In this document: one piece after another, positions 1-64,000 of the stretch
Numbering within the stretch: position 1 is the stretch's first letter
Layout of the letters: every line of letters starts with the position of its first letter
Origin: Clavulina sp. PMI_390
Taxonomy: Eukaryota > Basidiomycota > Agaricomycetes > Cantharellales > Hydnaceae
DNA length: 64,000 bases
Reading direction: 5' to 3'
NCBI GenBank assembly: GCA_015039315.1
Contig: WIDE01000100.1
Location: 21,937-85,936 of the forward strand
Position numbers and translations under genes: made by a program
The notes under the pieces: generated by a model
What the model was told of the DNA's origin: nothing
Seen by the model: the letters and a program-made list of their open reading frames with translations, nothing else
Databases searched by the model: none

Positions 1-289
1 GCCCAACGCGCTCAATAAGGCGGGCAAGGCGTTTGTTAGTTTCCATAAAATTGAGGCTACCAAGGCTATTGTGCAGAGCCTCGCCGGGAATCCAGCTGTG
101 TTGTACTTGCCTGCTAGCGGGAATGGGAGTGATGAAAGTAGAAGGGGGGGGTTCTCATTGTGCCCGTGCGGTGAGGTATCAGCCAGAGCTGAGGAAGCGG
201 ATGCCGTGGTTCAACGCGTGAGAAGCGAAATAATCACTGTTTCTTTTCTCGTGCACGCAACTACTCCACGCAAACAGCCCAGCTTATGA
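1..289 (+). CDS. Prohibitin-like protein, C-terminal fragment (PHB1 type)
   Basis: The frame starting at base 2 encodes a segment with the features of the prohibitin-1 tail: an Ala/Gly-rich helix (NKAGKAFVSFHKIEATKAIV) followed by QSLAGNPAVLYLPASGNG, which matches the family's pattern of a basic helix, then an xxYLP motif and a polar tail. Prohibitins form ring complexes in the mitochondrial inner membrane and act as scaffolds for the m-AAA protease and for lipid organisation. Only the last 40 or so recognisable residues are inside the window; the SPFH domain lies upstream of base 1. The reading frame stays open to 289, but residues after about base 130 look unlike prohibitin, so the true 3' end may be a further exon. 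It is tail-to-tail with the kinase gene ending at 303. Confidence 0.6.
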   Translation, partial: PNALNKAGKAFVSFHKIEATKAIVQSLAGNPAVLYLPASGNGSDESRRGGFSLCPCGEVSARAEEADAVVQRVRSEIITVSFLVHATTPRKQPSL

Positions 290-302
290 AAACTCTTGAT
301 CA

Positions 303-2975
303 TCATGCCCACTGTGCAACTCCAAGCAACTCGTAGAGCCCTTGATCGGTACTTTGAGCGAGCCCTACCCTATTAAATTCCTCATCGAGACGTGCTAGCA
401 CAGCATCTGAAATGGGCCGCCCTTCTGGATTCTGTGACCACATTTCCTCCACCAGAGTCAAGAGGCAGGCTTCGAGGTCAGGGATTTTTGAGAAGTAGGT
501 CTCAGCGGCCGAGTGAATAGGTCGCTCCCCTCGGTTGATTCGTGCCATTGCGTCGTAATCCCAGCGACCAGCAAAGGGTGTTGTCAGAGTGATCAGAGAG
601 AAAATTGTCATCCCCATGCTGAACACATCACTGGCTGCGGTGGTACGGAACTCGTTGGTGGAGGCACTGGTTAGCTCTGGCGCTAGGTATCGGAGCCGGC
701 CACCCTCTCGAAGACCAGTGGCCGTTCGCGTCACCTCATGACGGATGCGGCTCAGGCCAAAGTCACAAACTATTGCATCTTCGTTCTCATCGACGAGGAC
801 GTTTTCCTAGTTGTAGACGAGCCGCTTTGTTAGTGGTAGTGGAATACAGATAAAGGAATTTGGCGAGGTACTGGATGAATGTCACCGTGGATCACGGGTG
901 GGTTCCGACCGTGCATATATGCGATTGCTTCAACCACACCTCCAAGCTGATCATGAATGAGATGAGATTATGGATGAACGGATAATGAGAGCGAATACGA
1001 ACAATTTTCCTAGCAACCGCAAGAAGATCGTCTCTCTCAGATGACACAGCACTCTTCATGAACTGAAGGGAAGAGGCGCTCTGATACCGAGAAGACAATT
1101 TTGAGTATTTATTAGATATAAAGGGAGTGACAGCCATCAGTGAGTCCTCATGATGAAAGACACCAAGAAGGGGTAAGATATTCGTATGCTTTAGCAGACA
1201 GTGCGTAAGCACCTCACGGCGCGCAGCCTAGCAGATCGACATCAGTATCACACGTCGCCCAAGAACAGCGACGTACACTGAGCGAGTTTCCAACATTGCT
1301 ATTAATTCTTCTGGTTGCCAGCATTTTATCTCCTTTGCGCGACATGTAGACAGTTGCCTCCCCCCCACCTCCAAGACTTTGATCCCAAGCAACCTCAACA
1401 CCGGTAATCAAAAGCTTGGAAGGAAGCTCCCCAGCCTGGGAAGATAGATCTTGAATGAGCCTAATGGTACTACTGTCCATGTTATGTGCATAATCATTCT
1501 GAGAGAAATGTGTCAGTGGCCCTTCATGGTAGGAAGACGTGCATGGGGCTAGTCACCACGAGAATATCCAGTAATTCAACAGCTGGTTGACCTTTTAGGT
1601 TACACAGTATTTTGTGATGAACCTTGATTCTTGCAAGACTCCATAACATCCTGGAACGTATCGCTCGTTGGCTAGGAGTAAAATTCTGCAACAGGATAGA
1701 GGGCTATCTCCAAAACAATGAGTGAGTTTATCACCAAACACGGTGCAAGTTACTTACAACGAGAGGATAAGAATTTTTCAAGGCGTTAACATAATCAGTC
1801 TTCACTAGAAGTTGCACGATGTCTCCGTGCGTTGTAACGCATATGATCTGTTTACCGTTTCCACAAGATGCTAGAATGTTGTCGACACCAGGGATTAGAC
1901 ATGCAGCCAAGCATCGAATTTGGTCGGGGACAGGGGTTTCATAGATGTAAATTTGCGCCGTACTAGTGACTATCGCAACGGTGCTAGGAGAAGGAGAGCA
2001 TATGGATCGCGGGAGACTCGGTTCTTGGTCACTGTCTTGAGGTACTTGAACCGGTACACATTGCGTTTTTGCGCCTGCAAAAGGCTCCTGGCCGCGGTCC
2101 AGCAATCAGTACTGATAGATATGTCTAAGATGTTAAATTTCGTACGTTCATGAATTTGCTTGCTATCACGTCAGAGGTTGCGACCACATAGTGAGTCGAA
2201 CTCATGATAAATGAAGTTTTCCCATCAAACACGCCCCATTCTGTAACCCAGATCAGGTTCCCACCCAGTAATCGTTTTGGAACGCAAGCATAGCCGGTCT
2301 GATTACCTCGGAAGCGTTGGTGAAAATGTTGGATAATGACAATTATATCCTCGGCCGCATTAGCGACAATATCAGGAAGAGAACTTGAATGCAGGCCCAA
2401 GGGAAGCACCACTGGAACTATAAATCCACCAGTTAGTGTGCATTTGACGATTTTCTCATATAAGTATAATGCGAGGGTGGATGGCGAGAGCCACTTCCAA
2501 AACCCCACCAGGCTATCAGCGTCGTACGAAATGAATAGTGGCGCTTGGTGCTCCCATTGATCTCGGTCACTATCTAGCTGGCATATTCGGATATTAAGGT
2601 AGACTGCGGGAGGGTCAGCTAAAGCAAAATGTTGACAATAGCAAACATAGCTCACTCCGAATAGCCAGATATCGATTCTCGGGTTCGTAGATTGCGGCGT
2701 CAATTCGAAGGTCTTGGGCCCAAGTCGGCTGAATGACCCTGGGAGGCCGAGACTCTTGAAAGATCACGAGCCTGAGCCTTCCATCATCTACATGCACCAG
2801 CGTTCCATCGGTCGCAATGGGAGGAACCTAACCCGGTACCGGCGTTGAGATCTAAGTAGATCCCGAAAGTAAACTGGGTACGTACAGACTCCTCGTCAGT
2901 TGGGAGCGGGATCCCAGCATCCTTCAGGTTTCCGAGATGTGTGATCTCGAACGGTAACCCCTCAAGATCCGCCAT
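303..2975 (-). CDS. Clathrin-propeller/kinase fusion protein, copy A (possibly damaged)
   Basis: Nine predicted exons: 2975-2886, 2827-2656, 2618-2146, 2087-1758 (or 2111-1758), 1685-1557, 1498-1277, 1227-1003, 946-872 and 806-303, about 739 codons. Residues 1 to about 370 resemble the clathrin heavy chain N-terminal propeller: the opening LPFEITHLGNLKDAGI, then IDAAIYEPENRYLAIR and VGFWKWLSPSTLALY, where clathrin has FWKWIS at the same place. After a short helical linker (LKGQPAVELLDILV) comes a kinase domain with glycine loop LGGGGEATVY, beta3 LATRR (Arg in the Lys slot), alpha-C REVL, catalytic loop IHGDIHPENVL, DFG and APE-like APELTS. Exon 4 has an in-frame TGA at its second codon if the conserved 354-nt exon is used; an alternative acceptor 24 nt further in avoids it. 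Copies B and C have the same exon plan. Function unknown; a trafficking pseudokinase is inference. Confidence 0.72.
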
Positions 2976-3706
2976 CGGAGGCTTCTGATGTTCAAATATG
3001 CGCGCGAAGACAAGCGATTGGGGATGAAGGATGGGGGTTCAACTGGTGGATGCTGGCGTGGACAAGTTCACGGAAGCAACCAGTACGCCATGAGGCTACT
3101 GCGTGGATACCTGTTTGTTTCCTTGAAATTGACGCCGTCAGTAATTCGGGCCATAGAAATGAGTGCCGAGGCAGTGCTACTTGTGCGATGATGCTATTAT
3201 AATATTTTCATGCATTGTTAAATAGACCATAGGGTCAAAATGAAAAGAACGATGCTTTGTGATCCTCATCATCGAGCGTCACTGGAGGCCACTCAGACTC
3301 AACCGTACTGCAACATCCACTCAGTAGATCAGAATCATCAGCCATTGGGATGCAAACTCATGAACGATAACATAGATTGGATGATGATCTTGAAGCGACG
3401 ACGACACCAAAGACAAAGACAAACGATGAAACGAACATCCTATGCGGCTCATCATCACAGGTCCAATTGGGGCAGCTTGAACAAGGAAGACACACATGGA
3501 TAAGATCAGTGAGATTGGGTATCGTATCCGCACAAAACAACGAACGTCAGGATGAGCTGGCTGAAATGGGACAGGCATGATTGCAATGCAGTGAGAAAAC
3601 AGGAAGAAATGGAACTCGTTGATATTGGGTCCGAACTGAGATAGGGGCGACGTAAGAGAAACATGGCGGATTTCTGACGGTAGCCGACAGGGAAGACATC
3701 ATCATC
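2976..3706. other. Intergenic, promoter side of copy A and 3' flank of the Rab7 gene
   Basis: About 730 bp between the start codon of kinase copy A and the stop codon of the Rab7 gene. It contains only short overlapping open frames rich in Asp/His/Arg from low-complexity GA/TC sequence around 3360-3440. I see no conserved protein signature, RNA gene or repeat here. Confidence 0.6.
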
Positions 3707-4756
3707 TTAGCAGTTGCACCCATAGTTCTGGTTCGTCGGGTCCGTGATCCTTATCGGATCAGGGTAGTCAGCGTACCTAGACATCATGAAGTGAAGCGCT
3801 AATCAGCATCTAGCTCACTTGATAACAGTATCATTAGGGTCATACAGTTCTGTCTCCTCCTCCTGGCTCATCGCGTTCTTGGCAATGGTTTGGAATGCCT
3901 GCTCGACGTTGATCGCCTCCTTCGCCGAAGTCTCAAAGTACGGGATGTTACCCTTTGACTGGCACCAAGTCATCGCGCGCTTCTGGGACACCTATCAACC
4001 AATAATCGCAGCAAACCGATGCGTGTTAGTGACACAGCATCTCAGGGGGTCGCAGTCTGCAGAGGCAGAGACGAACCTGTCGCTTGTTCTCCTCCACATC
4101 AATCTTGTTCCCCAAGACGACAAAGGGGAAGTTCTCGGGGTCATGCGGGCTTGCTTGGATGAGGAACTCGTCACGCCAGCTGTCGAGGGTCTCGAAGCTC
4201 TTGGAGCTGTTCACGTCATAGACAAGGACGCAGCAATCGGCGCCACGATAGAAGGCAACACCCAGAGATTGGAAACGCTCCTGACCGGCAGTGTCCCATA
4301 GCTACATGTAGTGAAAAGAAACCGGGACGAAGATGAGCATTGGGGCGGCCAACGAGGTGTGGGGTGCGGTGGAGAGACGCGCACCTGCATCGTCACGGTC
4401 TTATCGTCAACCAATACCTCCTTTGTTAGGCTAGAGAAAGTACACGATAAGCGACAATTAGACAACAGAATCTAATAGACTCACAAGTCTGCCCCAATAG
4501 TTGCCTTGTACTGATTGCTGAACCTCTTGTTGACATATTGGTTCATTAGGGATGTCTTGCCGACACTACGTCACACAGAAGACGAGATTAGCGATTCAAG
4601 TAGGCCGAGATAGACCCCTCATATGAATAGTATGCACCCGCTATCGCCCAGAATGATGACCTGAAAAGAGTTGAAATAGGAGTCAGCACCGGTGAATCTG
4701 TCAAGCCCAACTCGAGTCGTGCGACATCCTCCTACCTTGAGCAGAACACGACCCAT
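3707..4756 (-). CDS. YPT7: Rab7/Ypt7 small GTPase
   Basis: Spliced product reads MGRVLLK, then [20 protein letters not shown] (P-loop and switch-I lead-in), KATIGADFLTKEV (effector region), [20 protein letters not shown] (DTAGQ switch II), [10 protein letters not shown] (NKID guanine motif), [14 protein letters not shown] (SAK motif) and a C-terminal CNC, the double-geranylgeranyl signal. The IDV and the acidic [12 protein letters not shown] segment before the tail fit the Rab7/Ypt7 group. These proteins direct fusion of late endosomes and autophagosomes with the vacuole through HOPS. The gene has several short introns; exon 1 is only seven codons (4756-4736) and an intron splits the P-loop glycine codon. 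Its start lies 257 bp from the divergent ATG16 start. The identification is secure; Rab7 rather than another endosomal Rab rests on motif recall. Confidence 0.93.
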
Positions 4757-5013
4757 AGTGATAGCAAGCTGGACCTAGAGAACAATGCAATGAGTCGGTC
4801 ATGGTTCCGAGTGGCCGCCCAGGGTGAGGACTGACGGTGAGGGTGGTGGCGACGGAGGCAGTGGGGAGTGTGTGTGGAACGATATGCGTGACTTATGTTC
4901 GCCGAGCCATCCGGAAGTTGCCGCTGCTCCCGCCCTCACGAAACACGCCCTCACTTCCCCCGTTCAACCCTCGGGTGTCACAGTTTTGAGCTTGACCACG
5001 ATACCACCTCGCA
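4757..5013. promoter_or_regulatory. Shared divergent promoter region, Rab7 / ATG16
   Basis: The Rab7 and ATG16 start codons are separated by 257 bp and face away from each other, so both promoters must sit here (unless transcripts start within a neighbour's UTR). No TATA box is obvious. The left half is G-rich on the plus strand (repeated GGTGG/GGCGG units near 4838-4865) and the right half is C-rich with pyrimidine runs, as often seen upstream of fungal start codons. Confidence 0.5.
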
Positions 5014-6188
5014 ATGGCGAGTGCATCGTGGCAAGAGGAGCTTCGGTAAATCCTACCGACGGTCAAGAAAGCTGCAAGAGTCATTCCGTCCTAATGTGAT
5101 TTCTTCAATCTGTTCCCTCAGGCTCAGGCTAGTCGAACGGAATCGTAAAGAATCGGCCTATGCTGGGATCATTGAGCAATGTCTGTATCCGCTTTCGACC
5201 TCGTTAGACTGTAGTTCTTACTTCTAAGCCGGTGTTTGACGCCTAGACCGACGACTTGCCCAGCAAACTCGCCTACTAAAGGAGCGGAATCAGGCCTTGC
5301 TTCGAGCGGTTGGTTCAAGTGGTGGGAACAAGAACCTCAGCGCAAGCACGGCGAGCAATCCTGGTGCTTCCGAGTGAGTCATATGTCTGCGTTCTTTCTC
5401 CAAATGCTCACACTCATGCACCGCACAGCAGCGCTGGTGGCCCCTCAGAGTACATCTCATCACTATTATCGGAGATCTCCTCATTACGAGATGAAGTCGC
5501 CGCCGTCTACCGAACTCAGAGTCAGAACGCGCAACGACTATTGTCGATGACAGAAACTCTCAGGGACAAGGAGGAAATGCTGAGAATAGAGTCGGACCAG
5601 CTTCGCAAGGCTCGGGAGGAACTCGCCACTCTCAAGCGCAAGATCGAGCAGCATGATGAGCTCATGGCAGAGAAAGACCGTGGCATTCAGGTACTGTTGA
5701 TCCTTCCAACCTGCTCAGGAATGCCGCATACGTCCCACTAAACCTATCCACTCCCCCTCTCAAATCAGGTCCTACACGACGAGATCCAGTCTCTTAATCT
5801 AGAACTGAATCAGGTCACCATCCGCAACGAAGCACTCAAGGTCGACAACGCATCACTCCTCCAACGCTGGATCGACCACCAAAACGACGCTGCGGCGAAG
5901 ATGAACAGCGCCAACTCATTCTACGAGGACATGCGCAAGAAAGGCTGGAACGACGCGCACGGAGGCAGGCCTTCTCACGGTCGTCGTAATTCTCTAGGAT
6001 CATCTTCAGAAGTCTCCGCCGGCTCTGAAGTCGAGACGATGAGCGAAGCCGAGCCTGACGATGACGAGAAGTTTGGTGGTGGTGGGCGGTTGAACGGCGA
6101 TAAAACAGAGGTCCAGGATCCTTTTCTCAGCCTCCAGAATCAGCCCCCGCAGCGAAACAGCGGGCCCCGTCTGAATCCGAATGGCTGA
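5014..6188 (+). CDS. ATG16: Autophagy protein ATG16 homologue
   Basis: Five exons are predicted: 5014-5045, 5122-5180, 5247-5373, 5429-5690 and 5769-6188, all phase-compatible. The product opens MASASWQEELRLRLVERNRK, then ESAYAGIIEQYRRLAQQTRL: the Trp, RL.ERN and II..Y..L pattern of the ATG5-binding helix. A coiled coil follows (SLLSEISSLRDEVAAVYRTQ to ELATLKRKIEQHDELMAEKD) and then the ATG16-typical LLQRWIDHQNDAAAKMN. A polar tail of about 90 residues ends the protein. ATG16 binds ATG5-ATG12 and places Atg8 lipidation on the phagophore membrane. There is no WD40 domain, as usual in fungi. The start is chosen because it lines up with the family N-terminus. The 3' portion was duplicated to about 9895-10335. 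Confidence 0.88.
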
Positions 6189-6795
6189 TGGTAGATGATG
6201 ATGGACTAGATGTGGTGTCCGATTGGGGTACTGGATCGGAAATTGTCGTCGTTGATGATGATGATGTTGCTCCTGAGGCATAGATTCTTCCTCCTTTTTC
6301 CTCCTCCCCCACTTCGAGTTGGAGTAAAGCTATTTTTCACAGACTCTGCTCGATATCCAATTAATAATACTTCATTATAATTATCAAGCTGTAGCGTGGC
6401 GGTACTGGGGACAAATTCCCTTATCGTCTCCTCCACATCGAACGAAGCTCTTGCCAAGATATGGCTCAGGGACACCATGTGTTCGCTTTACCCAAAGTGA
6501 GAGACTCGCTCAGCATAGACGTCATGACCATATTGCTCTCCAGGTCTCGTAGGTATGAGAGAGTAGGTGACAAGTAGATTGACATGACAAGAGCATGAAT
6601 TTCATACGATGCCACGCCCAACCAAGCAAGGAAGGGCTGTGTCGCCGCCACTGGGTCTGCCATTGCCCCTCATCACCCATCACCCATCAACCGCACCGAA
6701 TCCCTATCTCTCCCCCCAACAACCCGCTCCATCCCGAATCGGCCGTAACTCCGGTCCACAATTCGTCCTGGAGCCAGAGTGTTGGAAGAACGTCG
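6189..6795. other. Intergenic, ATG16 3' flank and copy B promoter
   Basis: About 600 bp. The first half (to about 6400) has a diverged counterpart at 10240-10430 downstream of the ATG16 fragment, so it belongs to the duplicated unit. The second half is rich in CCCCAT/CACC pyrimidine-type sequence just before the start of copy B. No other gene is evident. Confidence 0.6.
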
Positions 6796-9600
6796 ATGTT
6801 CGAGCCCCAATCACCCAATCTTGATGACCAGCTACCATATGAAGTGACCCACCTCGGGAACATCACTGCTGCCGGTATACTGATTCCGGAGCAAAACGAA
6901 ACGGTGAGATACCATCTCGTTGTTATCGTCTTAGATGTTGAGTGTCCTAATTTGTCGATCATCAAAGCCTCCTGCAATAGCCTATGACGGAACACTTGTT
7001 CATGTCGGCGAGGACCGAGCCCTAAGGATTGTGGTATTCAGACCTGATCAACCCCCAAATTTCATCGAGCCAAGCTGGTCCGAAGCTACTAATATCGATG
7101 CTGCGATCTATTCTCCTGTCCATCGATATTTGGCAACAAGAGGTGAGTTCCGTCCTTTGCGGCTTGATTATTTGCTAACTGAGGTTTCAGCGGCGAGCAC
7201 AATACGAGTATACCAACTGGCCATTGATCGTGGTCTTTGGGAACAAGAAACACCACTACTGCTTGGTGAACACATTGACGAAAACACAATCTGGTTCTGG
7301 AAGTGGCTGTCGCCCACCCGGCTAGTATTCACCACGCCATCTGATCTACTCAAGTGGGACATCTCTCCCAAGGGAGGGTATCCCCAGTCTGCTCCAGTGC
7401 TGCTATTCCCACTTTCTCTCTGTCGGTTCCCCAAGGTGGTCGACGTCGTCTCAAGTCTTGATCAGAATCAGTTCGTCATCTGCATCAAGCCCGACCATCT
7501 CCCTCAGTTTATAAACCGTCGCTGTGTTGTGTGCATCTATATTGATAATGGACAACACATACTCTCCAGGATCGCTGCAGATATCCCGTCAATCATGGAA
7601 TTGGGAGGGTTCTTGGCTTCGTATGCCCTTGTCACTAATCCTGTGCAATTCTTGGAAGATCGCAGGACATCATCTCAGGTGCTGAACTGGTGCACGGGCA
7701 TATCATCAGAAAGGCTCGAGAGAATCGCTTATTTACTTGACTTTTAGATGCAAGTGGTCGATCTCGCAACACGAAGAACTGTACCGGCTCCGGGGTTTCT
7801 TTCCGGCAAAGATTCCGGAAACACTTCTCGAGCAAATATATCACCCTGCCCTCGTGTTGTAGCACACATAGTTGCTTCACAAAGCGGCCCCATCCCGCCC
7901 GAGGTCCATGCATACTACCTCTCCCCCAAGTCAAACAAATGGGAATGTTTGATGGCCTGCCCTATACCTGGGATCGACGAACTGGCAGCCTGTTATTCTA
8001 TTGGCGACCATTTCCTCTGCATCTCATCGAGTGGTGATGTTGTTGACATCCGCCTCAACACTGAGAACTTCCTGGAGCTGCAAGCTACCTTTCCCAATCT
8101 CGTAAGTATATTGCCTGGATTTAGCACAGCTCGCTTGTTTTGGTTCCTGAACTTGATACATCCGTCCTCCGCTCCAGCCCCCCGATTTGTTAACTTCATT
8201 TACAGACTGCGAGCTCGCGCAACGACTGGCGATCATTGGTTCAGAGCCTGACTCCCGGAAACTGCTGCTTGGCCTGAGAGGACAAGGGGCAGGCAGAGTT
8301 CTTGATCACCTGATCGTATGCTATGCCACCTTACCATCTCTTTTTTTTCAGAGGTTGATAGTTATCACCTAGGGAAACCGGGATCGATTATCCCATCTCG
8401 ATGATTCAAAACTTCGGCTCATTCAAGACATAGCATCCACATCAGAAGAGTTACCTTCATCGCTGTGGGTCTTGGGAAAAGAGGTCGAAATCGATATATT
8501 TGGAGACTTGGGACATGGAGGAGAAGCGAGTGTTTATCGCTGTGAATGGAATACGAACGGACAAGTCCGGGCCATGGCTGCAAGGAGGGCAAAATTCTCG
8601 CCTCAATACACCAAGACAGTACGTCTATCGAAAGTCCTGCAAAGTCTTCTACTCACAAGCTTCTGGACATGTCAAGATCGCCTACCGTGAAGCCCTTACC
8701 CATTGCCTACTCTCCCACGAGAATCTCCTGCCCTTAGCGGGCGTCTTTGTCCATCGTGGCTCATTTACGAGTCTCATTCCTCTTGTTACGAACCGATACT
8801 CGAGTCAGCCATGCAATTCCTCTTTATTCTCAAGCGCTTCATCGCTGCACTATCTAAAGAGCACTGCTGAGGCGAGCAGTGATGATCTCCTTGTCATAAG
8901 TCTAAAAATTGTACGTCGGCGGCCCCTAGCTCACTATGATCCATCTGCGATCGCTATCACTCACTGCATTTCCTTCTGCTTCTATTAGCTACAGGGAGTG
9001 GCGAGAGGGGTAGAGTATATGCACAGCTTCAGCTCCCCGGTGATTCATGGGGATCTTCATCCCGTAGGCATTACTTCTTTTTCAGCTTTCTCGGACCCAA
9101 TGCTCAATCTTGCTCTCAATACTCAACAGGAAAACATTCTCATCACAGAGGACGGGAATGCACTGATCTGTGATTTTGGGCTTAGCCGTATCCACCATGA
9201 AGTCACGAGAACTGCCACAAATATCCAACAAGGAGGGCATCGCCGTTACGCTGCACCAGAACTAATAAACTCGCCGGATGATAGGTTCCGCACTTCAAAA
9301 GCCAGCGACATCTATAGCTTGGGAATGACATTCTACTCGCTCGTCACTCTCGACCTTCCCTTTCGTGACTATTGGGACTACGACGCGATGTCTCGCATCC
9401 TCCAGGGCGAGCGCCCCCCTCGTCCCGTAGCTATGAGCCTCTCTGCCTTCCCTGATATCGAAGCGCTGTTATGGGATATGATTGAGCATATGTGGGCACC
9501 CAAACCACCCAGCCGACCATCCGCCGCTGCTGTTCTGGAGCGTTGCGAACGAGCGGTTGCCACTCTTCAGCTGACAGGGCTCCCTGAGTTTTTGTCTTAG
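6796..9600 (+). CDS. Clathrin-propeller/kinase fusion protein, copy B
   Basis: Exons 6796-6903, 6968-7142, 7191-7678, 7748-8101, 8178-8315, 8373-8618, 8677-8910, 8989-9063 and 9130-9600 give 762 residues with every junction in phase. Residues 1 to about 375 match the clathrin heavy chain propeller in order: LPYEVTHLGNITAAGI, NIDAAIYSPVHRYLATR, STIRVYQLAIDRGLWE, WFWKWLSPTRLVFTT, and near the end FLCISSSGDVVDIRLNTEN followed by ELAQRLAIIGSEPD, which corresponds to the last blade and first linker helices of clathrin. The kinase part has LGHGGEASVY, MAARR at beta3 (Arg for Lys), YREALTHCLL (alpha-C Glu), VIHGDLHPENILI, CDFGLSRI and APEL, and ends 15 residues beyond a normal kinase C-lobe. No signal peptide or membrane segment. 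Best preserved copy. Activity as a kinase is doubtful; role unknown. Confidence 0.82.
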
Positions 9601-9894
9601 GTTTTGTGACAGGTGATGTATCATCTGGGGGATTTTCGGCTCGACCTGTGTCGTCCGACCCAGCTTTGTTGGAAGAATTGGCTCCGGATACTTGGAACGG
9701 AAAAACTATCAATTTATTAGGCGATGACCACGCTCTGAATGCTTCATGTTAAGTGTGGGGATGTAATATCCAGCAGATGCAAATCACGAAGACTAATGAT
9801 ATGTCCCCTACAGACCAAATTTGCAAAGTCATGACTTCTCTCTGCCTCCCCTCTCGCTTCCATCCAACTGCGTCTATGACATTGCTAGCGACTC
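9601..9894. other. Short intergenic gap after copy B
   Basis: About 290 bp holding the 3' flank of copy B. No gene or repeat is evident before the ATG16-derived fragment begins. Confidence 0.5.
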
Positions 9895-10335
9895 TTATGA
9901 ACAAACCACTCCTTCAATTCTGTACTCGACCTCAACGATGCCACAGCGAAGATGAACAGTACCATCTCATCCTAATAAGACATGCTGCACAAGAAGGGCT
10001 GGAATGACGGGCACGGATGCAAGCCTTCTCACGGTCGCCGAGATTCTCTTGGATCATTTTCAGAAGTCTCCGCCGGCTTTGAAGTCGAGACGATGAGCGA
10101 AGCCGAACCTGACGATGACAAGAAGTTTGGCGGTGGGCGGTTGAACGGCGACAAAAAAGAGGTCCAGGATCCTTTTCTCAGCCTCCAGAATCAGCCCCCA
10201 CAGCGAAATAGCGGGCCCCGTCTGGATCTGAATGGCTGATGGTAGATGAGGATGGGCTAGATGCGGTGTCCGATTGGGGTGCTGGATCGGGAATCGTCGT
10301 CATTGATGATGATGTTGCTCCCGAGGCATAGATTC
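9895..10335 (+). pseudogene. ATG16 3'-end fragment (duplication remnant)
   Basis: This stretch is a diverged copy of the last exon and 3' flank of the ATG16 gene at 5830-6300. The frame 9982-10239 stays open and encodes KKGWNDGHGCKPSHGRRDSL and DPFLSLQNQPPQRNSGPRLD, nearly identical to the ATG16 tail, but everything upstream of the RW.DHQN region is missing or scrambled: the cognate of LLQRWIDHQ around 9900-9945 is out of frame. It has no start consensus and no coiled coil, so it is a non-functional remnant. It lies just upstream of copy C in the same relation as ATG16 to copy B. Confidence 0.85.
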
Positions 10336-10770
10336 TTGCCTTTTCCGCTTTCCTTTTATAGTATTGCGACTACAACGCATTTGCTCGACATTCAACTAAT
10401 ACTATATTGCTACCTTTGAGCCGCTATATAATGAAACCAAGGGAAATTTGCCCGGCTGTGCTCTTCCATATCACCCTTTCTTTCTCCCTCAGATGCGAAT
10501 CAGGGAAAGCATGTTCTAACAGCTTGGAAAATGCGGCAATTTGATGGTTGCTGATTGGCCTATTTCAATAATGAAGGGACCCGTAACACCAGGACGGCCA
10601 AGGGCCAGATATCGAGAGTAGTGGCGTGACAGTTACGACCTGTGTGTGGCACACCTTTTCCACGTGCATAAGCGCTCAGAGGTACTTCTAGATCTTTTCT
10701 CTCTCTTTCCATCATTCGAACTATCTATATCGTTAGTTTGACCTCTCCGAATAGTGGCTCGATCCCAGCA
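10336..10770. other. Intergenic, promoter of copy C
   Basis: About 435 bp. The first 100 bp continue the similarity to the region downstream of ATG16 (for example a TGCTCGACATTCAACTAATA-type stretch matching 6347-6370). The rest has no gene signature. Confidence 0.5.
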
Positions 10771-13564
10771 ATGTCCACTGTCGAAGATGATATGCCATTT
10801 GAGGTGACCCACCTCGGAAACCTCAATTCCGCTGGCTTCAGTGCTCCAGATTACAATAAACTGGTGATATTTGCCTACTTCTTCGTCTACCTGCGCTTAG
10901 TGACTCTTTAACTCACCTCAAACTTTGTATTACACAGGTCCGTTCGATAAGCCTTGATGGAACACTGATCGATTTAGACGAGAATCACAAACTAAGGATA
11001 ACCATATTCAGACCCAATCAGCCCCCGAGGATCATTATGCCGTTCTGGGCTAGAGATCTCGAATTTAGGGATGTACTTTATTCTCCCAACAGGCAATATC
11101 TCGCCATCATGCAATACCTCACCATAAACGGTGAGCAGTGTTCCCCTGCGTTGAGCATCCGCTGATCGACCAGCTAGCCGGGGTTTTTATTGCATTTTAT
11201 CAGTTGGATGTTGCTCAAGAGCTATGGGATATACAAGCTCCAACCTTTCTTTATGAGCTTGACTGCGAAAGCCCGACCTACTTCTGGAAGTGGTTGTCAC
11301 CCACAACTTTAGTATTCACCAACATAGACAGACTCGTGAAGTGCAACGTCTCTGAGAAAAGAGCATACCCCGTGGTTAATTTCACTGGCTCTGATTTCAA
11401 GTTTCACCTGATCAGCGATGTCCTCTCTAACGCTGATGAAACTGAATTTGTTCTCCTCCTCAGAGGCTGTTATGTTTCTGACGCATTGGATCCCACTGGT
11501 CTCTTTGTATTCTTCTCACGCAATCAGGAATGCCACAGGCATGATTATTTCCGTCACACAGATACTGCGTCTTTGATGGAATTAGGAAGCCAATCGCCCA
11601 GTTGTGCCTTGGTTGTTAATTCCATGCCGGTCCCAATTCCTCCCTGCGAACCTGATCATGTGATTGAGTATCATCGGTATACCGTGTAAGCGGAATGTCT
11701 CACGACCCTTACTCTGGTAGATGGACGCGATCGAACTTGTGACGCAAAAACTTCTGTCGGATTCGACACGCTTTTCGGGTGCAGAAAATGGAAATGTCTC
11801 GCGGGCGATTTCATCCCCCTTTCCACGCGTTGTTGCGCACATTATTGCCACTTCCCGTAGCTCGACCCCACCCGAAGTTCATGCATATTACTTGCTGCCT
11901 CGAGAAAACACTTGGCGCTGTCTCATGGCTGTTCCTTTACCTGCTCTGGAAGAACTTGTCGCGTGTTATGCGATCAATAATGATTTCTTGTGCATTTCGT
12001 CGAACGGTAAACTTCTCAACATCCGTATGAAACCCTGGAAGCTTTCGGAGCTGGTGGACACTTTCCCCAACGTTGTATGTATACATCCAAGAGCTATGGT
12101 ATCTCTCTCTTATCTAATATCCATTTTCCTCCTCCAGCCTTGCGCCTTATGGACGAAATTTACCGAATCTGAGTTCAAAGAACGTTTGAGGCGAACGGTT
12201 TCGGACCCTAAGTATTCCTCATTCACAAGAACGCTGCTTCAGCTGAGAGGTCAATCGGCTGCAAAAGTTCTTGAATATCTGGCTGTACGCTACTCTCTCT
12301 TACCTCCGCAACCTTTCCCCTCACTTCAAATTTCTATTCTCTGCTGTAGAATGATCGTCATCTTTTCGGCGTCAATTCCATCGGCCCTTCTGAACTGCGA
12401 TTAATCCAAGACATATCATCTGCTTCAGAACAGCTACCTCTGTCGCTGTGGTTATCAAGCAGAGAGGTTAGAGTTGACATGTTTGGGGATCTAGGACATG
12501 GAGGGGAGGCCGGCGTTTATCATTGTGAGTGGTATACCAGGGGGCAGATCTACCCCATGGCAACAAGAAAGACTAAACTTTCAGCCCAATACACAAAAGC
12601 GGTGTGTTCACTCAGCGCTAGGACAGAAATCTTAATACCTTGCTCACATGTCACTACAACCTAGCACGCAGTTCGCGAAGCTCTCACACACTATCTTCTC
12701 TCGCACAAGAATCTTCTGCCATTCTGCGGGGCTTTCGTTCATCGGGACTCATTCATGACTCTTATACCTCTAGTCGAAAACAAATACTCTGACCAGTCGT
12801 GTACCACCTCTTTAACGCCAAGCGCTTCATCCCTCCACTTTCTGCGAAGCGTCGCTGAGGAGGGCGAACACGACTTGATGTCTAGCACCCTTAAAATTGT
12901 GCGTCTTTCCCAATCCTACGCTCCTCTATTGCACTATATTTAGCTGCTTACTGTGCTTTACCCTATCAGCTTCGTGGAGCAGCAAAAGGGGTCGCATATA
13001 TGCACGGCCGCAGCCCCCCCGTAATTCACGGAGACCTTCATCCCGTACGCGCCATTCTTCTTGAGTCCCGTTGCAGACGCAGCTCAACCCGTCTCCTATC
13101 AGGAGAATCTGCTCGTAAACGAGGATGGTGAAACATTGATTTGTGATTTCGGCCTCAGTCGTATCCACCACGAAGTCACAAGGACTGCTACTCATATCCA
13201 GGAGGGAGGCCATCGCCGCTATATTGCGCCGGAACTTGCAAGCTCCCCTGATGACAGGTTCCGCACTTCAAAAGCCAGCGATATCTACAGCTTAGGATTG
13301 ACGTTCTACTCTCTCGTCACGCTGAACATCCCTTTCCAGGACTATTGGGACTTTGATGCGATGTCTCGTATCCGCCAGGGCGAGCGGCCCCCTCGCCCGA
13401 CAGCTAGCAGTCTCTCCGCCTCTCCTAACGTCGAGGCTCTGCTATGGAATCTAATTGAGGATATGTGGGCGCACAATCCAGCCAGCCGACCTTCTCCCGC
13501 TGGAGTTGTCGAGCGTATTGGACGAGCAATTGCCACTGTTCAGGCCACTGATAGGACTCCTTGA
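10771..13564 (+). CDS. Clathrin-propeller/kinase fusion protein, copy C
   Basis: Exons 10771-10863, 10938-11130, 11178-11683, 11721-12074, 12138-12284, 12350-12601, 12665-12898, 12970-13044 and 13103-13564 give 771 residues. Exons 4, 7 and 8 have exactly the same lengths as in copy B (354, 234 and 75 nt). The propeller opens MPFEVTHLGNLNSAGFSAPD and carries YFWKWLSPTTLVFTN; the linker reads LLQLRGQSAAKVLEYLAV. The kinase has LGHGGEAGVY, MATRK at beta3 (Arg in the Lys slot), VREALTHYLL, VIHGDLHPENLLV, CDFGLSRI and APELAS. The donor of exon 3 (GTGTAA) is weak; a stronger GTAAGC two bases later would break the frame. The blade after VLYSPNRQYLAI is more diverged than in B. No obvious inactivating stop. 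Arose with the ATG16 fragment by segmental duplication. Confidence 0.78.
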
Positions 13565-13815
13565 ATTCTATATCGATTCTGTCATTGTAATTATAAAGTA
13601 ACAATGGTCGCCACGATCCAGAATGTGAGGATAATTCAGCCCAATTGATGCTATGCGTATTCAGGCGCCTCACCAGTTGATCTCTTGTTGAAGAAGATTG
13701 AATAGGTTCGGGAAACATGACACAGAAGCTTTATCGATGAGTTACTAGTAAGTGAGATAACTTATAGTGCTTTTTATCTAGCGCGGACACACCATATCCA
13801 AGCAGATGCAATCCA

Positions 13816-15636
13816 CTAATTCCATGTCTCGTCCCACCCCAAATTCGCAAAGTCATAGCTTCCCTTCGTCTCCCCTTCTCGCACCCACCCCAGCGCATCC
13901 ATGGCATTACCAGCAACCCTCACAAACAGCGTCCCATCTAATCGTCCTGCCCCAGCAAGCCTCGTCTCACCAAATGTCCCAATGCGGCGAGTGCCATAAA
14001 CTTGCGCGTAATGCTGCAGCGCGCGAATCGTCTTGACGAGGTGCTCATCCGGGTGATGCATGACGCTCTGGATGATATTGAGCCATGGATTATCATATGC
14101 CACTAGCTGAGACGTGTTTGACTCTGAGGAGGGGCGACTGAGAGCGTCTGCTGATGGCGTAGGTCGGGCTCCTGGGGGTGATGGAGTAGCGGTGACAGAC
14201 TCCATGAACTCTGCAATGTGCAGCGAAGGGCGACCACGCGAAATCCATAGCAAGAGAATGCTGGAGAAGTGGCCACGCAAAAGCGCACTCTGGGATGAGG
14301 GCGAGAGGAACGCCGCAAGGGAGGGGAGGAATATTGAGGAAGTCAGGATGTGCATTCTAGGAGAGTAGTAGTCGTTGGAGCATGGGATCAGCAATGAAGC
14401 ACTCGTAGATGGTGACAGTTTGCCATGGAGCACGCACAGGAAGAAATCGGAGCGAAAGCGATGGCCTGGCCGCCATCCGCAGACGCCAAAAATGATTGTT
14501 GAGAGCCACTGGAGCTCCTCGATTTTCGACCGTAGCGTCTTTACATCGCCATCCACAGGAACAACCCATTGACCGGCATACTCTCGAATGATGGCTCCGA
14601 CAGTGTCTACAGTCTCATCTAAAGGATGCTGCGAGCTGTCGAGAGAACGAATCTTCTGTGGTGTTAGTCGATTATCTTGCAACATGTCCGCCACGATGTC
14701 AAATGAGTGTAGGCTAGTCCTCTGCTCAGATTGTGACGAAGCACTGAAGAAATCCGGAGGGAATAACGGGGCCACTCTCAAGTCCGAAACACAAGTGAGA
14801 GCGAGTCCTATTATGATCTCAACAATGCACGATCAATGTACGGCCAAGATGTATTATAGGGGAAGAGCGATAGAATTACCTTCAGCCACCATCCCAGGAA
14901 TACCGAATTCAATATGTCCAATGTGGATCATAGGGTGCAAAGGTCCTCCATAAAATCGAGCGAGCATCATTGGTCCCGCCGCCGACGATTCCGAGGCCCC
15001 ATGATTTGCCTCGTCGCTGAAGAGGAACTCCTCGAGAGTTTTCGAGACACCGTCCGGTCGAGAGAGCTTCTCGTCGAAGAACTGTTTATACCCGTCATAG
15101 TATTGCTCACTAGGGATTCAGAGAAGAAATCAGCAATTGAGGACCCTCCACGACTAGCTGTTATGAGTGTACTTCTTGTGACCAAGATAGCTCGTCCAGT
15201 TGGCTTCTGTGTAAGACCATTAATTAGCTCAGATGTCGGTGCCTGAACTCAGATTGGTTGGCCAACCAGTTATCTTCTCTGGGGATATCAACTTCTTCCT
15301 CTGAAAGCTGGCGTGACCATCGTAGGATTTCTGAAGTCCGATCGCAGAAGCGCCAAGTGCCCAAGCAGCGAAAACATGGTGCGTCAAGTGGCTAGCGATA
15401 TTGTTTCATAGTCAGGTACGATTCCCGATCGGCCGCATCGAAGTTGCGAAATAGGCGTACTTGTGGTAACCCTGAGAGTTGAAGAATATATGAAAATTCT
15501 CGTCGTTGGAGTGAAGGAGTTCGATCAGCTTGTCCGTAGATTCCGCAGTAATTCCCGGCAAGGTGCGCGGAGTCTGGTCCCAACACTCTTGAGGACGAGA
15601 CGGCGAGGGAAATAGCGCGTCAAGATCTGGAGACAT
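13816..15636 (-). CDS. Questin-oxidase-like protein (DUF4243 family)
   Basis: The minus-strand start at 15636 opens MSPDLDALFPSPSRPQECWD. After an intron the protein continues HNHLTHHVFAAWALGASAIG, the His-rich signature of the DUF4243/AflY (questin oxidase) family. Further on come YYDGYKQFFDEKLSRPDGVS, GPMMLARFYGGPLHPMIHIG and EFGIPGMVAEG, all family landmarks, and near the end MHILTSSIFLPSLAAFLSPS followed by LLRGHFSSILLLWISRGRP. Members carry out Baeyer-Villiger-like or uncharacterised oxidations in fungal secondary metabolism, and many copies are orphan. No polyketide or other pathway genes are nearby, so the substrate is unknown. The C-terminal third (to the stop at 13816) is one long exon. 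Convergent with copy C. Stop 250 bp from copy C's stop. Confidence 0.82.
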
Positions 15637-16567
15637 TATGATTATCGAAGAGAAGACAGCGGTACCGAAAGGGTGAGAGTGGAGTAATGATAGTAATGCC
15701 AAGCCCCGTGACTAAGGAACGATAAAAACTCCTGCCGAGGTGATTTTCGCGTAAATTTACATCGCAAGAAGCTTGTGCGGCGACGTAAATGACGGTAAAT
15801 AGCCGTTAATGCCCCATGGGGAAAAGAGTATCTGATGTTACACTCAATGTCTCCAAGTCTGTAGGGGCACTGAAAGAAGCGAACATGAGCCATATAGGGT
15901 GTGGCTCACTTCGCATCGAAGGTGTCAAGAAGGTAGGATTCATAAGCTGAATGTCCCTCACGACAGAAAGAGTTGAAGAAGGGGTAATCCCCATCGACAA
16001 GCTGAGTAATTTCCATACATGAATACCTGAGCAAATCAGGGGTCCAGCGCGCGGCGAGTTCGATAGAGTTCACTTCATTCACCCACCCTCTTCATTCAGA
16101 GTGTAATTACATTCTTTCGTAGAGCCGGCCACAGTTATCTATGCGTAGTTTACACGGTAAATAACTGTAACGCCAGGCCGGCAGCTGACTTTAAACAAGC
16201 TTAGCGCACCCCACTTGTGACCTGTCAACCTGAAACGACAGCCTCCGCGATTGTATATCACTGGCACTGTTGAGCCAGAACCGACGGCCCGCCATAGCCT
16301 GGGTTGACGGTTGTTGTTTGTATTGAGCGGTCACCTGATCATCGTGGGGCCAGAGTGGAGGATTTACGGAAAGAGTGAGTGGGCGATCAGCACCACACTT
16401 CATGTCGTATTCATGTTCTGTGGTGGTAGGAAGCCCCGAGATCACCGACTGTACTTTTAATATCGGCAGCATGGGTTCTTCTACTTGGGCTCAGTTTTCG
16501 CCCTCCCCTCTCTCTTCTCTTGACCATCCTCGAGAGGGTTCTGCGTCTTCCTCAGTCACACGTCACC
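15637..16567. other. Intergenic between two divergent genes
   Basis: About 930 bp separating the divergently transcribed DUF4243 and MFS genes, so it must hold both promoters. Short similar motifs CGTAAATTTAC, GACGGTAAATAGCCGT and ACACGGTAAATAACTG occur near 15750, 15790 and 16150 and could be repeated binding sites; nothing else is recognisable. Confidence 0.45.
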
Positions 16568-18797
16568 ATGGACCCCGAGAAGAGCCCCATCGACGATGCC
16601 TCCAAGTCTGATGTCAACCACCAAGAGAGCATCCAGGATGTCTCCTCTACCGGCATCCACTTTAGTGCTGAGGAGGCTGCTGCTCTCAACAAGCGAGTCG
16701 TCCGCAAGCTTGACCTTTGCATCATGCCGTGTCTCATCGTGAGTGTCTGCTTGATTTTACCATCGTACTCATGCACCAATGAGCGAACAAGCTCTGCTCG
16801 ATCACAGCATGCGATTGCTGATGCTTATCAATGCGGGGGTGCTGACTTGAGATTCTTCATCTGTAGATGATGTACCTTGCAAACTACGTCGATCGCAACA
16901 ACGTCGCAGCTGCTCGTCTGAAGGGCCTCAGTACTGGTGAGTTTCCGCTAAAGCTAATCGCCGGGCATGTCACTAACGATGTGCATATCACATTTATTCT
17001 CCGCTCCTCTCGCATTTCCAATATTTTTTTTTCACTCGCAGACCTCCACCTTACTCCGATCGAGTATTCGAACGTCATTTCGCTGTTCTATGTCACCTAC
17101 ATCGCGCTCCAGCCATTCGCGACGAACCTTCTCGCGCACATCAAGTATCCAACGTACTTTATCTCCGTTTGCATGTTCGCGTGGGGAATTGTTTCTCTTT
17201 GCACGGGATTCACCACGAACTACAACAATCTCCTGGCCGTCCGCCTTCTCCTTGGTGTTTGCGAGGCAGTCTTTTATCCAGGTGCCCTCTTCACCCTCTC
17301 CAAGTTCTACACCCGTGAAGAAATTGGAAAGCGCGCGGCGTGGTTCTACAGTGCTAGTCTGACTGCAACTGGGTTTGGCTCGCTCTTTGCTGCTGGTGTT
17401 ATCGGAGGCCTCCACGGTGTTCATGGTGTTGCTGGTTGGGTAAGGACAATATTCCCACAGATGTGCCTTGAGATTTCATTCACTGATTTATGTCTCCCTG
17501 TACTGCTAGCGCTACCTCTTCTACGTCGAAGGCGCGGCTACCTGTGGGATTGCTGTCTTCATCGCCCTCCTTCTTCCCAACTTCCCCGGAAATGCATACT
17601 TCCTGACTCCCGAGGAGCGCAAGTGGGCCGTCCACAGGATTGTCATGGACGGTGGCCAAGTCGATGATGATGACAATGAGGCGTGGTATACCTCTCTTAT
17701 CATCAACTTGAAGAACCCTCTTACGTACTGTGAGCCATTTCCATGTCTTTGACCTAATCGGGTACTAATGGAATTTTGCACTATAGTGATGGCTGTCACT
17801 TGGTGGCTCCTCACTTCCGGCTTGTCCTTCAATGCCTACTCCCCAACTCGTAAGTGTGCTCTCTACAGACTTTCTTGACTCTGCTGATATCTCTTTTGTA
17901 GTCGTCGCATCCCTCGGTTTTAGCGGCACCCAGGCATTGCTCCTCAACGCTCCACCCTACGCCCTTGCGCTCATCACCGCGAACTTGAACTCTTGGCACT
18001 CTGACAAAGTGCGAGAACGCTCTCTCCACATCGTTCTGGGATGCATCGTTGCGATCGTCGGCTGCATCATCCTCCTCGCCACCACTGAACTTGCACCCCG
18101 CTTTGTCGGAATCTTCTTGATGACGTGCGTCGAACACCTGAACCTTTGCATATCAAGGACTAGCTGACATCGTTTCCTCCACTCTATATAGTGCTGGCTA
18201 CATGGTATACACTATTATCATCGGATGGGCTAGTCAAAGTTTCCGTAAGTCACACGTATTTGAAATCTGCTATGGTGCAAAGCTAACACATTCTTATTAG
18301 CTGGAAGGCCCAAGCGACGTGCTGCTACCATCGGTTGGATGTCTGCTTTCGCAAACACTGCAAATCTTGCTGGAGGCTACTACTTCGGTAAGCTGATCGC
18401 ACCAAAACTCTTGTTGATGACGTATGGACCTAAAACTAACCCGTGGCAATCTGGTTAGTCTCTGACAAGTTCGGCCCGACCTATCGTGGCTCTTTCGCAG
18501 TCATTCTTGCAATGTTCAGTAAGTTTCTTTTCTCCCTGCTTTTTTGAGAAACCCAGTTTTGCATAGGATGCTGAACAGGAATGACTTTTCGACACAGTTG
18601 CGGCCTTGTTTATGACTCTTGTGACTCGCGCCTACCTGAAGTGGCTGAACCGAAAGCTCGAGAGGCTCGAGCAAGAGCTCCTTGCAGGGAACAGGGAGGT
18701 TGCCAACAACAAGCTGTTGGTTGAGACCGCTAATGCTGAGGGCATCGACGCATTCGAAGCTGCGAAGCTGGCTGCTTCTTACCGGTACTGGACTTGA
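16568..18797 (+). CDS. MFS transporter, anion:cation symporter family (Dal5/Tna1-like)
   Basis: The start ATG sits in a good CACCATG context. The product has the family opening VVRKLDLCIMPCLI (then, after an intron) MMYLANYVDRNNVAAARLKG, the D-R-N motif after TM1 typical of allantoate/nicotinate permeases. Later segments include RLLLGVCEAVFYPGALFTLS (TM4 motif), EEIGKRAAWFYSASLTATGF, LTPEERKWAVHRI in the central loop and twelve hydrophobic stretches in all. The family moves carboxylates, vitamins or ureides with protons across the plasma membrane; the substrate cannot be told from sequence. About ten exons with introns of 50-100 nt. The C-terminus is an acidic/Ala-rich helix (NAEGIDAFEAAKLAASYRYW). 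Confident family call. Confidence 0.92.
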
Positions 18798-20430
18798 GCC
18801 AGTCGCAGTTCCGCTCCTTACCGGAGTCGACCATCATGAAGATTCACGATTTTTCAAGTCTTTTGTACTCTTAGTGTGTGTTACAGGTAATTCAGGGGGA
18901 TTTTTCTGGTCTTTCGCTGGCTTAATGCACTTGTAATGTCCTTAATGCATTGTCATGTTGTTTCCAAAATTCGCGCCGCGTTGGTGGCGAGCCACAAGTG
19001 CTTCGTTACGTCATAGCTTGGAGCTCATGATCGTCTTCGATGGATGTGCGGTTTCGCCATATCTGACGCGCCCAGAGCACATAAATGTCTCGGAGCGAGT
19101 CCGACTCGCACAACGATATGAGCTAGGTTCGCTATGCTTCTTTGACAGTTTGATGAATCGTGAGAAAAAAAGGAGCTACAAGACAAAGCCAAATTCACGG
19201 CTCACACGTTCCCCGCCTCCACACGTCGTTGCGGGCTGAACGCTTCATGCTTTGTGTTTCTATCGAGTTGATGGGAAGCAGTTCCTCCCTTCATTCATCT
19301 TTACACCCGCGTCTTCAGCTCTGTCACAGTATGGATTTTGGTGACTCGTGCACCCAAATCGCCTGACCGTTTGCCAACAACTCGGTCGATTTTGGGTTGC
19401 GTGGCTCATGATTTCGTGTGCAGCCTGCTCCAATGCCCCATCAGCGCTGTTTGAAGCCGAAGGAAGCCGCAGATGGTTCCCCAAAGCGAAAGGTTTGTGG
19501 TTTGCATCATATCAGCCCAAGACGCAATACTCAAACGGCCCCCTATGTAGCGCTTTTAGGCTCGGGTCCGAGTCCGAGAATAGAGTGTTGTGGAAACTCG
19601 TCATATGATTCCTTCAATAGCTCCTGCGATCGATCCGGTTCCCGAGGCTGAATTTGTGCTCCGCCAGGCGCACCTCTTTTTGCTTGCCTTTCCTTCTCTA
19701 CTCGGGACGAATCCTACTGGATGATGACGATATGCCTTGTGATCCATCGACTGCCGACTTGGACCTCTGAACCACTATCCTATTCAACCACCACGTTCAG
19801 ATGGATCTCTTGGCAAAGCTCTCAGTAATTAGGCCAATGGCCAGCATAAATTCACGGAACACCCTATAAACGTGGGTCTTTGATGATTTCAACGTTGCCG
19901 CCGGCTCCTCCCATGTAACCTGTTCACTGAATTAGTCCCATGGAATGGTATGTTTATGAGTCACCGCATACCTCAGCGGGTATGAAATAGGCATCATTGT
20001 AATGCAACGCAATTCGCGTTGCACTCATCGTGTTGAGTTCATCAAAGAAGCCCAGCATGCTGGCTAGTGACATGCCAAGGCTGGTTCCTGAGTTCTCGCA
20101 GTCTCCTTCTGCTCTTGACTATCACAAAAATTCAGGGATCACCCGTCGTCGCATCAAGGATTGGGTTTTATCAAGAATGCGGCTCGGCACCAAATGCTGT
20201 TCCCCACGCTGCGGGATACTCTCTTTCCTATCCCAGATTTGCGGAGGTCAAACATTCCGCTGATACAGGGCGTCACTCTATGCAACCTGCATCACGCTCC
20301 AATGTTGCAAATACGGAAGGCTTTGTCGTGGTACTTAATCTCGGCAGCAAAGCTCGTCAAGCTGGTTCCCTCGTCACAACCTGGTGCCCGCCACTCCTAA
20401 TATTATCCACGACCCTCATAGGACAGGCCA
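18798..20430. other. Intergenic, 1.6 kb
   Basis: Holds the 3' flank of the MFS gene and the promoter of the following membrane-protein gene. Only short unrelated open frames are present, and I could not match any to a family or find a repeat. Confidence 0.5.
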
Positions 20431-22597
20431 ATGTCGGCGCCCGATCCATCGTTCATGGCATCTCACTTCGCCGGGCCTGTCCAAGCTGGAGCTTACGTGA
20501 ATAGCCTATTCGTTCGTGTCCAGTTTCTCGGTTTTACGAGTGTGACGATGCTAACAATACACCACGATTAGACTGGTATCGCCCTGATGCAACTCCAAGT
20601 GTACATCCGAAAGTACAAGGGGTAGGTGAACTTGCTTACACCTACTACCATTCTTCTGACTGACAAACCTCTTAGAGACTCTATCCTTATCCGAGGACTT
20701 GTTGCCCTATCTTGCTCGATCATGACTCTCAACACTGTGTTGACCGCCTTCCAAGCGTACTACTCGACGATTGTGCGTTTTGGTGAGTGGAATACGGTCT
20801 TTCATCAGAATCTGCGAGCTGAGCTCCGTCCCATGCAACCCCAGGCGATATCGTGGCCACATATACGCTCACTTTGCGTATGTAAAGAATCCCCTTCCTA
20901 GCTTTATAATTCAAAGTTCTTATACCAAATTTCTTGCTCTCTACGCCTTAATAGCATTCCAGATCGGTCAGTTGATCTCGATTGTCAATATTGAGAAAGT
21001 GGCTGACCCACTGTACCATGATAGGTTTGGATACAGTCAGTGATGATCCCTCCATCATGTTTGCGCCTCTCGATGAGCCTGAATGCTGAACTTACTCTCG
21101 ACAAGATCGTATTACCATCCAGCTTGATTCAATTGTTCTTTGCATGGTATGTGTAAATCCACGATACAAGATACTGGAAACCTCCGCTAAGACTTGCCAA
21201 ACAGGAGAGTGAAACGGCTGACTGGGAGAACATGGGTGCTTGCTATTGTCGCTACCAGTGTCATCTTCCAGTGGTGTAAGCTCCTCTGTCTCCGCATCTT
21301 GTTCCATCCTGACTCAACGTGTCTGACACTTCTGCAGCCGTCACAATCACTGCAATATCTAGTTCGTCTAATGCCCATCGCCAACAACAACTCGTCACCC
21401 TGACCATCAGGCTCCCTTAATAGTCGGGAACGTACACACATCAATCCAACAAGTGCTCGCTCTTACTGGGTATGTGCGGTCTTAGTAATAGTTGCACTCA
21501 TTTCTGATTGGTCGCATAGATGGGCGCTGTCGATGGCAATAGACACCCTCATCACGGTCAACCTTGTCATTTTTTTTGTGAGTCCCAATAGTCGTAGCAT
21601 TATGCCATAGTTAACCCCCTTTCCTATAGAATACCCGCAAGACTGGATACTCTGACACCGATGATTTCCTCGCTATGCTAAATCGAGGTACGCTCTTTCA
21701 GCTCTGAGGGGGCTATATACATTTTTACCCATGACACCACTCAAGTGGCGATTCAAACTGGCGTGATGATCTCGTTGTGGAACGTTACTATCATTATCTT
21801 GGAGGTAAGTACACCTATCTGCCGCGTGCGCTTGGTCGCTGATGTTGTGTTCGTGCTGCAGTCCATATACGTACGTCTCGCCCAGACTTCCGGCAGGCTG
21901 TTTCTCCTTATTATCCCCCATGCAGCCGGACTTTACTTCTCTCATCTTGATCGTCGCTTTCCCTCCGCTTTACGTGATCACATTATTATCCTCTTGTGAG
22001 CATTTGATTGTTTGTTCTTGAACTAACTTAGGCCGCTCACTGTATCGAGATTTTGTTAGTGAACTCTCGCCATGCGACGGATCATGGGAATCATTGGTCA
22101 GACGATACTCCATGGACTGCCTCAGGCACAGTCACCGCGCCTCGACGGGTATGTGATTCGTAGATTTACTGAATGGCGCAATCCTTGCTCGTTCCTGATA
22201 TGTCTCCCTTGAGGCAACAAATCCCGGTCATTCGCACATTCAAGTTACTCGTACCGTTGAACAAATTGAGCTTGATGAACGTACCGGGGTCCCCGTCCAG
22301 TCTCCTCATGGACCTAGTATCCCTCTTCCTGCTTCTACTCATCCATACGCTACTTCTCGAGCCTTTGGACCGGCCCCGTTGACGAACAGCAGAATCTCCC
22401 GCCTTGTTAACGTGGCACCTCGTGAGATCTTAGACGGTGATATCGATGAGGAGAGCGAGAGTGGAAAGACAGATTTGGAGCTTGCGGGCGACGATGTTCG
22501 GCTCAACGCTTTGGCTAACCGCAGCGTTGTCGCGGTGCCGCAATACGACATATACGATGGGTCGCAACCGACTGACGCAAAGGGTCGGACAATGTAA
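20431..22597 (+). CDS. Seven-TM-like membrane protein, DUF6534 type
   Basis: The chosen start opens MSAPDPSFMASHFAGPVQAG, then after an intron TGIALMQLQVYIRKYKG and DSILIRGLVALSCSIMTLNT. Later exons carry QLFFAWRVKRLTGRTWVLAI and DFLAML..RVAIQTGVMISL, then YVITLLSSLNSRHA at the end of the membrane part and a hydrophilic tail of about 110 residues. This pattern (QxY, a D near TM2, QxFFAxR, a TG in TM6 and LNxR at the last TM) fits the large DUF6534 family of basidiomycete integral membrane proteins. Function is unknown in the family. The segment around 20960-21050 does not splice cleanly by eye, so the middle exons are uncertain and the copy could be damaged. Confidence 0.62.
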
Positions 22598-23686
22598 TGA
22601 CTATCGGTTCAGAACGGAGCGCGCCAAGATTCATTCAGGGGCTGCGAGGGGTTTTTGTTGTGCTGTACCCTGTATCAGCGTACGTGCAATGCGGCGACAT
22701 ATTGTTAATTTACAGATGCGATGTACCTCCTGAATCCCAGTCGACAAAATATATACTCCTATCGTGCAGATGGTTAGAGAAACGACGTCCTGTTCCTTGT
22801 CCATGGTCCATGGCTGTAGTACGGGGGTAAACGCAACAGCCCCTTGCCAATTCTCAGGCCCACCTATGAAACATCCATGGGAGCGAAGAAGCGGTTGGCT
22901 TCATTCACTCCGTACGATTCCGCTTGATATCATATGCCTGTTCTATTCACTGACGCGAAGAGATGTCGGCTTCGGCCCCACCTGCCAAATATGGTAGTGG
23001 ACACAATCCAGGCACACTTCCTCTCTGTTGGATGAAAAGATTCAAGTTTGTATGGAGTACGGGCATGCTAGCATAGTATATAGGGGTTCTCAGCAGCGAG
23101 CGTGGGCGATCTGTGGATTCGGGCTCGGAACGCCAGAGTCTAGATTTGCGCAGCGGGCGTCCCGACAGACCGGTCCACCGTGCCCTCGCCCCGCCGATGC
23201 TCAAGACTGGATCGCGTGGCATGGGTGGCTGGAAAAGGGATGCGCAAATTATGATGCACCCGCTGTCAAAAAAAGCCTAAGTGCCGCCGGAAGTAACGAC
23301 ATTTGGCTGGTAGAATCGAGGGTAGCTCAGGCACTTTTCAGGCTGTTTAGCAAACCAAGCTTGTTGCTCGTCGTCATTGCTTGAGTCTCTCCAGCGGAGG
23401 AGAAAAAAAAAACAGGTGGGACACAGTTGTGGGGAGATTCTTTTCAGAACTTCCAGAAGCCCAGCCTGGCCGTTCTGGCGGGCTGGGGGGGAATTAGACC
23501 CTGACACGAGATGTGTTGTTTTGATCTGGGCGCTTGTTCCTGATACATATCAGATGGGCTTCCTATTTCAACTTCTTCCCTAAAACTAAAACTGATCGTG
23601 GCATCTTTGCGAGCCTAATTTGCCCGCTATAAAGACCACTGAAAAAATGATTTCGTCGCACGTAGGTTGCCCCGCCCTCCGTCGCT
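22598..23686. other. Intergenic, 1.1 kb
   Basis: Short overlapping frames only. A poly-A tract near 23404 and a GGCGGGCTGGGGGGG tract near 23477 are the only notable compositions. I see no gene. Confidence 0.5.
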
Positions 23687-24671
23687 ATGCCTCGCGAGTT
23701 TCCATCGAGCGTAAGCGTCGCGATCTTCGTCATTCGTTTGCTTCTCCTGCTGCCAGCGCTGGCGTCGGCCCAATCTGTCACGTTCAAGACTGTACAAGAG
23801 TGCCTCAACTATGAGTACAAAGTTGTTCAGGACAGTCTCTGCCAGTCATCAAACGACTGCGATGCGAATTTGTGCCAGTGCGTCTACTCTGCCCCCACAA
23901 ATACCCCGCCGCTCTTGAACTAAGTTTCATGACCCTCAGGCCCCAGTACAATGCATCGTATTCTCAGGTTGCATCACATTGTGAATTGCTCATGTCTGAG
24001 CCCGCCAGTGTGGTGGTGCCATTGATGGCAGGCACCTGCAAAAATGGTAAGCCCTCTTTCGCCCATCTCACTAAAGTTTTGCTCACTGTTTTTTTCTGGG
24101 ATCTCTTCGTGTAGATGGCGAATCACCATCTAACACGACCGCGGTGGTGGTCGGTGGTGCTGTTGGAGGTGTCGCCCTCCTCCTGGTCATCCTCGGCGGT
24201 CTGTTCTACTACCACAAGAAAAAACAGCCCCTTGCCATGTTCGATCTGTGTGGCATAGACGGAGCTATCTCTTCTTCCTTCCAAGACAATCGAAGAGCTG
24301 CTACTGATCCATACGGCTTCCCCAACGCACAGCCCTCTCGTGCGAGCTCCCACCCTACTCTCAGCAGTGCGAAGCCCAAATCTAGGCCGTTGACAACTCA
24401 TGAAATATCCCCCTACGAAATCCCACTATCACCGCAGTCGCGAAGTGACAAAACCTTCTCATCGTCGGAGTTTTCAGGGAGATACACTTATCGCGAGTCA
24501 TTACCACACATCCCATCTTCCCCCGTTACCCCGCGAACCCCCAGCACACTTCCTCCAACACCAAGCTCAGCCGCTCCATTGATGAGATATCCACCTAGCC
24601 CAGCCCATCACGTCGATGCTCTCGACTACTCTCCGTACGTCCCCCCTCAAACCAAACTTAACAACCGGTAA
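23687..24671 (+). CDS. Single-pass cell-surface protein with Cys-rich ectodomain
   Basis: Residues 1-29 form a signal peptide (hydrophobic IFVIRLLLLLPALASAQS). The ectodomain of roughly 90 residues has regularly spaced cysteines (ECLNYEYK, LCQSSNDCDANLCQ, ASHCELL, AGTCKN) and an N-glycosylation site (SNTT). A single membrane span, VVVGGAVGGVALLLVILGG, is followed by YHKKKQ, giving type-I topology. The cytoplasmic tail of about 140 residues is rich in Ser, Pro and Thr (SSPVTPRTPSTLPPTPSSAA). Two introns are clear: GTGCGT at 23878 and GTAAGC at 24047. The layout resembles fungal wall-sensor or Mid2-like proteins, but no named domain is recognised. The family is commonly seen as hypothetical in basidiomycetes. 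Confidence 0.72.
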
Positions 24672-27600
24672 CCAAACTTAAGTGCCGGGGCGGCAATTGC
24701 AATTCCCGCCCCCCCCTGCCCCAACGCCCAAAAAACCCCCCCAAAAGAACGGAACCAAACCTCCCTTCCCTCCCCCTCCCCATCCATCGCCACTTATAAT
24801 AATTTATATCTACTGCACACACAATATCCCTTATTGCATCATTACTACTGCTCCCCCATTCCCTATCTTCGTTCCCCCAACATGGACACCCTTCCCCTCT
24901 TTTTGGTTTAGGTTACTGTAGACTTGGTCTTTTGCTCTCACGCGCTGTCGCTTGAATGTATCCACAATAGGTTTCGAACGGACATTGGATTGCAGACTCG
25001 AAATACACGTGCTTCGATACACTTGGGCGGTCAGGAGAGCCCTCACTGGTGAGAAAACTCAGGTTGTCTGGGCTGTGCGACGTCGGCGCTTCGCTGGGAA
25101 GAGCGATCGCGATGGTTTCACCCATCGGTGAATCAGGGTCGGAGCGATGCTCTTGGCCTTGGCGCTGAATCCCTGGGCTTGTCCCAGCAGGGCTCTTGCG
25201 AGCTCATGACCTGCGTTGGGTATGACCTTATTGTAGACACAGTGATCCGAGGGTAATAGAATTCGAAGTAATCCATGCCGTTGCGAGGCCTCGGCTCCAC
25301 GGCACGAGCTGTCAATTGAGGGGCATTAGTGACACCTGAACAGCCGTAACCCACCTCTTCCCCACCCAAGGCTCCAAGAAAAGCCAAGCCCAGCGTTTCG
25401 CATTTTGGGTGTAATTGCGCAGAGCGGCCCGATATTGCAGCGAGTCCTGGAGTAAACGCAAGCGTGGACAGGACAATCGATCCATGGCGGGCAACTGGCT
25501 GCAGATGGCGGCCAGATGGGAAAGTCGGATTTGTTGGGGCGATGACGTGGCAATTGGCCTATGTTGAGCACCGGATTTTACGAGGTCCAACCCAGGTGCA
25601 GCAAGAGGAACCGACGGGGGGAAGGGAAGGTAGATGGGGTGCAGTTGGCGCCCGTTGGCCTAGGATCGTGCTGCCAGAGGGTCAATTGAGCTAGGATTTT
25701 CTAGCCGGAGCTCGCTTTCCACCTCAACGTCGTCGGCATTATTCCAATCCGAGGCAATTAACACGGACGCTGATCCCTGTCATTAATACTTTGGAACGAG
25801 ATTTTCTACGCCGCAACTCGAACACAGGCACATGCAGATTCTGCAGGGTGGCAATCAGTCCTAATAGTTAGTCTGGTCATACGGAGTGTTAGAAGATCCA
25901 TTGACATACCGTAAGGATTAGTTCGGGGTTCATCCTCCAGCAAGGGGATGACACGGAAATGCCGGAAGAAAACGCCGTAGATCCTTGGCCCCAGCCACTT
26001 CGCAGGTAACCATGACGAGAGCCGTTACATCGCTATGGTGCGAGCTCAGATCTCCTCCCTCGATAATCCAGATTATATGAAGCAATGTGAGCGATTTAGG
26101 TTGTAGACTAGTAGAGGCCGAAACGTCTATGCTTATTGTTTTCGCGCGTTGCGGAGCTCATAAATGTGGACGACGTCCTGAGACAAGTCACCTCAAACAC
26201 ATGGTGAGTTGGTTGTGCTGGGCAAGTATCTCGTGAAAATTAGACCGTGGGACGTAGTGGACCGGACGTCGCTCTGATCTGCGGATTGGCAGATACATAT
26301 CTCTATCTGGATAGCGTGGCTTGAGGCAAATCTGCATGCACATCACAATACCTGTCTTCAAGCACAGTCAAGTCTGAGAGAAGAAATCACCGGTAGCGTC
26401 GTAGAGTACTCACCTCATGGAACGAATTTGAAAACAATTTTGGGGACCCAGGGAAAGAGTGAAAAAGACACGCCTGGTAGGTGTGATGCGGCATAGCTTA
26501 GAAGTTTCACTTCGGGTAAGAGTCACTCACGGATGCTTTAAAACTCACCTATGTGAAGACCCGAATTTCTCGCGAAGTAGAGCTTCCAAACGCCGGGATG
26601 CAAGAAAAAGTATGAATCGATTTTTGGAGCGCAGGTTCATTGAACACTACCGTTTCATCTGCGGTCAGTCTTGGAGCAGCCAGCACACTGTTCGGTTGCA
26701 CGAATTGACGGTTTAATCCATCATAGATGAGAGAGAGAAACTGAGGGAAATGCTGAGATTATTGTCAAGACTAGAATGGCGGTCATGGCTTGATATCACA
26801 TGTATCCAGTTTGGTGGTAGTGTAACGCGTTTTTGGGGAGATGAGAAAGCGGGAACTAATGAGGAGTCATGGCAGTGGAAGCTGGAAGTTTTGATACGAG
26901 CTGTGCTCAAGGCCGGTACCTGTCAGCCTTCGACTCTCAGGGAGTCCCAGTCGGACGTGGCTGGAGCTCAACTAGTATGAGCTTCCGGCCACACAACGAG
27001 GGAAAGACGTCCACGTCTGACGGATGGCATATGCGTCAATTCACAGGCTGCCCGCGGCGACAAGATCGTGGACCAATAGTGCCGAATGCAAGGAGGCTTT
27101 TCCATGTGGCACCACGTCACACGCCTTGATGCCGTCACTTTACTGTCACGCGACCAACTACTCTGCTGCTTATGCGTGTGCGTAAACGTGTCTCCATCAG
27201 CGGCATTTATCCCTGGGCAGTTTGATACCATAATACCCCGAATCTGCCCTCACTATCTCGCTTCCCCAAGATTATAAGTTTATTTCATTGGGAATGTTCA
27301 CCTCCTCATTCGTACCGCGTTGCTCAACCCACTGAGCCACGATAAGATTAAATGACTAACTGGGTAAAATATTCATGTGGGACAGTCGTAGATCGCATTG
27401 AAGCTTAATCGACTGCAGAAACACCTCACTTTATTTGGTACTAGATCCGTATTGTCACCCCCGATCACGCGGCTTGCGCCCAAAAAATCCCAATTGTCTC
27501 CACCTGTCTGTTTGAGAAATCGGCATTTGTCGTGACTCTACGCTCTAGCTGACCGGTATCAATGCATGTCACTCACTTCCAGCTTCGCTTTCGTACAGCA

Positions 27601-27675
27601 TCCAACCCAAAAAAAAATTGGCCGGTGGGACGCCGATCGATCATCGGTAAGGTTCCGACTTGACGCTTCGAAGGC
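24672..27675. other. Gene-poor stretch, 3 kb
   Basis: Begins with the 3' flank of the surface-protein gene, a poly-C/A low-complexity run (24695-24790). Open frames on both strands at 25133-25590 overlap each other antisense and show no family signature, no start context and no plausible introns. Nothing else is supported here. Confidence 0.45.
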
Positions 27676-28740
27676 GTGATTAGTGCATTCATGCCCCTGT
27701 GGTCGCGTGTGGCTCGGCGAGTTTTTCGATCGAGAGCTGAAAAGAGAGATGACGCAGAACTATTCGGGTCGCCCGACTATCTGTCTGTACGTACGCCGAG
27801 GTCGTCTCCTCGACAGCCCCACTTCCATGAAACGAAATGGAGGCACCCTCTCCTCCTTCCGCGGACGGCACAGGCACTACTACAACTTCTACTTCTTGGC
27901 AGTTTCATCGACTTCCGGTACCTCTTTACTCATGCCACCTGCCTTCCATTCGGCGATTTCATTGCGGAAGATGGATTTAGGTTCCCGAATGACTGTGAGC
28001 ACCCCTCGGGGCCGGTAGACGAAGTGCCGGTTATCGATTATCGCCTCCACGGCCACTAAGCCTCCACTTCTCTCTAGTGTACGCATTCAGAATATTCTCG
28101 CCTTTTTGCGCCGGGATCTGAGATTGGCTGTCTCGGCGGCGACGTCGTCAAAATCTCGATCTCCACCACCACTACCTGGAACGTAAGGCAAACCAGGGGG
28201 AGACCTGGCCGGGTGTCCGTGGGCTATGTGCGCCATTACTACCAGATCCCCACACATGCGCCTGCCTGTGAGGGCGCGTAAAGCAGCCCGAGTGTGAAAT
28301 ATTTTTTAGGAGGCTGGCGACTTGTCCCCGCACGGGTTGGCCCCCACGCTGTCAACTGCGTGCACGTCACGTCGCTGATGACAGGGCCATTTCACATCCC
28401 AATCCCTATCCCCATGGGATGAACAACCGCCGGTCACCTCGGCCTTTCCTCTCACCTAGTTCATCCTTTGGGGCCTATCCTTTCTATCCTGTCATCGCTC
28501 GTCGAGGTGACGTGCTTGAATATGTGTGTATCATGATGATGCTTTGCCAGTATCATCACTTTGCGCTGCTGATATGGACGTATCTGTAGCTCCGCGATCG
28601 ACGACCTCCGAGGATGATGGCTTGTACTTCAATGGCTCCGTGGGCATAGGACAAAGTGGGGCGCCGCAAGCCATTTTGGTGGCGGGCCTGATGGATGAGG
28701 CTTTTCCAGCGGCTCATATTTAGGATTCGCCAAGTCTAAA
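27676..28740. other. Region with unresolved small open frames
   Basis: On the minus strand one frame runs from an ATG at 28236 to a TGA at 28087 (49 codons, ending LRSRRKKARIF), and the very next codon in the same frame is an ATG opening 65 more codons to 27889 (ending AEWKAGGMSKEVPEVDETAKK). Both halves have a coding-like residue mix. A plus-strand frame at 28526-28723 (DMDVSVAPRSTTSEDDGLYF) is also coding-like. None could be matched to a known family, so I call no gene. Confidence 0.3.
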
Positions 28741-29201
28741 CCATCACTTGATTGATTGAGTGTATGTGTGGATTATCTGTGTAAAAGGGATGTATATGAT
28801 AGCTGTCACCGGAACTTTCTGGCTATGCCCTACCTAATGCGCATTTGACACCGGACCTTTTTTTCGCTCTTCTTAAGCAGCCGAACCAAAGAGAAGGCTA
28901 TGCGAATCAGGTCACGATCAGGCAATTGGCCGGAACGGCGTAGCTAGTCTTTGGACAAGGTGCTTGGTTGAAAAGGCGGAACCTCGGGTACTCACTGGTG
29001 GAACGAGGGTGCAGAGAGACAACGATCATGATCATTGCACCACAGGGAGAGAGGGGAGCGCAGTAGAAAGTACACGTAGATATACAGAGAGTCGAAATAC
29101 AGAATCATAGAAATACAAACGTCCATTCCGCGATCCACGAAGACGATAAACCGAGGGAGAAAAAACGAAAACCAAGCAAAAGAGTGTTTTACGGGGATTA
29201 A

Positions 29202-29202
<1 letters not shown>
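28741..29202. other. Intergenic, 3' side of the exonuclease gene
   Basis: A-rich 460-bp stretch leading into a GA-dinucleotide tract. No gene recognised. Confidence 0.4.

Positions 29203-29239
<37 letters not shown>
29203..29239. repeat. (GA)n microsatellite
   Basis: About 18 uninterrupted GA dinucleotides, lying 3' of the exonuclease stop codon at 29296, likely within or just past its 3' UTR. On the opposite strand it reads as a long run of Ser-Leu codons that should not be taken for a protein. Confidence 0.95.
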
Positions 29240-29241
<2 letters not shown>

Positions 29242-29295
29242 AAGGTAAAGAGAGAGAAGGTAGAGCAATCAGGCAATGTGGGCTGCCAAGGCCGA

Positions 29296-31235
29296 TCAAG
29301 ACCGCGGTTTCCTGAGGTCGCGCTCCCATTGCTGATGATAGAGATGGTAGATGGCCATAGCGGCGCGAGCATCACGGACCTAAGGGACTCGAATAAGGAT
29401 GGGAGAGTAGCCAGAAGCCCTTGGAGCCTTTAACTCACCGAGGAGTGCTCGCCGTTTTGGACGTTCACGCTGAATTCGCGCTCGCATAGCGCGCGCAACC
29501 CGACGGAGTGGCCATACTTACGTACAACTTCAGGGCATGTTTGAGTATCACGAACCAAGCTAGGGTCATGGTGATATCGCAAAACCTGCGATAAGCTAAT
29601 ATCAGGGACAGCTAGAGCAGCACAGTGGGGAAGATCTGGGACACGTACGCGGAAATCATTGTGTACTGCGTGGCCGACGACTATGTTATTGCCGAAGAAT
29701 TTACGCGCGAGAACCTTTGCGTCACTGAGAGACATTGCGCCCTTGAGGTTCTCTGCCCGTACACCACTGACGGCCGTACGATAATCCTTGACGGGTTCAC
29801 CAGGATTAACAAACGTATCGAGCAAGATGTGGCCATCAAAGTCCACAATCGACAAGCGCGCGAGGGCAGAGCGATAATCGGGTACACGCTTCCCGTCCCG
29901 GATGCGAGACCCAATGACCTTGCCTACTCCAACCATCTCACAGTCAATTGCGAGTACGGTGGGATGACGATTTGGTGCCGGCGTTAGCGGCATGCCAAAA
30001 ATCATTGCCTTGAGGGCCTCGATTGGTGAGTCATTGATCGATCGGCTAGGCTGGGGTGCAGCACGCTTGATCCTGTAGCAAATGAAGCGAATAACAAGGC
30101 TTAGTCCTACCCTCCGAGATCGGGTCGGATGAACAATCACTGACACTGTATTTGCGGGCGGAGTAGTAGTATTGGCTACGGGGGGCTTCTGGAAATGTAT
30201 TTCGAGCTCTTTCGGGGTGGGCCGCCTAAAGGGGAGAGCGCATGAGGAAACCTTATGGTTCGAGACAGCCGTTTTTGCTTTAGTTGATAAATATACTACT
30301 GACGATGCGGTACGTTTCCCGAGAAGGGGCGCCACTTTAGCAGGTGGTTGGCTGTAGCTTCCGACGCTGCGGACGGAATTACTCAATAACAGATCATGCG
30401 GCACACAGCGATCACCTTGTGCAAGGATGACTCACAATTTGTCTGGAAAGAAGGGTTGCGGCCTTTCGACGGTTAGGGTACCATTCTCGAAGACGAAGGA
30501 GGGTGCGGAGCTTTAAGCGTCGTTAGCAAAAAGCCTCTCGCAACCGAAAAAGGGGAGCCTGGGCTAGGCGTCCACGTACCCCGAGGAGGAAGACGGTGAC
30601 ACATCATCGATATTTCGCTCAAGCGTAAACTCATTCAGAACGCTATGACAGGCAAGGAGAGGGATATTCAGCTCGCATGCATGCGGCGATATGTCAATGC
30701 GATAAACTCACATTGGAATTGCCGCTGAAGGCGAGACAGAGACGGGAATCGTTTGTAAGCTCGGCACAGAGCGCTGAGTTGACCTTTTGGCGAAAGAATG
30801 GGGGAGAGTAAAGAGCAGCCAGAAGTCTCAGTTACGGAATGGTCATTTCGCGTTGGCAAGGCACTTACGAAGTCCGTTCTAGAGTGCCATTTGTGTATGA
30901 ACCACCACCTCCTTTTCGAGGAATAGGCACAGGGGAACCATATCTATTCACCCCAGTAGCGATACCGAGACCTGAGACAGTGTCTCGCACCGCTGGTTTC
31001 ATTGGGGCATTTGGTGGCGAAGTGGGCACTACGGGCCTAGATGAAGGATATGACAGGAAGGGAAGACCATCACTGGTTGAAGGACGAAGAGGAGAGTCGT
31101 TATCAGCACCGCATGCCACAGGGTGGAGGGGAGCATACGCAAGCAATACCCACTCATGAACGGTTAACGAGGCGACCCCAAGCGAAAGTTGAGTGTCATC
31201 AACAGATCGCTGGGCGCGCCGCCTGTTTCGGGGCA
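29296..31235 (-). CDS. REX4: REX4-type RNA exonuclease, 5' part uncertain
   Basis: The catalytic domain is clear: VLAIDCEMVGVG (ExoI, D and E), ALARLSIVDFDGHILLDTFV, KDYRTAVSGVRAENLKGA, NIVVGHAVHNDFRV (ExoII), RDTQTCPE, and across an intron GEHSSVRDARAAMAIYHLYH (ExoIII, His and Asp), so all DEDDh residues are present. REX4 works in pre-rRNA processing in the nucleolus. The 3' exon ends at 29296. A start at 30404 (MPHDLLL) is possible. Further upstream a set of phase-compatible exons (start 31235, MPRNRRRAQRSVDDTQ) runs to a strong GTGAGT donor whose GTGAG sits over a TGA at 30434-30432. Spliced to an acceptor near 30369 it joins the exonuclease frame, which would add a disordered N-terminal extension of about 190 residues. 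If unspliced, it is a separate small gene. Confidence 0.75.
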
Positions 31236-31949
31236 TAATGACGAAGGGTGGGTTGATAGTGGATGTGGTTGATGCCGAAGGCGTCGTCGTCGTCGTCGAC
31301 AACAGTGGGCCACCGCCCGTCGGCAGGCAGTGTGGTTGCGGTAAATGCCGGCGCTAACGAGGCAATCCTCACGACGACCACCCCGTCCAGCTCCATCACG
31401 GCTGACAAGGCAGTATACACACCCAAAATACACACTATTATCGCATTTCCAGGGGCAATGATGATGCGATCAAGGCGTCTTAATCAGTATGTCCATGGAC
31501 CGGTCGGTTCGTGAGGCCTATGCGCTCGCCGCTTTCGATTCCCACCCTTGCGCATCCAACTTGAGGGGCTCTGCTCCAGCATGGCCTCGGATGTAAGGGA
31601 GACGTCGAATCGTGTGGCTGAATTCGCTGAGTTAGTCTGGGATCAATCGCTGGCTGAGGACTTGTTATGGATCCCGGAAATCAGAATTCGCATGCAACGC
31701 AAAAGGATTCATCTTAATGGGCTGACGGAAGTCTCGCGAGGCCTTCGACCAAATGAATGGCTGAAGAAGTGGCTGAGTTAGCCAAATCTCGTTCTCACCT
31801 GGCTACCCACCCAGCAATACTTTTACTACCCTGGACCGCATATAAAACAGCCCCTCGGGATCTCTCTTTGCTTCATTGTCCTCCTCACATATCGCTCGCT
31901 CCCCCTTGCTCCCGCCGCCTCTCCTCTCTCTCTCTCTCTGTCTTCCCCA
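31236..31949. other. Intergenic, divergent promoters of REX4 and the copper-fist gene
   Basis: About 700 bp with a short GTC trinucleotide run (31279-31298) and a CT-rich tract (31918-31940) directly before the copper-fist start codon, as is common for fungal 5' leaders. Open frames here are short and overlap antisense. Confidence 0.5.
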
Positions 31950-32919
31950 ATGGTAGGCGATACAGCATCTCCCCTCTTACTATGGTGACTAAGCTAAGAC
32001 CTCCCTCTGAAAAATTAGGTCTGGGTCAACGAAAAGAAATACGCATGGTGCGTCATCTCTTCACTGCTCCCAACTTGTAATTGTCTTGGCTAAATCTGCT
32101 TATTTTTGTAGCGAGTCGTGCATTAACGGCCACAGGTCTTCCAGCTGCACGCACACTCTGAGACCTCTCTATGAAGTGCGCAGCAAAGGCAGGCCTCCAA
32201 GCCAATGCGAGGAGTGTCGCGACGCTCGGCGGAAAAACCGCCGTCACGTCAAGTGCAGCTGCGATGGAATTGAATCTACTACGGCCACGGGTAGCACTCC
32301 TCCGTATGACCTAGTAGACCCCCGCTACGCCGTTCCTAAAAGTGAGTCAATTCTTTTGCCCAATTCTTACTATCCCCACGTTCTCCTAACATAGTATTCC
32401 CGCGTTAGGTCACCATCGTCTTCGTACGAATGTACCTGCTTTGCCGAATGGCCTACGGGACATTCTTGACCACCAAGAAAAACGTGCGGCTCCTCGCTCA
32501 TCTGAAAAGACTTCACGTACGTGCGCTCTCTCTTCTTTATTGTCTCGATTCACTTGCCGAAGGTTGACGTGATCGCCCTCCCTTCTTCCCCCCCTTCAGT
32601 TCAATTCTTACTGAACCCCGTTATTGATACAAACGTATCGAGAGTTTCGCCCACCCCGACGGATTATCCAATGATGGGATCGAGCCCACCTTCTTGGGAC
32701 CCGCCATCACCCCAATCATTGCCCTCTCCGACGAGCTCGGATGATTCGCGTTACTCAACGAACGCATACCAAGAGTCTCAAAGCTGTCAGTTGCACCTTA
32801 CTGCGCGCACCCCCGATTGATTCGGTCTCGCTGACAATCTCGTCAAAACAGATCCACCAGTGTTCCGCGAGGCCGGAGCTTATGGTCGAATGCCTTATGA
32901 GACATATTCGAGTCGATGA
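31950..32919 (+). CDS. Copper-fist transcription factor
   Basis: The start codon ATG (31950-31952) is followed at once by an intron; exon 2 begins 32019. The joined N-terminus is MVWVNEKKYACESCINGHRS, then SSCTHTLRPLYEV, SKGRPPSQCEECRDARRKN and HVKCSC: the copper-fist zinc module (Cys-x2-Cys, Cys-x-His) with the KGRP minor-groove motif. Proteins of this fold (Ace1/Mac1/Cuf1) regulate copper or iron homeostasis. Exons 32019-32047, 32112-32341 and 32409-32519 or so follow, then a Ser/Pro-rich region (TPTDYPMMGSSPPSWDPPSP). The frame stops at a TGA at 32917-32919, but 17 coding-like codons follow it. No downstream Cys-rich copper-sensor cluster is seen, so which metal it senses is open. Confidence 0.83.
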
Positions 32920-35420
32920 TTCGGTGGTGGCGATCCTGAGGCTCCAACAGGGTGGTACTTAGCCACCGGATAGTGGTGGATCGGCGTCGTAGCGCCCCGC
33001 CCCTCCCCTCCCTCTCTCCCAGGAGGCAATCCTTCTCAATTCACAGCTGCCGCCCAAAAGGTGGTCAGCATTCAATTGGGGGCACGACTTGGCAATCATC
33101 ATTCACTAACCATCGCAGCCCCCAGTTGCTGGTTCTCCTTGTCCTTGACCCCACCAGTCGCTCCCATTCCCACCTTCGACCTTCACATTATTTTTTGCCA
33201 TTTATCGCTCTCCCGCGCCTTCTTGCTCCGCCTCTTCCATTGCATATCTTGTGTCTTTTGATACCCCCTCGCATTGTCATCGCTTTCGACATTGGACTTT
33301 GTCCTCTGGCTCCTTGATTCCGCCTGCATCCGGTCTTGACGACTGCGTGTTTGCAGAATTCTGTATATGTACCGCTCTCATCTCCACCTCTGTATTATTA
33401 TCATCTGTACAATAGGTCCTATACCAAGCCGGTGATTCATCCATTTGACATCATCCCGTGTGCGTGCTCGCTGCATTTGGTCGACCCTGAGCACCCCTTG
33501 AGGCAACGATCGTATATACACCCCCTTCGCGCGCGCGCGGGTTCGGGGACTCAAATCAGCGAGATCCTGCATCTCCAAGAGGAACTACAAGTGTAAAAAT
33601 ATACGTATGTACACCGAGCAGTATAATTTGCACCGTCGTGGCCCCGTTCGTAAAGAAAGAGGCGCATACCCAATCTGTCCTTTGGCTAATCTCCATTCGA
33701 TCTCCGTCGCATAAAATGCCGCAGGGCCACCGGTAACTTTGGGGCTTTTTTGCTAACAATGGAAGGCGCGGGAGCTACCCAGTCTGTTCTGAGCCATATG
33801 TGCTCAAGAGCCAGTTTTGTTATCCGTGAGCCGGGCGGGTTATCTTTTCGTTGCGCAGGGGCGAATGAGGGGCGAGCGGACACGTTGCATGAGCTCAGTC
33901 AGGCCCTCGTTCCTGACACTAGTAAGCTCCGCACGCCACGCACTGGCGATCACGCTTCTTTCCTCGATGTACTTCCCCCCTGATGTCGAGACGCTTCATC
34001 TTGGGGGAGCTTACGGTAACGAAAAGAAGCTTCAGGTGCACCCGTCCTTTCATGCATCGCCCTCTCGTTTTGCATTGGGAGTATGCCGTATTAGATCGCC
34101 CACATCATCGGCATGTCCACGGGTTTGGACACCACCCCGTGTGAGCGCTCAGAAGAGGAGCTTCAAACACTCAAGTCGTGCGTGATTAATCGCGGTTGTG
34201 AAAAAGTGGGTGCGTGCTATGTTATGGGATAGTACGCCATCTATTGGTTGAAGGGCCAAGTCCCGGATATGACAGGCGCGTACATGAAATTCGAGGCGAC
34301 CCTTCCCCCACACTCGACGCCTTGATGACACTTGTGTCCGGGCCTCCCTCCTCAGGAGACCAATGAAATCGCGCGCCGTCGATATTTCACCTGGCCTGCG
34401 CTGGCTGGGACCAGTGACTCATGTCGGAACTTGAGAAGCACAAATCACCCGCCTGGTCCCATCGTGACCAAAAGGTCGGGTAAGGGTACAGTCAGCAAAC
34501 CACGTAGCACCTGCTCGCGTGTTTGTCAGTAGGCCGACTCGCTCGGTTGCTTTGTTAGACTGCCTTCCCAACTAACTATACTAACGTACAGGGAAGCGGA
34601 ATGGTGCTGTCGGAATAAGGAAGCAGAGAACATCCGGATTGGACCCGTGGCGGCGCCTTGCGTTGGCGCATTGGCTCATTTTCTGATGACTCTGTGAAGG
34701 CCGCTGGGCGGCCACTAGAGCTCGTCATCCTCTCTAGCTGCCGAATACCATCTCAGATTCCGGCGACTTATCGATCATCACTCGGCGTCGGTGAAGTCTG
34801 AAACGCGAGAATGGCCGCCGCTATGATGCGCGCCCTGGCGTGGACTAGCTTTGCGCCTCTCCCATGTACCACTGAGCAAATCTTACTCTCTCAACTTGAC
34901 GCTCCAACGGGAGTGAGTGAGTTCTAGCCGCTCTTGGACTAATCCCGCGCAAGGCGGCTTTTCTGACATAGATGAAAAATTGTTCGTGAGGTGTTCTAAT
35001 GAGCCTAAGAATCGCTCCAATTTTTTCACTTATTAATGGAAGGGCTTCAAGAAGAGTATGGTTGGGGCCTTCTTGGCCGGATTGGCTGACGCGCTAGATG
35101 CGATCTAAATTGCAATCCAGAGCTGACGTAGCAGTGGATGAGAAGCTGCAAGTGTATGAATCGTAGCAGGCAGCAGTCGTCACAGGTTCATATATGAGAC
35201 TATTGCGCCGAATGTGCTCGCAATCCACGTGGGCACTATGAGCTTTTATAAGCAATGATGTGCATGCCGTTCCGGGGATTGGGAAAGAAATCGAAGGGCG
35301 CGCGTCTCTTTCACGAAGTCTGAACGGCAGGGCAAACGATTGTACTAGATGAAAAGCGAAAGGGACGTGGAAGGAATAAGAAATTAGGCATGCGGGCACA
35401 TTATGGTCACTCAGGGGACG
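32920..35420. other. Intergenic, 2.5 kb
   Basis: May contain further 3' exons or 3' UTR of the copper-fist gene up to about 33250. A 115-nt frame at 34811 (MAAAMMRALAWTSF) ends at a GTGAGT donor but no partner exon could be found. Otherwise no gene, RNA or repeat was recognised. Confidence 0.4.
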
Positions 35421-36643
35421 TCAGAATGAGAAGGTTTGCATTGAATGTACATTAGGAGTGAAGAAAATGCGAACGTGTGCCTCAGGTTCAGTATTTCTAC
35501 AGGAAAAGAGGGTATTTGTAGCTGTAAGATAGCCCGTATATGGAATGTAGAATTGGGCGGATAGCAGAGCACCATGGTGAGAGAAAATCCACATAAGACA
35601 ATAGCACCTGGGGCTATGCCTTCCAAACGCAGGCAAATCGAGAAGGAAATATTTGAGCAGAATCGCGCCATGGCTTGGTGAGCTACAAGACCGAGCCGCA
35701 CAGAATTGATGGAAGCGTCTGACTCTGGAAAGGGATGCCGTTACACGCTGCACGAAGATTGTAGGACGATACCAGCCGCACCCCATGACGACGCGTTCAG
35801 TAAGGCTTCGAAGATAAGCAGGATTGAATGGAGCCACATACTTGTCATCTGTATGCCCCACGCAGCAGTAAATTGCCCATGAGAGCGAGTCAAGTTACTA
35901 TCTCCGAGCCAAAAGAACATTCGTGTGACCGAAACTCCTCACATACCGTCGTATATAAACCGAGCATTCTTCGGCGAAAGTGGTGCAGTCTTGACAAACC
36001 GGTCATTACCCTCAGGCCTATAAAACGAGTAAGTGGCGGATCAGGTGTTTAGGTCCATCGCGACATTCATTTTTTTCAAACGTACAACACCTTCTCCTAG
36101 AGAGAGCAGCAGACATTAAATGGGGTAATGGGAAAGCGGGGTTGTTGTATGTTGCATACCTTAGCGGAGGCGAGCATGCTCTGGATCGAAATACAGACGC
36201 TCTCAACGTTGAGAACGGGGCTCCATTCGTTTCCCAGGATGGACATGCATATGAAACCATTCGTGTATGAATGGGCATGGACCGGGGGCTTGTACTGGTC
36301 CGATACCACAAAGGTAACCTCGGGAGAGTCAATGGCTACGCGCGGAAAATGGAGTCTCAAGCTCAGAACGAATTGATATTTGACACAACGCACGGTACCG
36401 GGGCCCAAACTTAAACTTCAGCGCAAATACCTCCCCCTGACATCAAAGAAAGGCTCTGAGTATTCCATGCACAAGGGCCACCATGAGAAGCTGAAGCACC
36501 TTGTAGATGCTCTCTCCGAGAACTTCTAACCCCATTATCCACGTTTCTAGATCATCGGCTTGGATCAGTGAAATTCCAGCTGGGCAGCCAGCTTTCAGGC
36601 CCTGAAGTTCCTTTGTTAGTCGGCGAGAAGCGATGCTAGCCAT
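35421..36643 (-). CDS. Ubiquitin-conjugating enzyme E2, UBE2W-like
   Basis: Exons 36643-36500, 36436-36394, 36335-36160, 36096-36086 (11 nt), 36017-35947 and 35848 onward. The product opens MASIASRRLTKELQGLKAG, then YKGEVFALKFKFGPRYPIDS, PPVHAHSYTNGFICMSILGN (active-site Cys), SPVLNVESVCISIQSMLAS and LPEGNDRFVKTAPLSPKNAR. Order and motifs match UBE2W, an E2 that attaches ubiquitin to protein N-termini. The family normally ends near YHDD; here the frame stays open for another 140 codons after FIYDDDKYVAP, so either a last intron was missed or the tail is extended. The 11-nt exon is supported by phase on both sides and by restoring KEKVLPEGND. Divergent from NFU1 with 74 bp between starts. Confidence 0.85.
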
Positions 36644-36717
36644 CTACAGCACGAGGCGATACAGAATCGGAGGCCGGCTACAACAGAGCCAAACACTGGC
36701 CACAACAACTGACGCAT
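36644..36717. promoter_or_regulatory. Compact divergent promoter, UBE2W-like / NFU1
   Basis: Only 74 bp separate the two start codons (92 bp if NFU1 begins at the second Met, 36736). Both transcription start sites must overlap this gap or the other gene's leader. No TATA element is obvious. Confidence 0.5.
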
Positions 36718-37783
36718 TTGCTGACTGAAGCCACGATGTCACCCTTCGTCTCAACCTCAAGGACAATAATACGAAAAAGCGCCTTTTCAGCAACATCTCG
36801 AACAATATCGAGAGGTCTTGTATCCAGCCATGCACTACGGGCGCAAATCGCGTCTGGAAGCACTCCCTCCACATCGTCCTTGACACTCTCCTCCAGGCCA
36901 ATTTCTCGTTCGCCAATTCAGCGTGAGTATATAGATAATTGACTATATGTCATATTCTCAAGGAATCTATAGGGAGGACCATGTTTATCCAGACCGAAAC
37001 CACGCCGAATGAGGACTCGCTAAAGTTTATTCCCGGCGTGGAAGTCATGAGCGCCGGCTCTGCCGAATTCTTGGACACACGCTCAGCGCTTGCATCTCCT
37101 CTCGCGATTCGGCTATTCGGAATAGAAGGCGTAAAGGCTGTCTTCTATGGACCTGACTTTGTCACCGTGTCCAAAGACTCGGAGAATCCATGGGCCGTCA
37201 TCAAGCCCGAGGTGTACTCCACTCTCATGGAATTCTTCACTTCTCAGCAACCGCTCTTCCGGTCAGAAGAGGACCGCGAGAATGCAGGGCCTCAGGACAC
37301 AAAGATCCTAGATACCGACTCCGAAACGGTGGCCATGATCAAAGAGCTTCTCGACACTCGTGTGCGCCCGGCCATTATGGAAGACGGTGGCGATATCGAG
37401 TATCGTGGATTCTCCGACGAAGGGATCGTAAAGCTCAAGCTCAAGGGAAGTTGTCGTGGCTGTGACTCGAGTGCAGTTACGTTGAAGACTGGTATCGAGC
37501 GCATGCTCATGCACTACGTGCCAGAGGTCCAAGGTGTAGAGCAGGTTCGTCTTTTTCTCCCTTCAGTAGCTTTCCTTCACTCAGCTTGTTCTCTCTCTCT
37601 CAAGGTGTTGGACCAGGAGGAAGAAATTGCGCTTGACGAGTTCAGCAAGTTCGAGGAACGATTGGCGAAGAAGCAAAAGAAGGAGAAAACCGGGTAAGTG
37701 CTGTTTCTCAGCGATATCGATGGCATCCACGCGATATTCAACAGCTTGTTCTGCTTAGGATGGAACAATACATGTCTGTCTAA
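36718..37783 (+). CDS. NFU1: NFU1 iron-sulfur cluster scaffold, mitochondrial
   Basis: A Ser/Arg-rich presequence (SPFVSTSRTIIRKSAFSATS) is followed by the Nfu N-terminal domain (MFIQTETTPNEDSLKFIPG to FFTSQQPLF) and then the NifU C-terminal domain with PAIMEDGGDIEYRGF and KGSCRGCDSSAVTLKTGIER. The CxxC cysteines that bind the [4Fe-4S] cluster are present. NFU1 delivers clusters to lipoate synthase and respiratory complexes in the matrix. Introns fall at about 36922 (GTGAGT) and 37543 (GTTCGT, acceptor before VLDQEEEIAL). A final GTAAGT donor at 37695 would add MEQYMSV and a stop at 37783; without it the stop is at 37697. Start may be 36718 or 36736. Secure identification. Confidence 0.92.
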
Positions 37784-37927
37784 AAGGTTTCCTCGTGATG
37801 CGCGCGGACTTTCGGCATTCTCAGCATTCTAGTTATCCATGTAATAATGTCGTACGTTTACCACCATTAGAACCCATAATCCATGCAACCATGCGGTCGT
37901 TGGGGCGGATCGCTACCCAGTCCCACG

Positions 37928-40590
37928 TTAGGAGACCAATAAATCACCCCTCTTCTCCCCAGGATTCTCTGTCATCTTCGCGCTCCGGCTGCCAAACTGC
38001 ATCGCCCGTTTACGCCTTGCCGCTGTCTTCTCTAGTCCCAACCTTTGTGCGGCAAGGCGCAACAGAAGCTTGTCACCTGATCCTTCCCCTAGGCGTGGAT
38101 CCAGTTTCGCATGGACGGGCAATGCGGCGAGATAAGCGACAAGCGAGAGATCAAGGAAGGGATATCGCGTCTCTTTCGCATTTGAAGAGATTACGCGGTC
38201 ATCTCGTCCAAGGTTCCGCGATGGGAGCCGGTCCAGGTCCAATTGGAGCTATTTTTGAGGAGATGTGAACATTGCATTCGAGCAGATAATTTGTGGGGAA
38301 ACGAGTCATTGAGGTCAGGCCACACCGTATTTGGCTTGGCGTGCCGCCGATCGGCGGATGGGGTAGATAACGCAAGATGAAACGCATGAAGATCACTCAC
38401 TTCGTTGATGAGCCCTTCCCAATTACCTTTCGCAAACGCCGCGCGATGACGCGAGTACCCTCCGAGGAGCTCATCAGCGCCGAGGCCACTCAACAGGACG
38501 CGAGCAGGAGTCGTGTAGGGAGTACCAGGTGCGTGATTGATCGGGATTGATCCCCCGTCTGAGGTCGATGGCTGGTGGTGATGCGGAGATGCGGGCGTCC
38601 TAGACTCCAAAGTCCCACGGCCCTGGGAGGCAAAATACAGCGCTAGGGCAAGACTCTGAGCCCAGCCCGGCGGAGATTCATTCCAGTGGTGGCTATGAGA
38701 GAATGATCGGACGTCGAACCAAGTTTCATAAACGCACCATGTCCATTACAGTTCGGGATGGGAACATTAACTTTTCAATAAATGGCCGCGCTGCGGTGGA
38801 TTCCTACACTTGATAAAATGAGCAAAAGCGTCTCGTGGGATGAAGAGGCGGCCACTTTCGATCGCTTGCCTCATAGGTCACGTCAACCTTAACCTACGAC
38901 GTCGCAATCCGTGAACGCATGGAAAAATGGTCAATTATTAGAGCTCAGATACTCCAAGGCTTTGGTTCATGTAGAGAATTAGGCCGCTCACAAAATTCCA
39001 CGTCCGATCGGGACAAAGAGTATGCAATTCATTTAAAGCCTCGATCCCAGTCTCTCGATCGGGCACGTCGTATGGTGTCTGAGAGGATGCTTCGGCGGGT
39101 TTCCGTTCTTGTCGCGCTCGGATACTTCTAGGGTTCTCAAAGGCAACATTGACCAAATCTATTGCCTCGTTTGGAGGAACAAATCTGCGGACGCCAAAGC
39201 ACACGTTAATTGGGAGGGTAGGAGGCGGAGGTGTGGTGACCGAGACTGACCGGTGCGTGAGGTACGCAATGATTGTGCAGTCGATCCCACCAGAGAAGAG
39301 TAAAGCTAGCCGACTCTGACCGCTTGTTCCCCGGGGCGGTCTGAAGTGGGAAGAGGGTCTGAGAGGTTTGGCTTTGCAAGCAGTGTCACCATACTCACAT
39401 ATTCTTCACCCTGCCTCCTACAGCCTTCTCCAGTCTTGCCAGGAATTCGTCAACAACTAAGCTTGCCGCTGCTGAGGACGCTATGTCTGGAGCAGGTGGG
39501 ATGGTGCGGTTGAGGACCTGGATTGCGGACTACACGACCTCAAATTATTTCAGCTTGAGAAAGACTGCCAATTTTCACAACGTACGAAAGGATCGTCAGG
39601 CTTTCTCCAGTGAGTAACAAGCCCTGACAGTTGTGGTAGCCCGGGCCGCAAGTCCGAATTGTCGGCGGACGGGTGGCTGGAGATATCTAACCCTCCAAGC
39701 TCTTCGACACGGAGCAAGTTTACTTGCAACTGGTAGATAGCAGCCGTGTCGAGCTCCGCGAATTCTACAGCATCGCTAGGCTTTGAGTCGCTGGAGGGTG
39801 GCTTGTTACCACCGGAGCTAGCAGATGTCAACTGGATCGTCCAGGAGCCGTCACTGGCCAAGAAAGTGCGATAGAGCAAGGAACGTCGCCCTAAGGGATC
39901 TCGACCAAAAAACAGCGAATGGTCCGCGGCCTGAAAGAAGGCAAGAGCCCGCAATCAGCGCCATGAACATACAATTGAAGGTAAATCCAACTGACCCTGT
40001 AAAACAAAAAGGCATAAGGACCCTCAATCTCTGCAAGTACTGCAACAGGTGAAACCCCAGAATCAGTGAGTCGTTTGAATAGTTTAGACCCGTCGTTTTC
40101 TAGGTTGGAGATCTAGGGTCCATATTTTCCCAATAAATAGTGCCAGGGGCAGGAAGTCATGTTGCAGCTCACATCCATGCCCGCAAAGATCTAACTCATC
40201 CAATGAGGCCTAATGCTGGGCATGTCAATAGAAAGAACTTCGGACCTCTCCGTTCCAGCAAAAAATATCCCCGGATCCATTTTCATGTGGCTGAGAGGTG
40301 ACTTGAGTTCCTCTCAGATGTAGAACAGAGGCATTGATGGAAAGCACAAGCTCGCGATCGCCTGACAGTTCGATTGCTCGCTCAGTGGTATTTTGAACAT
40401 CAGGTCCTACATGGATTGTTAGTGGTGAGCAAGAGCCCAGGAGAGTGGTCCCCCAACAAAATCAGTGACCTCTTAACGCATTTAGCTGATGGAGCGCGAG
40501 CAGGTCATCTGCCTGAGTTTGATGCTCCGACGGCGTTCTACTTGACAGAGATCTATTACGGATAGTGATCGAGGCGACGATTCCACACAT
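37928..40590 (-). CDS. ASNSD1-like asparagine synthetase domain protein
   Basis: The start at 40590 gives MCGIVASI, placing a cysteine at position 2 as in class-II glutamine amidotransferases. Next exons read ELVLSINASVLHLRG, then TQVTSQPHENGSGDIFCWNGE, GPYAFLFYR and AADHSLFFGRDPLGRRSLLY. The synthetase part has LALLFSGGIDCTIIAYLTHR (SGGxD ATP-pyrophosphatase loop), IDLVNVAFENP, ALYFASQGRGT, RVLLSGLGADELLGGYSRHR and RYPFLDLSLVAYLAALP. This set matches the ASNSD1/YML096W group, which differs from true asparagine synthetase and has no settled reaction. The last exon ends at 37928. Some internal exons near 38650-38930 are too degenerate by eye to fix. Convergent with NFU1. Confidence 0.85.
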
Positions 40591-40965
40591 CTAGGTGATC
40601 GTAGAATGGATAGTTCAGACTCGCATGTGCTTGTGGCCACATTCAGAAACTAAGCACCTTGACCCGAGGGCGCCTCGTTGGACGAGATTAGCAAAGGATT
40701 TTCGTGTCACGTGCACTGAATTGACAAGAATTTGGATTCTTTCGTCGTATTGCGTTGAGCATTTGAAGCAAACCAACTTGTTACCAATAATACTATAAGA
40801 TAAATATTGGCTTTGGCATCGTTTTGAGCATCATATTTTGAGCAGCCGAGCCATCGGCCGAAGTCACCAGGTAACCGTCACGAGGTCACGAGTTGCATTT
40901 CCCATAGGCATCTGGTTCTGACTCCATCGTGCCTGTTTCCTTCCACCAAGAGCCCAAATTCCACC
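40591..40965. other. Divergent promoter region, ASNSD1-like / aminotransferase
   Basis: About 375 bp between the two start codons. CACGTGCAC near 40708 contains an E-box-like CACGTG, which could be regulatory; nothing else stands out. Confidence 0.4.
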
Positions 40966-42745
40966 ATGGCGTCCTCATTACGCGCTGGGACCCGCTTTCC
41001 CCTTAGAAGCACCCGTGTTGCTGGCTCATTACGCCTGTTCTCGTCTGCGACAAGCAGGTTGAACAAGCGACCTCCAGCTGGCTCGCAGTTGGACCCAATG
41101 ACTGGGGAGTTAACCGCGCTTCCTAACATCGATGTACGTCGACCTACTGAACTGATAAATCTGCTATTTACTAAAATATTTTCACGCAGGAACGGAATGT
41201 CGTTATTGAACGCAGCAAGTCGCCCAAAACCCCACCACTCGCGAAGAACTTGTCGTTCGGGAAAACTTTCGTATGTTTGACGTTGCACCGAATATGATCC
41301 AGTATAGCTCACATTCTTTGTCTTTGTTATTAGACAGATCACATGCTGTCCGTTGAATGGTCCGCATTAACGGGCTGGGGTACTCCCCGTATTCACCCTT
41401 GTGAGTCATTGTATGACTCCAAAGAACACCATTCACTCAACCTATAGTTTCTAGACGGACCCCTCGGACTCGAGCCTAGTGCGACTGTCTTCCATTACGC
41501 CCAGACATTATTCGAAGGGTTAAAGGCGTACAGAGACGAGAATGGCAAGGTTACTCTCTTCCGTCCTGACATGAACATGAAGAGAATGAACAAGAGTGCG
41601 GAGAGAATTGCTTTGCCGGTGCGCATATTTTTTATATGTGGAACTAACGGTGAATTGGAATCCTGATGATTTGTTTGTCGAATCGGGACCGTTAGACTTT
41701 CAATGGTGATGCTGTTGTCGAGCTCATGAAGAAACTTGTGGCAATGGACGCGCACTGGATCCCCCAGGAGCCTGGACACAGTCTTTACATCCGCCCTACC
41801 TTGAGTACGTGCTCCTTTCAGCTTTGCATCAACTAGCCACTTCGCAACAAATTCTGACCTTCAAGCAATCTATTTTCGTCCAATCATCTTTTAATTTCAG
41901 TCGGTACCCAGACCGCATTAGGTGTCGGTCCCTCTTCAACTGCCCTTCTTTTCGTTATTTGCTGCCCCGTCGGGCCATATTACAAGGGTGGCTTCAAGCC
42001 TGTGAAGCTGCTCGCCACCACTGAGTTCGTCCGTGCCTTCCCGGGTGGCACTGGCGGCTATAAGCTTGGCGCCAACTACGGCCCAAGTGTCGTTCCCCAG
42101 GTGAAGGCTGCCAAAGAAGGATACGATCAGATCCTGTGGTTGAGCGGGGAGGATGATGAGTTGACGGAGGTCGGCACGATGAACCTGTTCATCTGCTTGA
42201 AAGGAGAGAACGATAGTATGTCCCCGCGCTATTTCATCCACTACGTACTCCTCGAACTAACCAAATCCTCTTCCAGCCATCGAGCTCCTTACTCCCCCTC
42301 TCGGAGACGTTATTCTTCCTGGTATCACGCGTGACTCTGTCATCTCCATTGCGAAGGAACATATCTCTGGCAAGAAGAAGATCCCTGGTTTGCCCGACAA
42401 TCTCGTCTTCTCTGAGCGTAAGATTAACATGGGTGAGCTCGTGAAAGCTGGGAAGGAGGGCAGGTTATTAGAGGTCTTCGGCAGCGGTACGTTATCCCTT
42501 CCTCAGCCTTGGCCGAACCCTATTGACAATGAGGTCTTTGTGCGACTATTGCGTCTGTAGGTACTGCTGCCGTTGTCTGCCCTGTGGATCAGATTGGGTA
42601 TCGCGGCGAGACCATCCACATCCCCACTGGCGAGGCTGGGCTCCCTCCCATCACGAAGGGCTTATTAAATGAGATCTGGGGCAGACAGCTAGGAACGATT
42701 GAAAGTGACTGGAGCGTCGTTGTTCCTCCCGTTTCTGCTGCGTAG
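40966..42745 (+). CDS. Branched-chain amino-acid aminotransferase, mitochondrial
   Basis: N-terminal presequence rich in Arg/Ser (MASSLRAGTRFPLRSTRVAG). The body has TDHMLSVEWSALTGWGTPRI, VFHYAQTLFEGLKAYRDENG, TLFRPDMNMKRMNKSAERIA, PQEPGHSLYIRPT, FPGGTGGYKLGANYGPS with the PLP lysine, DDELTEVGTMNLFIC and LGDVILPGITRDSVI, all class-IV aminotransferase landmarks in order. It catalyses the last step of Leu, Ile and Val synthesis and the first step of their breakdown with 2-oxoglutarate. About seven exons. The presequence suggests the mitochondrial (BAT1) form. Stop at 42745. Secure. Confidence 0.94.
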
Positions 42746-43110
42746 AAAGATCATGCCGTCAGGCTGCAAAGATAGTTTCTCAACCTTCCGTGGATTTCGC
42801 ACTCGGTCTTTATCACTTTTGTCTCTTTGGAAGAATACTATTACCTGTGTACCTTATTGAGGGCGATGTCGCTTTATATCTGTGTGCATTCTGATCCATT
42901 TTCGTGGGACATGAGAGTTGCTGGTGGAGAAAATGTACTCAGGGTCCAATGTGTTCCCACGGTGGTCAGAAGCTGTTTGGCTGCGCCCTCGAAAAATACA
43001 AACAGCTTTCTTTATTGCTCTGCCCACTTCGTCCAGCACACACTTGTCATCCTCCCCCACCTTTTCTTCTTCTTATTTGTTATCTCTCCAGTAACTCTCA
43101 TAGAAGAAAA
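42746..43110. other. Intergenic, aminotransferase 3' flank and ERG26 promoter
   Basis: About 365 bp, with CCCCCAC/CTTTTCTTC pyrimidine tracts immediately upstream of the ERG26-like start. No gene is seen. Confidence 0.45.
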
Positions 43111-44678
43111 ATGCCTGAATCTTACTTGGTTGTTGGCGGCAGCGGCTTTCTGGGCCGCCACATCGTCGAAGCTTTGGTGGCTCGCGGGGATACTGTGTCA
43201 GTGTTCGACATCGTGCAGAAGCACTTCGATGTCCCGTTCTACCCTGGGGACATTAGCAAGGAGCAGGATGTAGGCGACGCCATCAAAAAGGTGCGCTAAA
43301 CTCACATTTTGAAAACTTTTGCTGGACGTATGCGGGGGGACGGCTGGCTGACTATTCATATGCGTCCATCCGGAAATTTGGCTGATTGCTGCTGCGTCTA
43401 TTCTTTCTGCACTCGTAGAGCGGAGCGACCTGCATCTTCCACACTGCTGCACCTGCTGCCGCCAACAACCCACCAAAAGGGTTGTACCGCAAGGTGAACG
43501 TCGAAGGCACCAAGACCGTGCTCGCATGCGCTGCAGCATACAAGGTGCCCAAAGTCGTTTACACCTCATCAGCAGGAAACGTCTACAATGGGACGGACTT
43601 GATTGACTGTGATGAACGTATGACTGTGCCCAAAGAGCAAGTTGACGAGTACAACGTTACGAAGGTTGAGGCAGAGAGGCTGGTGCTGGCAGCGAATGGT
43701 CAGGATGGGCTACACACTGTTGCGTTGAGGCCTTCAGGGATTTTTGGGTGCGTCTCCCTTCCATGATGATATCTAAGCTTCAAACTTTCCCCCTTGGTTC
43801 TGGGGCCCTAGTTTGTCATGAGCTGAACCTGATGAAAATGTTCTCTCCATTTATATCTAGTCCTGGTGATCGTCAGGCTATTCCTGGCATGGGTCGTGTC
43901 ATGTTGAACAACCAAATGGGCTTCCAGATTGGCGACAATGTCAACCTCTTCGACTGGACATACGTCGGCAATGTCGTGAAAGCCCACCTCCTTGCGGCCG
44001 ACAAGCTGCTCGACCCACCTCTGTCCATCGAAGCCATAACATCTTCCGAATTAGAGGGTGTCAAGCGCACCGTGGGCAACTATACCATCCCCGTGTCCGG
44101 CGCTCGGCCTCCTGGACCCGCGCTCGAAATCACACCCGAGATCGAGAAGGCCTACTTTGCGTTCAAGGAAGGCGCACAGCCCAAGACCCGCGTCCGCTCG
44201 CGCTTTGACCCACTGACTCCCGAGAACTTGGAGCTCGAGCCCAACTTCCCACTCCAGGTTGCAGGGCAGATGTTCTTCATCACGAACGGCGAGCCAATGT
44301 ACTTCTGGGACTTTACGCGCGCTGTGTGGGCCGAGATGGGCGCTGATGTCCCGTCGCAGGCCAAGGCGTGGAAGATCCCCCCTGGCTTCGGCATGGTGCT
44401 CGGGTCACTGGCGCAGTGGTGGAGTGGCCTCATGGGCAAGGAGCCAGGGTTGACCAAAGATCGCATCTTCTACGTGACCACTCACCGTTGGTTCAACATT
44501 GAGAAGGCGAGGAGGGTGCTTGGGTATGAGCCCGATGTGGGAATCGAGGAGGGCATCAAGCTCGCTGTTGCCGTAAGTGCATTGTGCTCTTTCATTCGTA
44601 ATCAATTGGCGTTGACTTTGTTGACCCCTTTCTTAGTGGTGGAAAGAAGATCAGGCAAAGAATGCTCAGAAGGCGTGA
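43111..44678 (+). CDS. ERG26: Sterol-4-alpha-carboxylate 3-dehydrogenase (ERG26-like)
   Basis: Opens MPESYLVVGGSGFLGRHIVE, the Rossmann GxxGxxG NAD-binding loop, then FHTAAPAANNPPKGLYRKVN, KVVYTSSAGNVYNGTDLID (catalytic Ser), DEYNVTKVEAERLVL (Tyr-x3-Lys), ALRPSGIFGPGDRQAIPGMG and NLFDWTYVGNVVKAHLLAA, the 3-beta-HSD family order. In ergosterol synthesis this enzyme oxidises and decarboxylates the C-4 carboxysterol in the ER. The C-terminal half has an insertion of about 70 residues (TPEIEKAYFAFKEGAQP and on) before the second conserved block FFITNGEPMYFWDF. Exon 1 43111-43290, exon 2 43419-43747; the last exon ends AWWKEDQAKNAQKA. Sequence alone does not fully exclude a related sterol/flavanone reductase. 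Confidence 0.85.
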
Positions 44679-45090
44679 TTTCGCTGCCGTTCGCCATCCC
44701 CTTTGCTTGGTTGCTTTCCTTCCGTCTGGTATTCGCTTCTGTTAATTATTGTATTTGCCCAAATACCCTATCATCCGCATTCACAAGCTGGCCAATGAGC
44801 GACATTCCTCATCACAATTCTAGTTCTGAGTAAAATGGACGGTCGTCTGACTGGTGGACCCTTTGTATGAGGACTGCTGGTTCGCACGTGACTGCCATCC
44901 ACGATGGATGATCAAAGCGTGAAGTAGAATGTGAAAGGTATGTTAAGCAACTTAGCTCTCTAGACCCATGAGATCAAGTCAACCCAATTATATTTGATGT
45001 CAGTGCGTTGTAAGTAAGCCCGACATGCTGTACATGATTTCGTTTGAACTGTGGGTAAGGTGTGAAGACATCATCAAACTGCCATCGGTG
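44679..45090. other. Intergenic, 3' ends of ERG26-like and F-box 1 genes
   Basis: About 410 bp between convergent genes. No gene, repeat or RNA recognised. Confidence 0.5.
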
Positions 45091-46758
45091 CTATCGATAT
45101 GATTGTTCATTCAGCTCTACCATCACCTGCAAACGGCCACTAAACTCCTCCAAGACATCCCATCCACCCAGTGCCCTTAACCATAAGCCTGTTTGGAACG
45201 TCTGTTCCTCAACTTCTCTTTTTCGTGCAATTATCTCGATTTTGACCCTCGGGAGTAGACGGAGGATTTCACCACATTCAATGATGACTCTGTTCAGCTC
45301 CTGGACCTTTGAATCGGCATTTGGCTTTCCATCGTTTGACACGAAGACCTCAGTGTCTCCTTCGCGTTGCGGGAAAGCGGCAGGGCGTCGGGGTGGAACA
45401 AGACTCGTGGCAATCATATAATCATAGCCAGTGCTTAACGATGACCTCCACAGATCGTTGAAATAACTCCAGAATCCGATATAAACCATCTGAAGTTTAG
45501 GGAATAACGTTTGCTGGGAGGGAGGATGTAAAAGCAAAGACGCAATGCTCTGGAGGATGTAGTTGCGTGGGCTATTCAACGGCCACAGAACCCCCATGGT
45601 GATGTAGAGTGAGGTCAACGCTGGAAACGAGGCAAGAAATAGGGGTAAAGGACCTCCCGCAGCGATATCTTGGTTGACATCGAGGAGTTCGTCCCCGTCA
45701 TTCCAACTTTGTAGCAAGAACTTTGAGAGTGTACCAAATATTCGCAAGGAGGAGACTGATGAAAAAACGGGCATATCATCCTCGCCTGTGAGCCAGGAAA
45801 TAACTTCCTGAAGATTGTAAGGAATGACAAAGTCCAAATGTATGAGATTTGGAGCGTTGATATAGGTTGAGAACCACGATGTATCGGGGCATGTAACACC
45901 CAAACTATCAGGTTCACAGCCTACAGACAACATAGAAAGGGAGGGGAGGCTGATAAAGTCATCGAAATTCTCTATCAGGTCCTCGCCGCCTTTCCAGCCA
46001 AGAAGACGAAGATTCGAGGCAGAAGAGAGAAAATCAGCTGCTTGATCATCGAGATCAACCATCTCAAACGATGCTTCCACAAGAGCTTCTGCAGAAAAGC
46101 AAGAGTACTCAAAACTGCGACAGCTTTGCAGTCTCATCGTGAGTACCTGCTGTTGGTTGGCGAACATTGGCTCAGCATTACCCATACGAGTACTTTGAGA
46201 TTCGATCAATGTGAAATGTTTGAGTAGCCCTCCGGATGACGGGCCAATCTGGAACGCAGCAGGGAGGCTCCAGGGTCGAAGGTCGAAACGTTTCTCGACT
46301 CGAAGCGTTTGGATACGATCTTCAATGGCATGGATAAACGGCAGCGCGTCTCTAATGTCTCCTGCGTGCAGTATTGTGACATTAAGTGGTTGATGGCGTG
46401 ATTGTTGGAGGGAGGTTTCAAGATGAGGGATGAAGAAAGGAAGTTGAAAAGAGGCTTTTTCCCGCATTTCGTAAAGCGTGAGACGAGAGGAGGTGTCCAT
46501 GCTATGAAGGCTGTGATGGCACATGTCCACATGGATGTGTGTCCAGAGACGAGCATCTCCTTTGACAAGCGCATTCCAGATGCGGCATACAGAGGCCAAA
46601 TAATAAGGACGTTCATGTGCTGTATTCCTTGAGTGGTCACAACCTTCGATGTCAAACAAGAATATTTCTAGTAGGAGCTCGTAGGGTAGGACTTGGATCG
46701 CCGAAGGCGTATCCGGCTGAGAGATTCCGAGAGGAAGGGGTTCATTCGATAGTGCCAT
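45091..46758 (-). CDS. F-box protein 1 of a tandem array (555 aa)
   Basis: Single-exon gene. The F-box lies near the N-terminus: AIQVLPYELLLEIFLFDIEG, then ASVCRIWNALVKGDARLWTH. The remainder is a leucine-rich, irregular repeat-like domain with landmarks shared by the other three copies: CRSFEYSCFSAEALVEASFE, FLSSASNLRLLGWKGGEDLI, DDFISLPSLSMLSVG, and the ending ALGGWDVLEEFSGRLQVMVE. F-box proteins link targets to SCF ubiquitin ligases through Skp1; the target-binding part is unknown. It is the most diverged of the four and lies at the 3' end of the array. Confidence 0.85.
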   Translation of the reverse strand: MALSNEPLPLGISQPDTPSAIQVLPYELLLEIFLFDIEGCDHSRNTAHERPYYLASVCRIWNALVKGDARLWTHIHVDMCHHSLHSMDTSSRLTLYEMREKASFQLPFFIPHLETSLQQSRHQPLNVTILHAGDIRDALPFIHAIEDRIQTLRVEKRFDLRPWSLPAAFQIGPSSGGLLKHFTLIESQSTRMGNAEPMFANQQQVLTMRLQSCRSFEYSCFSAEALVEASFEMVDLDDQAADFLSSASNLRLLGWKGGEDLIENFDDFISLPSLSMLSVGCEPDSLGVTCPDTSWFSTYINAPNLIHLDFVIPYNLQEVISWLTGEDDMPVFSSVSSLRIFGTLSKFLLQSWNDGDELLDVNQDIAAGGPLPLFLASFPALTSLYITMGVLWPLNSPRNYILQSIASLLLHPPSQQTLFPKLQMVYIGFWSYFNDLWRSSLSTGYDYMIATSLVPPRRPAAFPQREGDTEVFVSNDGKPNADSKVQELNRVIIECGEILRLLPRVKIEIIARKREVEEQTFQTGLWLRALGGWDVLEEFSGRLQVMVELNEQSYR

Positions 46759-47369
46759 TCAAGGGAGAGTGAGGACTGAGAATTTCTGATGTCACGCAGG
46801 GTAAGCCATACGATGCCACATGCCAATGTCGCCGTCAGCCTTACCAGGATATCGATCGACGCTGAGAGTACTTGTTCTAAGAAGGAAGCTAGGGCGTAGC
46901 GGCACCTACACGTAAAACCTCACAGCATCTTCTCTCCCGACACCCCAAAATCACAGCGTGCTGTGTGCCCAGTTGTGACGGTGTGGTCGGCTTGATTCGT
47001 TCTTGATCGTCGAGGTCACGTCTCTCATGTGCAGGGATTATGAATTCTCACGAGCCCTATTCCGAATCGAGACATGTCCAACCACATCCACGGTGAGGGG
47101 AGACTTTCCGATTATGCGGGATACAGACTGGCAAGGCTGATTATGCATAAACTGGGCAATTGACCCGCAAATGGCTTTGCTGACAGTCTATGGCATAATG
47201 ACACCCTCGATTCGGTGATGTCAAGTTTTCGATCAATGGTCTAAACATGTTTTATGGTTTACAAGGTTGGACCAGCAAGGCGACAACATCGCATGGTTGA
47301 AAACCTTCTCAAGAGATTGAACTAAATTTTGTCGTGTGCTAGTATGATTGCACATTAAAGATCAAGTAG
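46759..47369. other. Intergenic between F-box 1 and F-box 2
   Basis: About 610 bp. No gene fragment or repeat recognised. Confidence 0.5.
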
Positions 47370-49004
47370 CTAGCGCGATTCATTCGCACGCCACCCACTT
47401 TCTAGTAGTACCCTCACTTGCAAGCGCTCACTAAACTCCTGTAAGACGTCCCAACCACCTAATGCCATCAGCCAGGGGCCCGTTTCCCAACTCGGGTCCT
47501 CCACTACCACGCCAAGTGTGAGCAGCTCTATTTTAACCTCTGGAAGCACTCGGAGAAGTGCGCCGCCCTCAATGACGACTGTGTTGAAGTGTTGGGCAGT
47601 TGGACAAATCCGAACTACGGGGTCTTCCGGTACCCCGGTAACTTGTCCTCCAGTTGGGATTGCAAAACTTGCACCACGTCGGAGGGGGAGGAGGGAGTTC
47701 ATAATAGCGTCATGACTAGCGGCTGATGTCGACCTCCAGAGATTGTTGAATGAGCACCAGTATCCAATATAGATATTCCGTAGCTGGGGGAACAAAACAA
47801 TACCAGGAGGAGGGTGTGAAATCAGTGAGGTGAATTTTGGGAGCTCCTGGCGACGTTTTGGATCAGGGTTCACCACCGCTATTAGCAGCGACTTCAAGGC
47901 TGGGAAGGAGGCAACAAACAGCACGAATGCGCGTTCTAGGTCTTCGACGGATTGCGCTCCACCTTCAACATCCGTTTGCAACGAAACTTCCGAGAAGGTC
48001 CCAAATATCCGTAGCGACTGCACAGATGGGAACGCTAGGATATGATCTTCATCAATGAGCCATGAAAGCACCTCCTGAATATCTTGAGAGATGACGAAGT
48101 CAAGGTGAAGGAGATTGGGGGCGTTAATGTAGGTACAAAACCATGATGTAGTGATGCGGTCGAAGTCACCAGTGTCTGGTCGAGTACCCAATGAAAGGAT
48201 GGTCAGGGAAGGAAGGTAGATGAAGTCGTCGAAGGTCTGTGTAGCGTTCGCTCCGCCTTTCCATCCCAGGACACGGAGATTTGAGGCAGAAGAAAGAAAG
48301 GCAGCTGCGCGATCATCGAAGTCAAGCATTTCGAATGATGCTTCCACGAGGCCGTCAGCAGAGAAGCACGAATAGTCAAATGCGCGACACCAACGCAGTT
48401 GCATGGTGAGGACCCGTTGCCTGCTGGCAAACATCGGCTCAACATTGTTGGTAGGAATGTGATTGATTACAGTGATATGCTTTAGTTGCCCAACAGTAGG
48501 GGATGTAAATCTGAACGGAACAATAGGAATAAGCTCCTGAAGACTCCATGTATTCTCAATTCTGAGTGATTGGATTCGATCTTGTACAGCGTTGAGAAGA
48601 GGCAGCGCGTCTCTGACGGCGAGGTCGCCCTTGTGTGACAGAGTAATGCCAAGAGGGGACTGAAGAGACCGCACTATCGAGGTTTGGACGCGAGGGGGGA
48701 GGAATGGAAGTTGCACTGGGTCACTGCCGGCCATGTGGTATGTACGGGGATGCTGTCGGCTGGAGTAAGACAAGTAGTCCAGCCTTAAGTGGACATGTCT
48801 CCAGAAGCGAGCTTCCGCCATTATTAAGCTGTTCCAGAGGCGACAAACACATGTCAGGTCATATGGTCGATCATGTGTCATGTAGGCAGTACTAGCAGAG
48901 GCCTCGATGTCAGCCGAGAATATCTCTAGGAGGAGCTCGTCGGGCAGCGTATGAATTGGTAGATGCGAATTATGGGCCTGGAGACTTAGGGGCATGTTGG
49001 CCAA
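47370..49004 (-). CDS. F-box protein 2 of a tandem array (544 aa)
   Basis: Single exon. Opens MANMPLSLQAHNSHLPIHTL with the F-box PDELLLEIFSADIEAS and TCVCRLWNSLIMAEARFWRH. Shared landmarks follow: CRAFDYSCFSADGLVEASFE, FLSSASNLRVLGWKGGANAT, TSWFCTYINAPNLLHLDFVI, and the ending MALGGWDVLQEFSERLQVRV. Closest by eye to copy 4. Function as for the other copies: candidate SCF adaptor with unknown target. No in-frame stops, so apparently intact. Confidence 0.87.
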   Translation of the reverse strand: MANMPLSLQAHNSHLPIHTLPDELLLEIFSADIEASASTAYMTHDRPYDLTCVCRLWNSLIMAEARFWRHVHLRLDYLSYSSRQHPRTYHMAGSDPVQLPFLPPRVQTSIVRSLQSPLGITLSHKGDLAVRDALPLLNAVQDRIQSLRIENTWSLQELIPIVPFRFTSPTVGQLKHITVINHIPTNNVEPMFASRQRVLTMQLRWCRAFDYSCFSADGLVEASFEMLDFDDRAAAFLSSASNLRVLGWKGGANATQTFDDFIYLPSLTILSLGTRPDTGDFDRITTSWFCTYINAPNLLHLDFVISQDIQEVLSWLIDEDHILAFPSVQSLRIFGTFSEVSLQTDVEGGAQSVEDLERAFVLFVASFPALKSLLIAVVNPDPKRRQELPKFTSLISHPPPGIVLFPQLRNIYIGYWCSFNNLWRSTSAASHDAIMNSLLPLRRGASFAIPTGGQVTGVPEDPVVRICPTAQHFNTVVIEGGALLRVLPEVKIELLTLGVVVEDPSWETGPWLMALGGWDVLQEFSERLQVRVLLESGWRANESR

Positions 49005-49576
49005 TTCCTTCGATAGTGTGATATGAGGAGGGTCTAGAAAAGCCAGGATTCATGAGGCATGAGGTGGCATCGTCGGGAGTCGTTGGGGTAGATCTTACCA
49101 GAGGAAATTAGAGGTCGAAGGTGATCACTTTCAGCAATAAAAGCTTGTTTCACCCAGAGAGTGTGCGGCTGGGAGGTTTCTCAGACTGCGGTCGACATTT
49201 TTATGAGAAAATCAGCGAGCATGAGCGTCACAAGTCATGTATGACATTCCCACGGCTTGTCCTGTAACGCACCACTGCTTGGATAGTTTGTGCTCCAGCC
49301 GTACACGTGCTCTTAACGCTATATTTCGAAAATCATTTACAGAACTTTTTCCCACCTCACGATAGGATTTTCTGGAGAGCCTTGGGCTAAGCCCCAGCAA
49401 ACGTTGTCAACAAACTTGCCACGTTGTAAGAACTGAGTTGACTAATCCACCTAAGCATACTACTGAATCTGAAGAGACGTAAGTGAGCTAAAAAAAAAAT
49501 GATGTAAAAGAAGCCGGCAGAGAAGGGTGGTCGAAGTGGGTTGTGGGCTATCGGTGGGCGGCTCACGGTGATAACA
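49005..49576. other. Intergenic between F-box 2 and F-box 3
   Basis: About 570 bp; no gene or repeat. Poly-A run at 49491-49499. Confidence 0.5.
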
Positions 49577-51232
49577 TCAACAGGACATCTCATCCCATCC
49601 TGAAGGTACAGTCACCTTCAAGCGCCCCTCGAATTCTTCTAAAACCTCCCATCCGCCGAGGGCCTTTATGTGCGAGACTGTCAGTGCGTTTTGGTCTTCT
49701 GCGGCCCTTCTTGGTATGAGAATTTCAATGCTGACACCTGAAAGAATCTGGAGGATTTTTCCGCATTCAATAAGTATTGTGTTGAAGATGTGGGGGACTG
49801 AAAGATTGTATAACATTCCGTCAGCCGCTCCTAGGATCTTTCCACTCTCCTCCAAAGTCGTAAGCGGAAAGGAACGCCGGGCAGGAAGGAGAGATGTAAT
49901 GATGGAATTGTAATCAGCTCCCGATGTCGATCGCCAGAGGCTATTAAAACTAGCTCCAAAGGAGATGTAGATATTCTCGAGCCGAGGGAACAAGTCATGC
50001 TTTGGGGGAGGATGCGAAAGCAATGATACAAAACTCTGGAGGACGTGATTAGGTGCATTCTCCCGAGGGTCCATTGTGATTTCCAGTGAAGTTAACACCG
50101 GGAAGGAAGAAATAAATAGAGGGATTGCGCGCTCAGGCTCATCATCATTTTGGGTACCATTTTCATTTCCGTCTGCCCTGCTTTGCAATAAAGCATTCGA
50201 AAGCGCCCCAAACACATGTATGGAACGTACAGATGTGAAGACGGAAGCGTTGTTTTGGTCCACGAGTTGTGGAATAACATCACACCAGTCTTCAGAGATG
50301 ACGAAATCCCAGTGGATGAGATCAGGAGCATCGATATAGGTCGAGAACCACGATTCAACAATATCGTCGTTGCCCCAACAGTAAGGATCATCGCCAACTG
50401 ACAGCACAGAAAGCGAGGGTAGGAAGATCAGGTCTTCAAAGGCCTCAGTAGCGTCCTCCCCTCCCTTCCAAAAGAGAGCCCGGAGATTTGAGGCTGAAGA
50501 GAGAAAGGCAGCAGCGCTATCGTCGAAGTCCACACTTTCCAGCGACACCTCCACTAGAGTTGCTGCTGAGAACGAGGAGTACTGAAAACCGTAGCACCGT
50601 TTCAGCCGCAAGGTGAGCACTTGCTGTTGTTGCGCAAAGATTGGCTCTCCCTTGACGAGTGAATTGTTCATTGACTCGACCAAAGCAAAATGCTTGAGTT
50701 CTCTGGGACTGGGAGATGTAAACTTTAGACCAGGTAGGGGGATCCAGCCTTGAAGCTCGACTACATTGAGGATTTCAAGCGTTTGAAGGCGATCCTGAAT
50801 CGCACGGAGAAGGGGCATGATGTCTTGAATGTCCCCCGAGTGGGACATAGTGACATCAAGAGGGAGGTGCCGGGATCGCTGAAGGGAGGGTATAATATGA
50901 GAGATGGATGATGGTATTTCGATGGGGTCTTCGCCATGGGCGGGAGGTTCTTTGAGGTGAATCGTTTCGTGCGAGTGGCTGTGAAGGCCCCCATCGATGA
51001 GAATGTTTGTCCAGAGTCGACCTTCCTCTAGCACCATCGCCCTCCAGAGGAAGCATACGGCAGCCAGCTGATAGCAGCGCTTTTGTAATCTGTAATCCGT
51101 TATGGATGAACACTGGACATGGAGCAAAAATATCTCCAGGATGAGCTCGCTGGGGAGCAAATGGATCGGCAGGTTGGCATTATGAGCCCGTCGGGCCTGG
51201 AGAGTGTCTTCAAGGTTATCTGCGAGGGCCAT
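49577..51232 (-). CDS. F-box protein 3 of a tandem array (551 aa)
   Basis: Single exon. Opens MALADNLEDTLQARRAHNAN and the F-box LPIHLLPSELILEIFLLHVQ with AAVCFLWRAMVLEEGRLWTN. Shared landmarks: CYGFQYSSFSAATLVEVSLE, FLSSASNLRALFWKGGEDAT and IKALGGWEVLEEFEGRLKVT. Intact frame. The middle third has an acidic insertion (RADGNENGTQNDDEPERA), where the other copies have similarly acidic but different loops, suggesting a surface that varies between copies. Confidence 0.86.
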   Translation of the reverse strand: MALADNLEDTLQARRAHNANLPIHLLPSELILEIFLLHVQCSSITDYRLQKRCYQLAAVCFLWRAMVLEEGRLWTNILIDGGLHSHSHETIHLKEPPAHGEDPIEIPSSISHIIPSLQRSRHLPLDVTMSHSGDIQDIMPLLRAIQDRLQTLEILNVVELQGWIPLPGLKFTSPSPRELKHFALVESMNNSLVKGEPIFAQQQQVLTLRLKRCYGFQYSSFSAATLVEVSLESVDFDDSAAAFLSSASNLRALFWKGGEDATEAFEDLIFLPSLSVLSVGDDPYCWGNDDIVESWFSTYIDAPDLIHWDFVISEDWCDVIPQLVDQNNASVFTSVRSIHVFGALSNALLQSRADGNENGTQNDDEPERAIPLFISSFPVLTSLEITMDPRENAPNHVLQSFVSLLSHPPPKHDLFPRLENIYISFGASFNSLWRSTSGADYNSIITSLLPARRSFPLTTLEESGKILGAADGMLYNLSVPHIFNTILIECGKILQILSGVSIEILIPRRAAEDQNALTVSHIKALGGWEVLEEFEGRLKVTVPSGWDEMSC

Positions 51233-51399
51233 TAGAGAGAGGATTAGAGTGGAAACAGCCAGATTCTTGTAAGGCTATGCACTGTAAGCCGCAACTATGT
51301 GACGCCATGAGCGATGGGCCGCTAGGGTCAGTATGAACGGTTTCAAGTCGCAGATAGCATCAGTGACTACACCTTTCCGAAGAGAAGTACTTCCAAGCG

Positions 51400-51655
51400 G
51401 TGGGCGTTGAAGTCAAACACGCTCTCGTTGGGGAAGGCCTCAGCCCAGTTTCTTCAGGGACGGACAAAAGGGATGTCCGCATGTGATATATTGTGACAGG
51501 GGATTGCTCCATATTGAGACCACACCTTGTCAACAAAGTTGTCATTGGGGGCCGGTCCCGAACACAAAAGAGGCAGGTATTATGATAGGGAGAGTTTACG
51601 ATCAGCATTTGAGTGGCCTCCGATTGGCCCAACGTAAGTGCTACTTGTTTCAAGT
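51400..51655 (-). pseudogene. Fragment of the NACHT-TPR gene 3' end and its flank
   Basis: The minus-strand segment encoding KQVALTLGQSEATQ, immediately followed by diverged 3' flank, repeats the last 20 codons and the 3' flank of the NACHT-TPR gene at 53777-53845 (KQVALTLGQSEVVQ). Landmarks shared by both places include GGATGTCCGCATGTGAT (51472 and 53653) and ATAGGGAGAG (51585 and 53783). Only the tail is present, so it cannot encode a protein. It lies upstream of F-box 3 exactly as the intact gene lies upstream of F-box 4, which shows that one F-box copy was duplicated with its neighbour's end. Limits are approximate. Confidence 0.8.
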
Positions 51656-51765
51656 GTTGAGCCGAGGATGGAAAAAGCTTGCTTATACACTTTGGATGGC
51701 TCGATCATATATACGCTAATCTCTGTGAATGTCATAATATTGAGTAAGGTCAACAGCGACTAATG

Positions 51766-53421
51766 CTATTCATACGGGGCTATCTGGTCAGACAGCTTGA
51801 CCATTACTTGCAAGCGCTCACCAAACTCTTCCAATACATCAAGCCCGCCCAGCGCTACTATCCATGAGCATATTCCACGTGTAGGGTCCTCCACCAAAGG
51901 CCTAAAGGTAAGAAGTTCTACTTTGATATCCGGAAGAACGCGAAGTAGTTCACCACATTCCATCACAATTTGATTGAAGTGCTGGGCAACAATAGGAATT
52001 TCGACCAAGGGTTCGTCCGGCTCTTGCACAGTCAGCATGGAGACTTCGCCGAGCGGGGCTGCGCAGCGCCGAGGAGGGACAAGAGATGCAATAATCTCAT
52101 CATGACTAGCGCCTGAGGTTGCTCGCCAGAGAGGGCTAAAGGACTCCCAGTATCCAATGTGGATTACCCGGAGTTTGGGGAGTAGTTTACGCCCGTGAGG
52201 AGGAGTTTCCAGAAGCGGTAGGAAGTTTGGAATGTCTTGATGGGGTGCGGGTGAAAAGTGAGGGTTACCGACGGTGATTAATAGCGATATGAGCGCCGGA
52301 AAGGAGGCAACAAATACCGCAAACGCGCGCTCCAGGTCTTGAGGGGTATGGGTACCACCTTCGTCATTGTCCAGATCCCCCTGCGGTAGAGCCCTTGAAA
52401 GAGTTCCAAAAATTCGCAAAGAGCGCACAGATGGGAATGTGGGAACATTATTTTTGTCGATGAGCCACGAGAGCACCTCTTGAATATCATCAGAGATGAC
52501 TAGGTCGAGATGAAGGAGGTTTGGAGAATTGATGTAGGTCGAAAACCAAGACGCGGCGACGTTTTCAGGACTGAAACGTACTTCAGTACCAACCGAGAGG
52601 ACGGTGAGAGAAGGAAGGTCAATGAAGTCATCGAAGACCTGCGTGGTATCCTCTCCGCCTTTCCAGCCAAGAACGCGAAGATTCGAAGCAGAAGATAGAA
52701 AGGCGGCGGCATGATCATCAAAGTCCACCGTGTCGAATGATGCTTCGATAAGCGTCTCCGAAGAGAAGCACGAGTATTCAAATGCGCGACAGCCATGCAA
52801 TTGAATCGTGAGGATACTTTGCTGGGTGGTAAACATAGGCTCAGCAACTTCAGCTATGCCTCGGTCAAATATAGTGATATGCCTGAGCTGTCCCCGGGAT
52901 GAAGAATCAAATGTAAACGGAGTCAAGGGATCGATGTCCTGGAAACTGGAAGTATTTTTGAACTTGAGTGTTCGTGTGCGTCCCTGAATCGCATTAAGAA
53001 GTGGGAGTGTCTTCACCAGGTTGGAGCCGCCCTCGTGGGATACTGTTATATCAAGAGGGAGTTGACGAGACCGCTGGAGCGAAGTTTCAACGTGAGGGAG
53101 TGAAAAAGGGAGCTCTATTGGGCTGCCTCCACAGATCAGGTATTTTGTAGGGCGATCTAAAGGGGGACGAAACCAATTAGATAGCTTTATAGTGATGTGT
53201 GTCCATGGGCGCCCTTCGGCTACTATCAGAGCCTTCCAAAGGCGGCAAACGGAGATGAGATAGTATGGGCGATTGTGCGGTGTGTAGAGGTGTGAGTACA
53301 CAGAGGTCTCGATATCGAGCAAGACGATCCCAAGGAGGAGCTCATTGGGGAGGGAATGCATTGGCAAGGTGGCATTGTGAGCCATTTGGGACTGGCTCAC
53401 GCTAAAAAGCTCGGATGACAT
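51766..53421 (-). CDS. F-box protein 4 of a tandem array (about 551 aa)
   Basis: Single exon; the frame is open from 53487, but the Met at 53421 (MSSELFSVSQSQMAHNATLP) gives the same distance to the F-box as in the other copies, so it is preferred. F-box: MHSLPNELLLGIVLLDIE and ISVCRLWKALIVAEGRPWTH. Shared landmarks: CRAFEYSCFSSETLIEASFD, FLSSASNLRVLGWKGGEDTT, FSTYINSPNLLHLDLVISDD and VALGGLDVLEEFGERLQVMV. Intact. Lies next to the NACHT-TPR gene on the same strand (stop of that gene is 356 bp upstream of this start). Confidence 0.87.
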   Translation of the reverse strand: MSSELFSVSQSQMAHNATLPMHSLPNELLLGIVLLDIETSVYSHLYTPHNRPYYLISVCRLWKALIVAEGRPWTHITIKLSNWFRPPLDRPTKYLICGGSPIELPFSLPHVETSLQRSRQLPLDITVSHEGGSNLVKTLPLLNAIQGRTRTLKFKNTSSFQDIDPLTPFTFDSSSRGQLRHITIFDRGIAEVAEPMFTTQQSILTIQLHGCRAFEYSCFSSETLIEASFDTVDFDDHAAAFLSSASNLRVLGWKGGEDTTQVFDDFIDLPSLTVLSVGTEVRFSPENVAASWFSTYINSPNLLHLDLVISDDIQEVLSWLIDKNNVPTFPSVRSLRIFGTLSRALPQGDLDNDEGGTHTPQDLERAFAVFVASFPALISLLITVGNPHFSPAPHQDIPNFLPLLETPPHGRKLLPKLRVIHIGYWESFSPLWRATSGASHDEIIASLVPPRRCAAPLGEVSMLTVQEPDEPLVEIPIVAQHFNQIVMECGELLRVLPDIKVELLTFRPLVEDPTRGICSWIVALGGLDVLEEFGERLQVMVKLSDQIAPYE

Positions 53422-53776
53422 GGGTAAAGCCGTTATGCAGGGATGATGACCGGGTTTGCGAAGAATATGTTCTATCGGCCAAAACATGAGGCGTCCTCAT
53501 GGTCAATGCAACACGAGACTGAGAAACGTACACATGACGCTAAAACTTACAAGATGAGAAGGAGAATGTATCCAAGTAGGTTTGTACCAACCCAAGGGCG
53601 TGTTCTTTAGGGAGTATAGCACTCTAGTTGATGTGGGAGCGGACGAAATTGGATGTCCGCATGTGATGTCACGCGTATTTTGTGACACGCGGATTACTGT
53701 ACTCTATATTCAGAGACCACCCTTTATTGAGAAGCTTATTACTGGTAGCGGTTTCAGAAGACAACAAAAATGGATG

Positions 53777-56700
53777 TTATAATAGGGAGAGCCCATGCTC
53801 AGCGCTCTGAACCACCTCTGATTGCCCCAACGTAAGTGCTACTTGTTTCAAGTGCCGCAGCACACCCTTGTATTTGCTACGATAGCTTTCGGCCCTCTCT
53901 GTCATCATAAGTACCCCAAATAGTTCTGCCGCCTCTTTTGAAGCTTCGAGCGCATCCTGTGGCCGAGAAAGTTTCGCCAATAAAGAGGACTCGTTGTGGA
54001 GCGCCACAGCGAGCGCTTCGCTCAACGGGTCGCATCGATCTCGGTGAAAGTTGTCGCGATGTAATTGAATGGCCTCCTCGATAGGATCAAGGGATGATTC
54101 GAACTGCCCAAGCATAAAATAGAATGCTGAGAGATTACTGAATGAGTTAGCCAACATCTCAGCGGTTTCGTGTGAAGCGGGGTCGTTGAGGTGGAGTTCC
54201 CGCCGGATCAGGATGGCTTCTTGGACTGCAACGATGGCCGCTTCATTATGGCGGGCTTTCGAAAGTCTTCCACCCAGATTATGAATCGAAAGGGCGAGAT
54301 CGGCCTTGTAGCGGACCGGGCGTCGGTTGGCCAAAGTCCGATAGTGAGCCACAGCTTCCTCCGCGGCGTCTAATGCTTCTTTGTGTGTCCCAACCGCGGA
54401 GAGATATGCGGAGAGGTTTGTAAGCGACGAAGCAAGCGCATCCAGGTCTGACGTGCGGTCTTGAGCCAAGCGACGACGTATGTCAAGTGATTCCTGCATG
54501 GTTGACGCTGCAAGTCTTGTCTGTCCAACATTGTGTTGGCAGCTAGAGAGATTGTAGAGACATGTGGCAAGATAGGAGCTATACGGGAAAGGCTCGCGCT
54601 TGGCAAGTGTTCGGCACAATGTTGTCGCTTCTTTGATAGCGTTGAGCGCTTCGTAATACTGTCCATGCTGAAGGAGAGCAGTGGATAACGTAGAAAGGAT
54701 CTGGGCCATGCTAGCATCATCAGGTACTTCGGTGTGTGGAATCCCACGTCGTATCATGAGGGCTTCGTTAATGGTGCTGGATGCTTCGTCGTATCTCCTT
54801 ACAGCGTGGTATCGATTCGCCAAAGAGGAGAGTGTACGCGCCAGGTCAACAACGTTTTGAGGAGTCGATTGAGCAAGGACAATAGATTTCTGAAGAACCG
54901 CCGCCTCAATCCCAATCTCCAGAGCCTCTTGATAATGTGCAATATCCGCCAGATATGCGGAAAGATTGTTGAGGGCGCGAACTAGTCGCGACTGGAAATT
55001 TGGCGGGTCCCTCGATTCAAGGCGACGAAGAAGGGTGACTGATGAGCGAGATGCATCGATGGCATCCTCAAACCTGCCCATAAACTTGAGGTCCAGGGCA
55101 AGCTTGAACAGGAGTGTCGCCAACTCGTCCTCGTTCACAGACTCCCAAAGTAACGGCTGATGAACCTAGTAATATGGGTCAGTAGTGAATGGAGTCAGGA
55201 GGTGTGTGATGCGCAAGCATACCATGAACCAATCCAGCATATCCTTGGTGACCTGCATGTTCCTCTGGATAACACTCAGGGTCAGCCAATTGGCAAGCTG
55301 CGAGCTGAGAAACGCGGTGATCTCGGCGTGGAATGTCTCATTCAGAGGCCCACCAGCGGCGAGATGCGCAAACCAGTACCGGCATGCATATTCAAGGGCG
55401 CCTGGGATGGAACCGCCGCGGAGGGGTCCCAATTCCTCGACGTCAGGAGATTGAATAATGTTGTCCAACAGCGGCTCAAGCTTTGGAAGCTCCAGATTCA
55501 TGGCGCGAATGCAGCAAACGGCAAGGTGCTGATGCGCGGAGGGTAGTTCGATGGTAAACCTTCGACGTGATGGCGTGGATGGGGTTAGGACAAAGTCCCT
55601 GAACGATTGATGCACAATATAGGGAGAGGCGCTATCAACTGTCATGTCTGACACGCTTAGGAGCGCCCCAACCCCAAGTGCCTTGAGAGAGGGGATGACA
55701 TCGTAGGGAAGATCAAGAAGACGCCCGATGTCTCCGGCTGACAATGGAGAGAACAGTGAAATAAGCGCGCCTATAAGCAGCTGGTATCGCGCGCGGGATT
55801 CCTCGTCATCCCAAGCGCATGTAGAGAGTACAGTCGAGTAGAGCTGCTCCACCTTTGTTTCCGAGCGAGGATCACTTGACGTTTGGGATGAGGTTAAGCG
55901 CTCGAGCTCCTTCATGGGTTCATCACTTCTACCGATGCATTCCATGACCGTCGAGGTCCAAAGGAACAGACCCTCGGAACGCTCTATAACTTGTTGGACT
56001 GAAGCTTCGTCTGGCCAGCTTTGTTTGAGACCGCGACGCTCTCGGATCCTTTTGAGAGAGTGCCGAGCGAAAAGTCCTATATCATTGATGTTATTGTGCT
56101 CCTCCAATTGCAACTGATGGATTCTAATGTGCGCCAGCCCGTAAACGCCGCGTTCCAACCTGGCGTCTGGGCGAGACGAGATGATGATGCGGCACGAGGT
56201 TGGGAGTTGGGAGAATTGATCAGTGATCAGAGCTAGAAGCGCGTCATCCAAACCCTCATCCAACGCATCGATAATAATCGTTGTGGGAACAGCAGACTCC
56301 ATAGCCAGAAGAGGGCTCAGAACCAGATGGTCGAATTGGCGAGATATGGGAGATGATATGATGTCTGGATGCTTTTGAATGCTTTCAGCAACCAACGTGC
56401 CCATGCGCTCGTCGAAGGAGGCTAAATCTCGCGCAATTGTTGTCAGCAGGAGGTCGGGCGAGTTTCGCTCGGCATCATCTCTGCTGAACATGAATGATGA
56501 TCCAAGCAGGCCTTGAGCGGAGAGGGTTTGTGCAACACTGTTCATAATAGCACTCTTTCCGCTACCCGCGGGGCCGACAAGCAAGCATATCGCTGGGAAT
56601 GATTTTTGAGAGGCAAATTCCACTAGCTCGGCAACGATACTGAGGCGTGTTCCTTCGAGGCACGCTTTCTGGGGATCCCAGGATGCGTAGCTGGCCGAAC

Positions 56701-57534
56701 GGAGGGTAGAAAGTGTAGATAGGGCAACGTGCCGCTTGATAGATCGTTCCATTAGGGCCAGAGATTCGTCTCCTTGAACAAGGGGTTGCTTGACAGTTGT
56801 GTCCACTCCCGCAACTATGAGCCACCTGCGAGTCAGATGTAGTCGGAAAATCACAATCTGACACTCACAATATGGTTCTGCAGCCTTCAAGCTAAGAGAT
56901 AGTGACTCATTGTCCACTTCTGCGATACGAGATCGATCGCGAACGTCTAAACCTGTTGAAGTCTTTGGTGGAGTTCCTCAGCTCGTCTACAAAGCGCTAT
57001 TACAACCTTGCCCACCTCGAATTGACGAACCGCATCATCCAAGGTCCAACGCAAGAATGAAAGACGTTCACACTCTGAGGAGAACAGATTCAGCTGCGCT
57101 AATGAATTGTAGGGTCTTTGAGCCTCGGCCAGTAACTGTACTTCGCTCGTAAGCCATTGGAGAGCTCTTCAGCAATGCATGAGCAGCGACCCAAATGGAG
57201 CGAAATTGTATGGATGCTCACGAAGAAAGATTCTGGATTGGCTCCACCATTTCTCCGAGTCTAGGGGCTTGTAGTACCGAGACGAGCAAAATCGAGAAAG
57301 TCTCCTTCACATGCGTGGATAGGTTCTGCCATAGTTTTTGGCTAGTAGCGGAGGCCTTTTATTTATGTCTAGATGTCAAAGGGAATCCAGGATTGGGAGA
57401 AAGTGGCTCACTGGCAGTGCCTCACAAAACAGGACAACGTTTGATGCGATTCGCTTCAGAGGCGTGGAGGTTGTAGCACGCGCAATGGAGTCGAGGATCT
57501 CTTGAGAGCGCGTTGTGAGTTCCTGAGAGGTCAT
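53777..57534 (-). CDS. NACHT-TPR (NLR-like) protein
   Basis: Predicted start at 57534 (MTSQELTTRSQEILDSIARA). Several short exons encode an all-helical N-terminal region without a known effector domain (for example QKLWQNLSTHVKETFSILLV and RRAEELHQRLQQ). A long exon then carries the NACHT: P-loop ICLLVGPAGSGKSAIMNSVA, Walker B TTIIIDALDEGLDD, sensor CRIIISSRPDARLERG and a helical region with IVHQSFRDFVL. After an intron at 55139-55165 or so, eight or nine TPR units follow, such as LADIAHYQEALEIGIEAAVL, LANRYHAVRRYDEASSTINE and LSAYLSAVGTHKEALDAAEE. This is the layout of fungal NLR-like receptors thought to act in self/non-self or symbiont recognition; the ligand and output are unknown. N-terminal exon limits are by eye. 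Confidence 0.85.
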
Positions 57535-58576
57535 CTTCGGTCATGAAGGGAATCAAGGGAAACAGCTGAGCGAGGGTTTGAGAGGGAGATATGGGTCAAA
57601 TAGTTGGGGCATGACCCTCAGCATCGCCTCCTTCCACCCTGTCGGGCATTTCTTCATTTGCTTAAGTAGTAACAGAGTTCATAGAGATTCCTGCGATTGA
57701 GTCGCAGGTCACTGGTTCCTTTCGTGAACGATTCAATGGGCGTGAAAGGCAGAAGGAACAAGATTGTTCGAGTGCCGTCACTCTGTGACTGTGACTATAT
57801 CCCGACTGTTGACGTCGCGCCTTACTTGTCTGCCGTTCGTCCAACAAAGCCTCATGATAATCCGGAGGGCTCATCCCGATAGCCTCGTTGGTTCTGATTA
57901 CAGGATACCTTATTGCGTATAGCGCACGAACCACCCGGCAGCTGGCCTCACGATCACCCAGACACATGCTGACATCAGAAAAAGTCGGCCGGTTTCTTAG
58001 CCTGTTTGACCTGTTTTCGTGTCTGAAACGGGTACCCTTTGTTTGGACTGAATTGATCCGTTTGGAGTTTGGCCCGTTTGGCCCTCTAAACAGGCCAAAC
58101 GGTCCAAACGGGCCAAACAAAGGGTCCGAGGGTATTTGCTGATGGAAGCAGCTTTGCAGAATATATCACAGCGAATCGGGGTTCCGTAGCGTTTTTTTCA
58201 TGCTACCTTCATTAAGGAAGCCTTAGTTGAGTTGTGAAACCCAACTGCCGAGAATTATAGTGATAATCGGGAGCACTAGTCGCTATAAGGAAGAACAAAA
58301 GCTACTCCATATGGACATGAGCTAACGGGATGAGCGGATGCGTCCTATAGTGGGGGAAATAAGGATAAGCTTATGAGGCAGCACATGCTAAACCGAGCTC
58401 GATGGAACCATGATATATATTCTAAAGGATACTACGTTTCAGACGCGTCAAATATGATATTGTGGTCCAGAGGGAGTACTGTATGATTCGATGATGTTTT
58501 ATCAATTTCTAATGACAGATTGTGCCTCACAAGCCACAAGAAAATCGGCGCTTGAGGCCCATCCATAGCCTATGCA
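57535..58576. other. Intergenic, NACHT-TPR promoter side
   Basis: About 1 kb with a marked inverted repeat (58067-58109). A minus-strand open frame at 57662-58120 begins inside that repeat (giving GPFGPFG) and shows no family signature, so it is not called. Confidence 0.5.
58067..58109. repeat. Inverted repeat, 17-bp arms with 9-nt loop
   Basis: Arms GTTTGGCCCGTTTGGCC (58067-58083) and GGCCAAACGGTCCAAAC (58093-58109) are reverse complements with one mismatch, around the loop CTCTAAACA. Outer sequence also pairs: CCCTTTGTTTGG at 58035-58046 with CCAAACAAAGGG at 58112-58123. The unit GGTTTGGCC/GGCCAAAC is tandemly repeated within each arm, so it is a palindrome built from a short repeat. Confidence 0.85.
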
Positions 58577-60262
58577 CTAGTTGGGTATGTTCTTGATACC
58601 CTGGATGGTGTCATGTTCACAGAAGAAAGGATCAGTGGATGAGGGCGCCAAAATGACAACATCACTCACAAAGAAATGAACATTCATCGGGGGTTCAAAC
58701 ACTGGTGTCTGCTGCACAAGTTCACGTACGCTGTCATCATCTTGGAGAATCGGCCTCCTTCCAACAGTGAAGTTTATCAAAGAAGGGATTCTTTCGCGAG
58801 TGAAGCGAAGGGTCCTTGGAAGCCCTGTTTGTTTGCAGAAGTTTTTGAGTGCGACCAACTTGAGGTCATACTGGAGGGAAGTCAGCTTCGGAGGAAGAAG
58901 ATTGTCCATTGGGTTGCGGAGAATCGCTGGGCCGTCGTTGTCATTCTCCCGCCCGGTAGCCTCCTCATCATTGAAGGTAGGAAGGAGAAGACTGGCAGGC
59001 ACACGAAGCGTCTCCAGCGCAACTAACCCAGCGAGGGAGCCGATCAATGGCTCGTCCTGGTCATCCATCCGATCTGCAGTCTCTCGGTCGATGACAAGCT
59101 CCTTCAGCGAAGAAGCTTGGCTCAGTAAACCCGGAAGGAACCCTGCAGGACGATATCGCTCGTAGCCTACAGTAGATCCACCGACTCCGTACTCAAACCT
59201 CTCCAGCCCCGAGGATACAAGCAGCATCCTATTGATGATCAGGCTTGAAACCACTGAGTTCCAGAGACTGAGGTCCTTGATGCTAGACGACTTCAGCGGA
59301 AGGGCGTATCCAGTGGATGTCTTGTAGAATGTTGAAGCAACACGACTCTCTGGGGGAGACTCAGGGGTTGAATGGATGGGCTCGGAGGTTCCACCAACAT
59401 GTAGCCATGGTGAACCATCATGGCCATCTTCAGCAGCAAACGCAGCTATAATAAGAGTATTGAGTCCGGGAAGTGCCATGAATGGGACAACCGCGGTGGT
59501 ACCGAATCCATACTGTTGATTGTACGCGGTAAGAGCTGTGGTCGTAGTGTAAGCAATTGGAACTGCACGAACCTCTGTATCCTCATAGCTAAGGAGGACT
59601 TCCGAAACAGACTTGAGGCCAGTAGGGACTCCGCCATGAAAAACACCAAAACAAGAGCGGGCAATAAACTCGAGCTCTGATCGAGCGGTGATCTCAAGCT
59701 TCTGCAGCTTGGAAAGCAGATGGAAAAGTATAATGAGGAGGCCATTCGTTCCTCCGTGAATAAGAAGCCCGTTATCTAAACCCATGTTACCAACAGCTGG
59801 CAGAATGTGTTCGAGGTCGCCACGCGCTGCTTCACTTGTTGCAGAAAGGTACTCGTCTACCTGTTCCTTTTCATAAACAACATTGCAATTCATAATGAAC
59901 GCTCCGATGTTATTACCCTCATCGTCATATTCAGCATCCAATGACTCGGTGTCGATTTCGCGAACATGGTTTACTAGCTCTGGTCTCAGAACGAGTGCAC
60001 GAGTGAATTGTCGAAGGCTTCGGAAGGGGTCCTTCCCTTGTTTAGTGTTCCAAAGGACAGGGATATGAACCTTGCGATACAAGAGAGGCTCGACAATGGC
60101 TCGAAACTGATGCGACACGTAAGTGCAGCTAAGGAGATCTTGATCGACCCGATTCAGTCGTTTTGCCAGCCGGAGCTCGTCGGGCGTTTTCGTTCGACTA
60201 GGTTCGAGTTCGTGGAGAACTTGGGTAGTGAGCTCAGGAGGTAGATTGGCCCACACTGCCAT
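58577..60262 (-). CDS. F-box-like LRR protein, second type (561 aa)
   Basis: Single exon, start 60262 (MAVWANLPPELTTQVLHELE), a degenerate F-box in which LPPELTTQVLHEL is followed by LLSCTYVSHQFRAIVEPLLY. The remainder is leucine-rich with no clear repeat period: FHLLSKLQKLEITARSELEF, FMALPGLNTLIIAAF, LLSQASSLKELVIDRETADR, TLRVPASLLLP and near the end LRFTRERIPSLINFTVGRRP. Not closely related to the four array F-box proteins. Two broken copies lie at 61185-63655. Presumed SCF adaptor; target unknown. Confidence 0.8.
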   Translation of the reverse strand: MAVWANLPPELTTQVLHELEPSRTKTPDELRLAKRLNRVDQDLLSCTYVSHQFRAIVEPLLYRKVHIPVLWNTKQGKDPFRSLRQFTRALVLRPELVNHVREIDTESLDAEYDDEGNNIGAFIMNCNVVYEKEQVDEYLSATSEAARGDLEHILPAVGNMGLDNGLLIHGGTNGLLIILFHLLSKLQKLEITARSELEFIARSCFGVFHGGVPTGLKSVSEVLLSYEDTEVRAVPIAYTTTTALTAYNQQYGFGTTAVVPFMALPGLNTLIIAAFAAEDGHDGSPWLHVGGTSEPIHSTPESPPESRVASTFYKTSTGYALPLKSSSIKDLSLWNSVVSSLIINRMLLVSSGLERFEYGVGGSTVGYERYRPAGFLPGLLSQASSLKELVIDRETADRMDDQDEPLIGSLAGLVALETLRVPASLLLPTFNDEEATGRENDNDGPAILRNPMDNLLPPKLTSLQYDLKLVALKNFCKQTGLPRTLRFTRERIPSLINFTVGRRPILQDDDSVRELVQQTPVFEPPMNVHFFVSDVVILAPSSTDPFFCEHDTIQGIKNIPN

Positions 60263-60345
60263 GATGATGCTAGAGGCTTAACGCTCAATCCTGTGGCCGA
60301 TGAGTTGGAGGATGTTGGTGATTGTTGAGGTTAAACCGACAATCT

Positions 60346-60353
60346 GGTAGCGG
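60346..60353. repeat. Left target-site duplication (8 bp)
   Basis: GGTAGCGG directly before the hAT-like element; identical to 60956-60963 directly after it. Confidence 0.85.
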
Positions 60354-60955
60354 CAGGGCTCCTAACGGTTCGGATCCGGATGGGTAGCGGTTGGCATCCG
60401 CATCCATCCGGAAAACCTGACGTCCATCCGCATCCGCCGGTTGGCATCCGGGTCAATCCGCGGATGAACCGCGGATGGGAGGTTGATAAGGAGAATTGGA
60501 AGAACAGACAATCCAAAACAGTCTAAATAGCTATTTAAACAGGGGAGCTACAGTCACAAAGTCTCAAAGTCAGTCCATTAGTGCACACATCACGAGCATG
60601 GAAGGAAGACGATGGTACGTAACGCGTGACCAAAGGATACAATGTCACACTCCCAGGTGGGCAATGACCCAGCCTATCTGGCACCTAAGATGAGTGAACA
60701 AAGTCTACACATCAGTCTGGGAATCTATTTTGTGGTGCTATAATACCCGAAAATTTGATGAAATTTGTATCAAATAGTCATAAGCACGCTCATTCCATAC
60801 TGTTGTCGATAGGTGCTAACAAACCGCGGATGAACCGCGGATTGTGCGGATAGCATCCGCCGGATGCTGAGCATCGTCTAGTCTCTATCCGCATCCGGCG
60901 GATAGACACTCCATCCGCTGTATCCGCGGATGGATCCGAACCGTTAGGAGCCCTA
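60354..60955. mobile_element. Non-autonomous hAT-like MITE, 602 bp
   Basis: Terminal inverted repeats of 23 bp are perfect apart from the outermost base: AGGGCTCCTAACGGTTCGG plus ATCC at 60355-60377, and its reverse complement ending at 60954. The outermost bases are C (left) and, on the complement, T (right), giving the C/TAGGG ends that hAT transposons use. An 8-bp direct repeat GGTAGCGG flanks it, the hAT target-duplication length. Many copies of ATCCGC/GCGGAT crowd both ends (60380-60480 and 60825-60935), like hAT subterminal transposase-binding repeats. No transposase frame is inside, so it needs a helper in trans. Confidence 0.88.
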
Positions 60956-60963
60956 GGTAGCGG
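60956..60963. repeat. Right target-site duplication (8 bp)
   Basis: GGTAGCGG, matching 60346-60353. Confidence 0.85.
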
Positions 60964-61184
60964 TGGCATGTTATGGAGCAACGACTAATCACGGGAGAGC
61001 CGAGCCACTGAAGACGTAGAAAGTCAATAAGGCTGATCTTCCCTTAACTTATGTCGAGGCGCAAAGTCAAGTCGCTCGACTTGTTGCTTACTTCGTTGGT
61101 TAGCATTACCTTTCCCTGATCCAATCCAATAGTCTGGTTTAGAACGGAACGAAGGCGAGAATGGTGCATTTGAAGGTCATAGCT

Positions 61185-61922
61185 TCAATGGCGAATACAA
61201 TTCGCGAACAAACACAATATCGTTTTATCATCAGATATGATCTGGATGTCGGTGACGGACCTGAGGCCTATTGGAATACCGCCCGTAAACCCCCCGAAGC
61301 AAGAGTGAGCAAACGATCGGAGCTTGGGCCCAGCGGTAGTAGCAATTATAAGTTCTCGTAGTTTGGGAAGGAATTGGAGTACGAGGATGAGGATTCTAGT
61401 TGCCCCTCCGCTAAGCACAAGCCCGTTCGTTAGGCCCAGACTCGCAAGGGCCTGAAAAATTTGCTCCAAATCGCTACGTGCACCTTCACCTGCCGTCGAC
61501 AGGAACATATTAACCTGGTGTTGGGGATAGGTGGAACTCTACTCCTCCACACAGGCTTCCAGGACTCCGTAATCGTTATGTACCTCCACACCACCATCTA
61601 ACGACGAGGTATCGAGCTCGCGAACGTGTTTACCCAGCTCAGGCTTAAGCACCGCGGCTCGAGTGAATTGCCGAAGGTTTCGAAATGGGTCTCGTGTCAT
61701 ATTATCGCTCCAAACGGCAGGAATTCGGATGCTTTAGTATAAGGGGGGTTCAACGATCGCGTGAAACTGGCGGGACACCTAACTGCAGCTCAAAAGATTT
61801 TGATCAACCCGATTTTGCCTCATTGCTGTCCAAAGGTTCGAGGGAGTTTTGCTCGCGGAGTACCCAAGTTCTTGGAGAACGTGGATAACAAGTTCGACAG
61901 GCAGATCAGCCCACACCGCCAT
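61185..61922 (-). pseudogene. Broken copy of the second-type F-box gene, 5' part
   Basis: From an ATG at 61922 (MAVWADLPVELVIHVLQELG) the frame aligns with the first 235 or so residues of the intact 561-residue gene at 58577-60262, but it is stopped by TAG at 61779-61781 (in CS-stop-VSRQF where the intact gene has CTYVSHQF), TAA at 61734-61736 (PPLY-stop-SIRIP for LLYRKVHIP) and a further in-frame stop near 61540. A short open part remains (FLSTAGEGARSDLEQIFQAL to LLRSFAHSCFGGFTGGIPIG-like sequence). The similarity ends near 61185, so the 3' 60% is gone. Confidence 0.82.
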
Positions 61923-62478
61923 TGTGGGTGTCGTGGACTCGACTCCGCTGGCAGCGCTTCGTGCACGTGTTCGATGGCTGGGGACAGCATGATTATTATG
62001 ATGTAGTCATGGACCGCTCTGATAAGCTTTTATGCATTTACGCATCTCAACGACCCAGAAGGTCCCTTGTCGAGTCAATCATGCTCGTCCTTACCCATAT
62101 TACTTTTCCATAACCCCAAGATCTCGCTACATTGGATCCCATCTGAAGCGAAAAACCAAGCCCCATACTCCACTCTCATGGTCATACCGTAGCTGCAAGA
62201 ATCTGGTCAAAAACCCTATAGGATATAGAATATTGGATCATCCAAAGCCTAATGCAATGCGTTGATCCCTAAATTTTTAGTGAATATCCTCTAACGGAGA
62301 AACTTGCTCCTGCCAGTAAGATTCAAGGCTGAATGGACGTTCCCTCGTTGGAACATTAGCCGAGCTGTGACAGCCCCGTAGAAAAGGCATTCCAAATGAG
62401 GATACTAACGATTCCGTTCAACGCCTGAAGGCGCTTACTGGCCGTTGTGCTTGTACCCTAGGAAATTCAACATTCAGT
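61923..62478. other. Gap between the two F-box pseudogenes
   Basis: About 555 bp, low in coding signal, with no recognisable feature. Confidence 0.4.
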
Positions 62479-63655
62479 TCAACCGAGGATTGGGTAGGGC
62501 TGCGGAGTAGTATCAGAGCTCACAAAGAAAATAACATTCATCGGAGGTCGAAGTGTAGGGACGCTCTCCAAAAGCTCTCGCAACCCCACGTCCTCTGGGG
62601 CGGCCAGATGTCTTCCAACAATGAAGTTCACCAGGGAGGAAAGTCGCTTGCGAGTGAAGCGCAGGCTTGTCGGTAACCCAGTGCGCTTGATGAAACTGTC
62701 GAGTGCTACCCTCTCGAGCTTGCATTGAAGATAAACGAGGCTAGGAGGGAGCATAGTGTCCATGGGATTGTGCGAAACGACAACCCCACCGGTTCCACTC
62801 TCCTGATGGCTATCGTTTGCGTTTGGCTCATGTTTTGATCCACTACCATGCCGGTCGTCAAAACCTTCAAGGCGAAGGCAAGCGGGGACTTCGAGTATCT
62901 CAAGCGCAACCAACCCGGAAAGCAAGCCGATGAATGGCTGGTCCCCAGGGGTCTCGAACGAGTAGTCACAGCCAATAACAAGCTCCTTCAGGGAGCAGGC
63001 CTGGCTCAACAAACCTGGAAGAAATTGCGCCGGACGGAACAGAACGGTCTAATCCACATTATCGGTATCGAAATCGTACTTGAACCCCTCAAGCATTGAG
63101 GGTATGAGGAGTATTTTACTCATCACTGAACATGCAATAGCTGAACCCTCGAAGGAGAGGTCCACTATGGGAGAAGATTGTGTAGGAAGACCATATTCCT
63201 TTGATTTCGACACAACGGCACCACCTGGTGAAGAGGTCTGGGCGGAGGGTGTGGCGTCAAACCTTTCGCCAGTTGGTAGCCAAAGAACATCGTCATATCG
63301 AGCCCATGAGTGTATCACAGTCAGGGTTTTTATGGAAGGGAGTGCCATGAATGGCAAAACTTCGAAGGCGCGAAAACCACCCTGCCGAAAAAGACAGGCG
63401 TGAGGAAAGGAATTGACGTGTGATACGTGCAATTGAGATTCTCCGCACCTCAAGTTCTTCATTGATCAGCGCCACATGTAGAACAGACCTCAGACCGGCA
63501 GGAATTCCACCAGCGAAGGCACCAGAACAAGAGTATGCAACAAGTTGGATCTCGGACCCAGCGGTAATTTTGAGTTTCTGTAGCTTGGGAAGGAGATAGA
63601 GTAGAGCAAGAAGAATTCCATTTGTCCTCTGTCGGCGGGAAAATCCTTGCATACG
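62479..63655 (-). pseudogene. Broken copy of the second-type F-box gene, 3' part
   Basis: Aligns with residues 170 or so to the C-terminus of the intact gene: LLALLYLLPKLQKLKITAGS, FMALPSIKTLTVIHS, LLSQACSLKELVIGCDYSFE and LRFTRKRLSSLVNFIVGRHL. It is broken by a frameshift around 63430-63460, by an in-frame TAG at 63049-63051 (between DFDTDNVD and TVLFRPAQFLPG), and lacks the F-box end: similarity stops near 63655 where the sequence turns AT-rich. The 3' half (62479-63012) stays open. Confidence 0.8.
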
Positions 63656-64000
63656 TGTACCTACTAGATTAGCAACCATATACATACAAATCGTATCATT
63701 TTTCCTTTTAATTAGTTCTCCTTTTTCTCCTCGTTCGTCTCGGTCCGGGGGAACGATTCCAAGGGTCGCGCTCAAGGCGGAGAACCCGGGGATTCATCCA
63801 TCGCCCAATCGAGAGACTTACCGCACCCGTGCGAATCATCTCGATCTATTCGGGAATGAGTCATCGACGGATTGTTTCAGGAGCGCGCATGGCCCCTCAT
63901 TTTGTCGATTATTCAAATTCTTGTTTAATTCCCGATTGCTGCGCTACATCCGTTTTTGGATGTGTCAGCCTTCGACCTTTCTTGATTTCCTTGTTTGGTT
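63656..64000. other. Window edge, unidentified
   Basis: About 345 bp beyond the pseudogene breakpoint. Pyrimidine- and AT-rich with no gene. It could be flanking repeat or transposon end sequence, but there is no repeat partner inside the window to show it. Confidence 0.3.

Follow-up and report, generated by a model that had tools for sequence, protein, structure and literature searches.

Predicted fusion of a clathrin-heavy-chain-like propeller to a protein kinase domain in a gene family of Clavulina sp. PMI_390

Introduction

The kinases AAK1 and GAK link a kinase to clathrin biology within a single polypeptide, and have motifs through which they bind the terminal domain of clathrin. The genes described here, from Clavulina sp. 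PMI_390, differ in that the kinase itself bears a terminal-domain-like propeller, instead of motifs that bind one. The propeller resembles the clathrin heavy chain terminal domain in sequence profile, in intron positions and in a collinear alignment that continues through the last blade, and it contains an FWKW(I/L)S-type motif (FFKW in paralog G). Unlike clathrin, the fusion genes have no leg repeats that we could find, their clathrin-box residues are replaced and a kinase follows the propeller; the six complete models encode ~725–763 residues (the F model is cut by N), whereas clathrin chains in the PDB reach 1,675 residues.

A second point of comparison is FslK. According to PMC3937382, the FslK or tyrosine-kinase-like kinases are expanded in Agaricomycetes, just 16 of 241 FslK members have extra domains, and the ATP-binding residues are conserved. 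Compared by that description, the genes reported here are similar in being from an Agaricomycete, in their many copies and in a TKL-like kinase domain, but differ in carrying a clathrin propeller and an arginine in place of the β3 lysine. The initial annotation was aware of no family described with this architecture, and no such fusion appears among the literature titles and abstract openings searched.

Results

The window, meaning the whole stretch of 64,000 nucleotides analysed, contains three of the seven propeller-kinase paralogs predicted in this genome, with the motifs for which genes A, B and C were first noted; their presence is confirmed at the level of sequence, and each model runs on from propeller into kinase, as had been proposed. 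Of the four further paralogs, D lies on the same contig to the left of the window, and E, F and G are on contig C263. The features of the window are as follows.

Gene B, 6796..9600, + strand: 762 aa, nine exons, GT-AG introns of 48–78 nt, open spliced frame
Gene B exons, + strand: 6796-6903, 6968-7142, 7191-7678, 7748-8101, 8178-8315, 8373-8618, 8677-8910, 8989-9063, 9130-9600 (including stop)
B clathrin-heavy-chain-like propeller, exons 1–4, 6796..8101, + strand: from phmmer against the PDB, the seven-paralog profile, hhalign and Foldseek
B linker exon (exon 5), 8178..8315, + strand: found in 7/7 paralogs
B phase-0 intron at the propeller/kinase junction, 8316..8372, + strand
B kinase part, exons 6–9, 8373..9600, + strand: Pfam Pkinase 3e-31, aa 465-743
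Gene C, 10771..13564, + strand: 763 aa, nine exons, GT-AG introns, open spliced frame
Gene C exons, + strand: 10771-10863, 10938-11130, 11178-11660, 11721-12074, 12138-12284, 12350-12601, 12665-12898, 12970-13044, 13103-13564 (including stop)
Gene A, 303..2975, − strand: 739 aa, nine exons, from spliced alignment queried with B, 0 frameshifts; exon-4 acceptor uncertain
Gene A exons in transcription order, − strand: 2975-2886, 2827-2656, 2603-2146, 2084-1758, 1703-1557, 1498-1277, 1227-1003, 946-872, 806-303 (including stop)

All seven models have nine exons (that of F ends in N) and contain no internal stops or frameshifts, with the caveat that the spliced aligner penalises stops. The aligner recovers identical exons for B, and the last exon of A matches Pkinase by itself (3e-14). 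Spurious terminal exons, numbering one to three according to the query, were trimmed from the raw models of D, E and G, and the position of intron 3 in F and G varies with the query. Two public gene models overlap the family: P0028 (copy B) is identical over 257 residues and then runs into intron 3, not reaching the kinase, and P0029 (copy C) corresponds to residues 229-520 of our model; it starts at the end of exon 3, crosses the junction and stops within exon 7.

Searched against the PDB, a profile built from the seven propellers retrieves clathrin and nothing else (18/18 matches at E<1, best 5.1e-9), as does the B propeller by itself using phmmer (16/16 at E<1), although its best value is only 0.054. 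The profile-profile comparison proposed at the outset, run with hhalign, gave 94.8% with clathrin over B residues 56-366, and 0.16% with a control consisting of one single WD40-repeat kinase sequence (P0010). The claim that some 370 residues follow clathrin in order is thus sustained by profile for residues 56-366; for residues 1-55 it is based on motifs and the first intron. Pfam assigns no propeller family to B at E≤1, and the three genome matches to Clathrin_propel all fall in the true clathrin gene and none in the fusion genes; since the Pfam propeller models miss the fusion genes, we regard the domain as a diverged clathrin propeller. Together with the shared introns described below, these sequence comparisons identify the predicted propeller as homologous to the clathrin heavy chain terminal domain. 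There is no sign of a leg of clathrin repeats, as the Pfam scan of B's 762 residues gives eight families that all lie in the kinase part. The proposal that ELAQRLAI leads into clathrin-like linker helices was not borne out: hhalign of the linker (exon 5) against that of clathrin gave 1.5%, with the alignment confined to the last blade, and we dropped linker homology. Accordingly, the breakpoint is unproved on its clathrin side.

Structure prediction gave only partial propeller models of low confidence (pLDDT 54 and 63). In a Foldseek search with the low-confidence model of B exons 2–3, clathrin accounts for 39 of the 42 matches at E≤0.001; nothing reaches that threshold with the exon-4 model, whose top two rows are spliceosome propellers and not clathrin. 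With VIA-align and a partial model, other propellers rank nearly level with clathrin, and there is no separation. The proposed fold prediction favours clathrin for exons 2–3, and its partial models stop short of a seven-bladed propeller.

The organism's own clathrin gene has three introns in the propeller region, which we compared with those of the fusions by alignment column and phase. Clathrin intron 1 agrees in both with a fusion intron in all seven paralogs, and intron 2 does so in six; in six, a fusion intron matching intron 3 in phase is offset from it by 7–15 columns, and in F the offset is 19 columns and the phase differs. The junction intron is in phase 0 and in the same column in all seven. 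Unfused kinases such as L039, L044, L046, L055, L059 and L061, inspected by eye, have a phase-0-compatible acceptor 15–17 residues before the start of LRLLQD, and the junction acceptor of B is 13 residues before it. A phase-0 junction intron, together with a nearby intron in unfused kinases, suggests exon shuffling.

The predicted C-terminal part belongs to the protein kinase superfamily, with a Pfam kinase domain and, in all seven fusions, the catalytic HGD (HxD) and DFG motifs. Its family is TKL-like with many members, and the fusion kinases form one clade relative to 21 sampled relatives (ultrafast bootstrap 100); the closest PDB relatives of the B kinase are TNNI3K and RIPK2. The β3 (VAIK) lysine is replaced by arginine in all seven. 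Among the 21 relatives this position is arginine in 17, lysine in one (a model with frameshifts) and unresolved in three, and the register was verified on relative L044 against TNNI3K. FunK1 (PF17667) is absent from B's eight Pfam families at E≤1, although weak matches are dropped by HMMER's filters.

The clathrin-box residues compared are those that a yeast structure paper gives (PMC11543927). Gln89 is kept in one of the seven propellers, Lys96 in none (Asp in six) and Lys98 in none, in agreement with the suggestion that this groove is changed; the W-box and arrestin-box glutamines are likewise each absent from all seven, in a region where the alignment is weak. Loss of these groove anchors speaks against the propeller simply binding standard clathrin adaptors, and the endosomal or vesicular role once proposed from ancestry has no support in this analysis.

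Average omega values from IQ-TREE over the paralogs are 0.43 for the propeller and 0.19 for the kinase, and within E, F and G 0.68 and 0.24 respectively. Amino-acid changes are relatively commoner in the propeller in all five pairs compared (p from 0.006 to 5e-8), among which F-G, A-D and B-C are independent; several pairs are near saturation at synonymous sites, F-G least so. The faster change of the propeller could reflect relaxed constraint instead of new specificity.

In the protein database, residues 1-425 of B have no matches at E≤0.001. Full-length B gives 27 kinase matches, of which the four named by organism are three bacteria and Malassezia cuniculi, but the search words were drawn from the first 500 residues and the result says little about kinase relatives. 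The seven-row propeller profile matches two entries, both from this genome's own contig; that D to G are absent suggests incomplete database coverage of even the Clavulina genome, so absence elsewhere means little.

Discussion

The reading that we favour, with a probability of roughly 0.55, is a one-time fusion followed by multiplication to at least seven copies, in which the altered propeller docks new short-motif partners for a kinase or pseudokinase. In this view, a clathrin heavy chain gene contributed its 5' exons, encoding the N-terminal propeller, and a kinase from a large expanded TKL-like family its catalytic exons; the two sets would have been joined once, exon shuffling via phase-0 introns being the simplest route, and the product then duplicated to at least seven genes. 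Origin of the family by fusion is favoured because of the propeller homology, the introns in common, the single clade of sampled fusion kinases and the intact frames of the models. As a docking module, the propeller may still follow clathrin's peptide-in-groove design, with altered pockets. Judged from sequence, its likely role would be bringing the attached kinase or pseudokinase scaffold to new and diversifying short-motif partners, the output being phosphorylation of the docked partner, or scaffold signalling if the β3 arginine abolishes catalysis. As it lacks the clathrin leg, the protein would not be expected to build coats. More tentatively, these may be cytosolic signalling proteins in which a coat-free clathrin terminal domain reads peptides as the rapidly diverging head of a kinase lacking the β3 lysine; the paralogs would then form a family of motif readers, with a possible use in recognising self and non-self, or symbionts.

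It is doubtful that the protein regulates clathrin traffic, its propeller binding the usual adaptors in competition with clathrin and bringing the kinase to coated pits or endosomes. That the propeller descends from clathrin is consistent with this, and AAK1 and GAK do act at clathrin coats, but the box residues such adaptors would meet are altered in nearly every copy. More doubtful still is a self/non-self or antiviral sensor, with the clathrin-like head a decoy for an attacker of clathrin and the kinase relaying the signal; it would account for copies in two clusters, a propeller changing faster than the kinase and a kinase family with many members, but average omega is below 1.

That propeller and kinase are separate genes, united only by modelled splicing, is very unlikely. 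The public model of B does end within intron 3, but that of C spans the junction, a kinase follows all seven propeller loci, and the junction intron has kept column and phase in seven open-frame paralogs, several near synonymous saturation. We consider it very improbable that the copies are functionless and decaying: their number, the faster propeller and the missing β3 lysine might be so explained, but the unbroken frames (given the aligner's penalty on stops) and the low omega of both parts speak against it. Convergence of a generic WD40-type propeller on clathrin, which the VIA-align ranking and the exon-4 spliceosome rows might suggest, is the least credible reading, given the exclusively clathrin sequence matches in the PDB, the shared introns and the Foldseek result for exons 2–3.

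If fusion followed by new docking specificity is correct, the clathrin terminal domain would have found a use away from coats, serving a signalling enzyme as its recognition module, and the family would provide a traceable example of domain fusion via introns. A further question, open to test, concerns a large family of fungal kinases: most of the members sampled carry arginine at the site of the ATP-holding lysine.

Gene models and genome setting

Clavulina belongs to the Agaricomycetes (Cantharellales), and the window is part of a contig of 119,601 bases (C3) in a 39.4 Mb assembly of 301 contigs. Comparison of the copy B propeller with the whole genome gave 22 matches that fall into seven loci, with D, A, B and C on C3, and E, F and G on C263. 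Each has a clathrin-heavy-chain-like propeller (exons 1–4), a linker (exon 5) and a kinase part (exons 6–9). The three in the window are:

303–2975, minus strand, copy A
6796–9600, plus strand, copy B
10771–13564, plus strand, copy C

Spliced alignment yielded models for all seven loci with no frameshifts, and all have nine exons once spurious end exons are trimmed from D, E and G, whose model ends are approximate. The kinase end of copy F (L029, C263 near 90138) is cut off at a run of N. The spliced products of B and C are 762 and 763 amino acids respectively.

The propeller is related to clathrin heavy chain

No Pfam family was found in B residues 1–421 at E≤1, and all three genome matches to Clathrin_propel lie in the true clathrin gene, with the fusion propellers unmatched. 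Sequence comparisons support a clathrin ancestry for the fusion propeller. All 16 PDB matches to B at E<1 (phmmer) are clathrin heavy chains (best 0.054), as are all 18 matches at E<1 to a profile of the seven propellers, the best being yeast clathrin terminal domain (chain 9ex5, E 5.1e-9). The clathrin-like propeller proposed in the initial annotation was supported by profile–profile alignment: against the genome's own and bovine clathrins, hhalign reports 94.8% probability (E 4.8e-8) over 265 collinear columns (B residues 56–366), compared with 0.16% for a control, one single WD40-repeat kinase. Fold comparison agreed in part. A low-confidence AlphaFold model of B exons 2–3 (pLDDT 54) gave 42 Foldseek matches at E≤0.001, 39 of them clathrin, but a second structural aligner did not discriminate between clathrin and other propellers for this partial model, and the exon 4 model was likewise non-discriminating.

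In the native clathrin heavy chain gene of this genome (on C173), the first three introns fall within the propeller part, between ISFQ and TLTL (phase 0), at ALR[A]SRQ (phase 1), and between QGAK and LHIVE (phase 0). When positions were mapped on an alignment built blind to introns, the first coincides in column and phase with an intron in all seven fusions, and the second in six, the exception being C (shifted six columns at an insertion, phase unchanged). At the third, a same-phase intron lies 7–15 columns away in six fusions, while that of F is modelled 19 columns off and in phase 2. The fusions have one additional intron close to the propeller end. The next clathrin intron, placed by eye after AANSPR, is phase 0, as is the intron at the linker exit in all seven fusions; the linker itself has no detectable similarity to clathrin.

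One gene or two

Public automatic models are divided on whether propeller and kinase are continuous, as the initial annotation held, because that of C crosses the junction whereas that of B ends in intron 3. The partial C model (P0029) is identical over its full 292 residues to residues 229–520 of ours, beginning where exon 3 ends and reaching into exon 7. The B model (P0028, 279 residues) agrees with ours at introns 1 and 2 and matches at 257 residues, the remainder being read-through into intron 3, where the model ends. Conservation across seven paralogs favours a single propeller–kinase gene rather than two.

The kinase part

Exons 6–9 of B encode a protein kinase (Pfam, 3e-31) whose nearest PDB relatives are TNNI3K and RIPK2. 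Its family has at least 148 exon-level matches in the genome, counting those in the fusions; 126 of the 372 candidates were scored. From the best 30 loci we set aside nine showing fusion genes and aligned the other 21 with the seven fusions, whose kinases form a single clade (ultrafast bootstrap 100). HGD and DFG motifs are retained in all seven fusions, and the beta3 lysine column is Arg in every one. This register rests on the family alignment, since phmmer with B alone places the beta3 stretch two residues out; in one relative (L044) the Arg aligns on the TNNI3K lysine.

Among the 21 unfused members of this large TKL-like family (L039–L061 sample), 17 have Arg in that column, one has Lys (a frameshifted model) and three are undecided (doubtful models), so the family here is possibly a big set of atypical or dead kinases. 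Unfused loci such as L039, L044, L046, L055, L059 and L061 have a putative phase-0-compatible acceptor, identified by eye, 15–17 residues before LRLLQD; the corresponding distance in B is 13 residues. A kinase fragment with 53% identity to the B kinase lies immediately downstream of D (G000:C3:16622–16996, minus strand).

Duplication and selection

Neighboring features in the window are:

4026–4301, minus strand, one exon of a gene for a Ras-family GTPase, lying between A and B
5280–6185, Pfam ATG16 match of an ATG16 gene
13816–14832, minus strand, questin-oxidase-like gene, right of C

The C263 copies cluster with C (support 83) within a B-C-E-F-G clade, and the questin-oxidase-like region (13870–15000) has a 68% match adjoining E, together pointing to a segmental copy. 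The ATG16 gene tail (5854–6289) is repeated upstream of C (9907–10337, 87%), a remnant of tandem duplication. Another fragment is shared at 77% between positions 3–193, beside A, and L027:738–932, near D; we take it to resemble the end of a prohibitin gene.

Tree-based omega is 0.429 for the propeller and 0.194 for the kinase across all seven copies, and 0.677 and 0.236 respectively for E, F and G; pairwise values are consistent where computable. Amino acid changes are in relative excess in the propeller in all five pairs tested, significantly so, although several pairs are near synonymous saturation.

Groove residues and proposed function

Residues of the three clathrin peptide boxes follow PMC11543927. 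As initially suggested, the clathrin-box groove is altered: only G keeps Gln89, which is replaced by Asn in C (adjoining an insertion) and by Arg in the other five copies (A, B, D, E and F); Lys96 gives way to Asp in six copies and Ala in one; and in place of Lys98 the copies carry Asp, Gly, Glu or Asn. No copy retains the Gln of the W-box or that of the arrestin-box, the alignment being less sure there.

A literature search by titles and abstract openings found no paper on a clathrin propeller–kinase fusion; for FslK kinases, the comparison paper is PMC3937382. The proteins are best read as a putative clathrin-derived docking head with altered pockets on a kinase or pseudokinase, of which the ancestry, the fusion models, the single clade and the selection are backed by the analysis. 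The head would bind peptides, its altered pockets may accommodate new partners, and the attached kinase or pseudokinase would provide a signalling output.
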